A DNA stretch of 64,000 bases, from assembly GCF_008119665.1 (NCBI RefSeq), contig NZ_CP043046.1:186001-250000 (forward strand), given 5' to 3'. The stretch comes from Pigmentiphaga aceris. Its GTDB lineage: Bacteria; Pseudomonadota; Gammaproteobacteria; Burkholderiales; Burkholderiaceae_B. Position 1 is the stretch's first letter; the number at the start of each line of letters is the position of its first letter. Positions 1 to 64,000 of this stretch are shown here, piece after piece. Position numbers and translations under genes: made by a program. The notes below the pieces were generated by a model. The model was not told where the DNA came from. It did not search any database and saw nothing but the letters and a program-made list of their open reading frames with translations.

Positions 1-1
1 C

Positions 2-598
2 CTGCGCGAGCAGGGCCGGTTGCGTGGCTGGCGTGGTGAATTGCTCGATGTGCCCGACTTGAGCGGCGCCGTGTTGAGCGTGATCGAGCGCGCCGCTGTG
101 CGTCCCTTGGGGATCGCCACCCGTGCGGTGCACCTGAACGCCTGGACGCCGACCGGCGAGCTGTGGATCGCCCAGCGGGCACTCGACAAGTCCACCGACC
201 CGGGCATGTGGGATACCTTGGTAGGTGGCTTGGTCAGCGCCACGGAAAGCGATGCGCTGGCGCTGGAGCGGGAAAGCTGGGAAGAGGCGGGCCTGCCGGC
301 TGCGTGTCTGAAAGATGCCGTCAGCATGGGCGAATACTGCGTGCGGCGGATTTTGCCCGAGGGTTATCAGGTGGAGTGGGTAGGGGTGACCGATGTGGTC
401 GTGCCCAGCGACGTCACGCCCTGCAACCAGGATGGCGAAGTGGCACAGATCCGCACGGCGAGCACCGACGAGGTGATCGACATGATTGGCCGCGATATGT
501 TCACGCTGGAAGCGGCGCTGGCAATGGGCCTGTCTTTCGTGCAGCGCGGTTGGCTGGCGGCAGAGGTGATGGCACCGGTGGTGCAGCGACCGGCTTGA
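2..598 (+). CDS. Nudix hydrolase, 5' end outside the window
   Basis: The reading frame is open back to base 2, so the N-terminus lies upstream; the visible TTG at base 20 is not a convincing start. A complete Nudix box is present: G-x5-E-x7 followed by RESWEEAGL (DNA about 233-298), the Mg2+-binding loop of enzymes that hydrolyse nucleoside diphosphate linked to another group X. The context around it, HLNAWTPTGELWIAQRA before the box and YQVEWVGVTDVVV after it, resembles the DUF4743-linked Nudix proteins related to eukaryotic thiamine-pyrophosphokinase-type Nudix enzymes. The exact substrate cannot be read from the sequence. The family assignment is firm; the subfamily is an inference. Confidence 0.85.
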   Translation: MREQGRLRGWRGELLDVPDLSGAVLSVIERAAVRPLGIATRAVHLNAWTPTGELWIAQRALDKSTDPGMWDTLVGGLVSATESDALALERESWEEAGLPAACLKDAVSMGEYCVRRILPEGYQVEWVGVTDVVVPSDVTPCNQDGEVAQIRTASTDEVIDMIGRDMFTLEAALAMGLSFVQRGWLAAEVMAPVVQRPA

Positions 599-662
599 AT
601 TTACCTGGGTGAACGCTGATAGTGGGCTCAAGCATTGCACTTAAACCGCGTTCAAACCCCGC

Positions 663-914
663 TCAGGACGGTGACCCGGCGTCATACCAGGCCAGCAATG
701 CCGCCTGAGCCGCATTGCTCAGTCCCTCGAACCGCACTTCGCCCTGATGGGTCACGATCGCCATCGCATACGGCTCGGCAAGTGCGCCCGCCTCGGGGCA
801 TAAGCGCTGTTCTTCGCCTGTGGACGGATGCCGTTTGCGCCAGAAATTGATGGCGCGTTCGAGTTCCGTCAGGGAAAGCGAAGCAGGGTGGCCGGCGTGA
901 TCTGGGGTGTCCAT
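663..914 (-). CDS. DUF3717 family small protein (83 aa)
   Basis: This small soluble protein carries the pattern LTELERAINFWRKRHPS followed by EEQRLCPEAGALAEPYA, matching the DUF3717 family that is almost confined to Burkholderiales. It has no signal peptide or membrane segment. Its function is unknown. It stands alone between the Nudix gene (convergent, 64 bp away) and the divergent glycine-zipper gene. The ATG at 912-914 is followed by an uninterrupted family-like N-terminus, so the start is reasonable. The length is normal for the family. Confidence 0.75.
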   Translation of the reverse strand: MDTPDHAGHPASLSLTELERAINFWRKRHPSTGEEQRLCPEAGALAEPYAMAIVTHQGEVRFEGLSNAAQAALLAWYDAGSPS

Positions 915-1043
915 CGGCCCATTCTGTCAGATGTTTCGTGCTTGAGGCGCAACAGATGACGGGCACGGCAGGCAATCCGCTACGAGGGCGCGACACACTC
1001 CGATACCCGCGATACAGGAAGCGGTCGGGCTCGTAGCACTGTG

Positions 1044-1067
1044 CAAACATACACAGCAGTATGTTTG
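1044..1067. promoter_or_regulatory. 9-bp inverted repeat upstream of the glycine-zipper gene
   Basis: CAAACATAC and GTATGTTTG are perfect inverted copies separated by 6 nt, ending 30 nt before the start codon at 1098. It could be a repressor operator or a 5'-UTR hairpin. There is no T-run after it, so it is not an intrinsic terminator. Confidence 0.4.
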
Positions 1068-1097
1068 AGCCCTGTCTGTTTTGAGTGGGGTGCCACC

Positions 1098-1784
1098 ATG
1101 GCCCACTATCCCGAAAATACGCCTGCCTCGCCGTCCCGCATGCACCCGCTGCTGGTAACGGCCATCGTCAGCTTCATTGCGCTGTGCGCAGTGGGCATTG
1201 CGGTGTTGACCGGCATGTTGCCATCGCCCCTGGCGCGCACGGTAGACCGTCCGCCTGCTTCAGTCGCGCTGGCCGAAGAAGCCGCCAGGGCCGATAAGGC
1301 CGCTGAAGATGCCCGCATTGCAGCCGAGCAGGCGCGTGCCGCTGCCGACGATGCCGCACGCAAGGAAGCCGCGTTGCAGGCCCCGCGTGGCCCTGTTGCA
1401 CCGCCGCCGGCAGCCCTTGCTGCGGCACCGGTAGCTGCCGTCTGCAATAACTGCGGCGTAGTGCAGTCGGTCACGTCTTATCAGGTGAAGGGCGAGGGCA
1501 CTGGCCTGGGCGCGATTGCCGGTGGCGTATTGGGCGGTGTGGTCGGCAATCAGTTCGGCGGCGGCAATGGCCGTACCGCACTGACCTTGCTCGGCGCTGG
1601 TGGCGGCGCGTATGCCGGCCACGAAGTCGAGAAGAATGTGCGCACCAACACCCGTTATCAGATGAAGGTCCGCATGAACGATGGCTCGGTCAAGACCTAC
1701 ACCAGTGCCACGCCCTTCGGCTGGCGCAACGGCGACCCGGTGCGGGTGGTCAATGGTCAGGTGGTGGCGCGCAACGCCGGTTGA
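1098..1784 (+). CDS. Membrane-anchored glycine-zipper 2TM protein (228 aa)
   Basis: An N-terminal hydrophobic segment (about residues 18-40) is followed by an Ala/Glu/Lys-rich predicted coiled coil (about 57-95). Then come a Pro/Ala linker, a Cys pair C116-x-x-C119, and a glycine-zipper domain (about 136-175, GLGAIAGGVLGGVVGNQFGG) of the SlyB / 17-kDa surface antigen type. There is no lipobox, so unlike SlyB it is probably inner-membrane anchored with its zipper in the periplasm or outer membrane. The ATG at 1098 was preferred over the upstream GTG at 1041 because of GAGTGGGG just upstream and because an upstream palindrome would otherwise be coding. The role in envelope integrity is inferred from the family. 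Confidence 0.75.
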   Translation: MAHYPENTPASPSRMHPLLVTAIVSFIALCAVGIAVLTGMLPSPLARTVDRPPASVALAEEAARADKAAEDARIAAEQARAAADDAARKEAALQAPRGPVAPPPAALAAAPVAAVCNNCGVVQSVTSYQVKGEGTGLGAIAGGVLGGVVGNQFGGGNGRTALTLLGAGGGAYAGHEVEKNVRTNTRYQMKVRMNDGSVKTYTSATPFGWRNGDPVRVVNGQVVARNAG

Positions 1785-1832
1785 TTCTTGTGTCGCAAAC
1801 GCAAACGACGCGCTGATCGCGCGTCGTTGCCA

Positions 1833-1870
1833 AGGCCGACATGGCAACTGCCTGTCGGCCTATTTCTTGT
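1833..1870. terminator. Convergent terminator hairpin
   Basis: AGGCCGACA (1833-1841) pairs perfectly with TGTCGGCCT (1853-1861) and is followed on the + strand by ATTTCTT. A second perfect 10-bp hairpin, AACGACGCGC/GCGCGTCGTT, lies just upstream at 1804-1828. The pair sits between two convergent genes and overlaps the stop codon of the SET gene. Confidence 0.65.
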
Positions 1871-2399
1871 CAGCCTTGCTGGCGCGTTTTTTTGACTTGC
1901 GCGGCTTGGGTGCCAGCATGGTGTGGCGGCATGAAGGCGTGCCGCACCGGCATTCGTACTGCTTCTTGAGCTTGGCGGTCTGACGTTCGTCCAGCACCAG
2001 GCCGTAGTCGTAGTTCAGTTCCTCGCCGCGCCAGATGGGTCGCAGCGACACCACAAAAATCCGCCCATCTTCCGTCTCCTCGGCCTCGCAATTGGGCTCG
2101 CAGGAATGGTTGATGTAGCGCCCTTCGTTGCCGCGCACCCCGCCATCGATGACCTTGCCGGTGGCCAGGGCAAAGAAGAAGGTGTGGAACGGGTCGTCGG
2201 GGTTCACCGGGTGGCGGCGATCCGCTTCCTCGCTGTCGATGACTTCGCCTACGTATTCAAGAATCCGGGTGCCTGGCGGGATCTTGCGCTTGGCAAAGAC
2301 ACCACTGCCGTGAATCGATGAGCGGTGGACGACGTGCCAGGGTCGTTCGGGAATGCCGTCGGAAACAAGGTCGTCGGAAGGAAGCGTGGCGCGGGGCAT
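1860..2399 (-). CDS. SET-domain protein-lysine methyltransferase (179 aa)
   Basis: This is a compact SET protein. Key elements are GSGVFA (31-36), YINHSCEPN (95-103) forming the SAM-binding pseudoknot, and GEELNYDYG (125-133) with the catalytic Tyr. A post-SET-like Cys cluster (C150, C152, C157) follows, and the tail is Lys/Arg-rich (about 165-179). The family transfers methyl groups from AdoMet to protein lysines. In bacteria, substrates are rarely known; ribosomal or DNA-binding proteins are candidates. The basic tail suggests contact with nucleic acid or an acidic partner, which is an inference. It is transcribed leftward on its own, separated from topB by topB's terminator. Confidence 0.85.
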   Translation of the reverse strand: MPRATLPSDDLVSDGIPERPWHVVHRSSIHGSGVFAKRKIPPGTRILEYVGEVIDSEEADRRHPVNPDDPFHTFFFALATGKVIDGGVRGNEGRYINHSCEPNCEAEETEDGRIFVVSLRPIWRGEELNYDYGLVLDERQTAKLKKQYECRCGTPSCRHTMLAPKPRKSKKRASKADKK

Positions 2400-2589
2400 G
2401 AGCAGCTCTGAAAATCGGTGATACGGCGCTTAAGGTCTTGAACGGGCGGCGAGGCAACCCGTGCAGAGACCACACTGCAACACGCCGCATGCCGGGAATT
2501 GTCGCACGCGATGTGTGTACAAACTCGACAGCACGCGGGTGCTGTTGCACACATTCACGACAAGGGAGTGTGGCTTGTCGCGATGCATG

Positions 2590-2625
2590 AAAAAACACGG
2601 GCGGGCCTTGTGAGCCCGCCCGTGT
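2590..2625 (-). terminator. Intrinsic terminator of topB
   Basis: A perfect 12-bp stem (ACACGGGCGGGC at 2595-2606 with GCCCGCCCGTGT at 2614-2625, 7-nt loop) is followed on the minus strand by a run of T (the A-run at 2590-2595). It starts 28 nt after the topB stop codon, as expected for a Rho-independent terminator. Confidence 0.85.
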
Positions 2626-2653
2626 CATGGCGCTTTCATCTAATTATCGACAA

Positions 2654-5365
2654 TCACGCTTCGGTTTTTGCGACGGTCTTTTTGGCTGCGGCTTTCTTGG
2701 CGGGAGCCTTGGTGGCAGCAGTTTTTGTGGCAGCAGTTTTGGTCGCTGCCTTCTTCACAGCGGTCTTCTTCACTGCAGCTTTTTTCGCAGGTGCCTTCTT
2801 CGCAGCCGCTTTCTTGGCTGCTGCTTTTTTCGGCGCTGCGCTTTCCTCGCCCTCGACGCCTTCTGCATCTGCCGCCTTGGCAGTCTTGGAAGGTGCCTTG
2901 CCAGGCTTGGCCGCACGCGGCTCGAACTCGAAGCCGATCTTGCCGCCTTCCTGTTTGGTCAGGAAGGCCTTGAACTTGCGATTCGTGCGGCTGGACACGA
3001 AGTTGGTCAGCAGATCGGTCTTGCCCTCGTTCAGCAGCTTGCTCATCTGCTGCGCATCGATTTCCTGCTGCAGGATGACCTTGCCCGACTTGAAGTCGCA
3101 GGTCTTCTCGGGGCCGACTGACTTCTCGCACACGAAGCTCATGCCGTGTTCGAACACACGGGCATTGCAGCGCGGGCACGGCCCGATCGGGGTAAGCGAA
3201 GAGAAGTCCACCGGTTCGGTGTTCTCTTCCTTGTCCTGCCCGAAGTCGAATTCCAGCTTGAATTCTTCGGCGGTGATGCGCAGGATCGCGGCAAACGGAC
3301 GGCCCATCTTGCTGATGAAGCCGTTCAAGGGGCCGATTTCCAGCTTACCCAGCAGTTCTTCAACTTCCGGCAGCTCGAAGGTGCGGCCGCCCGGGTGCTT
3401 GCTGATTGAGAAATCGCAGGCCGTGCAGGCGTAGCGGCGATAGTTTTCCTTCACCACCTTGCCGCACTTGGGGCAGGGCGTGGTCAGGGTCGCGTAGTCG
3501 CCCGGCACCGTGTCGCGGTCGTATTCCTTGGCGCGCTTGACGATCACCTGCGTCATCTGCGCGATCTCGCGCATGAACGCATCACGCGACATCTGGCCTT
3601 GTTCGATCTGCGACAGCTGGTGTTCCCATTCGCCGGTCAGTTCGGGCGACGTGAGTTCCGCCACATCCAGACCCGACAACAGCGTCATCAGCTGGCGTGC
3701 CTTGGCGGTGGCGATCAGGTCGCGGCCTTCGCGGCGCAGGTAGCCTTCGTTCAGCAGACCTTCGATGATGCCGGCGCGCGTGGCGGGTGTACCCAGGCCG
3801 CGCGCAGCCATCGCTTCGCGCAATTCTTCGTCTTCCACCAGCTTGCCCGCGCCTTCCATGGCCGACAGCAGCGTGGCTTCGTTGAAGCGCGCGGGCGGCT
3901 TGGTGGCCAGGCCCACGGCGTCGATGTCTTCCGTGCGCACGGTTTCGTCCGGGGCCACGGCCACCAGCGTGGCATCGTCACCCTGGGCTTCGCGGCCGTA
4001 GACCGTCATCCAGCCCGGGCTGACCAGCACCTTGCCTTCGGTCTTGAAGTGGTGGCCGACGACTTCGGTAATGCGCGTGGTCAGCTGGAATTCCGCCGCG
4101 GGGTAGAACACCGCAAGGAAGCGCTTGACCACCATGTCGTAGATCTTGGCTTCGGCTTCGCTCAGTTCGCGCGGGGCCTGCAAGGTCGGGATGATCGCAA
4201 AGTGATCCGACACTTTCTTGTTGTCGAACACACGTTTGTTCGGGCGCACCCACTTGTTGTTGATGACCTGGTTCGCAAACTTGCTGTAGCCGCCCGGAAT
4301 CGGCGACGGGCCATCAGCCAGCATCTGCATGGTCTGGTGCACGGTCGGCACGTAGTCTTCCGGCAGGAAGCGCGAGTCGGTACGCGGGTAGGTCAGCGCC
4401 TTGTGGCGCTCGTACAGCGACTGGGCCAGCGCCAGCGTGGTCTTGGCCGAGAAACCGAAACGACCATTGGCCTCGCGTTGCAGGCTGGTCAGGTCATACA
4501 GCAGGCCCGACAACTGGGTCGACGGACGTGACTCTTCCGTCACCGTGCCGGGTTTGTCCCGGCAGGCAACCACGATCGAGTCGGCGGCCGTCTTGCTCCA
4601 CAGGCGCGAGTCCCGTTTTTCCGGGTCTTGCTCGTCTTTCTTGTGCTTCGGATCGAACCAGCGCCCTTCGTACAGGCCAGCGGCCGCGACGAACTGCGCA
4701 CGCACTTCCCAGTAGTCGCGCGACACGAACTTGCGGATGCGTTCTTCGCGCTCGGCCACGATCGCCAGTGTCGGGGTCTGCACACGACCCACCGGGGTCT
4801 TGAAGAAACCGCCGTCTTTGCTGTTGAACGCGGTCATGGCCCGCGTGCCGTTGATGCCCACCAGCCAATCCGCTTCGGCGCGCGAACGGGCAGCGGCTTC
4901 CAGCGGCTTCATAGTCTCGTCCGAACGCAGGTCGGCGAAGGCTTCGCGGATGGCCTGTTGCGTCATCGACTGCAACCACAGGCGGCTGACCGGCTTGTTG
5001 GTCTTGGCGTATTGCGCGATGTAGCGGAAGATCAGTTCGCCTTCCCGTCCCGCGTCACAGGCGTTGATGACGGCGTCGACGTCCTTGCGCTTCAACAGGC
5101 GCACCAGCAGGCGCAGCCGTTCCTCTGAGCGCTTGTCGGCAGGGCCTAAGCCAAACTCGGGCGGGATCACCGGCAGATGGGTGAAACTCCATTTGCCTTT
5201 GACTGGATCGTTGGGCGCAACCAGGCCCAGCAGGTGACCCACGCTGGAAGAGAGCACATATTGCTCGCTTTCGAAATATTCGCCCTCACGCTTGAAGCCG
5301 CCCAGTGCGCGTGAAATGTCCAGCGCTACCGAGGGCTTCTCGGCGATGATCAGTGTCTTGCCCAT
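2654..5365 (-). CDS. topB: DNA topoisomerase III with H1-like basic tail
   Basis: This is a type IA topoisomerase (903 aa) that relaxes negative supercoils and decatenates DNA. The start MGKTLIIAEKPSVA at 5365 matches the family N-terminus; an upstream in-frame extension was ignored. The Toprim motif DAGREGE is at 104-110 and the active-site Tyr326 lies in ALTYPRTDS. Two C-terminal zinc-finger-like modules follow (CPKCG...CTAC and CPRC...C). About 61 final residues are almost entirely Lys/Ala/Pro repeats (PKKAAAKK, APAKKAA), like histone H1 or AlgP tails, presumably for non-specific DNA binding. It is much longer than E. coli TopB (about 650 aa). It lies downstream of dprA and smg on the same strand. 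Confidence 0.95.
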   Translation of the reverse strand: MGKTLIIAEKPSVALDISRALGGFKREGEYFESEQYVLSSSVGHLLGLVAPNDPVKGKWSFTHLPVIPPEFGLGPADKRSEERLRLLVRLLKRKDVDAVINACDAGREGELIFRYIAQYAKTNKPVSRLWLQSMTQQAIREAFADLRSDETMKPLEAAARSRAEADWLVGINGTRAMTAFNSKDGGFFKTPVGRVQTPTLAIVAEREERIRKFVSRDYWEVRAQFVAAAGLYEGRWFDPKHKKDEQDPEKRDSRLWSKTAADSIVVACRDKPGTVTEESRPSTQLSGLLYDLTSLQREANGRFGFSAKTTLALAQSLYERHKALTYPRTDSRFLPEDYVPTVHQTMQMLADGPSPIPGGYSKFANQVINNKWVRPNKRVFDNKKVSDHFAIIPTLQAPRELSEAEAKIYDMVVKRFLAVFYPAAEFQLTTRITEVVGHHFKTEGKVLVSPGWMTVYGREAQGDDATLVAVAPDETVRTEDIDAVGLATKPPARFNEATLLSAMEGAGKLVEDEELREAMAARGLGTPATRAGIIEGLLNEGYLRREGRDLIATAKARQLMTLLSGLDVAELTSPELTGEWEHQLSQIEQGQMSRDAFMREIAQMTQVIVKRAKEYDRDTVPGDYATLTTPCPKCGKVVKENYRRYACTACDFSISKHPGGRTFELPEVEELLGKLEIGPLNGFISKMGRPFAAILRITAEEFKLEFDFGQDKEENTEPVDFSSLTPIGPCPRCNARVFEHGMSFVCEKSVGPEKTCDFKSGKVILQQEIDAQQMSKLLNEGKTDLLTNFVSSRTNRKFKAFLTKQEGGKIGFEFEPRAAKPGKAPSKTAKAADAEGVEGEESAAPKKAAAKKAAAKKAPAKKAAVKKTAVKKAATKTAATKTAATKAPAKKAAAKKTVAKTEA
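2657..2839 (-). repeat. Lys/Ala-coding degenerate repeat (topB 3' end)
   Basis: About 180 bp encode residues about 843-903 of TopB as degenerate AAKK / APAKK / ATKTA units. Such arrays change length easily by slippage or recombination, so tail length may vary between strains. Confidence 0.7.
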
Positions 5366-5571
5366 TGAAATCCAGTGAATCCGGCGCGACCGCGAAGGCG
5401 CAGTCGCAGCGCCGGATGATAAGGGGGGAATTTTGCCGCGTGCAAGTCGGACCCGAAACCAAGTGTCTGCACGGTCGCGTTTTGGCAAGGCGTACAACAC
5501 GCCTTATATATAGTGCCGCAAACGCGAAAACCGGGTTGCTTGACGGGCGAGTGCCGCGTTTGGACGCCGGG

Positions 5572-6030
5572 TCAGTGCAGCTGGCGCGGGCTGCCGTCGT
5601 CCAGCAATTCCTGCAGGACGAGGTTGTCGATCTTGGTTTCCTGGCTCCAGAGCACCATCAACACGATGATCTTGAGCTTTTCCAGGGGGACCGGGGATTC
5701 AGACACGGCAAAGGCGCGATCGACCACGATTTCGCGCAAGGGGGCAGAAAGTACCCCGGCGGCTTCCAGGAAAGCGATGAAGCCGATGGTGTCGGAGCCG
5801 AGTTGGTGATATTCGACATCGGCATACACACGAGCACCGTTGCTGGGTTCGAGCGCGAGGTCGACACAGCGATTGGTGCTTTCAGCCAGGCCGGACAACC
5901 AGGACAAGGCATCATCGATGTCTTCGTCCTCGAAGCCAGCGGCGGCGAGCTTTCGGGCCAGCGTGTCCGGGTCGGGACAGGCCTCTGGCGCGAAGTAAGT
6001 CTCGAAGAGATAAACGAAAATATCAAACAT
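5572..6030 (-). CDS. smg: Smg family protein (DUF494)
   Basis: This 152-aa protein begins MFDIFVYLFETYF and matches the Smg/DUF494 family throughout (for example LEKLKIIVLMVLWSQ near the C-terminus). smg lies next to dprA in many proteobacteria, and here it follows dprA by 136 bp on the same strand with topB downstream. Its biochemical function is unknown. It is acidic and probably cytoplasmic. Length is normal for the family. Confidence 0.9.
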   Translation of the reverse strand: MFDIFVYLFETYFAPEACPDPDTLARKLAAAGFEDEDIDDALSWLSGLAESTNRCVDLALEPSNGARVYADVEYHQLGSDTIGFIAFLEAAGVLSAPLREIVVDRAFAVSESPVPLEKLKIIVLMVLWSQETKIDNLVLQELLDDGSPRQLH

Positions 6031-6125
6031 AGGCAGTCTGTCAGGCGTCGATTTACTCTACGCGGAAACGCCATGCCGGGCAACCGACGGGGCTGGCATG
6101 CAACTCGACCATAAGCGGGGTGTCC

Positions 6126-6147
6126 GGCCTGCGCAACGTCGCAGGCC
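6126..6147. other. Hairpin between dprA and smg
   Basis: GGCCTGCG (6126-6133) and CGCAGGCC (6140-6147) form a perfect 8-bp stem with a 6-nt loop, 20 bp after the dprA stop codon. It has no U-tract, so it may act as an mRNA-stabilising or REP-like hairpin rather than a terminator. Confidence 0.4.
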
Positions 6148-6166
6148 ACCCTACGCATCCCGCGGA

Positions 6167-7432
6167 TTACCGCAGGCGCTGCACACGTGCGCCGGGCAGG
6201 CGGGCGATCCGGCCAGACAGCTCCAGCGTCAGCAGCCGTACCTGCAAGGTGTCGGCGGGCAGACCCGAGCGCAGTTGCACTTCATCGATATTGAGCGGGT
6301 CGAAACCCAGTTGATCCAATAGTGGGTCTTCGTCTGGTTTGCTGTCGGGCCGCCTGGTTGGCGTGTTGTTCTGTCGGTGATCCGACTTTTCATCCTGGTC
6401 GATCGACCTTTCAGTCGTGGCTCGCGCCAGGCCTGGTTTCGCGGCTGTGTGCGGTGGCTTTGCAGCGCTATCTTCATTAGCGTCATCGTCGATCAGGGCC
6501 ATCTGGTGGTGCTTTTCTGCAATCTCGTCTGGCCAGACAGAACTTAGCTCGTCGAGCACGTCTTGCGCCGTCTCGACCAGCTTCGCCCCCTGACGGATCA
6601 GCGCATGACACCCACGCGACAGCGGCGAATGGATCGATCCGGGGATTGCAAATACCTCGCGCCCCATGTCCGCGGCCAGGCGGGCGGTAATCAGCGAGCC
6701 GCTGTGCACTGCCGCTTCCACCACCAGCACGCCACGCGACAATCCCGCCACCAACCGGTTGCGGCGCGGAAAGTGGTGCGGCAGCGCCTTGGTGCCCAGG
6801 GGCAGTTCCGACACGATGGCACCGCTGGCCGCGATCTGGTGGGCCAGGTCACGGTTGCGCGCCGGGTAGACGATATCGGCACCGGTGCCGACGACTGCCA
6901 CCGTTTTCCCTGCCGCCGCCAGCGTCCCGCGGTGGGCCGCCGCATCGATCCCCAGCGCCAGGCCACTGGCAATGCACCAGTCCCGGGTCGCCAGTGCCTG
7001 GGCGAAGTCATGCGCCAGGATGTTGCCGCCTGGGGTGGCGTGGCGGGCACCGACGATTGCAATGGTTCTGCGTGACAGCGCGTGCACGTCCCCCACCACG
7101 TACAGCAGCACTGGCGGGTCGGACATTTCGCGCAGCATGTCGGGGTAGTGCGCATCCGCCAGGGTCAGTACATGGTGATTGTGGTCGGCCTGCCAAGCCA
7201 GTGCGCGTTCGATGTACGCCAGCATGGCCTGTGTGGGTGGTTCTGCAATGCGACGGGCCAGCTCAAACGGCAGGTGTTGCGCCAGGACCTGCTGGGGCGT
7301 GGCATAAAGCTGTTCGGGCGGACCAAAGGCCTGCATGAGCTTGCCTGCCAGCACCGGGCCGACATCAGGCTCGTCCGCCAGGCGCAGCCATGCTGCCAAG
7401 GATGGCAATGCGGGGGACGTTGTGGAGCCCAT
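6167..7432 (-). CDS. dprA: DNA-processing protein DprA
   Basis: DprA binds incoming single-stranded DNA and loads RecA during natural transformation. The 421-aa protein has an N-terminal helix-hairpin-helix-like region (about 12-60) and the Rossmann domain (about 122-292). The latter contains TIAIVGARHATPGG, ASGLALGIDAAAHRG and the GSLITA signature. A winged-helix C-terminal domain (about 371-421) completes it. Residues about 300-370 form an unusual hydrophilic, low-complexity linker. It is the first gene of a leftward dprA-smg-topB run and diverges from def. No other competence gene is in the window. Confidence 0.95.
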   Translation of the reverse strand: MGSTTSPALPSLAAWLRLADEPDVGPVLAGKLMQAFGPPEQLYATPQQVLAQHLPFELARRIAEPPTQAMLAYIERALAWQADHNHHVLTLADAHYPDMLREMSDPPVLLYVVGDVHALSRRTIAIVGARHATPGGNILAHDFAQALATRDWCIASGLALGIDAAAHRGTLAAAGKTVAVVGTGADIVYPARNRDLAHQIAASGAIVSELPLGTKALPHHFPRRNRLVAGLSRGVLVVEAAVHSGSLITARLAADMGREVFAIPGSIHSPLSRGCHALIRQGAKLVETAQDVLDELSSVWPDEIAEKHHQMALIDDDANEDSAAKPPHTAAKPGLARATTERSIDQDEKSDHRQNNTPTRRPDSKPDEDPLLDQLGFDPLNIDEVQLRSGLPADTLQVRLLTLELSGRIARLPGARVQRLR

Positions 7433-7574
7433 TGGTGTGGTCCGTCAGGCAAAAACCGCATCCTGCCCGGCCGTGGGTCGGACGAACAGGTGTCCCTGGG
7501 CCGATTTGTCCTGCTGTTTATGGTAAGGTGCTTGCAGAAGAACACGCTGGGCAAACTCGCCCTTCGCGTCCAAA

Positions 7575-7590
7575 CATAGTGACCACTATG
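7575..7590. promoter_or_regulatory. 16-bp palindrome upstream of def
   Basis: CATAGTG-AC-CACTATG is a perfect palindrome in the dprA/def divergent region, 62 bp before the def start. Its symmetry and short spacer suggest a dimeric regulator site rather than an RNA hairpin. No regulator can be named. Confidence 0.4.
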
Positions 7591-7652
7591 CTTGCAATCG
7601 CGTGGTGTTCCCCCATCTAGTCTTCAATCCCGTCTCCGGTTTCGCGTACGTC

Positions 7653-8159
7653 ATGGCCCTGCTCACGATCCTGCACTACCCCGATTCCCGGCTCCACAAA
7701 GTGGCCAAGCCGGTCGCGCGGGTGGACGATCGCATTCGCAAGCTGGTGCGCGACATGGCCGACACCATGTATGACGCACCGGGTGTAGGGCTTGCCGCCA
7801 CGCAGGTCGATGTACACGAGCGTGTCATCGTCATCGATGTGTCGGAAGACCAGACCGGCCTGCTTGCGCTGATCAACCCGGAAATCATCTGGCACAGCGA
7901 AGAGCTGCGCGCCTTTGAAGAAGGCTGCCTGTCGGTGCCGGGGGTGTATGACGATGTCGATCGTTATGCGCAAGTTCGGGTGCGTGCCTTGAACGAGAAG
8001 GGCGAAACCTACGAATTCGATGCCGACGGCCTGCTGTCGGTATGCGTGCAACACGAAATGGATCACTTGCTGGGCAAGGTCTTTGTCGAATACCTGTCGC
8101 CGCTGAAGCAGACGCGCATCAAGAAGAAGATGCGCAAGCTTGAGCGTGATTCCGCCTGA
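7653..8159 (+). CDS. def: Peptide deformylase
   Basis: It removes the formyl group from the N-terminal Met of nascent proteins. All three family motifs are present in the 168-aa protein: GVGLAATQ (44-51), EGCLSVPG (90-97, metal ligand C92) and QHEMDHLLG (133-141, H134 and H138 ligands, E135 catalytic). The ATG at 7653 gives the standard [12 protein letters not shown]-terminus. Its stop codon overlaps the fmt start by one base (TGATG), coupling the deformylase to the enzyme that creates its substrate. Confidence 0.97.
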
Positions 8160-9118
8160 TGCGGATCGCCTTTGCGGGTACGCCCGAGTTCGCACGTGTT
8201 GCCCTGTCTGCATTGCTGGCCGCCGGGCACGACGTTGCGCTGGTCCTGACGCAGCCCGACCGCCCCGCCGGTCGTGGCCTCAAGCTCACGCCCAGTCCGG
8301 TCAAGCAGGCCGCGCTCGACGCCGGCATCGAAGTCTTGCAGCCGCGCAGCCTGCGGCTCGACGGCAAGTATCCCGAGGAAGCCGCTGCGGCCCACGCCGC
8401 GTTGCAGGCGGCTGGCATCGAGTTGATGGTGGTCGCGGCCTATGGCCTGATCCTGCCGCTGTCCACGCTCGATCTGCCCCCGCGCGGTTGCCTGAATATC
8501 CATGCCAGCCTGCTGCCGCGCTGGCGCGGCGCGGCACCGATCCAGCGTGCCATCGAATCGGGTGACCTGGAAACCGGTATCACCATCATGCAGATGGACC
8601 AGGGTCTGGACACCGGTGCCATGTTGTCGCGCTGCGTGGTGCCGATTGGTCCCACGCAAACCGCTGCTGAACTGCATGACGTATTGGCGCAAGCCGGTGG
8701 CAAACTGATTGTCGATACCTTGGCCGATGCCGAACGTGGGCCCCTGGTGGCCACCCCGCAGCCGGAAGACGGTGTGAACTACGCCGCCAAACTCGACAAA
8801 GCCGAATCCTTGCTCGACTGGCAGGCATCTGCCGACCTGCTGGCTCGCCGGGTGCGCGCTTTCAACCCGGTACCCGGCGCATCGCTGCGTCTGGCTGGCT
8901 TGGATGACCCCGTAAAAGTGTGGCGCGCGAGCGCCTTGCCAGCCTCGGCTGCCAGCGCTGCCGCTACTCCCGGCAGTATTTTGCGTGTCGATGCAGAAGG
9001 CATCGACGTGGCAACCGCCGACGGCGTGCTGCGCCTGTTGGAACTCCAGAAAGCCGGTGGCAAGCGCCAGCCGGTGGAAATATTCGTACGCGGCTGGAGC
9101 GCGCCCGCGACCTGTTGA
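8159..9118 (+). CDS. fmt: Methionyl-tRNA formyltransferase
   Basis: It formylates initiator Met-tRNA using 10-formyl-tetrahydrofolate. The 319-aa protein begins [12 protein letters not shown] and has the signature [13 protein letters not shown], with catalytic residues N113, H115 and D151 in the expected motifs ([19 protein letters not shown]). The C-terminal OB-like tRNA-binding domain is complete. Overlap with def implies translational coupling. Length is normal. Confidence 0.97.
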
Positions 9119-9190
9119 TGGCCCTTCGGGGCCTGTCGGAGGTCCGGTGATCGATCCGCGCCCTCCCTCTTTTTTGTGCCCTTATCGTCC

Positions 9191-10504
9191 ATGACCCCAT
9201 CCCCCGCTGAGTCCCGTCCTGCCGCGCACGCCGCGCCCTTGTCCGAGGTGTTGCTGGCCAGTGCCACGGCGATCGCGGCGGTGCTGGGCGGCGCGTCTCT
9301 GACCGATGCCCTGGCCCGCACTGCCGCTGCCCTGCGGCCTGCCACCCAGTCGGTCAGCTTCCATGTCATGCGCAATCTGGGTCGTGCCCGTGCCGTGAAG
9401 GAACTGCTGGTTACCCGTCAGCCCGCCGATCCGCGCCTGGACGCCTTGCTGCTGACCGCCTTCGCCTTGGTGCTGGACGAGAAAAACGCGCCCTATGCTG
9501 CCCACACCGTGGTCGATCAGGCCGTGAATGCCGCGTCGGGCAACCGCGACATGGCGCATGCCAAGGGCATGGTCAACGGCAGCCTGCGACGTTTCCTGCG
9601 CGAGCGGGCAGACCTGCTTGCCACGGTTGATAAGCACGCGGCTGCAAGACTGAACTACCCGGCCTGGTGGATCGAGCAGGTCAAGACCGACTACCCCAAC
9701 AACTGGGAAGCCATCCTGCGTGCCGCCGATGTGCCCGCACCCATGAGCCTGCGTGTGAATCGCCGCCGCATCTCGGTGGCCGATCAATTGGCCGCGTTCG
9801 AGGCCGCCGGCATTGCAGCCGAGCGTCTGGGCAAATACGGCATCGTGCTGGCGCAGCCGCGCCCGGTGCAGCAATTGCCGGGGTTTGCGCAAGGCCACTG
9901 GTCGGTGCAGGACGGCGGTGCACAGCTTGCCGCGCCCTTGCTTGAAGTGCGTGACGGCATGCGGGTGCTCGACGCCTGCGCCGCACCGGGCGGCAAGACG
10001 GCCCACCTGCTTGAGCTGGCCGACATCGATCTGCTGGCGCTCGATGTCGATGGTTCGCGCCTGGGCCGGGTGCGTGAAAACCTCGATCGCCTTGGCCTGA
10101 AGGCCACGGTTCAGGCGGCCGATGTGGCCGATCTCGACAGCTGGTGGGATGGCAAACCCTTCGACGCGGTGCTGGCCGATGTGCCGTGCACGGCCTCGGG
10201 AATCGTTCGCCGCCATCCTGACATTCGCTGGTTGCGTCGCCCGGAAGACGTGAAAAAGACCGCTCGCCTGCAAAATCGTATTGCCGATGCGCTCTGGCAG
10301 GTGGTGGCACCGGGTGGTAAATTGCTTTACGCGACTTGCTCGGTGTTTGCCGCTGAAAATGCGCAGCAGGCAGCTGCCTTCCTGGCGCGGCATCCCGATG
10401 CAACAGCCTTGCCCGCGCCGGGCCAGTTGCTGCCGCGTGCGGGCGATGTTCCGCTCGCCGCACAACATGACGGCTTCTTCTACGCCCTGTTTGCGAAAGG
10501 ATGA
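9191..10504 (+). CDS. rsmB: 16S rRNA m5C967 methyltransferase RsmB
   Basis: This 437-aa protein has an N-terminal NusB-like RNA-binding domain and a C-terminal Rossmann methyltransferase. The latter carries the SAM motif DACAAPGGKTAHL and both conserved cysteines of RNA m5C enzymes, in DVPCTASG and YATCSVF. The ATG at 9191 is preferred to an in-frame GTG at 9176; no good Shine-Dalgarno sequence is visible for either. It follows def-fmt, the usual neighbourhood of rsmB (sun). Its stop overlaps the next start by four bases (ATGA). Confidence 0.95.
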   Translation: MTPSPAESRPAAHAAPLSEVLLASATAIAAVLGGASLTDALARTAAALRPATQSVSFHVMRNLGRARAVKELLVTRQPADPRLDALLLTAFALVLDEKNAPYAAHTVVDQAVNAASGNRDMAHAKGMVNGSLRRFLRERADLLATVDKHAAARLNYPAWWIEQVKTDYPNNWEAILRAADVPAPMSLRVNRRRISVADQLAAFEAAGIAAERLGKYGIVLAQPRPVQQLPGFAQGHWSVQDGGAQLAAPLLEVRDGMRVLDACAAPGGKTAHLLELADIDLLALDVDGSRLGRVRENLDRLGLKATVQAADVADLDSWWDGKPFDAVLADVPCTASGIVRRHPDIRWLRRPEDVKKTARLQNRIADALWQVVAPGGKLLYATCSVFAAENAQQAAAFLARHPDATALPAPGQLLPRAGDVPLAAQHDGFFYALFAKG

Positions 10505-11088
10505 TCCTGCGAGTGCTTCACCTTCTGCGCTGGCTCTGCCTGGTGACCGTGCTGGTTGGCGGGGCCGCGCCGTTGGCGATGGCTTCGGATGCCGCAGTGC
10601 AGCGAGTGGAGGTCATCGCAGAAGGTGAACTATTGCTGCTCGATGCCGACATCGACATCTCGCTGCCGCCTCAGCTGGAAAACGCCGCTGCGCGTGGCGT
10701 TCCGCTGTTCTTCACCGCCGATGTCGAAGTCATCCGTCCGCGCTGGTACTGGATGGATGAAGAGCTGCTGTCTTCGCGCCTGACATGGCGCATCAGCCAG
10801 AACGTATTGACCCGCCAATGGCGCGTCAGCACCGGCAGCCTGGGCTTGCCGGTCGATTCCCTGCAAGATGCCTTGTCCATCGTCCGCCACATGCGGCGCT
10901 GGCCCTTTGCCCAGCGCGACGAATTGCCGGTGGGTCTGTTCAAGGGCCGCCTGCGTGTGCGGCTCGATGTCTCGCAACTGCCCAAGACCTTCCAGGCCAA
11001 CGCCTTCAACAGCAATGACTGGGCGTGGTCCACGCGCTGGTACGAATTCGGCATCTCGGTGCCGGCCGAACCAGAGGTCAAGCCATGA
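10501..11088 (+). CDS. DUF4390 family exported protein (195 aa)
   Basis: A signal peptide (about residues 1-28, hydrophobic core LRWLCLVTVLVGGAAP, ending AMAS) precedes a domain matching DUF4390. This is a betaproteobacterial family located between rsmB and an NtrY-like kinase. The function is unknown, and the location is predicted as periplasmic. It overlaps by 4 bp with rsmB upstream and with the kinase downstream, so it is clearly part of this translationally coupled operon. A role as sensory accessory for the kinase is possible but unproven. Confidence 0.85.
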   Translation: MILRVLHLLRWLCLVTVLVGGAAPLAMASDAAVQRVEVIAEGELLLLDADIDISLPPQLENAAARGVPLFFTADVEVIRPRWYWMDEELLSSRLTWRISQNVLTRQWRVSTGSLGLPVDSLQDALSIVRHMRRWPFAQRDELPVGLFKGRLRVRLDVSQLPKTFQANAFNSNDWAWSTRWYEFGISVPAEPEVKP

Positions 11089-13568
11089 ACCGCATCCTCA
11101 GCATCTTGTTGGGCCTGGGCGGTATTGCTGCGTTGATTCTGTTGTTCCTGCTGGCGTCGGCCACCGGCAATTCCTCGCGGCTGGAGGAACAGTACGACTT
11201 GCTGCTGGGCTTGAATGGTGTGGTGGCCCTGGCGCTGTTTGCCTGGGTGGTGACGCTGGCCACTCGCCTGCTGGGCCGCCTGAAACGCCGGGAATTCGGG
11301 GCGCGGCTGACTGGCCGCTTCGCGCTGGCCTTCGCCCTGGTGGGCGTGGTGCCGGGGGTGCTGATCTATCTGCTATCCGTGCAATTCCTGTCGCGCTCGA
11401 TCGAGTCCTGGTTCAACGTGCGGGTCGATACTGCGCTGGAAGCAGGCCTGAATCTGGGGCGTGCCGCGCTTGACTCGCAACTGCAGGAATTGAACACCCG
11501 GGCGCGCACCATTGCGCTGACGCTCGACGATCCCAGCGACAGCAATGTGGCGCTGACCCTGACGCGTCTGCGTGAACAGACCGGCGTGCAGGAATCGATG
11601 GTGTTCACCGCATCGGGCCGCATCGTGGCGTTTTCCACTGCCATGTACGGTGCCTTGTTGCCCGAGCCGCCGCCTGCCAGCGTGCTGCGCCAGCTGCGTG
11701 TGGCGCGTGCCTACGCGGCGGCCGAGGCCGATTCGGTGACCCAGGCCGGGGTCATCGACACCAATCCGACCACCAATTTGCTGCGCCTGCGGGTGGTGGT
11801 GCCCTTGTCGCAGGCATCCAGCCTGGCGCTCAGCGGCGGGTTCAATGCCGAGCCGCGCTACTTGCAATTGATTCAGCCGGTACCCGAACAAATCGCCTTC
11901 AACGCCAATGAAGTGCAGTCGGGATACCGCGACTATCAGCAACTGACCTTGTCCCGCCTGGGCTTGCGCAACCTGTACGGCATTACGCTGACCCTGGCCT
12001 TGCTGCTGTCGGTGTTTGCTGCGATCGGGGCGGCATTCTTCCTGTCGCGTCGTCTGGTGCGCCCGATGCTGCTGCTGGCCGAGGGCACGCAGGCGGTTGG
12101 CGTGGGCGACTTTCGCCCGATCCCCGAGCCTGCGACCCGTGACGAAGTCAGCCAGCTGACGCGCTCGTTCAACGCCATGACCCGCCAACTGGAAGAAGCG
12201 CGCAGCATGGTGGAAAGCAATCGCCAGCAGCTGGAACGCAGCAACGCCTACCTGGAAAGCATCCTGTCCAACCTGTCGTCCGGGGTGCTGGTGTTCGATG
12301 AGGGCTTCCGGCTGACCACGGTCAATCATGGTGCCCAGCAGATTCTGCGCGTCGATCTGCATGGTGGAATCGGCCGGCCGCTGGAAAGTGTTGAAGGGCT
12401 GGGGCCATTTGCCCAGGCCATCCACAACGCCTTTGCGCAGCATGAAGCCGCACAAAGCGGTCGCACCTACTGGCAGCAGCAATTCGAGATTGCCCGGGTG
12501 GGCGAGGGCACCGGCAACGAAGACTGCCCGCCGCGCCTGCTGGCCGAGATGCCACATGCCGGTGGCACGGCCGACGACCACCCGATTACCTTGCTGGCAC
12601 GCGGCTCGCACCTGGCCACGGGGCAGGGGCCGAGCGGTTATGTGGTGGTGTTCGATGACATCACGGAAGTCATCTCCGCCAATCGGGCGATGGCCTGGGG
12701 CGAAGTGGCCCGCCGTCTGGCACACGAAATCAAGAACCCGCTGACCCCCATTCAGTTGTCGGCCGAGCGCCTGGCCATGAAGCTGACCGACAAGCTTGGG
12801 CCCACCGATGCCGCCATGTTGCACCGTGCAACCGGCACCATCATCAACCAGGTCGGGTCAATGCTGCGCATGGTGGACGACTTCCGCGAATACGCGCGCA
12901 CCCCGCCAGCAGTGCTGCAACAACTGGATCTGAACGAACTGATTGCCGAAGTCCTGACCCTGTATGGGTGGGACCCCGACGAAGGCATGCTGCGCCAGGG
13001 ACCACGCAGTGTGCTGTTGTCGGTAGCATTGGAAGCATCCCTGCCGCGCGTGTTGGGCGACGCGACGCAGCTGCGCCAGGTGATCCACAATCTGCTTGCC
13101 AATGCCCACGATGCAATCGATGACAAATTGCGCGAGCAGGCAAAGTTGGCCGCTGAGGCTGCGGATGCGGCACAATCCGCAGAACTACTTACGACAGACG
13201 GTAGTGCAGCATTGGTCGCCGAGGCGGAGAACCGCGTCGGCGTCAGTACCCGCCTGATCACCACTCGTCTACCCGACGGCACAGAACATGCTGCCGTGCG
13301 TCTGACCGTCACGGATACCGGCGCAGGATTCAGCCCACGAATCCTGCGCAGGGCTTTCGAGCCCTATGTGACGACCAAGGCACGGGGGACGGGTCTGGGT
13401 CTGGCGATTGTGAAGAAGATCGTCGATGAACACGGGGGTCGCATCGATTTGACGAATCGAAGCGGCGGTGGAGCGATGGTTTCTATACTATTGACCCGGT
13501 TGAGCGAAGACACGCGCGTCCCCGCAGAGGGCGGTGAGCAGCGTGGCGCCGAAGCAAAGACCGCATGA
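11085..13568 (+). CDS. NtrY-like membrane sensor histidine kinase
   Basis: This 827-aa kinase starts at the ATG overlapping the DUF4390 stop. Three N-terminal hydrophobic segments, a periplasmic region and a fourth segment (YGITLTLALLLSVFAAIGAA) lead into HAMP and PAS domains. The kinase core follows: H-box RRLAHEIKNPLTPIQ, N-box HNLLANAHDAIDD, and G-boxes DTGAGF and GTGLGLAIVKKIVDEHGG. This is the NtrY architecture, linked in other bacteria to nitrogen, redox or envelope control. Its partner is the response regulator 18 bp downstream. The signal sensed cannot be inferred. Confidence 0.92.
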   Translation: MNRILSILLGLGGIAALILLFLLASATGNSSRLEEQYDLLLGLNGVVALALFAWVVTLATRLLGRLKRREFGARLTGRFALAFALVGVVPGVLIYLLSVQFLSRSIESWFNVRVDTALEAGLNLGRAALDSQLQELNTRARTIALTLDDPSDSNVALTLTRLREQTGVQESMVFTASGRIVAFSTAMYGALLPEPPPASVLRQLRVARAYAAAEADSVTQAGVIDTNPTTNLLRLRVVVPLSQASSLALSGGFNAEPRYLQLIQPVPEQIAFNANEVQSGYRDYQQLTLSRLGLRNLYGITLTLALLLSVFAAIGAAFFLSRRLVRPMLLLAEGTQAVGVGDFRPIPEPATRDEVSQLTRSFNAMTRQLEEARSMVESNRQQLERSNAYLESILSNLSSGVLVFDEGFRLTTVNHGAQQILRVDLHGGIGRPLESVEGLGPFAQAIHNAFAQHEAAQSGRTYWQQQFEIARVGEGTGNEDCPPRLLAEMPHAGGTADDHPITLLARGSHLATGQGPSGYVVVFDDITEVISANRAMAWGEVARRLAHEIKNPLTPIQLSAERLAMKLTDKLGPTDAAMLHRATGTIINQVGSMLRMVDDFREYARTPPAVLQQLDLNELIAEVLTLYGWDPDEGMLRQGPRSVLLSVALEASLPRVLGDATQLRQVIHNLLANAHDAIDDKLREQAKLAAEAADAAQSAELLTTDGSAALVAEAENRVGVSTRLITTRLPDGTEHAAVRLTVTDTGAGFSPRILRRAFEPYVTTKARGTGLGLAIVKKIVDEHGGRIDLTNRSGGGAMVSILLTRLSEDTRVPAEGGEQRGAEAKTA

Positions 13569-13586
13569 AAAGAGGTCCTTAAGACT

Positions 13587-14339
13587 ATGGCCAGAATCCT
13601 GGTGGTCGATGACGAAGTTGGTATCCGTGAACTCCTCTCGGAGATTCTCTACGATGAGGGGCATACGGTCGACCTGGCCGAGAACGCCGCGCAGGCTCGC
13701 GCGCTGCGCAACAAAGCCAGGCCCGACATGGTGTTGCTCGATATCTGGATGCCCGATACCGATGGCGTCACGCTGTTGAAAGAGTGGGCCTCGCTGGGCC
13801 AGCTCGACATGCCGGTGGTGATGATGAGCGGTCACGCCACCATCGATACCGCTGTCGAAGCGACGCGTATCGGGGCGATGGATTTCCTTGAGAAACCCAT
13901 CACCATGCAGAAACTCCTGCGCACGATTGCGTCGGCGCTTGAACGTGGCCGCAATGCGGCACGCCCGGTGGCACCGCCGCCCGCGCCCGTGCGCACGGGT
14001 TTTGCACCGGTGCTGGGTTCGGTCGCACCTGCCTTGGCCCCAGTGCCAAGCAGCTACGCCATGGCCGATACCAGCGCGCCGCGCATGAATCACTTTGATG
14101 CGACGCCCGATGTCCATGCCGTGCCGGACACGGCCGGCCAGGCACTGCGCAACCTGTCGCTGGACCAGCCGCTGCGTGAAGCCCGTGACGCGTTCGAACG
14201 CATCTACTTCGAGCATCATCTGTCGCGCGAAGGCGGCAGCATGACTCGGGTGGCCGACAAGACCGGCCTGGAGCGTACCCACCTGTATCGCAAGCTGAAG
14301 CAGCTCGGCATCGAGCTTACTCGCCGCCGCAGCACATGA
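13587..14339 (+). CDS. NtrX-like response regulator lacking AAA+ domain
   Basis: The receiver domain (1-120) has the acidic pair D8/D9, phosphoacceptor D52 and K103. A Pro/Ala-rich linker (about 126-180) then replaces the expected sigma-54-interacting AAA+ ATPase, and a Fis-type helix-turn-helix closes the protein (about 213-245, TRVADKTGLERTHLYRKLKQLGIEL). Canonical NtrX is about 450 aa; this one is 250 aa. There is no GAFTGA loop or Walker motif, so it cannot remodel sigma-54 RNA polymerase and probably acts as a simple DNA-binding activator or repressor. It overlaps trkA by 4 bp, hinting at linkage to potassium uptake. Confidence 0.9.
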   Translation: MARILVVDDEVGIRELLSEILYDEGHTVDLAENAAQARALRNKARPDMVLLDIWMPDTDGVTLLKEWASLGQLDMPVVMMSGHATIDTAVEATRIGAMDFLEKPITMQKLLRTIASALERGRNAARPVAPPPAPVRTGFAPVLGSVAPALAPVPSSYAMADTSAPRMNHFDATPDVHAVPDTAGQALRNLSLDQPLREARDAFERIYFEHHLSREGGSMTRVADKTGLERTHLYRKLKQLGIELTRRRST

Positions 14340-15712
14340 AGATCCTGATACTGGGCGCCGGCCGAGTCGGCACCAGCGTCGCGGAAAATCTGGTGTCGGA
14401 GCAGAACGACATCACGCTGATCGATACCGATGCACGCCGCCTGGCCCAGCTGCAAGAACGGCTGGATCTGCGCGGCGTGGTCGGCAATGGCACGCACATC
14501 GATGTGCTGGCGGAAGCCGGTGCGGCCGATGCCGATCTGCTGATTGCGTGCGCGACCAGCGACGAAACCAATCTGGTGGCCTGCAAGATCGCCAAGCAGG
14601 TGTTCAACCTGCCCCGGCGGATTGCACGCGCCCGCGCGCCGGCATTTCTTGACCATCCCGAGTTGATGGGCGAACAGGGTTTCTGTGTCGATCACCTGAT
14701 CTCGCCGGAACGCAGCGTCACTGCCTATCTTGAGAGCCTGATCGAATATCCCGAAACCCTGCAGGTGCTGGAGTTTGCCAAGGGCCGGGTGGCCTTGGCA
14801 GCGGTGCGCGTGGGGCCGGGCAGCCCGCTGGTGGGGCAGGCGGTGGAAACGCTGCACAAGCGCATCCCCGACATCGACAGTCGCATTGTGGCCATCTACC
14901 GCCAGGACAAGCCGCTGATCCCAAGCGGGGCCACGGTGGTGGAAGCGGGCGACGAGCTGTTCTGTCTGGCCGATGCGCGGCATCTGCGCCGGGTGGTTGC
15001 GGAACTGGTGCCCACGGTGCGGCCGGTACGACGCGTGATGATCGCGGGCGGCGGCAACATCGGTGCACGCCTGGCACGTGAACTGGGTGGCAATTACGAG
15101 ATCAAGCTGATCGAAGTCGATCAGGCGCGCTGCGAACTGCTGGCCTCGCAATTGCCCGCACGCACCCTGGTCCTTAATGGCGATGCCACCGACGAAGACC
15201 TGCTCGACGACGAGAACGTCGGTGACATGGACATGTTCCTGGCGCTGACCAACGACGACGAGAACAACATCATGTCGTCCTTGCTGGCCAAGCGCATGGG
15301 CGCACGGCGGGTGGCGGCGCTGATCGGCCGCAAGGCCTATGGCGATCTGATGGAAGGCGGCCGTATCGATGTGGCCATCAGTCCGTCGCAGGCCACCATC
15401 GGTGAACTGCTGCGCCACGTGCGGCGTGGTGACATCGTGGTCGCCCACCAATTGCGACGCGGTGCCGCCGAGGCCATCGAGGCCGTCGCCCACGGTGACC
15501 GCAAACATTCCAAGGTCGTCGGTCGCAAGATCGAGGAAATCAGCCTGCCCAAAGGCAGCATCATCGGTGCCCTGGTGCGCGGTGAAGACGTGCTGATGGC
15601 CCATCACGACACGGTCATCGAACCCGAAGACCATGTCATCGTATTCGTCACCAACAGCCGCCTGATCTCCAAGGTCGAACAGCTGTTCCAGGTCTCCGCG
15701 TCGTTCTTCTAA
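14336..15712 (+). CDS. trkA: Trk potassium uptake protein TrkA
   Basis: TrkA is the cytoplasmic nucleotide-binding gating subunit of the Trk K+ system. The 458 aa contain two tandem RCK modules, each beginning with a Rossmann glycine motif: ILGAGRVGTSVAENL (about 4-18) and IAGGGNIGARLAREL (about 234-248). An acidic residue follows at the second-strand end in both. Its ATGA overlap with the response regulator and 21-bp gap to trkH place the K+ transporter in the operon of the two-component system. Confidence 0.96.
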   Translation: MKILILGAGRVGTSVAENLVSEQNDITLIDTDARRLAQLQERLDLRGVVGNGTHIDVLAEAGAADADLLIACATSDETNLVACKIAKQVFNLPRRIARARAPAFLDHPELMGEQGFCVDHLISPERSVTAYLESLIEYPETLQVLEFAKGRVALAAVRVGPGSPLVGQAVETLHKRIPDIDSRIVAIYRQDKPLIPSGATVVEAGDELFCLADARHLRRVVAELVPTVRPVRRVMIAGGGNIGARLARELGGNYEIKLIEVDQARCELLASQLPARTLVLNGDATDEDLLDDENVGDMDMFLALTNDDENNIMSSLLAKRMGARRVAALIGRKAYGDLMEGGRIDVAISPSQATIGELLRHVRRGDIVVAHQLRRGAAEAIEAVAHGDRKHSKVVGRKIEEISLPKGSIIGALVRGEDVLMAHHDTVIEPEDHVIVFVTNSRLISKVEQLFQVSASFF

Positions 15713-15733
15713 GCCGTCTCGGCAGGCTGCGTC

Positions 15734-17203
15734 ATGCGTCAACTCGTTCCTGTCCTGAATGTCGTCGGTTTTGTGATCGTGCTGTTTTCGCTCACCCTGA
15801 CGATCCCGCTCGGTATCTCATGGTGGATGAACGACGGAGCCTTGCAGGCCTTTGCCGAGGCGCTGGGCATCGGCGTGCTGGCGGGTGGTCTGCTGTATCT
15901 GTTCACCCGCCGCCACCGCCGCGAATTGCAGCCGCGTGACGGCTTCCTGCTGGTGTCGCTGGTGTGGGCGTTGTTGCCGGTGATTGCGGCAATTCCGCTG
16001 CAGATCCACTTCAGCCGCATGGGCATGCCGCTGAGCTTCACCGACGCCTACTTCGAGGCCATGTCGGGGCTGACCACCACTGGGTCCACGGTATTGACCG
16101 GCATTGGCGAGCTGCCGGTGTCGATCAACAGCTGGCGCTGCACCTTGGTGTGGATCGGCGGCATGGGCATTCTGGTGCTGGCCGTGGCGGTGTTGCCGCT
16201 GCTGGGCGTGGGCGGCAGCCAGATCTACCGGGCTGAGACGCCCGGCCCGATGAAAGACGAGAAGCTCACACCGCGCATCACCAGCACCGCCAAGGGGCTG
16301 TACGCTATCTACATGAGCATTTCGCTGCTGTGCATGCTGAGCTTCAAGGCAGCCGGCATGACCTGGCTCGACGCCTATGCCCACATGGGATCGACCATGG
16401 GCCTGGGCGGGTTTTCGACCACGGATTCCGGGTTCATCGGCTTTGCATCGCCCGCCATCGACTTCGTGGCGGTGGTCTTCATGGTGATCGCCGGCATCAA
16501 CTTCGCGACCCACTTCTACGCCATTCGCCATCGCAGCCTGGGCACCTACCTGCGCTGCGCGCAGACCCCCATCTACATCGGTCTGCTGGCCGGCAGTTCC
16601 CTGTTCGTGAGCTTCTGGCTGTACATCACGGGTGTGTATCCCGACATCTGGCAGGCGCTGCATTACGGCATCTTCAACACCGTGTCGGTAGCCACCACCA
16701 CCGGTTTTGCCAACACCGACTACGCCACCTGGCCGCTGGTGCTGCCGGTCATCATGCTGTTCGTGTCTTCGTTTGCGACCTCGGCCGGGTCGACGGGCGG
16801 CGGTATCAAGTTGATCCGCATGATCATCCTGATCAAACAGGCGCGGCGCGAGATGGTTCGCATTTTGCACCCGCGTGCGGTCAACCCCGTGCGCCTGGCG
16901 GGCCTGCCGGTGGCCAACAAGGTGATTTTTTCGATCCTGGCGTTCATGCTGATCTACGGCGGCTGCATCATCTTGATGACCTTCCTGCTGCTGCTCAGCG
17001 GCATGGACGGCCTGACCGCGTTCAGCGCGGTATTTGCCAGCCTCAACAACACCGGCCCTGGGCTGGGTGAAGTCGGCCCGGCTGCCCACTACGGGCACCT
17101 GAACGCCTTCCAAACCTGGGTGTGTACCTTTGCCATGCTGATCGGTCGGCTGGAACTGTTCACGGTGTTGGTCTTGTTCACGCCGGAATTCTGGCGCAAG
17201 TGA
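15734..17203 (+). CDS. trkH: Trk potassium uptake protein TrkH
   Basis: TrkH is the K+-translocating membrane subunit (489 aa) with many hydrophobic segments. Selectivity-filter-like loops are visible as MSGLTTTGSTVL, STMGLGGFSTTDSG, VSVATTTGFANTDY and ASLNNTGPGLGEVG, the four P-loop repeats of the Trk/Ktr family. It directly follows trkA and works with it at the inner membrane. Length is normal. Confidence 0.96.
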   Translation: MRQLVPVLNVVGFVIVLFSLTLTIPLGISWWMNDGALQAFAEALGIGVLAGGLLYLFTRRHRRELQPRDGFLLVSLVWALLPVIAAIPLQIHFSRMGMPLSFTDAYFEAMSGLTTTGSTVLTGIGELPVSINSWRCTLVWIGGMGILVLAVAVLPLLGVGGSQIYRAETPGPMKDEKLTPRITSTAKGLYAIYMSISLLCMLSFKAAGMTWLDAYAHMGSTMGLGGFSTTDSGFIGFASPAIDFVAVVFMVIAGINFATHFYAIRHRSLGTYLRCAQTPIYIGLLAGSSLFVSFWLYITGVYPDIWQALHYGIFNTVSVATTTGFANTDYATWPLVLPVIMLFVSSFATSAGSTGGGIKLIRMIILIKQARREMVRILHPRAVNPVRLAGLPVANKVIFSILAFMLIYGGCIILMTFLLLLSGMDGLTAFSAVFASLNNTGPGLGEVGPAAHYGHLNAFQTWVCTFAMLIGRLELFTVLVLFTPEFWRK

Positions 17204-17228
17204 ACCGTCTTGCCGGCCAGGAGCCGCG

Positions 17229-17591
17229 ATGAGTGCACCGCTTCCTGAAGTGCCCGTTCATCTGATTGTCGGCACCCGCCTGCTGAGCGGCGCAAGCGAT
17301 GCATTGCCCCAGGCAATCGCCCATCTCTCCGAGGGCGAGCAGGCGGTCATTGTCGAAGGAGGACCCGGGACCTTGGTCGCCCCTGGGGGAATCACCCTGG
17401 TGCAGCTCGCGGCCGGATGCGTATGCTGTGTCGGACAGCTACCCCTGCGGGTCACCGTGGCAAGGTTGCTGCGACAGGTACGTCCTGCAAGGCTGTGGAT
17501 AGAAATATCCGATGGTGCGCACTTGGCAGAGGTCCGGCGGCAGTTGAATGGACCTGGCTTCAGAGGCGCAATAGTGTTGAAGAATCAGTAG
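17229..17591 (+). CDS. Truncated CobW/COG0523-like protein without P-loop
   Basis: This 120-aa protein resembles the N-terminal part of CobW-family G3E GTPases. The start VPVHLIVG is where the P-loop should begin, and the metal-binding CxCC motif is intact (C64, C66, C67 in AAGCVCCVGQLPLR). It is followed by RPARLWIEISDGAHL, the counterpart of the usual RPDRLLIEPTG segment. The Walker A GxxxxGKT is replaced by GTRLLSGASDA, so GTP binding is unlikely. Full family members have 300-400 aa. It is either a decayed copy or a small metal-binding derivative; the good start (GAGCCGCG upstream) and intact frame favour expression. Confidence 0.6.
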   Translation: MSAPLPEVPVHLIVGTRLLSGASDALPQAIAHLSEGEQAVIVEGGPGTLVAPGGITLVQLAAGCVCCVGQLPLRVTVARLLRQVRPARLWIEISDGAHLAEVRRQLNGPGFRGAIVLKNQ

Positions 17592-17701
17592 TTTTTATTG
17601 ACTCAGCGCTTGAAATTCCAGAACTGGCACCGAATTTGCTTGATAGAGGCTGCAGTTGCAGCTATTGAGCAAGTCTCAAAGGCGATTTCAGGAGTCAGAC
17701 C

Positions 17702-17953
17702 ATGGAAATGATCTACAACAGTTCCAACTACGCCGTTGTCGAGTTCGCCAAGCTCGATGGTGACCAGCATGGCGGCGGTTTTGAGATCGTCGACAAGCAG
17801 GCTCGTCGCGAAATGTATCTGGGCGGTGCGTCAGCAGACCACTTCCGCCAAAACGTACGCGAATTGATTGCTTCCGAACCTTCTGTCGAGGATATCGACG
17901 AGTTTCTGAGCCAATTCGACGGCTTCATGAATCGAGCTGTGACCCTGCAATAA
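17702..17953 (+). CDS. DUF3567 family protein (83 aa)
   Basis: This small acidic protein contains GFEIVDKQARREMYLGG, the pattern of DUF3567, a Burkholderiales-specific family of unknown function. AGGAG lies just upstream of the ATG. A 14-bp palindrome (GCTGCA-GT-TGCAGC, 17649-17662) lies about 40 bp upstream. It has no membrane segment or signal peptide. Confidence 0.8.
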   Translation: MEMIYNSSNYAVVEFAKLDGDQHGGGFEIVDKQARREMYLGGASADHFRQNVRELIASEPSVEDIDEFLSQFDGFMNRAVTLQ

Positions 17954-17996
17954 GCCAGCAGGCACGCGGGTTGGCCGGGTTTTTGATACTAAAAAT

Positions 17997-18032
17997 GTCA
18001 CGAACATCGTTTATTTTGATGTCAAACGTGAC
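17997..18032. promoter_or_regulatory. Compound inverted repeat before ybdK-like gene
   Basis: GTCACG (17997-18002) pairs with CGTGAC (18027-18032), and inside it ACATC (18004-18008) pairs with GATGT (18018-18022). The stretch is AT-rich compared with its surroundings and ends 35 bp before the start at 18068. It is a probable promoter/operator region; the regulator is unknown. Confidence 0.4.
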
Positions 18033-18067
18033 TAAACTCGGCCAACATGTTCACAAAGGAGACCCGG

Positions 18068-19312
18068 ATGGAGTCGCTCGCCTTCACCGCTTCTGCACCC
18101 AATACCCTGGGCATCGAACTCGAACTTCAGATCGTTGACCCCGTTACGCACGACCTTCGCGGTGCTGCCGAAGATTTGCTCGCGCAGCTCGCCAATCACC
18201 GTTTTGCAGACCAGGTGAAGCCCGAGATCACCCGGGCCATGATCGAGATCAATTCCTCGGTCCACCAGAACCCGGCCAGCTTGCTTGCGGAAATGCGCGA
18301 GCTGCGCAATGCACTGAATGAAGCCGCCGACGCCGTCGGTGTGCGCATTGCAGGCGGTGGTACCCACCCCTTCATGCGCTGGCAAGACCGCACGATTTTC
18401 GATTCCCCGCGCTTCCAGTATGTGTCCGAGCTGTACGGGTATCTGGCACGCCAGTTCACCGTCTTCGGTCAGCACATTCACCTGGGCGTCGGTTCCGGCG
18501 ATGAAGCGATTGACCTGACGCATCGCCTGTCGCCTTACATGCCGCATTTCATCGCGCTGTCGGCGTCGTCGCCGTTCCAGGAAGGCGTGGACACCTTGTT
18601 CTCGTCCTCGCGCCTGAATGCGTTGAATGCGTTCCCGATGGCGGGTCACCTGCCGCCGGAAATCCGCGACTGGTACCAGTTCGAAGCGCATTACTCGTCG
18701 TTGAAGAACGCGGGCCTGGTGGAAAGCCTGAAGGACTTCTACTGGGATCTGCGTCCCAAGCCCGAATTCGGCACTGTCGAAATCCGGGTTTGCGACACGC
18801 CGCTGTCGGTCGAAAAGGCATGCCAGCTGGCAGCATTTGCACAGGCCTTGTCGGTGCTGGTGCAAAGCGAGCCGGTGCCCAGCCAGGACACGTGGCTGGC
18901 CTATCGCGTCAATCGCTTCCAGGCCAGCCGTTTCGGTCTGCAAGCGCACTACGTCGATGCCGAGCAAGGCCGTGTGCGCCTGATCGACCACATGCGCAGC
19001 ACCTTCGATCGGGTCATGCCGATTGCCGAAAAATTGGGCACCACCGAGCAAGTCGCCGCTTTGCGGGCCGACGTGTTGAAGCTGGGTTGTGACGCCAAGT
19101 GGCTGCGTGCGCAAATGCACCGCAACGGCGAGCTGCGTGACGTGGTGGGCGCTGCGGTGAACGTCTGGCGTGGGGATGAAGAAGTCAGCCCCGACCTCGC
19201 CGGCCCGGTAACGATTGCGCGCCGCCGTGTGCGGGCGGGGTCAGAGCCGATGGGCGTGCATGCACTGGCCAGTGATCGGTCGTTCGACCGGCCGCCGGAA
19301 CAATTGCATTGA
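18068..19312 (+). CDS. YbdK-type carboxylate-amine ligase (GCS2 family)
   Basis: This 414-aa protein belongs to the glutamate-cysteine ligase 2 family (YbdK). These ATP-grasp-like ligases couple a carboxylate such as glutamate to an amine, with weak glutamate-cysteine ligase activity known in E. coli YbdK. Typical segments are [12 protein letters not shown] near the N-terminus, [23 protein letters not shown] and [13 protein letters not shown]. The ATG at 18068 has AAAGGAGA six bases upstream and is preferred to the ATG at 18047. The physiological substrate is unknown. Confidence 0.9.
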
Positions 19313-19341
19313 TGCACTGGGACGCGGAGTAAACTGCGAGC

Positions 19342-20265
19342 ATGGTCATGTCATCGCAAACGTCATCACACAACGGCTCCGCGCCCAGCCAGATTCTTTC
19401 CACGTCCTTGCGTCATTGGGATGACATTCCCAGTGCCGATCTGAGGCGCGGCTACGCGCTGGCCTTGGAATCAGGCAAGGTCTTGTCCATGCCTGACCTG
19501 GCATTTGCCATGGGTTCCGCCGAGTTGCCTTTGCTCGATCCGGCCTTGGTCGATCCCAAACGCAAGAACATCAGCTTGAACGGCACGACGGGCAGGGTGG
19601 TTGGCGTAGCGGTTGAAGATGCTCGCCGCGATGCCATCGCCGACCTGATCCGGCGTTACGCAAGTCAGGCTCGCAGCCTGGTCAATGCCGTGCTGCCGCA
19701 CTATAAAGAACATCTCCACAGCCCCACGACCAGTCTGCGCCTGCATCGGGTCACGGACTGGAAGCCCTCGTGGCGCAAAGACGATTCGCGTCTGCATGTG
19801 GATGCGTTTCCGTCACGACCGAATCATGGCGAACGCATTCTGCGCGTGTTCACCAACATCAACCCCACGGGCGAACCGCGCAAGTGGCGCGTGGGTGAAG
19901 CCTTCCCCAGCCTGGCCGAACGTTTCCTGCCGCAGTTGAAGGCTCCGTATCGCCCGGGCGTTGCCAGCTTGATGAAAAAATTGGGTGTTACCAAGCAGGT
20001 GCGCAGTGAGTACGACCACTTGATGCTGCAGATGCATGACCGCATGAAGGCCGATCTGGAATACCAGCGCAACGGCATTCAGGAATCGGTGGACTTTGCC
20101 GGTGGCAGCAGCTGGATGGTGTTTTCCGATCAGGCTCCGCATGCCGCGATGGGCGGCCAGTTCATGCTGGAACAGACCTGGTTCCTGCCGATCAAGGCCA
20201 TGGCACATCCTGAACATGCCCCGCTGCGAGTGTTGGAGCGTTTGAAAGGGCATGCGCTGGTTTGA
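19342..20265 (+). CDS. Kdo hydroxylase family dioxygenase (KdoO-like)
   Basis: The 307-aa protein matches KdoO, the Fe(II)/2-oxoglutarate-dependent dioxygenase of Burkholderia and relatives. KdoO hydroxylates the outer Kdo sugar of the LPS inner core to Ko. The Fe-binding H-x-D is visible in SRLHVDAFPSRP, and later SDQAPHAAMGGQF supplies a candidate second His. An RxNxN-like patch, RVFTNINPTGEPRKW, follows. It has no signal peptide, as expected for a cytoplasmic enzyme acting on the inner leaflet. It sits 30 bp after the YbdK-like gene; a functional link between them is not evident. Confidence 0.85.
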   Translation: MVMSSQTSSHNGSAPSQILSTSLRHWDDIPSADLRRGYALALESGKVLSMPDLAFAMGSAELPLLDPALVDPKRKNISLNGTTGRVVGVAVEDARRDAIADLIRRYASQARSLVNAVLPHYKEHLHSPTTSLRLHRVTDWKPSWRKDDSRLHVDAFPSRPNHGERILRVFTNINPTGEPRKWRVGEAFPSLAERFLPQLKAPYRPGVASLMKKLGVTKQVRSEYDHLMLQMHDRMKADLEYQRNGIQESVDFAGGSSWMVFSDQAPHAAMGGQFMLEQTWFLPIKAMAHPEHAPLRVLERLKGHALV

Positions 20266-20501
20266 TGGCTGTGGTCTTGGACCTGGTGATCAGTCGCAAG
20301 TCCGTTCCCGCCTCGGCCGGTAAAGCCTCAGCGGCTTAAGTTTATTACCCACACTTATTACCAAGCTTGTTAGTCGCCTGATCTTGTGGTCATGCGGCTG
20401 CACCATCGCCCGCAAATTCGGGCACGCTGGACCTGCGCTGTTACCATAACCGGTTCGTCCTGACTCGCGCGATACCCCGCCGCGCAGCAGGCAACCCGGC
20501 A

Positions 20502-20525
20502 GTCTTCCGCCCCTTGCTGGAAGAC
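20502..20525 (+). promoter_or_regulatory. Hairpin in the metH 5' region
   Basis: GTCTTCC (20502-20508) and GGAAGAC (20519-20525) form a perfect 7-bp stem with a 10-nt loop, ending 20 nt before the GTG start of metH. It lies in a 280-bp untranslated stretch that also has a GCCCG/CGGGC hairpin at 20408-20423. I could not recognise a SAH, SAM or cobalamin riboswitch core here. Confidence 0.35.
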
Positions 20526-20545
20526 CGCTGCCAGTCAGGTTTCAG

Positions 20546-24340
<3,795 letters not shown>

Positions 24341-24351
24341 CCGACGCAACG

Positions 24352-24570
24352 ATGCTATTCGACATCTACGGAAGATTTCGCCTGGAAGTGGTGCGTGAGC
24401 GTGGCGAGTGGCGTGTCTATCGCCCCGGCGTCGGGACGCGGGGGCGCATGATCAGCCTCGTCATTCCGCCCGATGTCGCAGAAGGCGAACTGGAAACCTT
24501 TCTGGACGACATCTATCACGAGTACGGACGCGCGGGAGAAGTGGTCCGTCTGGTCAAGGTAGATGCATGA
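24352..24570 (+). CDS. DUF7661-like small protein (72 aa)
   Basis: This short basic/acidic protein starts MLFDIYGRFRLEVVRERGEW and contains LVIPPDVAEGELETFLDDIYHE. It resembles a family of about 70-residue uncharacterised bacterial proteins (DUF7661). There is no signal peptide, membrane helix or catalytic motif. It begins 11 bp after metH and overlaps the following gene by 4 bp (ATGA), so the three are probably co-transcribed. The function is unknown. Confidence 0.65.
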   Translation: MLFDIYGRFRLEVVRERGEWRVYRPGVGTRGRMISLVIPPDVAEGELETFLDDIYHEYGRAGEVVRLVKVDA

Positions 24571-25082
24571 CCAGCGTGGCGCGCAGCGTGTTCAAGCCTG
24601 TGCGCCGCGCAACGCTTGCGGCGTCGATGCTCGCCGCTTGCTCGGCTTGGGCCTTCGACCCTGCAGTGCCCACGGCCGAAGACCTGTTCAGCCCGGCCAG
24701 CGGTCCGGTGGTGCTGGGCCGATTTGTGGCGACGAAGACCGATCCTGCGGTTTTTGCTGTTGAAGATAGCCTGCGCGGCAATATCCCGACCGGCCAATAC
24801 ACCGTGTTCGAGACCGGCCGCATATCCCTGGAGGGTGGTCTGGCGGTGTTTGCGCTAAGTCGCCCCGACAAGCACTTCCCGCCGGGCCTGGCGGTGTTGC
24901 CAGTGGTCGAGATCGATCAGGTCAATCGCCAGCTCACCATTCCGATGGCAACCGCCTGGCGTTTCCGCGTGAGCAAGGACCGCCTGGATGACTTGCTGGG
25001 TTTTTCTACCCGCTTCGCGCCGATGGTGCAGGCGCTGCGCCACGGCGGCGAGTTTCCGGCCTGGGTGCCGGTCAAGCGCTGA
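24567..25082 (+). CDS. Hypothetical exported protein (171 aa)
   Basis: A signal peptide is likely (positive N-terminus VFKPVRR, hydrophobic ATLAASMLAACSAWA, cleavage near AWA-F). An alternative lipobox-like LAAC suggests it might be a lipoprotein. The mature part has no motif I recognise; PVVLGRFVATKTDPAVFAVE is repeat-free and beta-rich. The start overlaps the DUF7661-like stop by 4 bp. The function is unknown. Confidence 0.6.
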   Translation: MTSVARSVFKPVRRATLAASMLAACSAWAFDPAVPTAEDLFSPASGPVVLGRFVATKTDPAVFAVEDSLRGNIPTGQYTVFETGRISLEGGLAVFALSRPDKHFPPGLAVLPVVEIDQVNRQLTIPMATAWRFRVSKDRLDDLLGFSTRFAPMVQALRHGGEFPAWVPVKR

Positions 25083-25115
25083 ATCATTGGTGCGCTTGTC
25101 GAGCGACGTTCAGTG

Positions 25116-25541
25116 TCATGACGATCGCAGCGGGTTGATTATCTTGATGCCTGCGAAGTCTTTTTCATTGTCCGTGACCACCACACAATCGTTCGCCTGG
25201 GCCACAGCAGCGATCACCATGTCGAATGGACTGCGCGGCCGCCCCGTCGCCGTTCCTTCCGCCATCAGCTTGGCCCAGATGAGCGCTGCCTTTTCGTCGA
25301 AAGCAAGTATTCGTCCCGCGAACAGTGCTGGAGGCCCATCGGTACCACTGAACCAGTTTTCCAGTTGATCGCGTTTTTTGCCCGCAGGTTTTTCCAGAAT
25401 TCCGCGATGCAATTCCGCGATGGTCATCGCCGAGATGAACAGGTCCTCATCGATTTGCACACCCATCCAGGCGAGTAAGGATGGCGTTGGTATCGGCTTG
25501 GTGACGTTGCTGATGATGTTGGTATCAAGCAGATAGCGCAT
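25116..25541 (-). CDS. vapC: PIN-domain toxin (VapC/FitB type)
   Basis: This 141-aa PIN nuclease is a toxin component that cleaves RNA when freed from its antitoxin. Acidic active-site residues are visible: D6 in YLLDTNIIS, E in IAELHRGIL, D in SPFDMVIAA and D in VVTDNEKDF. PIN toxins of this type usually attack tRNA or rRNA. It starts exactly where the antitoxin gene ends (no spacer), on the same strand. The opposite strand ends with the metH-linked genes. Confidence 0.9.
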   Translation of the reverse strand: MRYLLDTNIISNVTKPIPTPSLLAWMGVQIDEDLFISAMTIAELHRGILEKPAGKKRDQLENWFSGTDGPPALFAGRILAFDEKAALIWAKLMAEGTATGRPRSPFDMVIAAVAQANDCVVVTDNEKDFAGIKIINPLRSS

Positions 25542-25844
25542 TCAAAGGTCCAGCTTACGGGCTGCGGTTTGGTCGCGTACGACCTCTATATCGGCTCCCA
25601 CCATGGGCGACCGGCGCAGTCGCGCCAGAATGCCACCCGGTTTTTGGGGGGCTCCATTCACCGTATTGACGAGGTTAGATCGCAGTTGTGCCGCTTGCGC
25701 ATCGTTTTGTGTAAGACGTTTGGCCAGAGCGCGGATCAGTTCACGATCGCTATCCAGTCCAAGCACTTCAAAGCGACGCAAGCCTTGCTCTTGAAGCCGG
25801 GCGCGGTAGTTCCCCAGTGCGCGTTTTTGTGAGGTGCTTGCCAT
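25542..25844 (-). CDS. Antitoxin partner of the PIN toxin (100 aa)
   Basis: Position alone identifies it as the antitoxin: it is directly upstream of and abutting the PIN toxin. The N-terminal half (ALGNYRARLQEQGLRRFEVLG...DRELIRALAKRL) looks like a ribbon-helix-helix DNA-binding segment. The C-terminal half (PGGILARLRRSPMVGADIEV) would be the toxin-neutralising tail. The ATG at 25844 has AGGAGAGC just upstream; a longer frame starting at 25946 would run through the promoter and is rejected. The protein probably autorepresses through the palindrome at 25868-25881. Confidence 0.8.
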   Translation of the reverse strand: MASTSQKRALGNYRARLQEQGLRRFEVLGLDSDRELIRALAKRLTQNDAQAAQLRSNLVNTVNGAPQKPGGILARLRRSPMVGADIEVVRDQTAARKLDL

Positions 25845-25865
25845 ATGAGCTCTCCTGTTTCCTGA

Positions 25866-25894
25866 AATATATCCAGATATAAGTGTCTTGTAAA
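25866..25894 (-). promoter_or_regulatory. Toxin-antitoxin promoter with embedded operator
   Basis: On the minus strand TTTACA (25889-25894) and TATATT (25866-25871) are separated by 17 nt, a near-consensus sigma-70 promoter ending 21 nt before the antitoxin start. The palindrome TATATC-CA-GATATA (25868-25881) overlaps the -10 box, an ideal place for autorepression. Confidence 0.7.
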
Positions 25895-25937
25895 TCGGTT
25901 TTACGTTCTGTGGACTTGGCGCGAAGCGTTCGAGTTG

Positions 25938-25962
25938 AACTGTCAAGGATTCCCTGACAGTT
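25938..25962. promoter_or_regulatory. 8-bp inverted repeat upstream of the TA promoter
   Basis: AACTGTCA (25938-25945) and TGACAGTT (25955-25962) are perfect inverted copies with a 9-nt spacer. It lies in the 406-bp gene-free stretch 25845-26250. It could be a second operator or a hairpin terminator. Confidence 0.35.
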
Positions 25963-26106
25963 GCTTCTCGGCTTAATTGTTTAAGTTCTATTGGACTGAT
26001 GGCTTCACACAGTTCAAGTCCTGTCGCTGAAAGCTGGTCGCGAATTTTGCCAATCTGGCCTTACCCCCAACTCCTGCCAGAAGCGATCCCAGCGTCCCCT
26101 CCGTAA

Positions 26107-26125
26107 AAACCCGTCCCCCGGGTTT
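26107..26125. terminator. Possible bidirectional terminator hairpin
   Basis: AAACCCG (26107-26113) and CGGGTTT (26119-26125) form a 7-bp stem with a 5-nt loop, with an A-run before it and CTTCT after it. It lies between the TA promoter and the XRE-cupin gene, where it would insulate the two loci. Confidence 0.4.
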
Positions 26126-26169
26126 CTTCTCGTTCGCGAAAAATCGGCACCACGTAGACTGGCCCACAA

Positions 26170-26196
26170 GTTGCTTGTGAAAATTACACAAGCAAC
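26170..26196. promoter_or_regulatory. 27-bp palindromic operator before the XRE-cupin gene
   Basis: GTTGCTTGTG and CACAAGCAAC are perfect 10-bp inverted copies around AAAATTA, ending 54 bp before the regulator start. The inner half-sites GCTTGTG/CACAAGC recur at 26940-26966 just past the regulator, which suggests the same protein binds both. This is a likely autoregulatory operator. Confidence 0.55.
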
Positions 26197-26250
26197 ATAT
26201 GCGCAGCCTCTTACCCAGGCTTTTACGCTCACCACTGGAGATTTCCAGGC

Positions 26251-26937
26251 ATGACGCAACACGCATCACCGGTCGCCACCTCACACGATGCCTCGCTTCC
26301 AGCAGGGTTGGGCACGCCAACGGTGCATGCGAACGATCTGGGTGCACCCGTGCAGCGCATCAGCTCGGTTATCGACCTGTGGGTGGGTGAACAGTTGCGC
26401 CAGCGTCGCAAGGCGCAGGGGCATTCCTTGCAGCAAGTGGCTGCGTCCTGCGAGATTTCCGTCAGCCTGCTGAGCCAGATCGAACGCGGCCTGCGTTCAG
26501 TGTCGCCGCGCACGCTGGAAGCCTTGTCCGTCGCGTTGCAACTGCCGCTGGAAACGCTCAGCCGCAACATCCAGCCCAGTGAAGGCGAGGCCGATGGCTC
26601 GGTGGTGCGTGCGGGCCGACATCGTCGTCTGGATCAGGAAGACCGGCGCATCTGCAAAGAGAACCTGACCCCGCCTGCCGCAAGTGGCGGCATCGAGATG
26701 TACCGCGCCTTGATTCAGCCTGGCGGTTCGACCGGCGAGGCACTGTTCATGACCCACAAGGGGGAACAGATTGGCTACGTGATGGAAGGCCAGCTGGAAC
26801 TCTTGATCGAAGACCGCCTGCACAAGCTGCTGGCGGGTGACAGCTTTTGCTACGACGGTGGCTCGCCGCGACGATGGCGCAACCCGGGTCCGACATCGAC
26901 CACGGTGTTGTGGGCGATCCCGAAGGTGCAGCGATGA
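26251..26937 (+). CDS. XRE-cupin transcriptional regulator (228 aa)
   Basis: An N-terminal XRE helix-turn-helix (about 45-100, LRQRRKAQGHSLQQVAASCEISVSLLSQIERG) is joined to a C-terminal cupin (about 140-222, including GGSTGEALFMTHKGEQIGYVMEGQLELL). This is the PuuR/SutR architecture, regulators that often control polyamine or amino-acid catabolism with the cupin as effector sensor. It immediately precedes an amino-acid-type ABC transporter and a PuuB/DadA-like oxidase on the same strand. Local regulation of those genes is the natural inference, supported by matching palindromes on both sides. Confidence 0.9.
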   Translation: MTQHASPVATSHDASLPAGLGTPTVHANDLGAPVQRISSVIDLWVGEQLRQRRKAQGHSLQQVAASCEISVSLLSQIERGLRSVSPRTLEALSVALQLPLETLSRNIQPSEGEADGSVVRAGRHRRLDQEDRRICKENLTPPAASGGIEMYRALIQPGGSTGEALFMTHKGEQIGYVMEGQLELLIEDRLHKLLAGDSFCYDGGSPRRWRNPGPTSTTVLWAIPKVQR

Positions 26938-26939
26938 CT

Positions 26940-26966
26940 GCTTGTGTCCCGTCGCGTGTCACAAGC
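26940..26966. promoter_or_regulatory. Second GCTTGTG/CACAAGC site, before the ABC operon
   Basis: GCTTGTG (26940-26946) and CACAAGC (26960-26966) are the same 7-bp half-sites as at 26173-26193, here with a 13-nt instead of a 7-nt spacer. The site begins 3 bp after the regulator stop and lies 200 bp before the transporter's first gene, in a gene-free stretch (26938-27165) expected to hold the transporter promoter. Confidence 0.45.
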
Positions 26967-27165
26967 GGTCCGTTCTGCTCAACACGCGATCCTTTGTCTG
27001 ATTCATCACCCGATTCCCTGCTCGATTCCCGGCTTTATTCAGTACCGCTTTCAACGACGACGACCCTGACCACGACGACCCCCTGACGGCCAACCCCCAC
27101 CACGCCGCGAGGCCCGGCCACCCTCGATCACGGCTTGACGCTACCCCCACGGAAGGATGTGCACC

Positions 27166-27918
27166 ATGAAATTCGCGCTTCTTGCAGCTTCGCTGATCAG
27201 CTCTTTTGCCCTGTCCCTGCCGGCCCATGCCCAGCAGCCGGTGATGAAAGTCGCCTCTACGCCGACGGGTAGTCCGTTCACCTTCCTGGACACGTCCACC
27301 AACAAGATCGAAGGCGTGATGGTCGACATCTCGAACGCCATCGGCAAAGAGTCCGGCTTCACCGTGCAGATCGAGCCGATGCAGTTCTCGGCACTGCTGG
27401 GCTCGCTGACATCCAAGCGGGTCGACATGATCTCGGCTGCGATGTTCATCACCCCGGCACGCCAGGAAGTGGTCGACTTCTCGCAGCCGATCTACACCTA
27501 TGGTGAAGGCGTGGTCGTGATGAAGAAGGACACGGGTGCCTACACCTCGTTTGCCGACTTCAAGGGTAAGCGCATGGGTGTGCAGATCGGTACGGCCTTT
27601 GTCGAACCGATGCAGAAAAGCGGTCTGTTCAGCGAAGTGAAGCTGTATGAAACCACCGCCGACCTGATGCGTGATGCCAACGCCGGCCGTATCGATGCGG
27701 GTGTGCTCGACTACCCGATTGCCGCCTATGCCGTATCCAACGGCAAGTTCCCTGAGCTGCGTATGGTCGATACCTACAAGCCCACCATCGTCAACAGCGT
27801 GGGCATTGCCACCGCCAAGGGCAACACGGAACTGATGGGCAAGATCAACACTTCGCTGACCAAGCTCAAGGCAGACGGCACCATCGACAAGATCCTGAAG
27901 AAGTGGGGCCTCCAGTAA
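27166..27918 (+). CDS. Amino-acid-type ABC transporter substrate-binding protein
   Basis: This 250-aa family 3 solute-binding protein has a clear signal peptide (about 1-22, ending AHA-Q). Typical elements are GSPFTFLDTSTNKIEGVMVDI near the N-terminus and a KGKRMGVQIGTAF hinge motif. The ATG at 27166 has GGAAGG nine bases upstream and was preferred to the ATG at 27157. It delivers polar amino acids or opines to the permease downstream. The ligand is unknown; the oxidase in the same run suggests an amine or D-/N-substituted amino acid. Confidence 0.9.
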   Translation: MKFALLAASLISSFALSLPAHAQQPVMKVASTPTGSPFTFLDTSTNKIEGVMVDISNAIGKESGFTVQIEPMQFSALLGSLTSKRVDMISAAMFITPARQEVVDFSQPIYTYGEGVVVMKKDTGAYTSFADFKGKRMGVQIGTAFVEPMQKSGLFSEVKLYETTADLMRDANAGRIDAGVLDYPIAAYAVSNGKFPELRMVDTYKPTIVNSVGIATAKGNTELMGKINTSLTKLKADGTIDKILKKWGLQ

Positions 27919-27990
27919 TCCCGCTGGCGATGCATCTACGCGGCTGACGCAGCGCAGACCCCGGTCTGCCTGCTGCATCTGCCGCGGACC

Positions 27991-28022
27991 GGCGACGGCG
28001 TTCGATCCCGTCGCCGCTTTCT
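27991..28022 (+). terminator. Hairpin between binding protein and permease genes
   Basis: GGCGACGG (27991-27998) and CCGTCGCC (28008-28015) form a perfect 8-bp stem followed by GCTTTCTTTCC. In ABC operons such a hairpin after the binding-protein gene lowers expression of the membrane components or stabilises the upstream mRNA. Confidence 0.5.
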
Positions 28023-28041
28023 TTCCCCGCCCGAGAAGTTC

Positions 28042-28692
28042 ATGCCCAAATTCCTGATCAACGCCTGGGAGTTTTTCCCGATCCTGCTCCAGGGTGCCAC
28101 GCTGACCATTCTGGTTGCCATCGGCTCGCTGGTGTTCTCGACGCTGCTCGGCCTGGTCTGGGCCCTGATGCGCGTGTCCGGCATTCCGTTCCTGGCCAAG
28201 TTCAGCGCCGGTGTCATCAACGTGCTGCGCGGCATCCCGATCATCGTGTTGCTGTTCTATCTGTACTTCGTGCTGCCCGACCTGGGCATCTCATTGACGG
28301 CATTGCAGGCGTCGATCATCGGCTTGGGCATTGCCTATTCTGCGTATCAGGCCGAGAACTTCCGCGCCGCCATTGAATCGATCGATCCCGGCCAGATCGA
28401 GGCCGCGCAGGCCATGGGCATGGGCTGGGGCATGACCATGCGCCGCGTGGTGTTGCCGCAAGCCCTGAAGGTGGCGCTGCCGCCCTACGGCAACATCATG
28501 ATCATGATGCTGAAGGACTCGTCGCAGGCGTCCACCATTACCGTGGCGGAGCTGGCCTTGCAGGGCAAGCTGATCGCCACATCCACCTTCCAGAACACCA
28601 CGGTCTTCACCATGGTGGCCTTGATGTACCTCGTGATGTGCATACCGCTGATCCTGCTGGTGCGTCATCTTGAAAAGCGGAGCAAGCAATGA
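28042..28692 (+). CDS. Amino-acid ABC transporter permease
   Basis: A 216-aa inner-membrane permease of the His/Glu/Gln/Arg/opine family with about five hydrophobic segments. The EAA loop lies in [24 protein letters not shown], where it contacts the ATPase. Only one permease gene is present, so it probably forms a homodimer. Its stop overlaps the ATPase start by 4 bp (ATGA). Confidence 0.93.
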
Positions 28693-29420
28693 TCGAGATT
28701 CGCGGACTGCAAAAATCCTACGGCAGCCACCAGGTCATCAAGGGCATCGACCTGTCCATCGCCAAGGGCGAAGTGGTGTGCATCGTGGGTCCGTCAGGCT
28801 CAGGTAAATCGACCATTCTGCGCTGCATCAACGGGCTGGAGGACTACCAGGGCGGCAGTATCGAGGTGCTGGGCCAGCGGGTGGACAACAAGTCCAAAAG
28901 CATCAAGGCGATTCGTACCGAAGTGTCGATGGTGTTCCAGCGCTTCAACCTGTTCCCGCACCGCACCGCCTTGGAAAACGTGATCGAAGGCCCGGTGTTC
29001 GTGAAGGGCGAAGCGCGCGAAACCGCGATTGCACGCGGCAAGGAATTGTTGGCCAGCGTGGGTCTGGCCGACAAGGAAAACAACAAGCCGCCGCAGCTGT
29101 CGGGCGGCCAGCAGCAGCGTGTGGCCATTGCTCGTGCCTTGGCGATGCAGCCTGAAGCCATTTTGTTTGACGAGCCGACCTCGGCGCTCGACCCGGAATT
29201 GGTGGGTGAAGTGCTGGGTGTGATGCGCAAGCTGGCGGAAGCCGGCATGACCATGGTGGTGGTCACCCACGAAATGCAGTTTGCCCGCGAAGTGGCCGAC
29301 CGCGTGATGTTCATCGACGGTGGGGTGATCGTGGAACAAGGGCCGCCGTCTGACGTGCTGAATGCTCCCCAACACCCGCGCACGCAGGACTTCCTGCGGC
29401 GTGTGCTTCACCCGATGTGA
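28689..29420 (+). CDS. Amino-acid ABC transporter ATP-binding protein
   Basis: A 243-aa ATPase with Walker [11 protein letters not shown]-loop [10 protein letters not shown], signature [15 protein letters not shown], Walker [12 protein letters not shown] and H-loop VVVTHEM. This is the GlnQ/HisP subtype. It powers the permease encoded by the overlapping upstream gene and is followed after 12 bp by the FAD oxidase gene, indicating co-transcription. Confidence 0.96.
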
Positions 29421-29432
29421 TGGACGGCGACC

Positions 29433-30725
29433 ATGTCTGAGAATTACTTTCCGCTTGAGCCATCTCTGTGGGCGGCGACCGCCGTGCCGCCGCCCGCGAC
29501 TACGCCGCTGGACGGCAGCATCCAGGCGGACGTGGTGGTGGTCGGGGCCGGGTTCTGCGGCCTGAGCACTGCGCTGCATCTGGCCGAACGTGGCGTGCGT
29601 GTGGTGGTGCTGGAAGCGCGTCAGATCGGCTTTGGTGGGTCGGGGCGCAATGGGGGCCAGGTGATCCCCGGCATCAAGTACGACCCCAGCGAAATGCTGG
29701 CCATGTTCGGGCCGGAGAAGGGTCAGAAGCTGGTCGATTTTGCGGCGGGCACGGCCGATACCGTGTTCGATCTGATCGCCAGGCACAACATGAATGTGCC
29801 CTTGTCGCGACAGGGGTGGATTCAAGGCGCGCACAATGCCGATGCCGTGAAATTGGCCGAACGCCGCGTGCGTGATTGGCAGAAGCAGGGGGTGGCCGCA
29901 AAGCTGTTGGACCGCGCAGAGGTATCGCGTCTGATCGGCACCGACAAGTACCTGGGCGGCTGGGTCGATCCGCGTGGCGGCGGGGTGCAACCACTGAGCT
30001 ATGTGCGTGAACTGGCGCGGGTGGCGCAGGCGGCGGGTGTGGTGATTCATACCGATACGCCTGTCACGGCGATGGCGCAGCAAGGCGGCAAGTGGACGTT
30101 GACCACGCCGCGCGGCCAGGTCAGCGCCGAACGTGTGGTGCTGGCCACCAACGGCTACACCGACGACCTGTGGCCGCAGTTGCGCAAGACCATCATCGCG
30201 GCCAATTCCTTCCAGGTGGCGACCAAGCCGCTGCCGGAATCGCTGCGCAAGCGCATCTTGCCGGAAGGTCACGTTACGTCGGACGCGCGCAATCTGCTGC
30301 TGTACTACCGCATCGATCACACCGGCCGATTGATGATGGGCGGGCGTGGCACCTTCAACGAACCAGATCCCGCACAGACCGACAACTGGTCGCACCTGGA
30401 ACGGGTGATCGGCAAGCTGTTCCCGGATGCTGCGGGCATCGGCTTCGACTATCGCTGGTGCGGCCATGTGGCGGTTACGCGCGACTACCTGCCGCATTTG
30501 CACGAGCCTGCGCCGGGGCTGTTGATCGACATCGGTTGCCAGGGACGCGGCGTGGGTCTGCAGACGCGCATGGGGCAGGCGATGGCGAATTATCTGGTCA
30601 GCCGCAAAGCGGAAGACCTGCCTGTATCACCCACGCCGATCAAGCCGTTCCCGTTCTTCGGGCTGCGTCGTTTTTACGTAGGCGCGGTGGTGGCGTATTA
30701 CCGGATGACCGACGGCGGGGTGTAA
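29433..30725 (+). CDS. FAD-dependent oxidoreductase (PuuB/DadA-like)
   Basis: A 430-aa DAO-fold flavoenzyme with an N-terminal dinucleotide-binding motif VVVVGAGFCGLSTALHLAERG broken by nothing, and GFGGSGRNGGQ, typical of gamma-glutamylputrescine oxidase and related amine oxidases. The C-terminal part includes FDYRWCGHVAVTRDYLPH and GCQGRGVGLQTRMG. It probably oxidises an amine or N-substituted amino acid imported by the adjacent ABC transporter. The substrate cannot be fixed from sequence. It has no signal peptide. Confidence 0.88.
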   Translation: MSENYFPLEPSLWAATAVPPPATTPLDGSIQADVVVVGAGFCGLSTALHLAERGVRVVVLEARQIGFGGSGRNGGQVIPGIKYDPSEMLAMFGPEKGQKLVDFAAGTADTVFDLIARHNMNVPLSRQGWIQGAHNADAVKLAERRVRDWQKQGVAAKLLDRAEVSRLIGTDKYLGGWVDPRGGGVQPLSYVRELARVAQAAGVVIHTDTPVTAMAQQGGKWTLTTPRGQVSAERVVLATNGYTDDLWPQLRKTIIAANSFQVATKPLPESLRKRILPEGHVTSDARNLLLYYRIDHTGRLMMGGRGTFNEPDPAQTDNWSHLERVIGKLFPDAAGIGFDYRWCGHVAVTRDYLPHLHEPAPGLLIDIGCQGRGVGLQTRMGQAMANYLVSRKAEDLPVSPTPIKPFPFFGLRRFYVGAVVAYYRMTDGGV

Positions 30726-30744
30726 GCGCACTTCCCAGGATGGC

Positions 30745-30794
30745 GCGGGCTGGCTAAGATGTGAATAAATCTTATTAACATCTGACCAGCCCGC
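30745..30794. promoter_or_regulatory. Nested palindrome before the ECF sigma gene
   Basis: Three nested inverted repeats share one centre: GCGGGCTGG/CCAGCCCGC (9 bp), AGATGT/ACATCT (6 bp) and AATAA/TTATT around ATC. The AT-rich core resembles a Fur box in symmetry, as expected upstream of an iron-uptake sigma factor. The outer arms could also terminate the oxidase operon. The sigma-factor start is 38 bp downstream. Confidence 0.45.
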
Positions 30795-30832
30795 ATTGCA
30801 TCCGGGCGCGGTGTTCTGGCTGCGTCGTCTCC

Positions 30833-31357
30833 GTGTCATCCTCATTCCTTCCTGCCGCAAGAAACGGATCGCCGGATGTCGATGGCATCGGCGCGCTCTA
30901 CGCTGCACACCAACCCTGGTTGCAACGCTGGTTGCGCGGCAAACTGGACTGCCAGCACCACGCTGCCGACATTGCGCAAGACACCTTCGTGCGCGTGCTC
31001 GGCAAGGCCGAGCCGGTCGAGATGCGCGAACCGCGTTCCTACCTGGCTCGCATTGCGCAGGGCTTGGTCTACGACTACCGGCGTCGGCAGAAGCTGGAAC
31101 AGCTTTACCTGGACGCGCTGGCGCAGCTGCCCGAGGCCCACGCGCCGTCGCCCGAAACCCGTGCGTTGCACCTGGAAGCCCTGGTCGAACTCGACGCTTT
31201 GCTGGACCGCCTGCCCACCCCCGTGCGCAAGGCCTTCCTGCTGTCGCAGCTGTCGGGACTGAGCCATGCCGAAATCGCCGCCGAACTGAAAATATCGGTC
31301 GCGACGGTCAAGCGCCATATCGTCCGGGCGGTCGTGCAGTGTTGTCTTGATGCGTGA
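30833..31357 (+). CDS. FecI-like ECF sigma factor (174 aa)
   Basis: Sigma-70 regions 2 and 4 are visible: DIAQDTFVRVLGKAEPVEMREPRSYLARIA (region 2) and LSHAEIAAELKISVATVKRHIVRAV (region 4). It belongs to the iron-starvation (FecI) class, followed by a FecR-like anti-sigma regulator and a TonB receptor with a signalling domain. It should direct transcription of the receptor gene when the receptor binds its ligand. The start is an annotated-style GTG with a weak ribosome-binding site; no ATG is available nearby. Confidence 0.88.
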   Translation: MSSSFLPAARNGSPDVDGIGALYAAHQPWLQRWLRGKLDCQHHAADIAQDTFVRVLGKAEPVEMREPRSYLARIAQGLVYDYRRRQKLEQLYLDALAQLPEAHAPSPETRALHLEALVELDALLDRLPTPVRKAFLLSQLSGLSHAEIAAELKISVATVKRHIVRAVVQCCLDA

Positions 31358-31459
31358 AGCCTCATCCCTGATGCCTGACGCACGGTTCCCGATGCGCAAT
31401 CAGCACGCCATCCGTCAGGGCGCTTTTGCCATCCCCATGCTTTCCTGTCCGCGCGCAGC

Positions 31460-32416
31460 ATGATGCAGCCGCGTATCGATGCATCGGTGATTCGCCAGGC
31501 CGCCGAGTGGCTGGTGACCTTGCAGTCCGACGAGGTGACGCCGCGTATGCGCCATGCCTGGCAGCAATGGCGCGAGGCCCATGCCGACCACGAGGCGGCC
31601 TGGCAACGGGTGCAGTCGCTGGCCGGCAAACTGCGCAGCGTGCCCGAGCCGCTGGCTCATGCCACGCTTGCACCCGCTGCCAGGTCGTCGTCACGCCGGC
31701 GGGCCGTCAAGCTGTTGACGCTGCTGGCCATGGCAAGCGGCACAGGCGTACTGGTGTCGCAGCAAGCCCCTACCTGGACGGCCGACCAGCGCACGCGCGT
31801 CGGCCAGCGCGGCCAGACGGTGTTGCCTGACGGCTCACGGGTCGACCTGAATACCGACAGCGCCATCGATATCCGTTTCAGCGATCTTGAACGCCGGGTG
31901 GTCTTGGTACGCGGCGAAATACTGGTGACCACTGCACGCGACCCCGCCGCCAAAGCGCGGCCCTTCCTGGTTGAAACCAGCTATGGCAGCTTGCGAGCGC
32001 TGGGTACGCGTTTCTCGGTGCGCCTGTTTGAGAATCACTGTGAGCTGCAGGTGTTCGAAGGCGCAATCGACGTGCAACCGGGGCAGGGCACGTCCCGCGT
32101 CGTCAATGCCGGCGAGCGGGTACGGGTAAGCGCTGTCGGGGTCACGCTTGCCGGGCCGGCGCAAGCAGGCAGCACGGCCTGGACGCAGGGCATGTTGCTG
32201 GCCAATGACCTGCCGCTGGGCGCTTTCCTGGCCGAACTTGGCCGGCATCGCCAGGGGTATCTGGGATGCGATCCGGCCGTCGCACGCCTGAAAGTTTCCG
32301 GGTCTTATCCGCTGGTCGATACCGACCGGATTCTGTCGGTGCTGCAAACCGATCTGCCGATCGAGGTGCAGCGTTTCACGCCTTATTGGACACGGGTGCG
32401 GCCGTCATCGGCGTAA
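31460..32416 (+). CDS. FecR-family anti-sigma regulator (318 aa)
   Basis: An N-terminal cytoplasmic DUF4880-type domain (about 8-60, RQAAEWLVTLQSDEVTPRMRHAWQQWREAH) is followed by one membrane segment (about 82-100). The periplasmic FecR domain contains GQRGQTVLPDGSRVDLNTDS. FecR proteins hold the cognate sigma factor inactive or activated depending on contact with the receptor's N-terminal domain. The order sigma-FecR-receptor is the classic cell-surface signalling arrangement. Two ATG codons are adjacent (31460 and 31463); either may be used. Confidence 0.9.
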   Translation: MMQPRIDASVIRQAAEWLVTLQSDEVTPRMRHAWQQWREAHADHEAAWQRVQSLAGKLRSVPEPLAHATLAPAARSSSRRRAVKLLTLLAMASGTGVLVSQQAPTWTADQRTRVGQRGQTVLPDGSRVDLNTDSAIDIRFSDLERRVVLVRGEILVTTARDPAAKARPFLVETSYGSLRALGTRFSVRLFENHCELQVFEGAIDVQPGQGTSRVVNAGERVRVSAVGVTLAGPAQAGSTAWTQGMLLANDLPLGAFLAELGRHRQGYLGCDPAVARLKVSGSYPLVDTDRILSVLQTDLPIEVQRFTPYWTRVRPSSA

Positions 32417-32593
32417 GTGGGACGGCAGCAAAACGCAGCAAACCCACGTTCAGAAAAGCACGTCAGAAAAGCACGCCAGAAAACATCACCCACAACGCCA
32501 GCAAAAAAATTCGTCGACACCTGAGCTGTTTTGATTTCTCGTGCGGCGTGTCAGGTAGGGAGCCAATTCCCTGACTCGCAAAAGGAACATGAC

Positions 32594-35053
32594 GTGGCGG
32601 ATGGCAAGGTGATGCAGGCTAAATCGGTGGCAGGGGCGTCGGCCCGCGCTGGAGCGACAAACACCAGGGGGCGTGCCGCACCCGTACTGCTGGCGGCAGC
32701 CATGCTGCTGGCACCGATGGCCATCCACGCGCAGGAAACCAGTGCGCGCAGCTACGCGTTGCCTGCCAGCGCGCTGGACACGGCGCTGACCCGCTTCGGC
32801 AACGACGCCGGCATTCTGCTCAGCTTCGACAGCACGCTGACCGCCAGCAAATCCACGACGGGTCTGCGCGGCACTTATACCGTGTCGCAAGGCTTGGCAG
32901 CCTTGCTGGCCGGCACGGGCCTTGAAGCCGCCCAGCGCCCCGACGGCAGCTACACGCTGCGACGTGCGCCTGCTGCGGCGGGCCCTGCCGGGGCGGCTGT
33001 ACTGCCCGCCGTCACGGTGACCGGTTCTGCCTACAGTGTGGCGCGCAGCGAATTGCCCGCCCCCTACGCGGGTGGTCAGGTGGCGCGCGGTGCCGGTGCC
33101 GGCGTGCTGGGTACCCGTGACTTGCTCGACACGCCGTTTGCGGTCACCAGCTTCACGGAAAAGACCATCAAGGATCAGCAGGCGCAAAGCGTGGCCGATG
33201 TCGTTGTCAATGACGCATCGGTGCGCAACGTGGACCCTACCAACACCGGGTACGCCAACACCTATACCGTGCGCGGCTTGATTCTGGGCAACGGGTCGAT
33301 TGCCTTGGGCGGCCTGTTCGGCCTGGCCCCGAACAACCAGACCACGCTCGCCGGCATTGAACGTGTCGAGGTGATGAAAGGCCCGACCGCCTTTCTGAAC
33401 GGCATGTCGCCCAGCGGCACGGCAGGCGCCATCAACCTGGTGCCTAAGCGCGCCGGGGAAACGGCACTGACCGAATTCACCGCCAGCTATATGTCGGACT
33501 CTCAGGTGGGTGGCCACCTGGATGTGGGTCGCCGCTTCGGGGTCGACAATGCGTTCGGGGTCCGTGTGAATGGCCTGTACCGAAACGGCGATACCTCGGT
33601 CGACGGACAGTCGCAGAAGCTGAGCGCGGGGTCGGTGGGCCTGGACTTCCGCCATGAACGCGTGCGCCTGTCTGCCGATGCGGGTTACCAGAAGATCGAC
33701 ACCGACCGCGCCAACAGCACGATCGCGCCGCAGGTCGGTCAGTTGGTTCCTGACTCGCCAAGCGCCAGCAAGAGCTTCATGTCGCCCTGGAATCTTGTCG
33801 AGACGACCGACTACTTCGGCCTGGTGCGCGGCGAATTCGACGTGTCGCCCTCGCACACCATTTACGCCAGCATGGGCAAGAGCCACAACGACTGGAAGCA
33901 GATACTCGACTTCGGCACCTTGTTGCGCAGCAATGGGGACTTTCGCAGCACGTCGAACCTGAACTACACCGGTATCGACCGCACGGTGGCCGAAATCGGC
34001 TGGCGCGGGCGTGTTGCCACCGGGCCGGTACAGCACGAGTTCAACGTGGGGGCCAACCGCTACCGCGCCGATCGCACCAGCGTGGGCACCATCGGCCTGG
34101 GCACCATTGCGTCGAACATCTAGCGCCCGGTCTTCAATGCCGCACCCACGATCCCGTCCCTGGGCCGCAAGCGCGCCAGCGACACGGTCTTGTCGGGTGT
34201 GGTGCTGTCCGACACGCTGTCGATTCTTGACGAGCGCGCACAGCTGACGCTGGGCGTGCGCAAGCAGAACATCTCGGCCGACAACTACAGCATCGTCACA
34301 GGTGCCAAGACCACCACTTACGACCAGAGCAAGCTGACGCCGGTGGTGGGGCTGGTGATCAAGCCCGTGCAGAACGTGGCGGTGTATGGCAATTACATCG
34401 AAGGTCTGCAGCAAGGGACTATTGTGGGCAACAGCTACGCCAATGCCGGCGAGGCGCTTGCTCCCTTCATGTCCAAGCAGATCGAGGCCGGTGTGAAGAT
34501 CGATTCCGGGGTGATCAGCACCACGGTCAGCGTGTTCCAGATCACCCAGGCGGCGGGCATTGCCAACGCGGCGACCAACACCTTCACCAGCAGTGGTGAA
34601 CAGCGCAATCGTGGCCTGGAACTGAACGTGGTAGGTGAGCCAATGCGCGGCGTGCGTCTGCTGGGCGGCGTCCTGTTGCTGGATGCCGATCTGACCGAGA
34701 CGGCCAACGGGCAATTCAACGGCAAGACCGCACCGGGCGCGGCGCGCACCAACCTGACGATCGGTGCCGAATGGGACACGCCTTTCGTGCCTGGTCTGAC
34801 GCTGACATCGCGGGTAATCCACACCGGCAAGCAATATGTCGATGCGGCCAACACCCAGACCCTGAAATCGTGGGCTACCGTCGACCTGGGCGCACGCTAC
34901 ACGCTGCGTGGCCCGGGCGGCAATCCCATGATCCTGCGTGCCAGCCTGCGCAATGTGTTCGGGGAAAACTACTGGATGACGTATCCGGGTGCCGGCACGC
35001 TCAATCGCAGCGAAGGACGCACCGTATTGCTGTCGGCCACGATGGGGTTCTAA
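32594..35053 (+). pseudogene. TonB-dependent receptor with signalling domain, one in-frame stop
   Basis: Read through, this is a full-size (about 819 codons) siderophore-type receptor. It has a signal peptide ending AIHA-Q, an STN signalling domain (SYALPASALDTALTRFGNDAGILLSF), a plug domain (GTRDLLDTPFAVTSFT...DVVVND) and a beta-barrel to a terminal Phe (ATMGF). A TAG at 34121-34123 (codon 510) interrupts it after GTIASNI; the frame is otherwise intact for another 310 codons. A single change from TAC or TAT (Tyr) would explain it. It is a recent nonsense mutation, phase-variant allele or sequencing error. The GTG at 32594 has AAAGGA 8 bases upstream. Confidence 0.85.
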
Positions 35054-35062
35054 GCCCGTCCC

Positions 35063-35087
35063 GACGCCGGGTATGCCGCCCGGCGTC
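35063..35087. terminator. Hairpin between receptor and nitronate monooxygenase genes
   Basis: GACGCCGGG (35063-35071) and CCCGGCGTC (35079-35087) form a perfect 9-bp stem with a 7-nt loop between convergent genes. No T-run follows on either strand, so termination efficiency is uncertain. Confidence 0.45.
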
Positions 35088-35108
35088 GAGCACCCGCATG
35101 TGCAGCGA

Positions 35109-36182
35109 TCAGATCGCTTGCGCCTGCTGGGCGGCGCGCGTCTCCGCCACCAAGGTCTGCACCAGTTCTGTGGCCGGCAATGCACGCGCCAGCCCCGCTG
35201 CCTGACCGGCCCACTGTACCGAGAAATCATGGTTGCCCTTGGCCACGGCAGCGGCCACCAATGCCTTGCCCGCGTGGTACGGCAGCGGGTAGTCGGGAAT
35301 GGTCGGCGCGGTGGGGCCGCCCACCTCCAGATGGAAGCGATTCACGATGCCGCGCGCCGAGCGGCCCGATATCGCTGCGGTCAGTCCGGTGCGCAAAGCG
35401 CGCGCGCTTTGCAGCGCGTCGCGGTAGGCCGCATTGGCCGACGATTCCGGTGTCAGGATGAACGCCGTGCCCAACTGTGCCGCCTGTGCGCCCAGGGTCA
35501 GCGCAGCCGCAATCCCTTGCCCGTCCATGATGCCGCCTGCGGCCACCACGGGCACAGCGGTCTTGGCTGCGATCAGGCGCGTCAGTGCAAAGGTGCCAAT
35601 GCCGGCGTCCCCGTGTTCCGGGTCGAACACGCCACGGTGGCCACCTGCCTCGGTGCCCTGCGCCACGATGACATCGATGCCGGCCGCTTCGACCTGCAAC
35701 GCTTCCGCCAAGGTGGTGGCGCTGGCAAACAGCACGATGCCAGCGGCCTTCAATGCCGCAATCGCATCCGCCGAGGGTAGGCCGAAGTGGAAGCTGAGCA
35801 CCGGCGGCGCCGCTGCGACCAGCGCGTCCACCATCGCGTCGTTGTCCACCAAGGTGTAGTAAGGCGATGCCAGCGGAGACGGCGGCGTTGCACCGAACTC
35901 ATCGAACCAGGGTTTCATGTGCGCAAGCCACGCGGCCTCGGTTGCCGCGTTGGCGACTTCCGGGCGGTGGCAGAACATGTTCACGTTGAAAGGCTTGTCG
36001 GTCAGCGCGCGGATCTCGGCAATCATCGCGGTCGCCTGTTCGGGCGTGCTGGCGCTGATGCCCACCGACCCCAGCCCACCTGCGTTGGACACCGTCGCCG
36101 CCAGCGCCGGGTTGGACACGCCCAACATGGGGGCCTGGATGATGGGGTAAGCGATGCCGAGGCGGGTGGTGAGTGCGGTCAT
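35109..36182 (-). CDS. Nitronate monooxygenase family flavoenzyme (357 aa)
   Basis: An FMN-dependent TIM-barrel enzyme of the nitronate monooxygenase / 2-nitropropane dioxygenase family. Key segments are YPIIQAPMLGVSNPALAATVSNAGGLGSVG, VIVAQGTEAGGHRG and VVAAGGIMDGQGIAAALTLGA, the FMN-phosphate-binding region. It detoxifies alkyl nitronates such as propionate-3-nitronate to carbonyl compounds and nitrite. The ATG at 36182 is used (AGGGA upstream); a long upstream extension is rejected. It diverges from a LysR gene with a strong palindrome in between. Confidence 0.9.
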   Translation of the reverse strand: MTALTTRLGIAYPIIQAPMLGVSNPALAATVSNAGGLGSVGISASTPEQATAMIAEIRALTDKPFNVNMFCHRPEVANAATEAAWLAHMKPWFDEFGATPPSPLASPYYTLVDNDAMVDALVAAAPPVLSFHFGLPSADAIAALKAAGIVLFASATTLAEALQVEAAGIDVIVAQGTEAGGHRGVFDPEHGDAGIGTFALTRLIAAKTAVPVVAAGGIMDGQGIAAALTLGAQAAQLGTAFILTPESSANAAYRDALQSARALRTGLTAAISGRSARGIVNRFHLEVGGPTAPTIPDYPLPYHAGKALVAAAVAKGNHDFSVQWAGQAAGLARALPATELVQTLVAETRAAQQAQAI

Positions 36183-36348
36183 GTCTGACGTCCCTGGGAT
36201 GAGATAAACGCGGCTAGATGCAAACGGGTAGATACAAGCGGGTAAATGCAAGGTGCAGCGTGTGCCCGGACAAAGGAACGGTAGGTGCTTGGCCGGTCGC
36301 AGGCTATTGCGGATTGCCCACATCGTTGAAGCGTTGGCAAGATCCTGC

Positions 36349-36385
36349 TTGACGCAATAATCTTAAAAAAGGATTATTAAGTCAA
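36349..36385. promoter_or_regulatory. 37-bp two-step palindrome in a LysR divergent promoter
   Basis: TTGAC-gc-AATAATC, then 9 nt, then GATTATT-aa-GTCAA: 12 of 14 positions in each arm are complementary. It sits midway between the divergent nitronate monooxygenase (start 36182) and LysR (start 36538) genes, in an AT-rich patch of an otherwise featureless 355-bp gap. This is the expected place and form of a LysR-type operator (T-N11-A core). Confidence 0.6.
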
Positions 36386-36537
36386 TAACGTTCTTGTTTT
36401 TGTATTTGGCGGGTAGCGGTTTTTCTGTGCGGCGGTTCTGTACTGCGGTTCTCTCGTTTGCCGGTTTTTGCCACCTCTGCTTCTGCCATTCCCATATCCG
36501 CGTTTTCTTGCCGACGTTTCCGCTTTCTATCGTTCCC

Positions 36538-37578
36538 ATGTCTGCTGATTCCACATCCCCAGCCCGCTCGCCCGCCGCGTCGCACGCGCCACTCGATCTG
36601 GCCGAGGTGGCCATCTTCCGTGCAGTGGCGCAGGAACAGAGCATCACGCGCGCAGCCCAGCAACTGGGGCGCGTGCAGTCCAACGTGACCACGCGCGTGC
36701 GGCAACTGGAAGAATCGCTTGGCGTGCCGCTGTTTCTGCGCGACGCCAAACGCATGACACTCACCGACGCCGGCCGGCAGTTCCTGGTCTATGCCGAGAA
36801 GCTGCTGGCGCTGGAAGAAGAGGCGCGCCAGTCCTTGCGTCCAGGTGTGCCCAGCGGTCGCCTGCGCATCGGCAGCATGGAAAGCACTGCCGCCAGCCGC
36901 CTGCCGCGACCGCTGGCCCAATACCACGCGCAGTGGCCCGAGGTGTCCTTGGCGCTGACGACCGGTGCCAGCCAGCCGCTGATTGACGCGGTGTTGGCGC
37001 AGACCCTGGATTGCGCGCTGATCGCTGCCCCCGGCTTGCTGACCGACGGACATTGGCAGGCCGACGCGCTAGCTGGTCTGGCGCACCAGCCGGTGTTCAC
37101 AGAAGACCTGATGCTGGTGCTGCCAGCCAGCCATCCCCCTGTCACCGGGCCGCAGGACATCCGCGTACCCAGCCTGGCAGTATTTGCGCGCGGTTGCACG
37201 TATCGGGATGTTGCCCTGCAATGGCTGGAGGGCGGGCGGGACGAGCACGGGCAGCGCGTCGCCGTGTTCGACGTGGATTCCTATCACGCGATGCTGGCCT
37301 GCGTGGCCGCAGGCAACTGCGGGGCCGTGCTGCCGCGTTCGGTGCTGGAACTGGCGCGCGACCCGCTGCCGATGCGCACGCATCGGCTGACCCGCATCGA
37401 CACCTGGTTGGTGCGCCGTGCCGGTTTTCGCTCGGCGGCCTTCGATGCGTTCCTGGCAGCCTTGCTTGACGCGCAAGGGCTTGCACCGTCCCCATCTGCA
37501 CCGTCCCCATCTGCACCGTCCCCATCTGCACCGTCCCCATTCGCAACGCCTGCTGATCCGGCCACCGAGAGGGTGTGA
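36538..37578 (+). CDS. LysR-type transcriptional regulator (346 aa)
   Basis: An N-terminal winged helix-turn-helix (about 18-75, LAEVAIFRAVAQEQSITRAAQQLGRVQSNVTTRVRQLEESL) is followed by a substrate-binding effector domain. The ATG at 36538 gives the normal length. The C-terminus carries four Ala-Pro-Ser-Pro-Ser copies (residues 316-335) from a 15-bp tandem repeat. It probably controls the divergent nitronate monooxygenase gene and the MFS gene whose start overlaps its stop by one base. Confidence 0.9.
   Translation: MSADSTSPARSPAASHAPLDLAEVAIFRAVAQEQSITRAAQQLGRVQSNVTTRVRQLEESLGVPLFLRDAKRMTLTDAGRQFLVYAEKLLALEEEARQSLRPGVPSGRLRIGSMESTAASRLPRPLAQYHAQWPEVSLALTTGASQPLIDAVLAQTLDCALIAAPGLLTDGHWQADALAGLAHQPVFTEDLMLVLPASHPPVTGPQDIRVPSLAVFARGCTYRDVALQWLEGGRDEHGQRVAVFDVDSYHAMLACVAAGNCGAVLPRSVLELARDPLPMRTHRLTRIDTWLVRRAGFRSAAFDAFLAALLDAQGLAPSPSAPSPSAPSPSAPSPFATPADPATERV
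37483..37542 (+). repeat. 15-bp tandem repeat, four copies, inside LysR gene
   Basis: The unit GCACCGTCCCCATCT is repeated four times, the last copy differing in its two final bases. In-frame units encode APSPS, so copy-number change would lengthen or shorten the protein tail without a frameshift. Confidence 0.9.
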
Positions 37579-38816
37579 TGGCTCCGCGGTCCGTCCCGTC
37601 TGCCCGCCCTGTGCATGCCGCACGGTCCATCCCAGCGACAGCTCGTGTGCCGCTGGCTGCACGTGAACTGGTGGCGGCAGCCATCGTGTTGGCGGTGGGC
37701 ATGGGTTTCGGGCGTTTTGCCTACACCGGCGTGTATCCCTTGATGGTGCGCGACGGCATCTTCACCTTGACGACGGGTTCGTGGGCAGCGTCCGCCAACT
37801 ACGCGGGTTACCTGCTGGGTGCGATTCTCGTGGCGCGCGCCGGCCCGGCGCAGGCCACCGCCATGTGCCGGCTGGCATTGGCCGGCACCGTGTTGGGCTT
37901 GCTGGCGATGGCCTTGTCGGCGAGTCCCAGCGTGCTCATCGGTGTGCGGTTTCTGGCGGGGGCAGTCAGTGCGATTGCGCTGGTCGGTGTGTCCACCTGG
38001 CTGTTCCAGGTGCTCGACTACATGGCAGGTGCGCCCTACATGTTTGCTGGCGTAGGCGTGGGCATCGTCGTGTCGGCCGAACTCATTGCGGTGGGCAACC
38101 TGGCGGGCTGGCATAGCCAACGCATGTGGCTGGTACTTGGCATGGCAGCCTGTGTGCTGGCCGCAGTGGCCTGGCGATGGGTGGGACGGAACACGCCTGT
38201 GGCGTCGGAGACAACGAAAGCGGCAAGCGCCGCTACGGTTGCGCGATCACCATCGATCGACGCCTGGCCCTTGCTCATCGTCTACACGCTGGCAGGCTTC
38301 GGCTACATCGTCACCGCCACCTATCTGCCGCTGTTTACCCGGCAGGCGCTGGGCAACATCGACCCGATTCACGTCTGGGCGGTCTTTGGCCTGGGTGCCG
38401 CACCATCGTGCCTGCTGTGGCATGCCATTCACCAGCGCGTGGGCACGCGCATGGCCTTGGGCGCAAATCTTGGCCTGCAATTGCTGGGGGTGCTTCTGCC
38501 TGTACTCAGCCACACTCCGGCCGCCTTTCTTGCCAGCGCCATCCTGGTGGGCGGCACGTTCATGGGCACGATCACCATCGCCATGCCCGCTGCGCGGCTG
38601 GCGGCGCAGCAGGTGCGCTTCAACATCATGGCGGCGCTGGTGATCGGCTACGGTACCGGACAGATCCTGGGGCCGCTGGTGTCAGACCTGCTTCACGCCC
38701 GATTCGGCGGCTTCGATGCGCCGCTGTGGACGGCAGGTGGGGTGTTGGGCGTGGCGGTGCTGGGGTGCGCTTACCCGTCCACTGGCTCGGCCAAGCCGCC
38801 TGCCGCATCGGCCTGA
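37578..38816 (+). CDS. YbfB/YjiJ-type MFS transporter (412 aa)
   Basis: A multi-spanning major-facilitator protein with about 12 hydrophobic segments. The start region AAAIVLAVGMGFGRFAYTGVYPLMV is characteristic of the YbfB/YjiJ family of uncharacterised transporters. The ATG at 37578 overlaps the LysR stop (TGATG), so the two are co-translated. The substrate is unknown; a link to nitro-compound or organic-acid traffic is only suggested by position. Confidence 0.88.
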   Translation: MAPRSVPSARPVHAARSIPATARVPLAARELVAAAIVLAVGMGFGRFAYTGVYPLMVRDGIFTLTTGSWAASANYAGYLLGAILVARAGPAQATAMCRLALAGTVLGLLAMALSASPSVLIGVRFLAGAVSAIALVGVSTWLFQVLDYMAGAPYMFAGVGVGIVVSAELIAVGNLAGWHSQRMWLVLGMAACVLAAVAWRWVGRNTPVASETTKAASAATVARSPSIDAWPLLIVYTLAGFGYIVTATYLPLFTRQALGNIDPIHVWAVFGLGAAPSCLLWHAIHQRVGTRMALGANLGLQLLGVLLPVLSHTPAAFLASAILVGGTFMGTITIAMPAARLAAQQVRFNIMAALVIGYGTGQILGPLVSDLLHARFGGFDAPLWTAGGVLGVAVLGCAYPSTGSAKPPAASA

Positions 38817-38880
38817 TCTTTCAGGCTTGAGCTTGCGAGCCATACGTGTGTCCTTGGCCTTGCCCGGCCCGCGTGCTTAG

Positions 38881-39885
38881 TCAGCGCCCTGCGTTTGATC
38901 CCTGCATCTGGTCTGTATCGGACTGGATGCCCGCCTGATACGCCGGAAATTCCCGCATGAACAACATCGCCGCTGGCGACAGACTGCCGCCATGCCGGGT
39001 CACCAGTTGATAGGGTTCACTGCGTGATCGCAGCCGCAGCGGCAGTATCCGCGTCATGCCAAAGCGGGTGCAAAACGCCGCTACTTCGGTCGACACCAAG
39101 GCAACGATGCGCGGGTTTTTCTGCAACAAGGACAGCGTCGTGAAAGCGGATGTCGTTTCCAGCAACTGCAAGGGAAAGCGCAACCCGGCCTGATGGAATT
39201 CGCGCTCCAGCGACAGGCGCATCGGCATGTTGGCCGAATACACCACCCAGCGCGATGCCGCCAGATCTTCCAGTTCCAAGCTGTCCCGATCCGCCAGGGG
39301 ATGCGCCACGTTGGCAATCACCGCCAGCGTTTCATCATGAATGTCGATGCTGTCATACAGCTGCGGTTGCTGGCTGATGCTGGTGCGGCAAATGGCCACA
39401 TCCAGCCGGCCTTGCTCAAGCAATCGCAACAGGCGCGCGCTGGTGTCTTCGACGATCTCGACCGACAGGCCCGGACGCAATTCCAGCAAGCGTGTCAGCG
39501 CGTCCGACAGCAAGGGCACCGCCCCCATGATGACGCCCAGCGCCAGCCGTCCGCCGCTGCCTTCCAGCATGCCTTGCATCTCTTCACGCAGGTGGCCGAT
39601 ATCAGTCTGGATCAGCCGTGCGTAGCGGATCACCAAATGGCCGATATCGGTCGGCACCAGGCCCTTGTTGGTGCGCACAAAAAGCGTCGCACCCAGCGCG
39701 GTTTCGACCTCGGCCAAGGCCTTGCTGGCACCGGGTTGGGTGATCGACAACTGCTCGGACGCCTTGATCAGCGAACCGTGATCGGCCAGTACGCTCAACA
39801 GCCGCAACTGCTTCAGGCGCAGCCGCGAAATCATCGCGTCCAGCGAGGGCAGGGCAGGGGCAGGGGGTATCCCGGACATGAGCAC
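38881..39885 (-). CDS. LysR-type transcriptional regulator (334 aa)
   Basis: The helix-turn-helix is at about 23-80 (LKQLRLLSVLADHGSLIKASEQLSITQPGASKALAEVE), followed by a LysR substrate-binding domain. The family resembles PcaQ/GbpR-type regulators of aromatic or sugar catabolism. The GTG at 39885 has GAGG eight bases upstream; an ATG lies two codons downstream (39879). It diverges from an iron-containing alcohol dehydrogenase gene, which it probably controls; a short GGGCA/TGCCC repeat is visible around 39915-39928. Confidence 0.88.
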   Translation of the reverse strand: MLMSGIPPAPALPSLDAMISRLRLKQLRLLSVLADHGSLIKASEQLSITQPGASKALAEVETALGATLFVRTNKGLVPTDIGHLVIRYARLIQTDIGHLREEMQGMLEGSGGRLALGVIMGAVPLLSDALTRLLELRPGLSVEIVEDTSARLLRLLEQGRLDVAICRTSISQQPQLYDSIDIHDETLAVIANVAHPLADRDSLELEDLAASRWVVYSANMPMRLSLEREFHQAGLRFPLQLLETTSAFTTLSLLQKNPRIVALVSTEVAAFCTRFGMTRILPLRLRSRSEPYQLVTRHGGSLSPAAMLFMREFPAYQAGIQSDTDQMQGSNAGR

Positions 39886-39982
39886 GCGTTATGCCTCTAT
39901 AGGTAGCTCTCAATGGGCAGGGGTGCCCGCAATCAATAGCATGACCAGCCTGTCCGACCAAAACTATAAAGCAGGCACCCTC

Positions 39983-41122
39983 ATGGCTTTGATCAACTAC
40001 GTCACGCAAGTCCAGTTCGATTTCGGCGCGCTTGCGCTCTTGCAGCAAGAGTGCGATCGCCTCGGCATCAAGCACCCGATGATCGTCACCGACGCAGGCG
40101 TGAAAGCCGCCGGCATCGTCGACCGCGTGCTGGCCCAGCTGACCGAACCGGCAGCCGTTGGTGTATTCGACCAGACGCCGCCGAACCCGAACGAAGCCGC
40201 CGTGCGCGCTGCATCCCAGGTGTACCGCGACGGTGGCTTCGACGGCATCATCGCCGTTGGCGGCGGCTCGGCCATCGACTTGGCGAAGGGCGTGGCGGTA
40301 TGTGGCACCCACGACGGCCCGCTGAAGCAATTTGCGTTGATCGAAGGTGGCCTGGCACGCATCACGGCAGCCACTGCACCGGTCATCGCCATTCCCACCA
40401 CGGCAGGCACCGGCAGCGAAGTCGGCCGTGCCGCCATCCTGATTCTGGACGATGGCCGCAAGGTCGGCATCCTGTCGCCGCACGTGGTGCCGAAGTCTGC
40501 CATCTGCGACCCCGAACTGACGCTTGGCCTGCCGCCCATGTTGACGGCCGCCACCGGCATGGATGCCATCACCCACTGCATCGAGACCTTCCTGTCGCCG
40601 CTGTTCAACCCGCCCGCCGAAGGCATTGCGCTGGACGGCCTGTGGCGCGGTTGGGCACACATCGAACGGGCCACCAAGACGGGTGGGGACCGCGATGCAC
40701 GCTGGAACATGATGAGCGCATCCATGCAAGGCGCGATGGCGTTCCAGAAAGGCCTGGGATGCGTACACAGCCTTAGCCACTCACTGGGCGGCGTCAATCC
40801 GCGCCTGCACCACGGCACGCTGAACGCCGTGCTGCTGCCGGCCGTGCTGGACTTCAATCGTGAAGCCGCCACGGTCGAAAAAGACCACAAATTCGACCGC
40901 CTGGCGCATGCCATGGGCTTGCCCGATGGCGACGCAATCGGCCCAGCCATCAAGGCACTGAACGAACGCCTTGGCCTGCCCGCCACGCTGACGCAAATGG
41001 GCGTCACGCGCGACCTGTTCCCCAAGATCGTCGAAGGCGCACTGCTCGACCACAGCCACAAGACCAACCCGCGTGAAGCATCGGCAGACGACTACGCGCG
41101 GCTGCTGGATCGTTCGATGTAA
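39983..41122 (+). CDS. Iron-containing alcohol dehydrogenase (379 aa)
   Basis: A group III Fe-dependent alcohol dehydrogenase. The NAD-binding elements IIAVGGGSAIDLAKG and IPTTAGTGSEVGRAAI are present. Metal-ligand motifs are MDAITHCIETFLSP (Asp and His), KGLGCVHSLSHSLGG and NPRLHHGTLNAVLLP. The ATG at 39983 fits the family start. It could be a maleylacetate reductase or a simple alcohol dehydrogenase; the divergent LysR and following binding protein do not decide. It is cytoplasmic. Confidence 0.9.
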   Translation: MALINYVTQVQFDFGALALLQQECDRLGIKHPMIVTDAGVKAAGIVDRVLAQLTEPAAVGVFDQTPPNPNEAAVRAASQVYRDGGFDGIIAVGGGSAIDLAKGVAVCGTHDGPLKQFALIEGGLARITAATAPVIAIPTTAGTGSEVGRAAILILDDGRKVGILSPHVVPKSAICDPELTLGLPPMLTAATGMDAITHCIETFLSPLFNPPAEGIALDGLWRGWAHIERATKTGGDRDARWNMMSASMQGAMAFQKGLGCVHSLSHSLGGVNPRLHHGTLNAVLLPAVLDFNREAATVEKDHKFDRLAHAMGLPDGDAIGPAIKALNERLGLPATLTQMGVTRDLFPKIVEGALLDHSHKTNPREASADDYARLLDRSM

Positions 41123-41328
41123 GGGTTGACCGGCGGTGGTGATGAGCGGTTGGAGATAACCCGTACTACTAGCCCAGGTCACTCGCCGAACACCAAGATC
41201 ACCACGGCCCGATCAACGCTTCAAGACCCCCACAAGACGACAAGCGGATTGCTCCAGAAGCAGTCCGTGCCCCACGAGCAAACCAGTCGCCGGACAACGT
41301 ATCCGGCGCATCACCCAGCGAGATCATC

Positions 41329-42537
41329 ATGTTGAAAAAACCCCTTGTCGCCGCCATCCTCGGTGCGGCCGCGTGGTTCGCACCCTTTGCCTCTGCCACC
41401 GCTGCGGGCGACGTGGTCCGCATCGGCTTCATCACCGACATGTCCGGCCTGTACGCCGACATGGACGGCGCAGGCGGTGCCGAAGCCATCCGCATGGCAA
41501 TCGCCGACTTCGGCGGCACCGTCAACGGCAAGAAAATCGAACTCGTCGTGGCCGACCACCAGAACCGTGCCGACATCGCCGCCGCCCGTGCGCGCGAATG
41601 GTTCGACCAAGGCGGCGTCGACATGCTGGTAGGTGGCGTGAACTCCGCCGCCAGTCTGGCGCTGGGCAACGTGGCCGCAGAAAAGAAGCGCGTCTTCATC
41701 TCGGTCGGTGCCGGCACCACGCGCCAGACCAACGAAGAATGCAACCCGTACACCATCCAATACGCCTACGACACGGCCGCATTGGCACGCGGCACAGGCA
41801 GCGCAATCGCCAAACAACCCAACGGCAAAAGCTGGTACTTCCTGACCGCCGACTACGCCTTCGGCACCTCGCTGGAACAAGACACCGAAGCAGTGGTGAA
41901 GTCCAACGGCGGCACCGTGGTTGGCCGCACCAAGCATCCCTTATCCACGTCAGACTTCTCAGCCTTCCTGCTGCAAGCGCAGGCCTCGAAAGCGCAGATT
42001 CTGGGCCTGGCCAATGCAGGTGGTGACCTGATCAACGCGATCAAATCCGCCAACGAATTCGGCGTGACGAAAACCATGCGCATGGCCGGCTTGCTGATCT
42101 TCATCACGGACATTCATTCGCTGGGTCTGGACCTGACCCAGGGCATGTATCTGACCGATGGTTGGTACTGGGATTTGAATGATGAGTCCCGCGCCTGGGG
42201 CAAGCGTTACTACGAGAAAATGAAGAAGATGCCGACCATGTTCCAGGCGGGCGATGCGTCTGCGGTGACGCAATATCTGAATGCGGTGAAGGCGACTGGC
42301 GGCACGGATGCGGACAAGATCATGGCGCACTTACGGGCCACGCCGATCAAGGATTTCTTCACGCCACATGGGGTGATTCGCCCGGACGGCCGTATGGTGC
42401 ATGAGATGTATCTGATGGAAGTGAAGAAGCCGTCTGAATCGAAGGCACCCTGGGACTACTACAAGCTGATCCAGAAGATCCCGGGCGAAGAGGCGTACAT
42501 GACGAAGGCAGAGTCGCGTTGCGCTGCTTGGAAGTGA
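41329..42537 (+). CDS. Orphan branched-chain-type ABC substrate-binding protein
   Basis: A 402-aa periplasmic protein of the LivJ-like class (Peripla_BP_6) with a signal peptide (1-about 25, ending ATA-A). It starts the mature domain as VVRIGFITDMSGLYADMDGAGG and contains DHQNRADIAAARAREWFDQ, both typical. No permease or ATPase gene is adjacent: upstream is the alcohol dehydrogenase (206 bp away), downstream a gene-free repeat region. It may serve a transporter encoded elsewhere, or import a substrate or product of the dehydrogenase pathway. Confidence 0.88.
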   Translation: MLKKPLVAAILGAAAWFAPFASATAAGDVVRIGFITDMSGLYADMDGAGGAEAIRMAIADFGGTVNGKKIELVVADHQNRADIAAARAREWFDQGGVDMLVGGVNSAASLALGNVAAEKKRVFISVGAGTTRQTNEECNPYTIQYAYDTAALARGTGSAIAKQPNGKSWYFLTADYAFGTSLEQDTEAVVKSNGGTVVGRTKHPLSTSDFSAFLLQAQASKAQILGLANAGGDLINAIKSANEFGVTKTMRMAGLLIFITDIHSLGLDLTQGMYLTDGWYWDLNDESRAWGKRYYEKMKKMPTMFQAGDASAVTQYLNAVKATGGTDADKIMAHLRATPIKDFFTPHGVIRPDGRMVHEMYLMEVKKPSESKAPWDYYKLIQKIPGEEAYMTKAESRCAAWK

Positions 42538-42575
42538 TTGGTTGATGGCTTCTGGACACTGCTTGGTGTTCTTTT

Positions 42576-42959
42576 GCCAGTCGCAGGTGGTGGGGCCGGC
42601 TCGTCTGCCCCGCTGGACTTTCGCGTCGGGACTCCCGCCCTCCACGTCGTCCAGAAGGGCAGCCAACCCGGCCCCACCACCCACGCCTTCAAGCTTTCTT
42701 GGTTAACAGCACATGCCGCCTTTGGGCGGCATTCGTTTTTCTGGCTGCCTGGTGCTGCGAGCGGTTCTCGGCATGCGGTGGCCGCCATTCTTGAACGCCG
42801 TGCGGCTGGCCTCGGAGAGTTGGCTGACCAGGTCGCCACGAAGCGAGTCAGCGGCTCACGATTCGCACCGTATATCAGTGGCCTTTTACGGATATTCCAC
42901 TCAACGAAAATTGTGCGTCTGCTCGATGGTGGGGTGACACCGAAGCGGGTGGCCGCACG
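42576..42959 (+). repeat. Arm A of a ~1-kb divergent inverted repeat
   Basis: This 384-bp arm matches the reverse complement of 43200-43584 along its whole length, roughly three quarters or more identical by eye. Shared blocks include GGTGGCCGCCAT, GGTCGCCACGAAGCG and GAAGCGGGTGGCCGC. Near its left end is a large hairpin: GTGGTGGGGCCGG (42587-42599) pairs with CCGGCCCCACCAC (42668-42680). No convincing protein is encoded. Confidence 0.8.
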
Positions 42960-43199
42960 GTTATGGCTCGCGGAGAAGGGCAGCGGCAATCGCCGCGCTG
43001 GCGGCTGAGTGTGAAGCTTGAAAAGCTGAGTGTGGAAGTCGATGCGAACGTAACGCTGACGAACGCGCTTGGTCTGGCTAGGTCTGCTATGACGTTCTGC
43101 CAGCAGCTGCCAAGAACGTGTTTATGCGGCGCCCGCCCGATTACTGCAAATCCAAAAAACAAAGATCGTCGACGCCCCGCCTTTTCGTCGTATTACCTG
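42960..43199. other. 240-bp spacer between the inverted-repeat arms
   Basis: No gene, promoter or transposase fragment is recognisable. Short frames exist on both strands but show no family resemblance. Together with the two arms it forms a gene-free block of about 1.2 kb (42538-43729). Confidence 0.5.
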
Positions 43200-43584
43200 G
43201 TGCGCGGCCACCCGCTTCCAAGTCACCCCACCACCAAGCAGGAGCGCAGACACGTTGAGTGGCGCTGCTGCGAAAGGCCTCTGAAAAACGGGCAGAGTCG
43301 TGAGCCGTTAAGCCGCTTCGTGGCGACCTAGCCAGCCAATTCCCCAAGGCGAGCCGCATAGCGTTCAAGGATGGCGGCCACCGCACGCCGAGAACCGCGA
43401 CCAGCACCAAGCAGTGAGAAGAACAGCACGCGCCCAAAGGCGGCATGCGCTTTTAACCAAACGTCGTTGAAGGCGTGGGTGGTGGGGCCGTGGCGGCTGC
43501 CCTTCTGGGCAAGGTGGAGGGCGGGAGACCCGACGCCGCAGGCCGGCGGGGCAGACGACGCGGCCCCACCACCCGCGACTGGCT
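43200..43584 (-). repeat. Arm B of the ~1-kb divergent inverted repeat
   Basis: Reverse-complement counterpart of arm A with its own large hairpin: GGGTGGTGGGGCCG (43477-43490) pairs with CGGCCCCACCACCC (43561-43574). The two arms have diverged by many substitutions, including stops in any shared frame, so the arms look like old copies of a dispersed repeat rather than a recent duplication. Confidence 0.8.
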
Positions 43585-43729
43585 ACAAAACCCAAACGCC
43601 CGCAGGAAAGAAGTGACTAACCAAAGCACCAGATCATGAACATCACAAGCAACATCAAGGGAAATCCCGCCCCCGGCGACCAAACCCCCGACTTGCCTGC
43701 GTCATAAACCTGTGCCAGACTTACCCACC

Positions 43730-43882
43730 ATGAAAACCCAAGCATCCCTCACCCCCACCACCACTGCGACCACGCAGCGGGCCGGTGCGCGCGCGTTGAT
43801 GGGTGCCCGCTCGACGACTGCCGCCTCCTCGGCCGCACTACACATCGCACTGCTACACCTAGTGATCGGCTGCCGAGCCTAG
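43730..43882 (+). CDS. Candidate leucine leader peptide upstream of leuA
   Basis: A 50-codon frame (or 27 codons from the in-frame ATG at 43799) ends with the run [15 protein letters not shown]. Within ten codons it has four Leu, two Ile and one Val, and three of the Leu codons are CTA, which is rarely used in this GC-rich genome. The stop (43880-43882) lies inside an RNA hairpin and 80 nt before leuA. This is the layout of attenuator leader peptides such as LeuL. No strong ribosome-binding site is visible at either ATG, which lowers confidence. Confidence 0.6.
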
Positions 43883-43904
43883 GGCTCGTGGTAGTTCGGC
43901 AGCC
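43868..43904 (+). promoter_or_regulatory. Overlapping alternative hairpins, candidate leuA attenuator
   Basis: GGCTGCCGA (43868-43876) pairs perfectly with TCGGCAGCC (43896-43904). The competing 6-bp hairpin CGAGCC-TAG-GGCTCG (43874-43888) uses three of the same bases and has the leader stop codon as its loop. A TTTT run follows at 43921. A ribosome stalled at the CTA codons or sitting on the stop would change which stem forms. Confidence 0.5.
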
Positions 43905-43962
43905 TGTCGCCACACCCGTCTTTTCCATTCGTGTGTCGCCATTCCAGGCAAAAGGTGCAGTC

Positions 43963-45639
43963 ATGATGTTGCAAAACCCCAATACCAAATATCTCCCCAG
44001 CGTTCAGATCGACATCCCCGATCGCACGTGGCCGAACAAGACGATCACCCATCCGCCGATCTGGATGAGCACCGACTTGCGCGACGGCAACCAGTCGCTC
44101 ATCGAACCGATGAACCACGAACGCAAAATGCGTTTCTTCGAACAGCTGGTGAAAATCGGCTTCAAGGAAATCGAAGTCGGTTTCCCCTCAGCGTCGCAGA
44201 CCGACTTCGATTTCGTCCGTGCACTGATCGAAGAAAAGCGCATTCCCGCAGACGTCACCATCGAAGTGCTCACGCAATCGCGTGAAGACCTGATCCAGCG
44301 CACCATCGAATCGCTCGCCGGTTCGCCCCGCGCCATCGTCCACCTGTACAACGCGATCGCCCCGGCCTTCCGCAAGATCGTGTTCAACATGTCGAAAGAG
44401 CAGATCAAACAGATCGCCATCGATGGCACGACACTCATCAAGAAGCTGACCGACCAGCACCCGGAAACCGAGTGGATCTATCAGTACTCGCCGGAAGTGT
44501 TCAGCTCGGCCGAGGTCGAGTTTGCCAAGGAAGTGTGCGACGCGGTGTCTGAAGTGTGGGGTGCCACGCCTACCCGCAAGATCATCTTCAACTTGCCCGC
44601 GACCGTCGAAGGCTCGACGCCGAACGTCTACGCCGACCAGATCGAATGGATGCACCGCAACCTGGCGCGCCGCGACTCGATCATCCTCAGCGTGCACCCG
44701 CACAATGACCGTGGCACGGCCGTGGCCGCTGCGGAACTCGCTGTGATGGCGGGCGCAGATCGCGTCGAAGGCTGCTTGTTCGGCAGCGGTGAGCGTACCG
44801 GCAACGTCGACCTGGTCACGCTTGCCTTGAACCTTTACACCCAGGGCGTGCACCCGGGCCTGGACTTCTCCGACATCGACGAAGTGCGTCGCACGGCGGA
44901 ATACTGCAACCAGTTGCCGGTGCACCCGCGTCACCCTTATGTGGGCGACCTGGTCTTCACCGCGTTCTCCGGTTCGCACCAGGACGCCATCAAGAAGGGC
45001 TTCGCCCAGCAAAAGCCGGATGCCTTGTGGGAAGTGCCTTACATGCCCATCGACCCGGCCGACCTCGGCCGCAGCTACGATGCGGTCATTCGCGTGAACA
45101 GCCAGTCGGGCAAGGGTGGCGTGTCGTACCTGCTCGAACAGGAACACGGCCTGGTTTTGCCGCGCCGCCTGCAGATCGAATTCAGCCGCGCGATCCAGCG
45201 TGTGACGGACGAAGAAGGCCGCGAAGTGACTGCTGCCGACGTCTACACGATCTTCCGCCAGGAATACCTGGAACGCGACACGCCCTTCCACTTCGTGCGT
45301 CACCGCATCGCCGGCGAAGAAGGCGAGGTGAAGGTGGAAGTCGACCTGAGGACGGAAGGTCAGGTCAAGACGGTTCATGCCAGCGGCAACGGCCCGATCG
45401 ATGCCTTCGTGCATGCCTTGAACGCTGACATCGAACTCATCGACTATCACGAGCACGCCATTGGCAAGGGTGCCGATGCGGCTGCCGCCTGCTATGTGGA
45501 ACTGCGTGTCGGTGGCTCGCCGGTAGGCTTCGGTGTAGGCGTGGACCGTGACATCGTGACCGCCTCGTTCAAGGCGGTGCTCAGCGCCTACAACCGCCTG
45601 GCACCGAGCGCCCAGTCGCAGGAAAAGCGCGCCGCCTGA
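43963..45639 (+). CDS. leuA: 2-isopropylmalate synthase
   Basis: LeuA condenses acetyl-CoA with 2-oxoisovalerate, the first step of leucine synthesis. The 558-aa protein is the long LeuA form: a TIM-barrel catalytic domain with the metal/substrate motif [11 protein letters not shown], the second motif [10 protein letters not shown], and a C-terminal regulatory domain for leucine feedback. The ATG at 43963 has AAAGG upstream; the GTG at 43888 would run through the hairpin region. It is a single gene followed by a terminator, and probably regulated by the leader peptide upstream. Confidence 0.97.
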
Positions 45640-45655
45640 TCCGCGTGTCGTGTTG

Positions 45656-45688
45656 CCCTGCCATCAAGCTCGATGGCAGGGGTTGTCT
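45656..45688 (+). terminator. leuA terminator
   Basis: CCCTGCCATC (45656-45665) and GATGGCAGGG (45672-45681) form a perfect 10-bp stem with a 6-nt loop, followed by GTTGTCT. It begins 16 bp after the leuA stop. Confidence 0.7.
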
Positions 45689-45704
45689 GATCTGTTAGCG
45701 GTTC

Positions 45705-45730
45705 GTCCCGCCAGCCAGCCTGGCCGGGAC
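45705..45730. terminator. Second hairpin between leuA and the esterase gene
   Basis: GTCCCGCCA (45705-45713) pairs with TGGC-CGGGAC (45721-45730) with one bulged base. It lies between convergent genes and may terminate the leftward esterase transcript or back up the leuA terminator. Confidence 0.45.
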
Positions 45731-45744
45731 TTGCCGTTTTCCCC

Positions 45745-46695
45745 TCAAGGCTTGGCCGCGATTTCCAGCGCGCGTTCAAGCGAGGCCCGTAGCATCTCGC
45801 CGTGGCCGAACTGGGGGAACACTTCATAGCTTGCATGCGCACCGCCCGCGCGCAGCCCCTCGGCCATGTCGCCGGCGGCACTGCGCGGAACTGCCTGCGT
45901 GTTGCTCGCAAGTGTCGCCGGCATGGGCCGTGCCGGATCGCGCGGCTTGGTGCCTACCAGCACCGCCACCCGTTTGCCGGCCGCCCGCGTGGCATCGAAG
46001 CGCTTCCACTCGTCTACCAGCACCCCATCGTTCCACCATGCCGACGGATCGCCCACGATATAGCGGGCGAACGCATCCGGCTGAGTGAACAACACATGCA
46101 GCGTGAACAGGCCACCATAAGAATGGCCCCACAGATACTCACGCGCCGGGTCGATGGCGGCCTGCCTGCGCACCAGCGGTTTCACCTGCGTGCGGATGAA
46201 GTCCAGGAAGATGTCGGCACCGCCGCCCTCACGGCCTCGCACGACCGGGTTGGGTGCCGAGGCTCCGTTTCCGCTGCTCGGCGGGGTGTAGTCATACGCG
46301 CGTGAAGTCACATTTACGCGAGTAGCCACGTCGTAGCCCACTGCCACCAGTACCGGCGTTACCGCCGCTTTGCCCAAGGCCTGCAGGTCGGCGTCGGTCA
46401 GTGCTTCCAGCGCGGCATTGCCATCGAGCATGTACAGCACCGGGTTGCCGCCTGCGGGTGCCGGTGTCTGGGGCACGGCGATCTGGATGCGGTAGTGGCG
46501 CTTGCCATCCACCGAATCAAGCTTATGCGTCTCGAAGCGGTAGACCGTAGAAGGTCGATCGGCCACGGTGTCGCCCACCGCTTGCATGCCTGGCCGTGCG
46601 GGATTGGCTGCGGGCTGGGATTGTGCGCTGGCGGCAACGCTGATGGCGGTCAGTGCGGTGGCGAGCGAAACACGGAGCAGAAGCGTCGATGGCAT
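45745..46695 (-). CDS. Exported IroE/Fes-like alpha/beta-hydrolase esterase
   Basis: A 316-aa protein with a signal peptide (1-about 24, ending ASA-Q) and a putative-esterase (PF00756-type) fold. The nucleophile elbow is GHSYGG, preceded by YLWGHSYGGLF. A candidate acid follows in the GTKP region and the C-terminal His lies in FPQFGHGEM. The VLYMLDGNAAL segment near the N-terminus is typical of the family. Homologues include periplasmic siderophore esterases (IroE) that cleave enterobactin-type trilactones. The role here is inferred. The ATG at 46695 begins a clean signal peptide. Confidence 0.82.
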   Translation of the reverse strand: MPSTLLLRVSLATALTAISVAASAQSQPAANPARPGMQAVGDTVADRPSTVYRFETHKLDSVDGKRHYRIQIAVPQTPAPAGGNPVLYMLDGNAALEALTDADLQALGKAAVTPVLVAVGYDVATRVNVTSRAYDYTPPSSGNGASAPNPVVRGREGGGADIFLDFIRTQVKPLVRRQAAIDPAREYLWGHSYGGLFTLHVLFTQPDAFARYIVGDPSAWWNDGVLVDEWKRFDATRAAGKRVAVLVGTKPRDPARPMPATLASNTQAVPRSAAGDMAEGLRAGGAHASYEVFPQFGHGEMLRASLERALEIAAKP

Positions 46696-46944
46696 GGGGT
46701 GTTGCGGGTTCCTGAATGAGTCGTGGCCGCCGCCGGCGCAATGACGGCGGAAATAGGGCGCAATAAATAGGAATAAGACGCATTCTATGTGCTGGCGATG
46801 CCGCTCGTCATACGCTTGCCCGCTGCCGCATGCGTCACCGCTACTCTGTTTCGAACACCCGCTGACCCACCTGTTCCACCATCTGCGCCAATCCGGCCGT
46901 TTTGCGCGATGTCGCCCCTGTGAAAGAATCGACCCACTTACAGG

Positions 46945-47892
46945 ATGGAGAACGGATTGCAGATCGACGCACAGCGGTTTCAGCAGCTCATCAAGATGCG
47001 ACACCTTCGCCTGCTGCTGACCCTCGACGATTGCGAAAGCATCAAGGCAGCGGCCGAACGCCTGAACGTGACGCAGGCTGCCGTCTCGAAGGCCTGTACC
47101 GAGCTGGAACACATGCTCGGGCAGACCTTGTTCGAGCGCCAGCGCAATCAGCTGCGGCCCACGCCGATCGGTGTGCGCATGATCGCGGGTGCGCGGCGCA
47201 TTCTGTCTGACGTGGGCGCGCTGGGTGAAGAACTGGTGCTGCTCAGTCAAGGCGCAGTCGGCACCGTGCGCATTGGCATGCAGACGATCTCCGCGCAGGC
47301 CTTCATCGCCGAGGTGAATACCTCGTTCAAGGCCATGTACCCGCATCTGACGCTGCGTTTCGGGCGCAACGTACTCGAAGGCTTGTTCGACGATCTTCGG
47401 CAAAACCGCATCGATCTGTTATTTGGTCGATTGACCGGCGATGCGCTCGACCCGATATTTGCCAATGCCCCCATTTTGTTCGAGCCGACCATGCTGGTTG
47501 CATCGGTCGGGCACGAATTATTGAAAGTCGACCGCCCGGATTGGACGGAATTGGTCCGACATGCGTGGATCGTGCCGCAGGCCGGCACACCGATGCGCGA
47601 TTATTTCTATCGCTTTCTGGCTGGACGCGGATTGGCACCGCCTGCGAATCGAATAGAAACTGATGACGCTTTATCGATGGTGTCTTTGCTGCGTGCGGGT
47701 AAATACCTAGCGCTGGCTCCGCGTGGTATTGCCAAAAGCTGGATGGATACGTCTTTGGTGCGTGTCGTAAACGTTGATGTACCGCGCGTAGCCGGTCCTA
47801 TCGGCATGGTCTGGCGGGCCGATCAGGTATTACCGCCCTCGGTCGCCTTATATAGAGATCACATTCTGCAGAATATCGTGACTGCAGAGTAA
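46945..47892 (+). CDS. LysR-type regulator of the dipeptide-type ABC operon
   Basis: A 315-aa LysR protein: helix-turn-helix at about 18-75 (MRHLRLLLTLDDCESIKAAAERLNVTQAAVSKACTELE), then an effector domain. It precedes the peptide-type ABC operon on the same strand by 204 bp, so it is the likely local regulator. The last 450 bases are noticeably more AT-rich than the first half of the gene and its neighbours, continuing into the AT-rich intergenic stretch. This may reflect older transfer of the locus. Confidence 0.88.
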   Translation: MENGLQIDAQRFQQLIKMRHLRLLLTLDDCESIKAAAERLNVTQAAVSKACTELEHMLGQTLFERQRNQLRPTPIGVRMIAGARRILSDVGALGEELVLLSQGAVGTVRIGMQTISAQAFIAEVNTSFKAMYPHLTLRFGRNVLEGLFDDLRQNRIDLLFGRLTGDALDPIFANAPILFEPTMLVASVGHELLKVDRPDWTELVRHAWIVPQAGTPMRDYFYRFLAGRGLAPPANRIETDDALSMVSLLRAGKYLALAPRGIAKSWMDTSLVRVVNVDVPRVAGPIGMVWRADQVLPPSVALYRDHILQNIVTAE

Positions 47893-47915
47893 ATAAGATT
47901 CATTCCCATTTTCTG

Positions 47916-47947
47916 TCCTTTGATTAATCAAATGGTTAATCAAAGGA
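47916..47947. promoter_or_regulatory. 12-bp perfect inverted repeat before the ABC operon
   Basis: TCCTTTGATTAA (47916-47927) and TTAATCAAAGGA (47936-47947) flank TCAAATGG. Inside it TGATTAATCA is itself palindromic. It lies 23 bp after the LysR stop and 149 bp before the binding-protein start in a very AT-rich gap. An A-run rather than a T-run follows, so an operator is more likely than a terminator. Confidence 0.5.
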
Positions 47948-48096
47948 TAAAAAAACTTGGTTGAATTATTTCCGTTACCGCTAATACACTGCTTTTTGAG
48001 ACACAAAGACAGCAAATTCAATCCGGATGCAGTAATGCACCAGTTTGGGGTTTGTATTAATAGTAATTAAGAAGTTTGGCACTTAAAGGGAGCGGT

Positions 48097-49680
48097 ATGC
48101 AAACCAAGTTGGTGCGTATTTGGTCTTATGGCCTGATCGTCGCTGCATTTTCTGGTCTGACGGCCGGTACGGCTGTGGCGCGTGACCTCGTTGTCGCGCT
48201 GAAAACCGAGCCCAGTTCGCTCGATCCGCAGTACCACGCGTTGACGCCGAACAACCAGATCGCGCAGACCCTGTTCGAAGGTCTGGTCAAGAGCAGTCCG
48301 GACATCGTCCCGGAACCGGCACTGGCCGAATCCTGGACCAACGAAGGCAGCACCTGGACCTTCAAGCTGCGCAAAGGCGTGAAGTTCTCGGACGGCTCGC
48401 CGTTCACCGCCGATGACGTGGTCTTTACCTACGCACGCGCTGCCAAAGTGCCGAACAGCCCGTCGCCCTTCACGATCTACCTGAACGGTATCGAGAAGGT
48501 CGAGGCAGTCGATCCGCTCACCGTCAAGATCACCACCAAGGGCCCGAACCCGCTGCTGGTTACCAACCTCGGCAACGTGCCGATCCTGTCGTCCAAAGCC
48601 GCAGCTGGCCCGGCCGCTGAAGGAAAGACCACCGCCGAACTGAATTCCGGCAATGGTCTGGTCGGTACCGGCCCGTACAAGTTCGTGTCGTGGCAACGTG
48701 GTGCCGAACTGGTGTTCGAGCGCAACCCGCACTACTGGGGCACCAAGCCGGCCTGGGACAAGGTCACCTACCGTCCGCTCAGCAGCGCCGCCGCCCGCGT
48801 GGCCGCCCTGTTGTCCGGTGGTGTCGATCTGATCGAAGATCCCCCGACCGATGACCTGGCCAACCTGAAGAAGAACGATGCGCTGAACGTCATCGAAAAG
48901 GCCTCGGCTCGCGTGATCTACGTGGCGCTGGACCAGCACGGCGAAAAAACGCCGGGCGTGATCGGCACTGCCAAGAACCCGCTGCTGGACAAGCGTGTGC
49001 GTGAAGCGCTGTCGCTGGCCATCGACCGTCCGGCCCTGGTCGAACGCATCATGGGTGGCGTGGCCAAGCCGGCTGCTCAGTTGCTGCCGTATCCGATGCT
49101 GGGTGCAAGCCCCAAGCTGCAGGAAGCGCCGAAGGCTGACATCGAAAAGGCCAAGGCCTTGTTGAAGGAAGCTGGCTACGGCAGCGGCTTCGCCATTCAG
49201 CTGGGTGCACCGAACGGTCGCTACATCAACGACAGCCGCGTGGCGCAAACCATTGCGTCGATGTGGAGCCGCATTGGCGTGAAGACCAGCGTCGAAGCTG
49301 CTGCACCGCCGGTGTTCTTCAAGAACCGCGATTCGTATGCATACAGCGCCTATCTGGCAGGCTGGGGCACCGCAACCGGCGAAATGTCGAACACGCTGAA
49401 CTCCTTGCTGGTCACGCCGAACCCGGCCCTGGGCATCGGAACGACCAACCGCAGCCGTTACTCCAATCCTGCCATGGACAAGCTGGTTGCCGATTCGGCC
49501 ACCATCATGGATGACAAGGCTCGCGGTGCAAAGCTGGCAGAAGCCAGCGAGATCGCCATGGCTGACTACGCCATGCTGCCGATCCACTTCGAAATGTCCG
49601 TCTGGGCAATGAAGAAAGACCTGACCTACAAGGGTCGTGCGGACCAGATGACCCTGGTCCAGGACGTCACCGCCAAGTAA
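48097..49680 (+). CDS. Peptide-type ABC transporter substrate-binding protein
   Basis: A 527-aa family 5 solute-binding protein (DppA/OppA/GsiB type) with a signal peptide ending at about residue 28 (AVA-R). The opening is DLVVALKTEPSSLDPQYHALTPNNQIAQTLFEGL, and the hallmark WTFKLRKGVKFSDGSPFTADDVVFTYAR follows. The ATG at 48097 has AAAGGGAG upstream. It binds peptides or related compounds in the periplasm for the four-gene transporter downstream. The amidohydrolases that follow suggest N-acylated or N-formylated ligands, as an inference. Confidence 0.93.
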   Translation: MQTKLVRIWSYGLIVAAFSGLTAGTAVARDLVVALKTEPSSLDPQYHALTPNNQIAQTLFEGLVKSSPDIVPEPALAESWTNEGSTWTFKLRKGVKFSDGSPFTADDVVFTYARAAKVPNSPSPFTIYLNGIEKVEAVDPLTVKITTKGPNPLLVTNLGNVPILSSKAAAGPAAEGKTTAELNSGNGLVGTGPYKFVSWQRGAELVFERNPHYWGTKPAWDKVTYRPLSSAAARVAALLSGGVDLIEDPPTDDLANLKKNDALNVIEKASARVIYVALDQHGEKTPGVIGTAKNPLLDKRVREALSLAIDRPALVERIMGGVAKPAAQLLPYPMLGASPKLQEAPKADIEKAKALLKEAGYGSGFAIQLGAPNGRYINDSRVAQTIASMWSRIGVKTSVEAAAPPVFFKNRDSYAYSAYLAGWGTATGEMSNTLNSLLVTPNPALGIGTTNRSRYSNPAMDKLVADSATIMDDKARGAKLAEASEIAMADYAMLPIHFEMSVWAMKKDLTYKGRADQMTLVQDVTAK

Positions 49681-49720
49681 TACCCCGCAAGTAAGTCCTT
49701 GCCGTTCGTTATGTGCCAGT

Positions 49721-49744
49721 TGCCGCCCGGTTCGCCGGGCGGCA
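49721..49744 (+). terminator. Hairpin between binding protein and permease genes
   Basis: TGCCGCCCG (49721-49729) and CGGGCGGCA (49736-49744) form a perfect 9-bp stem without a T-run. Like the hairpin at 27991-28015 in the other ABC operon, it probably protects the binding-protein mRNA or attenuates downstream transcription. Confidence 0.45.
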
Positions 49745-49787
49745 CGGGCCGGCACGTCCGTTATTTCATCTACCGGCCTTCCACAAC

Positions 49788-50765
49788 ATGCTTGCTTTCA
49801 TTATTCGCCGCCTGCTTCAGGCCATCCTGGTGATGGTCGTGATGTCGGCGCTGGTGTTCATCGGGATCTACCTGGTGGGCGACCCGATTTCCATGCTCGC
49901 GAGTCCCGATGCCACTGAGCTCGATCGCGCCGCGATCCGCCAGTCGCTGGGACTTGATCTGCCCCTGTGGCAGCAATATATGGTGTTCGTCAGCCAGGCC
50001 GTCCAACTGGACTTCGGCAAAAGTTTCCTGGCCAATCAGCCTGCCATGCAGCTGATCCTGGAACGCATGCCCGCCACGCTGGAACTGGCGTTTGTGTCCA
50101 TGTCGATCGCCGTCCTGGTCGGTGTGCCGCTGGGCATCATCGCCGGCCTGCGCCCCAAGGCTGTCGCATCGCGCGGCATCATGACCGGTTCGATCCTGGG
50201 TTTCTCGCTGCCCAACTTCTGGGTCGGCCTGATGCTCATCATGGTCTTCGCCGTGTTCCTTGGCTGGTTCCCGTCGGGCGGCCGTGGTGACACCGTTGCC
50301 GTCGGCCCGGTTCAGCTCAGCCTGTTCACGCTCGATGGCTGGAAGCATCTGCTGCTGCCCGCCCTGACCATCGCGTTGGCCAAGGGTGCACTGATCATCC
50401 GCGTGACGCGTGCCGCTACCCGCGAATCGCTGCCGATGGACTACATCAAATTCGCGCGCGCCAAAGGTCTGTCCTGGGGCCGCATCCTGCGGGTCCACCT
50501 GCTGAAGAACATCCTGATCCCGATCGTCACGATCAGCGGTCTGGAATTCGGTCAGGTCGTGGCGTTTGCCGTGGTCACTGAAACCGTGTTCGCCTGGCCC
50601 GGCATGGGCAAGCTGCTGCTGGATTCGATCATCACGCTTGATCGTCCGGTGGTTGTGGCCTACCTGCTGCTGGTGGTGTTCTTCCTGGTCATGCTCAATC
50701 TTGTTGTCGACATTCTGTATTCGGTGCTCGACCCGCGTGTACGTCTTCAAGGGGGCCGCTCATGA
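49788..50765 (+). CDS. Peptide-type ABC transporter permease 1 (DppB-like)
   Basis: A 325-aa inner-membrane permease beginning MLAFIIRRLLQAILVM, typical of DppB/OppB/GsiC. It has about six hydrophobic segments, and the EAA-type loop lies in DYIKFARAKGLSWGRILRVHLLKN. Its stop overlaps the second permease start by 4 bp (ATGA). Confidence 0.95.
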   Translation: MLAFIIRRLLQAILVMVVMSALVFIGIYLVGDPISMLASPDATELDRAAIRQSLGLDLPLWQQYMVFVSQAVQLDFGKSFLANQPAMQLILERMPATLELAFVSMSIAVLVGVPLGIIAGLRPKAVASRGIMTGSILGFSLPNFWVGLMLIMVFAVFLGWFPSGGRGDTVAVGPVQLSLFTLDGWKHLLLPALTIALAKGALIIRVTRAATRESLPMDYIKFARAKGLSWGRILRVHLLKNILIPIVTISGLEFGQVVAFAVVTETVFAWPGMGKLLLDSIITLDRPVVVAYLLLVVFFLVMLNLVVDILYSVLDPRVRLQGGRS

Positions 50766-51688
50766 GCCAAGCCACTGTTACTGCTACGCCTGATGTGGCA
50801 AAGGTCGCTGGCGTCGAAACCCCGTGGCAACGTTTCAAAAGCGATTTCCTGGCCAGCAAGATTGCCATCTTCGGTCTGATCCTGATGATCCTGGTGCTGG
50901 GGGCCGCCATCCTGGCACCCTGGATCGCCCCGCAGAATCCGTACGACATCGGCAACCTGGACATCTTCGATTCCAAGCTGCCCCCGCTCAGCAAGAGCGC
51001 CGACGGCAGCATGACCTACTGGCTGGGTACCGACGGCCAGGCGCGTGACCTGCTCAGCGCCATCCTGTATGGCATGCGTACCAGCATGATGGTCAGCATC
51101 GTGTCGGTGGCCGCTGCATTGGTCCTCGGCACTCTGGTTGGCTTGGTTGCCGCCTACTTCGGCGGCTGGGTCGATGCCCTGCTGATGCGCATTGCCGACA
51201 TCCAGCTGTCCTTCCCCTCGATCCTGGTGGCCCTGGTGCTGCTGGCCGTGCTGGGCAAGGGCGTGGACAAAGTGATCATCGCGCTGATCATCGTGCAGTG
51301 GGCGTACTTTGCCCGTGCCGCACGAAGCGCGGCGCTGGTCGAACGCACCAAGGAATACGTGGAAGCCGCGCGCTGCATGTCGCTGGGTTCGGCTCGCGTG
51401 CTGCTGCGTCACATGCTGCCGAACTGTCTGCCGCCGCTGATCGTGATCGCCACCATCGACCTGGCACACGCCATCGCGTTGGAAGCCACGCTGTCGTTCC
51501 TGGGCGTTGGTGTCCCGGTGACCGAACCGTCGCTGGGCATGCTGATCTCGAACGGCTTTGAATTCCTGATGGGCGGCAGCTACTGGATCTCGTTCTTCCC
51601 CGGTATTGCGCTGGCCCTGGCGATCATCGCGATCAACCTGGTGGGCGACCACTTGCGCGACATCCTCAACCCCTACAACGCTCACTAA
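50762..51688 (+). CDS. Peptide-type ABC transporter permease 2 (DppC-like)
   Basis: A 308-aa partner permease with a cytoplasmic N-terminus and about six hydrophobic segments. The family elements YWLGTDGQARDLLSAILYGMR and the EAA loop EYVEAARCMSLGSARVLLRHMLPN are clear. It overlaps permease 1 and is followed by AAGGAGG serving the first ATPase gene. Confidence 0.95.
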   Translation: MSQATVTATPDVAKVAGVETPWQRFKSDFLASKIAIFGLILMILVLGAAILAPWIAPQNPYDIGNLDIFDSKLPPLSKSADGSMTYWLGTDGQARDLLSAILYGMRTSMMVSIVSVAAALVLGTLVGLVAAYFGGWVDALLMRIADIQLSFPSILVALVLLAVLGKGVDKVIIALIIVQWAYFARAARSAALVERTKEYVEAARCMSLGSARVLLRHMLPNCLPPLIVIATIDLAHAIALEATLSFLGVGVPVTEPSLGMLISNGFEFLMGGSYWISFFPGIALALAIIAINLVGDHLRDILNPYNAH

Positions 51689-51699
51689 GGAGGCATGTG

Positions 51700-52707
51700 A
51701 TGGCAACAGAAAACACACGCGCCGCCGCTGGTGCGCCGGTACTGGACGTCGAAGGCCTCCAGACCCACTTCTTTACCCGTGGCGGTGTCGTCAAGGCCGT
51801 CGACGGGCTGGACCTGAAGGTCGGCGCAGGCGAAATCCTGGGCCTGGTCGGTGAATCAGGCTCGGGCAAGAGCATTACCGGTTTCTCGATCATCGGCTTG
51901 ATCGACGAACCGGGCCGCATCGTCGGCGGCAAGATCAACTTCATGGGCGAGAACCTGGTCGGTGCAAGCGAGAAACGCTTGCAGCAGCTTCGCGGCAAAG
52001 ACATCGCGATGATCTTCCAGGACCCGATGATGACGCTCAACCCGGTGTTGCGCGTCGACACGCAGATGATCGAGGCCATCCAGGCCCACGAGAAGGTCAG
52101 CACCCAGGCCGCCCGTGCGCGAGCCCGCGATGCGCTGGCGACCGTAGGCATCCCGGCTCCCGATGAACGCCTGACGACCTACCCGCACCAATTGTCGGGC
52201 GGCATGCGTCAGCGTGTGGCGATTGCCATTGCGCTGCTCAATCGCCCGAAGTTGATCATTGCCGACGAGCCGACCACCGCGCTGGATGTGACCATCCAGG
52301 CGCAGATCCTGTACGAAGTGCAGAAGCTGTGCCGCGAAACCGGTACCGCCCTGATCTGGATCACCCACGATCTGGCCGTGGTGTCGGGTCTGGCCGATCG
52401 CATTTCGGTGATGTATGCCGGACGCGTGGTGGAAAGCGGGTCGACCGCCAACGTCATCCAGCGCCCCGGTCATCCGTACACCGAAGGCCTGATCCATTCG
52501 ATTCCGACGCGTGAGACGCATGGCAGTCTGCTGGCGCAGATTCCCGGCATGACACCGTCCCTGCTCAATCTGCCGAAAGGCTGCTCGTTCCGGCCCCGCT
52601 GCCCGCGCGCAACGGATGCCTGTCTGGAAGTGCCACCTGTGGTCGAGGTGAGCCCCGGTCAGTTCTCGCGCTGCTGGCACGCCACTGTTGCGGAGCCCGC
52701 GCTGTGA
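51700..52707 (+). CDS. Peptide-type ABC transporter ATPase 1 (DppD-like)
   Basis: A 335-aa ATPase with Walker A GESGSGKSITG, signature LSGGMRQRVAIAIAL, Walker B LIIADEPTTALD and the C-terminal oligopeptide-transporter extension with Cys residues (GCSFRPRCPRATDAC), which in relatives binds an Fe-S cluster. The ATG at 51700 sits six bases after AAGGAGG and is preferred to the GTG at 51697. Confidence 0.95.
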   Translation: MATENTRAAAGAPVLDVEGLQTHFFTRGGVVKAVDGLDLKVGAGEILGLVGESGSGKSITGFSIIGLIDEPGRIVGGKINFMGENLVGASEKRLQQLRGKDIAMIFQDPMMTLNPVLRVDTQMIEAIQAHEKVSTQAARARARDALATVGIPAPDERLTTYPHQLSGGMRQRVAIAIALLNRPKLIIADEPTTALDVTIQAQILYEVQKLCRETGTALIWITHDLAVVSGLADRISVMYAGRVVESGSTANVIQRPGHPYTEGLIHSIPTRETHGSLLAQIPGMTPSLLNLPKGCSFRPRCPRATDACLEVPPVVEVSPGQFSRCWHATVAEPAL

Positions 52708-53792
52708 ATACATCCGCTGTGAATACCTCTGCCATCAACGCTGCCGATGCCTCGGCACCCACCGCTACCCCCATTCTGTCGTTGCGCGGCATCCGCAAGC
52801 AGTTCGCGCAATCGCCCGACCTGGCGGCACGCATCGCCGGCATGCTGGGCGCGGCTACACCGCCGTCGGTAGTGAAAGCGGTCGACGGTGTCGATCTCGA
52901 CATCCTTCCCGGTGAAGTGGTTGGCGTCGTGGGCGAATCCGGCTGCGGCAAGTCCACGCTGGGCCGCATGATTGCGGGCATCAACCCGCCGTCGGCCGGT
53001 GACATCCACTATCGCGGCAAGTCGGTCGCCGCGATGGACAACAAGACCCGTCGATCTTTCGAACTCGACGTGCAGATGATCTTCCAGAACCCGATGGCGT
53101 CCTTGAATCCGCGCATGCGGGTGGAAGACATCATCGGCGAGGCACCGGTGGTGCATGGCCTGATCAAGCGCGGCGAGCAAAAGGAATACGTGGCTGGTCT
53201 GCTGCGCCAGGTGGGCCTGGACCCGGCCTACGCCCAGCGTTATCCGCACCAGTTCTCGGGCGGCCAGCGCCAGCGTATCGGCATTGCGCGCGCGCTTGCG
53301 CTCAAGCCCAAGGTCATCGTCTGCGACGAGGCGGTTGCCGCACTCGACGTGTCGATTCAGGCACAGGTGCTGAACCTGTTCACGGAACTGCGCAAGACCT
53401 ACGACCTGACGTATGTGTTCATCAGCCACAACCTGGGGGTGGTTGGCCACATCTCCGATCGTGTGGTGATCATGTACCTGGGCCGCGTGGTCGAAGTGGC
53501 AAACACCGACACGGTGTTCAACCGCCCGAACCATCCGTATACGCAGGCTTTGCTGGGCGAGCTGCCGTCGCTGGATGCCACCCGTCGTGAGTACCAGCCG
53601 ATCAAGGGCGAATTGCCCTCGCCGCTGGCTCCGCCGCCGGGTTGCACTTTCCATCCGCGCTGCCCGCACGTGATGCCCAAGTGCAAGACGGAAGCCCCGA
53701 GCTTGAAGGGCATCGGCATCCGTCACCTGAGTGCTTGCCACTTGAATGACCTGCCGCCCGAACAGCGCCCGGCACCGCTGAACGCACACTGA
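52704..53792 (+). CDS. Peptide-type ABC transporter ATPase 2 (DppF-like)
   Basis: A 362-aa second ATPase, starting at a GTG overlapping the previous stop (GTGA). It has Walker A GESGCGKSTLG, signature FSGGQRQRIGIARAL, Walker B VIVCDEAVAALD (Asp-Glu retained, Pro replaced by Ala) and the same Cys-rich extension (GCTFHPRCPHVMPKC). The N-terminal part has an extra stretch of about 25 residues around RIAGMLGAATPPSV. It pairs with ATPase 1. Confidence 0.95.
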   Translation: MNTSAVNTSAINAADASAPTATPILSLRGIRKQFAQSPDLAARIAGMLGAATPPSVVKAVDGVDLDILPGEVVGVVGESGCGKSTLGRMIAGINPPSAGDIHYRGKSVAAMDNKTRRSFELDVQMIFQNPMASLNPRMRVEDIIGEAPVVHGLIKRGEQKEYVAGLLRQVGLDPAYAQRYPHQFSGGQRQRIGIARALALKPKVIVCDEAVAALDVSIQAQVLNLFTELRKTYDLTYVFISHNLGVVGHISDRVVIMYLGRVVEVANTDTVFNRPNHPYTQALLGELPSLDATRREYQPIKGELPSPLAPPPGCTFHPRCPHVMPKCKTEAPSLKGIGIRHLSACHLNDLPPEQRPAPLNAH

Positions 53793-53804
53793 TTGCATGC
53801 TTTG

Positions 53805-53840
53805 AAGGCCAGCGCGGCAACCCTGCGCTGGCCTTTGTTC
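53805..53840 (+). terminator. Intrinsic terminator after the ABC operon
   Basis: AAGGCCAGCGC (53805-53815) and GCGCTGGCCTT (53825-53835) form a perfect 11-bp stem with a 9-nt loop followed by TGTTCT. It lies 12 bp after the last ATPase, so the two hydrolase genes downstream probably have their own promoter or depend on read-through. Confidence 0.8.
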
Positions 53841-53893
53841 TGATCTGCACGACAAACGTAGTACCCAGCTGTCTCCCGAACACAGGATTTTCG

Positions 53894-54793
53894 ATGTCCA
53901 GCCCGTCTACTGCGGTAACCGCCGCTGTCTCCGCCTCTGTCCCTGGGGCCTTTGCGCCCTACACCCTGACCCTGCCGCAAGGTGAAGCGCTTCCGCTGAT
54001 CGGCGACTCGCCGCACAGTGGCACCACCTACCCGAGCGACTTCCGTTTTGCCGCCGATTTCATGGACGTGCGCTCGGGTGAGGACACCTACGTGCACGAG
54101 TTGTGGTCGCAGCTGCCGGCACATGGCGGCACGCTGCTGGCAGCGGAATTCCCGCGCAGCTACATCGACCCGAATCGTGAAATCGATGACATCGACCAAT
54201 CGATGCTCGACGCGCCGTGGCCGGGTCCGGTCAACGCAGGCGAGAAAACCCGTCTGGGCATCGGCCTGATCTGGCGCGATTCGAACAAGAAAGCCATCTA
54301 CGACCGCAAGCTCACGCCTGCCGAAGTGCAGTCGCGTATCGAGCGCTTCCATGTGCCGTATCACCTGGCACTGAATGCGCAGATCGAAGCGGCGTATCAG
54401 AAGTTCGGTGCGGTCTGGCATCTGAATCTGCATTCGATGCCGGGCAACTCCTACGAGTCGCTGCAGATCAAGTCGGACAAGCCTTTGGCTGACTTTGTCC
54501 TGGGTGACCGTGACGGCACGACCTGCTCGCCGGAGTTCCTCGACGTGGTGGCCACGGCACTGCGCAAGTGCGGCTACAGCGTTGCCATCAACGACCCCTT
54601 CAAGGGCGTGGCGCTGATCGGTCGCATTGGCCGTCCGCTGGAAAATCGGCATAGCATGCAGATCGAAGTACAGCGCTACCTGTACATGAGTGAAAAGAAT
54701 TTCGAGCGGAATGACCACTTCGTCAAACTTCAGGCCGACCTGGTTGAAGTTACGAAAACGGTCGCCAGCTATATCCAGGAGAAAATTGCATGA
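53894..54793 (+). CDS. N-formylglutamate amidohydrolase family protein (299 aa)
   Basis: The conserved DSPHSGTTYP near the N-terminus, DTYVHELW, NREIDDID and HLNLHSMPG match the N-formylglutamate amidohydrolase (HutG-type) family. This family hydrolyses the formyl group from N-formyl-Glu, normally in histidine degradation. There is no hut gene nearby; instead the gene follows a peptide transporter and overlaps an M20 amidohydrolase by 4 bp. A role in deformylating imported N-formyl amino acids or peptides is an inference. No signal peptide. Confidence 0.88.
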   Translation: MSSPSTAVTAAVSASVPGAFAPYTLTLPQGEALPLIGDSPHSGTTYPSDFRFAADFMDVRSGEDTYVHELWSQLPAHGGTLLAAEFPRSYIDPNREIDDIDQSMLDAPWPGPVNAGEKTRLGIGLIWRDSNKKAIYDRKLTPAEVQSRIERFHVPYHLALNAQIEAAYQKFGAVWHLNLHSMPGNSYESLQIKSDKPLADFVLGDRDGTTCSPEFLDVVATALRKCGYSVAINDPFKGVALIGRIGRPLENRHSMQIEVQRYLYMSEKNFERNDHFVKLQADLVEVTKTVASYIQEKIA

Positions 54794-55998
54794 AGACGAT
54801 CGACGAAATCGAACGCGCCCATCCGGCGCTGACCGCCATCCGACGTGACTTCCACGCGCACCCGGAAATTGCCTTTGAAGAAGTCCGCACGTCGGCCCGC
54901 GTGGCAGAACTGCTGACCGAGTGGGGCATTGAAGTTACCCGTGGCCTGGGCAAGACCGGCCTGGTGGGTGTGTTGCGCGGAACCGGTGGCACGAGCACCC
55001 GTTCGATCGGCCTGCGCGCCGACATGGACGCACTGCCCATGCCCGAGCACAACCGCTTCGACCACGCCTCGCAGAACCCCGGCCGCATGCACGGCTGTGG
55101 CCATGACGGCCACACCACCATGTTGCTGGCCGCCGCGCAGTACCTGTCGGCACACCGTGACTTCGACGGCATCGTCAACTTCATCTTCCAGCCCGCGGAA
55201 GAAGGCGGCAACGCTGGCGCGCGCGCAATGATGCAAGACGGCCTGTTCGAGCGTTTCCCGTGCGACGAGGTCTATGGCATTCACAACTGGCCCGGCATGC
55301 CCACCGGTCACTTCGGCTTCCTGGTCGGCCCGTCGATGGCGTCCAGCAACCGCTTCGAGATCAAGGTGCACGGCGTCGGCGCGCACGCTGCCACCCCGGA
55401 AAACGGTGTTGACCCGGTCTTCATCGCAGCCGAGATGGTCGGTTCGCTGCAATCGCTGATCACCCGCAACAAGCCGGCCGGTTCGACCGCCGTGTTGTCG
55501 ATCACGCAGATTCACGCAGGCGACGCCTATAACGTGATCCCGGCCGAGGCCATCATCCGTGGCACGGTGCGTACCTTCCACACGGAAACCCTCGACATGG
55601 TCGAGGAAAACATGCGCCGCATCGTGACGATGCTGCCGCAGGCTTATGGTGCCACCGGTGAACTGAACTTCATCCGCGCCTACCCGTGCCTGGTGAACCA
55701 CGAGGAGCAGACCAAGTTCGCGGCCGATGTGGCTGAAGCCATGGTCGGCCCGGGCATGGTCACGCGTTCGTTGAAGCCCATCACCGGTTCGGAAGACTTC
55801 TCGTTCTTCCTGGAAAAGGTGCCGGGTTCGTACCTGTTCCTGGGTAACGGCGGCGGTGAGCATCGCGCCTACGAAGCCTACGAAGGCATGGGTCCGTGCG
55901 AGCTGCACAACCCCAACTACGACTTCAACGATGCGCTGCTGCCGATTGGCGGAAGCTATTGGGTGAAGCTCGTGCAGGCCTTCTTCGCGAAGGCTTGA
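54790..55998 (+). CDS. M20 metallopeptidase / hippurate hydrolase-like amidohydrolase
   Basis: A 402-aa M20D-type enzyme that cleaves N-acyl amino acids. The metal-binding motifs are RADMDALPM, MHGCGHDGHTTML (Cys, His ligands) and FIFQPAEEGGNAGARAM (catalytic Glu). The dimerisation domain and terminal GSEDFSFFLEKVPG complete it. The start overlaps the formylglutamate hydrolase stop (ATGA). Together they could split N-acylated amino acids or dipeptides taken up by the transporter upstream. Confidence 0.93.
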   Translation: MKTIDEIERAHPALTAIRRDFHAHPEIAFEEVRTSARVAELLTEWGIEVTRGLGKTGLVGVLRGTGGTSTRSIGLRADMDALPMPEHNRFDHASQNPGRMHGCGHDGHTTMLLAAAQYLSAHRDFDGIVNFIFQPAEEGGNAGARAMMQDGLFERFPCDEVYGIHNWPGMPTGHFGFLVGPSMASSNRFEIKVHGVGAHAATPENGVDPVFIAAEMVGSLQSLITRNKPAGSTAVLSITQIHAGDAYNVIPAEAIIRGTVRTFHTETLDMVEENMRRIVTMLPQAYGATGELNFIRAYPCLVNHEEQTKFAADVAEAMVGPGMVTRSLKPITGSEDFSFFLEKVPGSYLFLGNGGGEHRAYEAYEGMGPCELHNPNYDFNDALLPIGGSYWVKLVQAFFAKA

Positions 55999-56028
55999 TT
56001 GTTAGCGAATCGGTAGCGACCAAGCAGG

Positions 56029-56087
56029 CACCTTGTAAACAAGGTGTCTGACCAAGCTCATGCTAAGACGGCGGCTCAGGCCGCCGT
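56029..56087. terminator. Convergent terminator region, two hairpins
   Basis: CACCTTG-TAAA-CAAGGTG (56029-56046) and ACGGCGGC-TCAG-GCCGCCGT (56068-56087) are two perfect hairpins between the M20 gene and the convergent EAL gene; the second covers the EAL stop codon. Confidence 0.6.
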
Positions 56088-58703
56088 TGTCACGTCTGGG
56101 CCGGGCAATGCCGGGACGGTGGTGTCGGCACACTGCGTCACGTGGTTCGCCAGCCAGCGTTCCAGGTCGGCGGCTGGCATGGGCTTGGCAAACAGATAGC
56201 CTTGGGCAATCTGGCAACCGTGTTCGGCCAGGAAGCGGAACTGTGCTTCGGTTTCCACGCCCTCGGCCACCACGTCCATGCCCAGGCTTTCGCCAATGCG
56301 CAGCACTGAGGTCGTCAGTGCGCGGGCCGCGTCGCTGTGTTCCAGATCGTGCACAAAACTCTTGTCGAGCTTGAGTTCGCAGATCGGCAGACGATGCAGG
56401 TAGCTCAGGCTGGAATAACCCGTGCCGAAGTCATCGATCGACAGGCGCATGCCTCGGTTGTGCAGGGTGTCGATGCACGCAAGCGTGGCCGCATCGGCGT
56501 CCAGCATCACGCCTTCGGTCATCTCCAGCACCAGTTCGTCGGGCTGCAGTCCGTGGGTGGTCAGCAGAGAAGCCACGGTGGTCGGCAGTTCGGGATTGCG
56601 GAAGCTGATCGGCGACACGTTGACGGCAATCTTGGGTATGGCGATGCCGCGCTGACGCCAGTCGGCCAACTGACGGCAGGCGTGTTGCAAGACCCAGTCG
56701 CCCAACTGATCGATCAGCCCGCATTGTTCGGCCAGCAGCACAAAACGTGGCGGTGCAATATTGCCCAGCACAGGGTGCCACCAGCGCAGCAGTGCTTCCA
56801 CACCGGTGACCCGGCGGGTGGCGACGTCGATCTGCGGTTGGTAGTGCAGCGCCAGCCCATCGGTTTTCAACACCTCGCGCAGACCCGCTTCCAAAAGCAG
56901 GCGTTCGTGCGCGTGGCGGTTCAGTTCCGCACTGTAGAAGCAGAAGCCGTTGCGGGTATCGGGTTCGACCTGGCGCATGGCCATGTCGGCGTTGCGCAGC
57001 AATACCCCGATCGACATGCCGTCGTTGGGATACATCGCGATGCCGATGCGCACATCGATGGTCGCCACCAGTGCGCCCAGCTCGAAGGGGCGGCGGCAGG
57101 CTTGCTGTATCTGTTCGGCCATGCCTGCTGCCTGGGTTGCATCGACGGGCAACAGCATCACAAAGTCGGCCCCGGTCAGCCGCACCAGGCTGCCGCCTTG
57201 GCCGGTCATGGGGGCCAGGCGTCGTGCCAAGGCGCGCAACAAGGCGTCGCCGGTCGGATAGCCGTGGAAATCGTTGATGCGCTTGAAGCGATCGACGTTG
57301 ATGAACAGAATCGCAAGCGAGGTGCCGCGTCGCAGGGATTCAGTCAGCGCCTTGGCCGACAGCGACGCCAGTGCGGTGCCGTTGGCCAGGCCGGTCAGGG
57401 TGTCGCGTGATGCCAGATCGCGGATGAAATTCCGGCTTTCCTCACGTTCCAGCAGCATGCCGCAGAGGTCCACACAGGTCTCCACCAGCCGTTGGTGGAA
57501 GGGCGTGGGCGCAGTCCTGGTCCGGTAATAGAACACAATGGCCCCGACCACATCGCCATCGCTTTTCTTCAGGGGCACTGCCCAGGACGACAGCAGGCCC
57601 AGGGGCGTGGAAATCTCGGCGCAGCGGCGCGAGCGGGGATCGGTGGCCATGTCCTCGATCCAGACCGCATGGCCTTCATTCATGGCCGCGCCAAAGCTGC
57701 CGGCGTCGGGGCCGACCATCATGCCGTCGATCTTGTGCGCCGCTTCGGCGGGCAGGCTGGGTGCCGCCAGCGGGTGGATGCGCTTCATGCTGTCCACCGC
57801 GAAGATGGCCGCCACCACGTCGGGTGCCAGGCGCTCGACCTCGCGACAGATCAGTGACATGACATCGATCAGCGGGATTTCATGCGCAACGGCGGTCAGC
57901 GCCTTGTGCTGCAGCAGTTCGTAGATCTTGGTCTGGGTGATGTCGACCAGCGTGCCCAGGTAGTTGATCAGGCGGCCTTCGTCGTCATAGACCGGGCTGA
58001 TCTGCACGGACACCCAGACAGGTTTCCCGGCCTTGCTGTAGACCAGTACGTCGATCTGCTGTCGTTTTCGGACGTCGGCGGGGGGGAGCGCGATCATCTC
58101 GCGGATTTTTGCGATCGCCTTCGGGTCGGTGTTCGGGCCGGTGATGACCTGGCTCGCGATCTTGCCTTCCAGGTCGGGCAGGGTGTAACCCAGCAGACGG
58201 GTGACCCCGGCGTTGATGTAGCGCACCCGGGTGTCCGGGCCGGTGACGATGGTTGCGCTGTCGCTTTCGTTGACGGCAACCAGCACCTGGCGCAGCAGGA
58301 CTTCCTGCTCGCGCTGGTGGGTCACGTCTTTCAGGAATGCGGTGTAGAAGATGCGGCCGCCGCTGTCGATGCGGGAAAGCGACACGCTGACCCAGCGGCA
58401 TTCGCCATTGGCACGCTCGATCGACACATCGCGCGAGATACCGATGGCGCGATTGATGCCGGTCTTGCGGTTGTTCTCGATATGGTCGTCATGACCGAAT
58501 TGATGCATATGGGGGATCAGCAAGCTGACATGCTGACCCAGCACGGTGGCACGGGGCCTGCCCCATAGCGTTTCCGCTGCGGCATTGAACAAGGTGACGC
58601 AGTTGTGCTCGTCGATCACGACGACGGCATCAGCCGCTTGTTCCAAGGTCTGCGCGAGTATGTCGCTGGCAGCGTCGGCGCGTGGTTCGGTGCTCGTGTT
58701 CAT
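56076..58703 (-). CDS. PAS-PAS-GAF-GGDEF-EAL protein, predicted heme O2 sensor
   Basis: An 875-aa cyclic-di-GMP enzyme. PAS1 (about 18-128) has GHDDHIENN followed by GISRDV, aligning with the heme pocket of FixL and DosP: His71 matches the proximal heme ligand and Arg91 the O2-contacting FixL Arg. PAS2 is at about 138-258 and GAF at about 275-425. The GGDEF domain is degenerate (TGADF, 510-514), while EAL (636-638) and DDFGTGYSSL are intact. The prediction is an O2-regulated phosphodiesterase like E. coli DosP. There is no membrane segment. It diverges from a LysR gene. Confidence 0.9.
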   Translation of the reverse strand: MNTSTEPRADAASDILAQTLEQAADAVVVIDEHNCVTLFNAAAETLWGRPRATVLGQHVSLLIPHMHQFGHDDHIENNRKTGINRAIGISRDVSIERANGECRWVSVSLSRIDSGGRIFYTAFLKDVTHQREQEVLLRQVLVAVNESDSATIVTGPDTRVRYINAGVTRLLGYTLPDLEGKIASQVITGPNTDPKAIAKIREMIALPPADVRKRQQIDVLVYSKAGKPVWVSVQISPVYDDEGRLINYLGTLVDITQTKIYELLQHKALTAVAHEIPLIDVMSLICREVERLAPDVVAAIFAVDSMKRIHPLAAPSLPAEAAHKIDGMMVGPDAGSFGAAMNEGHAVWIEDMATDPRSRRCAEISTPLGLLSSWAVPLKKSDGDVVGAIVFYYRTRTAPTPFHQRLVETCVDLCGMLLEREESRNFIRDLASRDTLTGLANGTALASLSAKALTESLRRGTSLAILFINVDRFKRINDFHGYPTGDALLRALARRLAPMTGQGGSLVRLTGADFVMLLPVDATQAAGMAEQIQQACRRPFELGALVATIDVRIGIAMYPNDGMSIGVLLRNADMAMRQVEPDTRNGFCFYSAELNRHAHERLLLEAGLREVLKTDGLALHYQPQIDVATRRVTGVEALLRWWHPVLGNIAPPRFVLLAEQCGLIDQLGDWVLQHACRQLADWRQRGIAIPKIAVNVSPISFRNPELPTTVASLLTTHGLQPDELVLEMTEGVMLDADAATLACIDTLHNRGMRLSIDDFGTGYSSLSYLHRLPICELKLDKSFVHDLEHSDAARALTTSVLRIGESLGMDVVAEGVETEAQFRFLAEHGCQIAQGYLFAKPMPAADLERWLANHVTQCADTTVPALPGPDVTTAA

Positions 58704-58926
58704 CCTTTCAATTCCTGAACGCGCGACAGGTGGCCGATATCAGCCTTACCTACAGTAACGGTTCTTCGTTTCGTTTTTTTATGGCAATTATTGGCTTGCT
58801 GCGTTCCATTTATGGTGTGACAGCGGCATGGAAAGCCATGCTTTTGCGCGTCTGTTTGGGGTCTGGCAGCTGAAACCGGCTCGGTAAACTGCCCGTCCAA
58901 AGGCGTCCCGGCAGAAAAAACGGCCC

Positions 58927-59829
58927 ATGATCAAGCTTGATGACATTGCCATTTTTGTCCACGTGGTCCGCGCAGGCGGGCTCGCGGCTGCTGCACGCCG
59001 CCTTGGCATGCCTGCCAACACCATCAGCCGCCGTCTGCGTGAACTGGAAACGGCGGTGGGGACGCCCTTGCTGCTGCGCTCGTCGCGCTATCTGCATTGC
59101 ACGGCGGCAGGCGATGTCTTTTTTTCGCGCTGCCAGGACAGCGTCGATGTGCTCGAACTGGCTTCGCGCGACCTGCACTCGTCTGGTTGCCAGATTCGGG
59201 GCGAAGTCCGGGTGGCGATGTCATCGAGTTTTTCGGAGTTCGCGGGGCCGGGATTCTTCAACGATTTTCTGGATACCAACCCGCAGGTGCGGGTGCAGTT
59301 CATGATCATTGACCAGGAACCTCGCCTGGTCGACAACGGTATCGACCTTGCCTTGCGCCTGGGGCCCATCGACAAGCCCAGCAAGGTGGTCCGCAAGCTG
59401 GGCCGCGTAACCTTGGGGCTGTACGCAAGCGAGGCCTATATCGCGGCGTACGGCCAGCCGTGTCATATCAGTGACCTGCGTGCGCATCGGCATATTCGCT
59501 ACCTGGACCCGCGCCACAACGAAAACTGGGTGATCAAGGGGCCGGATGGCGAGCACCCATTGCGCATGGACGGCCAGTTTGCGTCGGATTCGACCATGGG
59601 CATGATCCACGCGGCGGAAGCCGGCCGCGGTATTGCACTGATCAGCACCCAGGCCATGCGCCACGGCCGTCATGCCCTGGTGCGGGTGCTGCCCGATTAC
59701 CACGTGGTGACCGACGGGTTCTATGCGGTGTACCCGGCCCACGGCACCTTGTCGGCAGCGGCCAGGGCGTTGCTGGATTTCGTGATTCAGGCGACGGCCC
59801 TGCTTGATCAGGCCGCGGGCGACGCCTGA
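58927..59829 (+). CDS. LysR-type transcriptional regulator (300 aa)
   Basis: The helix-turn-helix is at the very N-terminus (about 3-60, IKLDDIAIFVHVVRAGGLAAAARRLGMPANTISRRLRELE), followed by an effector domain of the DsdC/TrpI/CrgA-like LysR class (GEVRVAMSSSFSEF...DNGIDLALRLGPI). It diverges from the EAL gene across a 223-bp gap containing GCATGG-AAAG-CCATGC (58826-58841) followed by TTTT. The target genes are unknown. Confidence 0.9.
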   Translation: MIKLDDIAIFVHVVRAGGLAAAARRLGMPANTISRRLRELETAVGTPLLLRSSRYLHCTAAGDVFFSRCQDSVDVLELASRDLHSSGCQIRGEVRVAMSSSFSEFAGPGFFNDFLDTNPQVRVQFMIIDQEPRLVDNGIDLALRLGPIDKPSKVVRKLGRVTLGLYASEAYIAAYGQPCHISDLRAHRHIRYLDPRHNENWVIKGPDGEHPLRMDGQFASDSTMGMIHAAEAGRGIALISTQAMRHGRHALVRVLPDYHVVTDGFYAVYPAHGTLSAAARALLDFVIQATALLDQAAGDA

Positions 59830-59907
59830 CAGATGGGGCAGGGCGGTCGGCCGGGTTGACCAATCAAAACCGGGAAGGCTCATGTCCCCCGGTTCTAGAA
59901 CCTGCCT

Positions 59908-60510
59908 TCAGAACCCCGCGCCTGGCTGAGCCAGATAGACCACTTCTTCCGGCGTATTGGTACGACCAAGAATACGGTTGCGATGCGGAAAGCGGTCAAA
60001 CTGCTTGATGACGTCGCGGTGACGGTGCGCGTAATCCAGCAGCAAGGCCGCGTTCGGATCTGCGCTGGTCAAGGCCGTGAACAAGGCAACCGATCGATCC
60101 TGCAGATTCAGGTCTTCCGCATGCTCGAAAGGCAGGTAGAAGAACGCACGTTCAACCGGGCTAACAGCCAGATCGTGCCCGGCATCGACCGCCTGCTGCG
60201 CCGCTTTCAACGCCACCGCGTCGCCGCTGAAAGCCTGCGGTGTGTCGCGCCAGATGTTGCGTGTGAACTGGTCCAGCAACACGATGCGGGCCAGCGCGCC
60301 GCGTGGCTCGGCTTCCCAGTCTTGCAGTCCACCATCCACCGCCTGCTGAATCAGCCGCTCGAAACGCGTGCGAATCTCGGCATCGAACGCCGGGTCTTTG
60401 CGAAACCACACCTCCCGACTGGCCAGGTGGCCAGCATCACCGGCCGGCAGAAACCAGAAATCCAGAACGGCCTGCCAGGGCCGGATGTCCTGCGCCACAG
60501 ACGCCGACAC
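59908..60510 (-). CDS. DUF924 family protein (200 aa)
   Basis: The start WQAVLDFWFLPAGD and the central DWEAEPRGALARIVLLDQFTRNIWRDTPQAFSGDAVALKAA are hallmarks of DUF924. This family of cytoplasmic helical proteins has a TPR-like fold and unknown function. It is the last gene of a leftward trio, 3 bp after the unknown gene upstream. Length is normal. Confidence 0.88.
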   Translation of the reverse strand: MSASVAQDIRPWQAVLDFWFLPAGDAGHLASREVWFRKDPAFDAEIRTRFERLIQQAVDGGLQDWEAEPRGALARIVLLDQFTRNIWRDTPQAFSGDAVALKAAQQAVDAGHDLAVSPVERAFFYLPFEHAEDLNLQDRSVALFTALTSADPNAALLLDYAHRHRDVIKQFDRFPHRNRILGRTNTPEEVVYLAQPGAGF

Positions 60511-60513
60511 CGT

Positions 60514-60831
60514 TCAAAAGCCCACGGTCAACGAGTCGGTATCGATCGCAATGCGGCTGCGGTCCAGGGCGGCAGCGGACTGCGACGCCAGCGATTCCAA
60601 CAGATTGCGATTGGAATTCAGTCCCTCGTAACCCGCCGCGATGGCGATGGCGAGGATCTTGTCGATCAGCAGAACCTTGCCGCTGGGACGGATCGGTTCG
60701 CAACCCATCTTCTCGTAGGTTGCGTCCAGCCATTCGCGCGCACGCGAAGCGGATTGCGGGCTTTGGTCCACCTGGACCTGGAGTTCAATAGTCCGGCCCC
60801 GGCCGAAGTTGATCGACACGTCGCGTCGCAT
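60514..60831 (-). CDS. Conserved-looking hypothetical protein (105 aa)
   Basis: A soluble protein without a signal peptide or known motif. It begins with a beta-rich segment (VSINFGRGRTIELQVQVDQSP) and continues with amphipathic helices (ASRAREWLDATYEK, KILAIAIAAGYEGL). AGGA lies nine bases before the ATG. It fits tightly between DUF1840 and DUF924 genes, which supports it being real. The function is unknown. Confidence 0.6.
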   Translation of the reverse strand: MRRDVSINFGRGRTIELQVQVDQSPQSASRAREWLDATYEKMGCEPIRPSGKVLLIDKILAIAIAAGYEGLNSNRNLLESLASQSAAALDRSRIAIDTDSLTVGF

Positions 60832-60876
60832 AGATGGTGTTCCTATCGAAAAAAGTGAAGTCGCCGTGCAGGCGAC

Positions 60877-61197
60877 TTATTCCCAAGTGACATTCACGCC
60901 CTTCGCATTCGCGCGGCGCAGCAGGTCCAGCAGCGGAAAGGCACGTTGGCCCAGCCCGACATATTGGCGCGCCATGGCGGCCTCTTCGGGATCGTCTTCA
61001 TCGAACTTCGGGTCTTTGGTGACCGCCAGTGCGCGCTCGATGCCGGCAATCGCGGCCGGCAGTTGTTCAGGCGTGAAGACCCCGCGTTCAGGCAGGGTGT
61101 CGCCCAGCGCTTTGCCGGCGATTTCAAGAATAGGCTTGGCATGTTCGCCAAGCATGATGACTTCGCCTGCGGCCTTGGAGCGAAACGTGACGACCAT
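60877..61197 (-). CDS. DUF1840 family protein (106 aa)
   Basis: MVVTFRSKAAGEVIMLGEHAKPIL and the C-terminal FPLLDLLRRANAKGVNVTWE match DUF1840, a small proteobacterial family of unknown function. The ATG at 61197 has GAGAG upstream; an in-frame extension to 61275 is rejected because the family starts at MVVTF. First gene of the leftward trio with an unknown protein and DUF924. Confidence 0.85.
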   Translation of the reverse strand: MVVTFRSKAAGEVIMLGEHAKPILEIAGKALGDTLPERGVFTPEQLPAAIAGIERALAVTKDPKFDEDDPEEAAMARQYVGLGQRAFPLLDLLRRANAKGVNVTWE

Positions 61198-61363
61198 GGT
61201 GGACTCTCGGTTGGTAAGCAATGCGGGCATGCCTGCAAGCTTCAGGCCTGGGCAGGTTCCCGGCTTTGCGTGCACGCATTATCCGCCCGTTTTTGTACGC
61301 GCGTCATCCGCGTATTTGGGGTGTCGTCCATGCGGGGAACTGCGTGGGACATTCACTTGCCGA

Positions 61364-61378
61364 TGCTGCGACGCAGCA
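61364..61378. promoter_or_regulatory. 15-bp palindrome before the RHS gene
   Basis: TGCTGCG-A-CGCAGCA is perfectly symmetric and lies 67 bp upstream of the RHS gene start, in the 248-bp gap between divergent genes. It is a possible operator; no regulator is indicated. Confidence 0.3.
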
Positions 61379-61445
61379 CATGCCAATCATGGATGCTGCC
61401 GGCTGGGCATGGTCACCGGGGCCATGCGGGCGCAGGAACAGGGCA

Positions 61446-64000
61446 ATGGCGAGCACTCCCCACATCTCCACTCAACGGTGCACAAGGCGCGCCGCGCTTG
61501 CTGCTGGCCTGGCGTTGATGCTCGTCACCGTGCACGTTTTGGGCTGGGCGGCCGGTGCTGCGGCGCAATGCGGACCGTCGTTGCTGGGCGCGCCTTGCGC
61601 GGCCGACGGGGTGGCAACGCAAGCCGAAGCGGGCGCATCCAGCAGCCTGGCCGTGGGTAACCCGGTCAACCTGGCGACTGGCAACAAATATCAACGCGAA
61701 ACAGATATGGCGGCTGCGCCCGGTGCCTTGGGCATCGAGCTGATCCGGCATTACAACGCCCGCGACATGCGTACCGAGGCACTCGGACGCAACTGGGTAT
61801 GGTCCTATGACACGCGCCTGTTCCGGGTGGGCGACACCGTGCAGATCGTGCAGGCAGACGGCAGTCGTGTGGATTTTTCACGTGTCCCGGGTGCCAGCAC
61901 CTGCTTGCCCTCCGATCCCGCATTGGGGGTCTTGCATGTGCAAACGGGCGTGCGCGGCGAGACCATGTCCTGGCAGTGGCGAGACGGGCGTGTGCTGAAC
62001 TTTGACGAAGACGGCTTTCTGGTTGGCATCTCGATTGCCAGCGGTCAACGCGTGTCGATCCGGCGTGCACGCGACATGGGACGACACCGTGGTGCCTTGC
62101 TTGAAGTGGCTGATCCGCAAGGCAGGCAGTTGGCGTTTCGGTATGGCGCAGCCGAACCAGATGGCTGGCGACCGCTGCAAGGCGTGGACACGCCGGGCGG
62201 GCGTTTCACTTATGCACAGGACGCCGAGCGCCGCTTATCCACTGCCATCCGCCCCGATGGCGATGCGCGCGACTACTTATACGAATCCGGTTCGGCAGCA
62301 TGGCTGACCGGCATCGTGGCGCGCCCGCTCGGGCAAGCGCCACAACGTGTGCGCAGCTGGATGTATGACACCCGCGGCCGGGTAGTGACCGCCGTGCAGG
62401 GCGCGCCAGATGCACAGACCGGGCGGCAGCAGATCGACTATGCCGATGGGCAGACCACGGTGCGCGACGAGGCCGGCGCGGTGACACGTTTGCTGCATCG
62501 TCAGGCGGGTGCGCGCACCGTGCTTACGTCAGTAGAAGGCGCGGGCTGCGAAGGCTGCGCACCGATTGACAACAGCCGTCGTTACGATGCGCTGGGGCGG
62601 CTGACGCAAGCCGAAGGCATTGGTGTCACGCGCGATGTGCTCGGTCGGGTGATGAGCCTGCGCGATGCCGGTGGCGCAACGCAGATTGCCTGGCTGGGCG
62701 ACAGCAGTTTGCCCACGCAGGTCGATGCGCCCAGCAGGGTGGGTGGGCAGCGGCATACGCGACATATCGACTGGTTGTCCTTCACCGATCCCGCCACGGG
62801 GGTGTGGCGCGCCGTGCCCAAACGTATCTCGGAAGCAGGGTGGCGGCCGGGTGCCGATGGTCCGCAAGCCATCACGCGGGCGTGGGTGCTGAACTGGAAG
62901 ATCGAGCGTGGCGTGGCGACGTTGTCGGATGTGGTGCCGGAGCAGTCCGCGTTGCATGAGGGCAGCGGGATGCGCGCGGTGCAAGCGGCAGCATCGAATC
63001 GGTCTTTGCAATCAACCCAATCAACTCCGTTAACACTGTTAACTCAATCGGAACCTGCGCAAGGTGCTCGGAAAGCTGGCGCAGCCCGTCAACTGCAACC
63101 GACAAAGCCAGCCGACGCCGATGCCAAACTAACGCCCATTACCGGCTGGCCAGACCTGCGCTGGCGGCGCGATGACTTCGGCCTGCCGGTACGGGCAGAA
63201 GGCAAGGGCGGCAAGCCGGTGGCAGGGACCGAAACACGCGACTACGATGCCGCCGGTCGTCTGGTGCTGCGCCTGTTCTCGGACGGCACCCGCTGGACCT
63301 ACGACTACAACACGAGCGGGCAGTTGCAGACCCATCGGGCAACACGCGCGGGTGAATCTGTCGAGACGAAATTGCGTTGGAAACAGGACTTGCCGATCCG
63401 CATCGATCACCCGGTCGAGTCCGAACGCCGGGGCTATGGACCGGATGGCCGCATGGCATGGCGCGAGGTCTTCAGGCCCGTTGCTTCGGTGGCGGGTGTC
63501 AATGATGCGGCCGTGCGTTATGCCGAGTCATTCGCCTGGGATGCGCAAGGACGCATGGTGCGGCATGACCTGCCCGAAGGCGGCAGCCTGTTCTATGCGT
63601 GGTCCGACCAGGGCGTAACCGACATTCGTTATGCGCCGCGCGATGGAGACACCGTACTGGTGTTTCAGCAGTCGCCTGGCTTGAATGGTATTTCTCGGCG
63701 TTGGTTCAACGGAGTGAGCAGCGTGTCGCAAGCTGGGCGGAGGCTGCATTACCAGGGCAAAGACGGGGTCTTGTTAGGGCTGGCTCGGCAGATGGGTGCG
63801 GAGACAACATGGCAGCCGAGCTCACAGAAAAGTGGCGCGATGTCTGGGCAGAAAAATGGCCAGACAAGAGATCAAGTCAGCAGTCAGACGAACCGTCAGA
63901 ACCATGATCGAACAGACGCTCAAGAACGGGTCGCGGCCGAAGTGGTGTATCGCCCGAGCCTGAAGACACCTGGCGCGGATCAGGCCGCCTCGTCATCCGG
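61446..64000 (+). CDS. Exported RHS/YD-repeat protein, 3' end outside the window
   Basis: The frame is open for 851 codons to the last base, so only the N-terminal part is seen. A signal peptide with a long hydrophobic core (about 16-40, ending AAA-Q) suggests Sec export. A DUF6531-type start (VGNPVNLATGNKYQRETD, about 66-83, then LIRHYNARD and GRNWVWSYD) opens the RHS cage. YD-repeat units appear as YDALGRLTQAEG (about 380), YDAAGRLVLRLFSDGTRWTYDYN (about 600) and WDAQGRMVRHDLPEGG. RHS proteins usually carry a variable C-terminal toxin tip plus an immunity gene; both would lie beyond the window. GGAACAGGG precedes the ATG. Confidence 0.85.
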   Translation, partial: MASTPHISTQRCTRRAALAAGLALMLVTVHVLGWAAGAAAQCGPSLLGAPCAADGVATQAEAGASSSLAVGNPVNLATGNKYQRETDMAAAPGALGIELIRHYNARDMRTEALGRNWVWSYDTRLFRVGDTVQIVQADGSRVDFSRVPGASTCLPSDPALGVLHVQTGVRGETMSWQWRDGRVLNFDEDGFLVGISIASGQRVSIRRARDMGRHRGALLEVADPQGRQLAFRYGAAEPDGWRPLQGVDTPGGRFTYAQDAERRLSTAIRPDGDARDYLYESGSAAWLTGIVARPLGQAPQRVRSWMYDTRGRVVTAVQGAPDAQTGRQQIDYADGQTTVRDEAGAVTRLLHRQAGARTVLTSVEGAGCEGCAPIDNSRRYDALGRLTQAEGIGVTRDVLGRVMSLRDAGGATQIAWLGDSSLPTQVDAPSRVGGQRHTRHIDWLSFTDPATGVWRAVPKRISEAGWRPGADGPQAITRAWVLNWKIERGVATLSDVVPEQSALHEGSGMRAVQAAASNRSLQSTQSTPLTLLTQSEPAQGARKAGAARQLQPTKPADADAKLTPITGWPDLRWRRDDFGLPVRAEGKGGKPVAGTETRDYDAAGRLVLRLFSDGTRWTYDYNTSGQLQTHRATRAGESVETKLRWKQDLPIRIDHPVESERRGYGPDGRMAWREVFRPVASVAGVNDAAVRYAESFAWDAQGRMVRHDLPEGGSLFYAWSDQGVTDIRYAPRDGDTVLVFQQSPGLNGISRRWFNGVSSVSQAGRRLHYQGKDGVLLGLARQMGAETTWQPSSQKSGAMSGQKNGQTRDQVSSQTNRQNHDRTDAQERVAAEVVYRPSLKTPGADQAASSS

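Follow-up and report, generated by a model that had tools for sequence, protein, structure and literature searches.

A Leucine-Rich Leader With an H-Type Pseudoknot Upstream of leuA in Pigmentiphaga aceris: A Probable Proteobacterial Element of the LEU Kind

Introduction

In enteric bacteria, a leucine-rich leader with rare CTA codons, leuL, lies upstream of the leucine genes, and the corresponding attenuator is represented in Rfam by the family Leu_leader, which we take to be RF00512.

A further system has been described before actinobacterial leuA as the LEU element, which, in the portion of the study drawn on here (Seliverstov et al. 2005, PMC1262725), combines a leucine-rich leader, a pseudoknot and a base stem formed between the Leu run and the Shine-Dalgarno region. 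According to the same portion, mutations in the leuA leader of S. coelicolor had some effect, inconsistent with classical attenuation, and the conclusion given there is that mutations of the leucine codons were without influence on regulation. The mechanism is left open in this part of the paper, the favoured partner being a helicase-like regulatory protein (orthologues of ML1624); outside Actinobacteria, no homologues of that protein were found at the level used. For Streptomyces lividans, an excerpt of PMC8079986 gives the LeuL1 leader as MRFGLLLLSCRGEGL followed by a stop and reports that a typical Rho-independent terminator is lacking, and leucine-rich leaders before leuA are mentioned for C. 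glutamicum and M. tuberculosis in excerpts of PMC4046766 and PMC3526491. A proteobacterial LEU element has not been found by us in the literature, an earlier mention in Vitreschak et al. 2004 or Lopatovskaya et al. 2010 being possible.

The stretch of DNA analysed here, called the window in the following, comprises 64,000 nt of Pigmentiphaga aceris (NZ_CP043046.1, positions 186,001 to 250,000), and all coordinates count from its first letter. For the region before its leuA, the original prediction had proposed a leucine leader peptide that controls leuA by ribosome-mediated attenuation.

Leader Frame and Pseudoknot of the Window

The following features have been assigned, all on the + strand:

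43799 to 43882, +: leader open reading frame; an in-frame ATG at 43730 is an alternative longer start, both being candidate starts
43838 to 43861, +: leader Leu codons (CTA 43838, CTG 43850, CTA 43853, CTA 43859)
43849 to 43860, +: predicted Leu-run strand of a base stem, ACTGC (43849-43853) and ACCT (43857-43860), in the minimum-free-energy and the centroid fold
43868 to 43876, +: pseudoknot strand A (Gly-Cys-Arg codons), partner of C, extendable to 43878
43874 to 43888, +: stop-codon hairpin CGAGCC-TAG-GGCTCG, present in the window, not conserved
43880 to 43882, +: leader stop codon TAG, in the A-B loop, 12 nt past the start of strand A
43888 to 43892, +: pseudoknot strand B, GTGGT, partner of D
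43896 to 43904, +: pseudoknot strand C, TCGGCAGCC, partner of A
43909 to 43913, +: pseudoknot strand D, GCCAC, partner of B
43953 to 43961, +: leuA ribosome-binding region AGGTGCAGT, predicted base-stem partner of the Leu run
43963 to 45639, +: leuA, 2-isopropylmalate synthase of the long type (TIGR00970 above cut-off)

The short frame predicted before leuA has proved to be real, except that its peptide ends in LVIGCRA and the stop, four residues later than originally assigned. Three of its four Leu codons are indeed CTA (43838, 43853 and 43859), and this codon is as rare in the genome as had been claimed, with one CTA among the 151 Leu codons of four window genes. The perfect 9-bp stem proposed between 43868-43876 and 43896-43904, which reaches up to 11 bp with one G-U, has likewise been recovered, is conserved, and shows compensatory changes; its 5' strand is formed by the codons of the final GCRA. 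Two pairings had been overlooked earlier, the strand pair B:D and that of the Leu run with the Shine-Dalgarno region of leuA. Because of B:D, the stem is part of an H-type pseudoknot, of which the last codons of the leader constitute strand A.

Taken by itself, the window sequence provides modest evidence for this structure, and conservation serves as the main evidence. The fold of 43860-43935 has a z of -3.63 (1 of 200 shuffles as good), the longer fold of 43800-43965 (166 nt) is ordinary with a z of -0.80 (40 of 200 shuffles as good), and the pseudoknot scores 42 vs a best of 41 among 60 shuffles. No ribosome-binding site of the leader is evident in the window sequence, and no sigma-70-like promoter has been found in 43400-44100. 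The window has no Rfam match at gathering score, the search of 43700-44000 at E up to 10 has returned two chance-level matches and nothing else, and NCBIfam has given no match for the two window leader forms and the leaders of two relatives.

Regarding the gene itself, the window LeuA is 75-78% identical to those of ten congeners (over ∼500 residues), which are 81-99% identical among themselves, and it is equally close, with 76-77% over ∼500 residues, to LeuA of Achromobacter and Bordetella. Judged from these identities, the window leuA may either have branched off early or have been transferred.

Conservation of the Leader Element

Loci have been drawn by LeuA, taking the best 30 loci from 61 genomes (LeuA match in 60 of the 61) and a further 80 among the matches listed from named genome records, 110 loci in all. 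The pattern of stem, loop and downstream pair B:D has been found at 80 of them; L064, where the contig starts inside leuA, and L103, whose stem was judged a chance one, were dropped, and the remaining 78 collapsed to 75 distinct loci. The alignment A1 contains 65 of 71 distinct fragments, with the near copies L007, L008, L055 and L087 as well as L064 and L103 left out, and with L024 and L068 lengthened by 4 bases.

Conservation in close relatives had been set as a test beforehand, and the element is present in all 11 genomes of the window's genus that were searched. Within the window's family, 36 of the genomes sampled have a long-type leuA orthologue, and 34 of these carry the element, the carriers comprising 29 pattern-matched loci and five (L136, L137, L140, L141 and L142) scored by the RNA model R1 alone; the two exceptions, L138 and L139 in genomes of 0.8 and 1.7 Mb, have no element match. 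The same element occurs at a Cupriavidus plasmid locus (L112), and the leaders of many relatives end in forms of LLLPIGCRA and a stop. The alignment of relatives has shown what the original prediction had looked for, a short frame with CTA-rich Leu codons (75 loci) and stem pairs with changes on both sides.

The model R1, for which the A:C pairs alone were taken from A1, matches at E up to 0.01 in 15 of the 200 genomes scored for the order and in 4 of the 299 scored for the phylum, rates which are lower bounds because sets of such size have been scored with strict filters. Each matched genome has a single matching place, and leuA lies close downstream of it in 14 of the 16 distinct matched genomes, the leuA motif being absent near the match in L132 and L134, both with E above 0.001. 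The distance from strand D to the leuA start codon ranges from 26 to 172 nt.

Over the 65 sequences of A1, 98.4% of the cells are paired, a value reached by none of 500 shuffles, and slid partners as a control are paired to 27-58%; six of the 14 pseudoknot pairs show changes on both sides. Strands B and D vary little, with one pair changed on both sides in 2 sequences, and their 100% pairing over A1 is partly given by construction, since the selection of loci demanded the B and D patterns. The test has been repeated without this demand, though with a G-rich start still required of stem A. Here the stem A:C has been found at 82 of 110 loci, and at 58 of these 82, vs 16.7 expected, a complement to the loop 5-mer that ends 3 nt before C lies downstream. 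The same test gives 39 vs 19.7 expected at offset 4, 21 vs 13.3 at offset 5, and values below expectation at offsets 6-11, while B:D occurs at any of the offsets 2-4 at 78 of the 82 loci, a count without matched expectation.

The window's pseudoknot pattern has not been found in Paraburkholderia, Burkholderia and several gammaproteobacterial loci, and a general pseudoknot search in ten Burkholderia-like or other pattern-less loci has given nothing in eight and a chance-level result in L106. At L086, a different candidate pseudoknot overlaps the leuA start region. Five loci of Paraburkholderia, Burkholderia and Pandoraea (L078, L083, L085, L086 and L098) have leaders ending in LLLARSTGLGLLLRAS and a stop, or similar, with CTA codons around an inverted repeat resembling CTAGCCCG...CGGGCTAG; the window's pattern has not been found there.

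Leucine Codons of the Leader

Counting the 14 codons before strand A at each of the 75 distinct loci, the leader frame has 341 Leu among its 1050 codons, whereas the other two frames have 70 and 81 among as many. CTA accounts for 185 of these 341 Leu codons (54%), vs 3 of 2812 (0.1%) in leuA, of which up to 500 codons each have been counted. Given these numbers, the CTA-rich leader frame has the pattern expected of a sensor that is read by the ribosome on rare leucine codons. The originally proposed leucine-codon sensor with a translated leader before leuA has thereby gained support, and leucine sensing by the translated leader can be regarded as well supported. An in-frame ATG is present upstream at all 75 loci. 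The leader stop lies 12 nt past the start of A at 59 of the 75 loci, as in the window, and 18 nt past it at 4 more; it falls into the A-B loop at 63 and inside A at one, and at 11 loci the frame runs past strand B.

A Second Pseudoknot Leader in the Family

Five genomes of the family carry a paralogous leuA with a larger pseudoknot upstream (L143-L147; genomes G023, G020, G016, G021 and G002), in which A:C comprises 10-15 bp and B:D 9-11 bp, and the score of which is reached by 0 of 40 shuffles at each of these loci. The frame that runs into this pseudoknot before a long-type leuA contains 4-5 Leu in 10 residues. Although the layout of A:C and B:D is the same as in the window element, the loop is larger, B:D is longer and the sequence is another; R1 matches L143 and L144 at E 0.3-0.4 only, and L145, L146 and L147 not at all up to E 1. 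This second leader suggests that a layout of leader and pseudoknot is common among long-type leuA genes, with the exception of the loci of Paraburkholderia, Burkholderia and several gammaproteobacteria, where it has not been found.

A second Leu-rich short frame has also been noticed in Oxalobacteraceae (L048, L050, L053, L059, L063 and others), at a distance of ∼200-290 nt before leuA. It ends in LLARA or LLARV and a stop, lies upstream of the pseudoknot leader, and has the appearance of tandem leucine leaders.

Predicted Pairing of the Leu Run With the leuA Shine-Dalgarno Region

For the window, the predicted stem between the Leu run and AGGTGCAGT comprises 9 bp. A folding model has been used to calculate how much energy it takes to open the ribosome-binding region of leuA in three states, in which the RNA is free, the ribosome is at the stop, or the ribosome is on the Leu run. 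The window gives 16.8, 15.4 and 9.0 kcal/mol for these states, and 17 near relatives give 13.4, 12.2 and 6.5 kcal/mol, vs 7.6, 7.5 and 6.3 kcal/mol when Shine-Dalgarno segments of unrelated loci are placed in the same 17 loci as a control. The difference between free and stalled states exceeds that of the foreign segments with a post hoc p of 1.5e-5, the 17 loci (11 of the genus, five of Achromobacter and Bordetella, one other family member) having been picked after the result for all loci was seen, with L044 (Achromobacter aloeverae), which lacks the pairing, left out. Among the 17, the effect is small in L002 and L003, both from the genus, and in L033 the stop and the stalled state do not differ.

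Over all 75 loci, the opening costs are 8.2, 7.8 and 5.8 kcal/mol (free, stop, Leu run), and in 26 Oxalobacteraceae no effect has been seen (5.7, 5.9 and 5.5 kcal/mol). Over the 75 loci, the pairing itself barely beats permuted partners, 379 of 10000 permutations being equally good, and better pairing (-14.1 vs -13.2) is obtained with a segment shifted 45 nt upstream. A narrower pairing test has given p 0.0025 vs unrelated segments in 43 Alcaligenaceae-type loci, p 0.34, hence no significance, in the 29 dissimilar ones, and the opposite direction in the 26 Oxalobacteraceae, the two groups having been set by genome names and likeness and being loose for some members (L029, L039). As a general property of all loci, a stem of Leu run and Shine-Dalgarno region appears weak in view of the permutations, the better shifted segment and the p of 0.34.

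Proposed Mechanism and Alternatives

In the most likely mechanism, as modelled here, a ribosome stalled on the Leu codons would prevent their pairing with the leuA Shine-Dalgarno region. The ribosome would translate the short leucine-rich frame, the last codons of which form strand A. With leucyl-tRNA in short supply, it would wait on the CTA codons and cover the Leu run, the pseudoknot staying folded ahead, and the leuA Shine-Dalgarno region would be free for translation of leuA. With leucine plentiful, it would continue to the stop codon, which lies in the loop of the pseudoknot, and then leave, upon which the free Leu run would pair with the Shine-Dalgarno region and block translation of leuA. 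The computation itself shows the conserved frame end, the CTA codons, the pseudoknot, the location ahead of leuA and the lack of an intrinsic terminator. We infer the stalling, the direction of the regulation and an output at translation initiation, the folding effect appearing in 17 near relatives chosen post hoc and not in Oxalobacteraceae. As a whole, a LEU-element-type leucine-sensing leader in which the position of the ribosome controls the pairing of the leuA Shine-Dalgarno region has, in our estimate, about an even chance of being correct. The conclusions on S. coelicolor given in the Introduction speak against it, as do the results that neither a leader ribosome-binding site is evident nor a sigma-70-like promoter has been found.

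The same sensor could instead act through Rho, if a ribosome at the stop unfolded the pseudoknot and exposed untranslated C-rich RNA, and a stalled ribosome kept Rho away. An output of this type would agree with the lack of terminator-like sites between A and the leuA start, of which none has been found at the 75 loci (0.9 expected from shuffles), and with the composition of the RNA lying between D and the Shine-Dalgarno region, which is C-rich and G-poor at C 0.34 and G 0.20 vs C 0.33 and G 0.29 in leuA (75 loci); it would also serve the Oxalobacteraceae, where sequestration of the Shine-Dalgarno region is not seen. However, in some leaders D is followed by the start codon after as little as 26-40 nt, and the strong pairing of Leu run and Shine-Dalgarno region in most of the genus would be left unexplained, and we regard the Rho output as rather unlikely. 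For the window's genus, our best guess at the output is blocking of the Shine-Dalgarno region, as the folding model depicts it; in other groups the output may be a different one, for example through Rho.

Alternatively, the pseudoknot might be the binding site of a protein or small molecule and the leader frame secondary. The bases in and around the pseudoknot are strongly conserved, the frame passes strand B at the 11 loci given above, and the relevant part of PMC1262725 favoured a regulatory protein (ML1624 orthologues) for Actinobacteria. A pure RNA aptamer would not be expected, however, to go along with CTA at 54% vs 0.1% and with enrichment of Leu in the leader frame alone, and given that the same part of the paper found no ML1624 homologues of the level used outside Actinobacteria, that protein could not be needed here, if the elements are the same. 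We consider this explanation improbable.

Classical attenuation of the leuL type, in which the ribosome on the leader decides whether an antiterminator or an intrinsic terminator forms, would account for a leader rich in Leu and in rare CTA codons, and for the stem in the RNA ahead of leuA, and it is the logic on which the original prediction was built. The T-run, in which the prediction itself saw its weak point, exists as CTTTT ∼17 nt past the stem, and the stop-codon hairpin at 43874-43888, which was to compete with the stem, is present in the window with all six pairs. Yet this full pairing is confined to the window among 59 loci, with 5 of 6 pairs in three more, which rules the hairpin out as a conserved switch. 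Furthermore, the 75 loci are devoid of terminator-like sites as stated above, no intrinsic terminator has been found on the + strand of 43400-44100, 5 or more T within 8 nt after C occur at 2 of the 75 loci, no Rfam match has been obtained, and the stem belongs to a pseudoknot. The terminator/antiterminator part of the prediction is not supported, and leuL-type attenuation appears very improbable.

That a chance frame and a chance stem without function have been met here, for which the ordinary 166-nt fold and the missing evidence of a leader ribosome-binding site would speak, is in our view already refuted by the conservation in the family (34 of 36 sampled genomes, with compensatory changes) and can be practically dismissed.

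Comparison With Known Systems

With the enteric leuL attenuator, the window element has the Leu-rich leader and the rare CTA codons in common, but it has neither a terminator-like site nor a conserved antiterminator hairpin nor an Rfam match, and it has a pseudoknot instead. Its likely relative is the actinobacterial LEU element rather than the enteric attenuator. As far as PMC1262725 is drawn on here, a Leu-rich leader frame before leuA and an H-type pseudoknot are common to both, the two helices being represented in the window by 43868-43876 with 43896-43904 and 43888-43892 with 43909-43913; a pairing of Leu run and leuA Shine-Dalgarno region is predicted in both as well, with support in the 17 near relatives chosen post hoc and none in Oxalobacteraceae or after similar loci are collapsed, so that this base stem is not general. 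The window element differs by its proteobacterial host, other stem sequences and a longer leader. The S. lividans LeuL1 leader, as reproduced in the excerpt of PMC8079986, has a Leu run, then Cys-Arg and the stop, all ahead of leuA, in likeness to the window leader; its leaderless transcription is a feature reported there for S. lividans.

Four actinobacterial loci from plasmid-collection records (L113-L116, of Microbacterium, Nonomuraea, Nocardia and Tsukamurella) allow a direct comparison. Their leaders, such as MQFGLLLLSCRDESSD and a stop, have a short likeness to window-type leaders in the Leu run and Cys-Arg, with mostly CTT and CTC codons in contrast to the CTA of the window's element, and the stop lies in, or touches, the A-B loop. 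The strands A:C and B:D are of other sequence, and their pseudoknot scores are reached by 0, 0, 0 and 1 of 60 shuffles, the last value being that of Tsukamurella (L116). Since R1 has no match at these four loci up to E 1, the likeness is one of layout, which makes no case for common descent. The leuA of a Streptomyces plasmid (L117) and that of Halomonas (L119) have no such leader by eye and no R1 match. At a Rhizobium locus (L118), the layout has been found with a loop limit of 10 nt, scoring 47 vs a best of 46 in 40 shuffles, and not with a limit of 12 nt.

The layout in Proteobacteria, together with the CTA bias of 54% vs 0.1%, suggests that the sensor is the translating ribosome, and on these grounds the helicase-like actinobacterial protein proposed in the cited part of PMC1262725 is unlikely to be needed in Proteobacteria. 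Tentatively, and with some doubt, one may postulate an ancient class of leucine sensors common to the long-type leuA of Actinobacteria and Proteobacteria, in which the position of the leader ribosome, and not a terminator or ligand, would set the pseudoknot and the anti-Shine-Dalgarno stem, and in which, in the window's genus, the sensing codons would themselves be the anti-Shine-Dalgarno strand. The proteobacterial loci provide natural compensatory variants, outside Streptomyces and mycobacteria, on which pseudoknot-based attenuation can be tested. They also reveal a gap in the RNA family libraries, as no Rfam family has been reached at gathering score in the 11 loci scanned. We assign the window element as a probable proteobacterial form of the LEU-element kind, a little-understood class.
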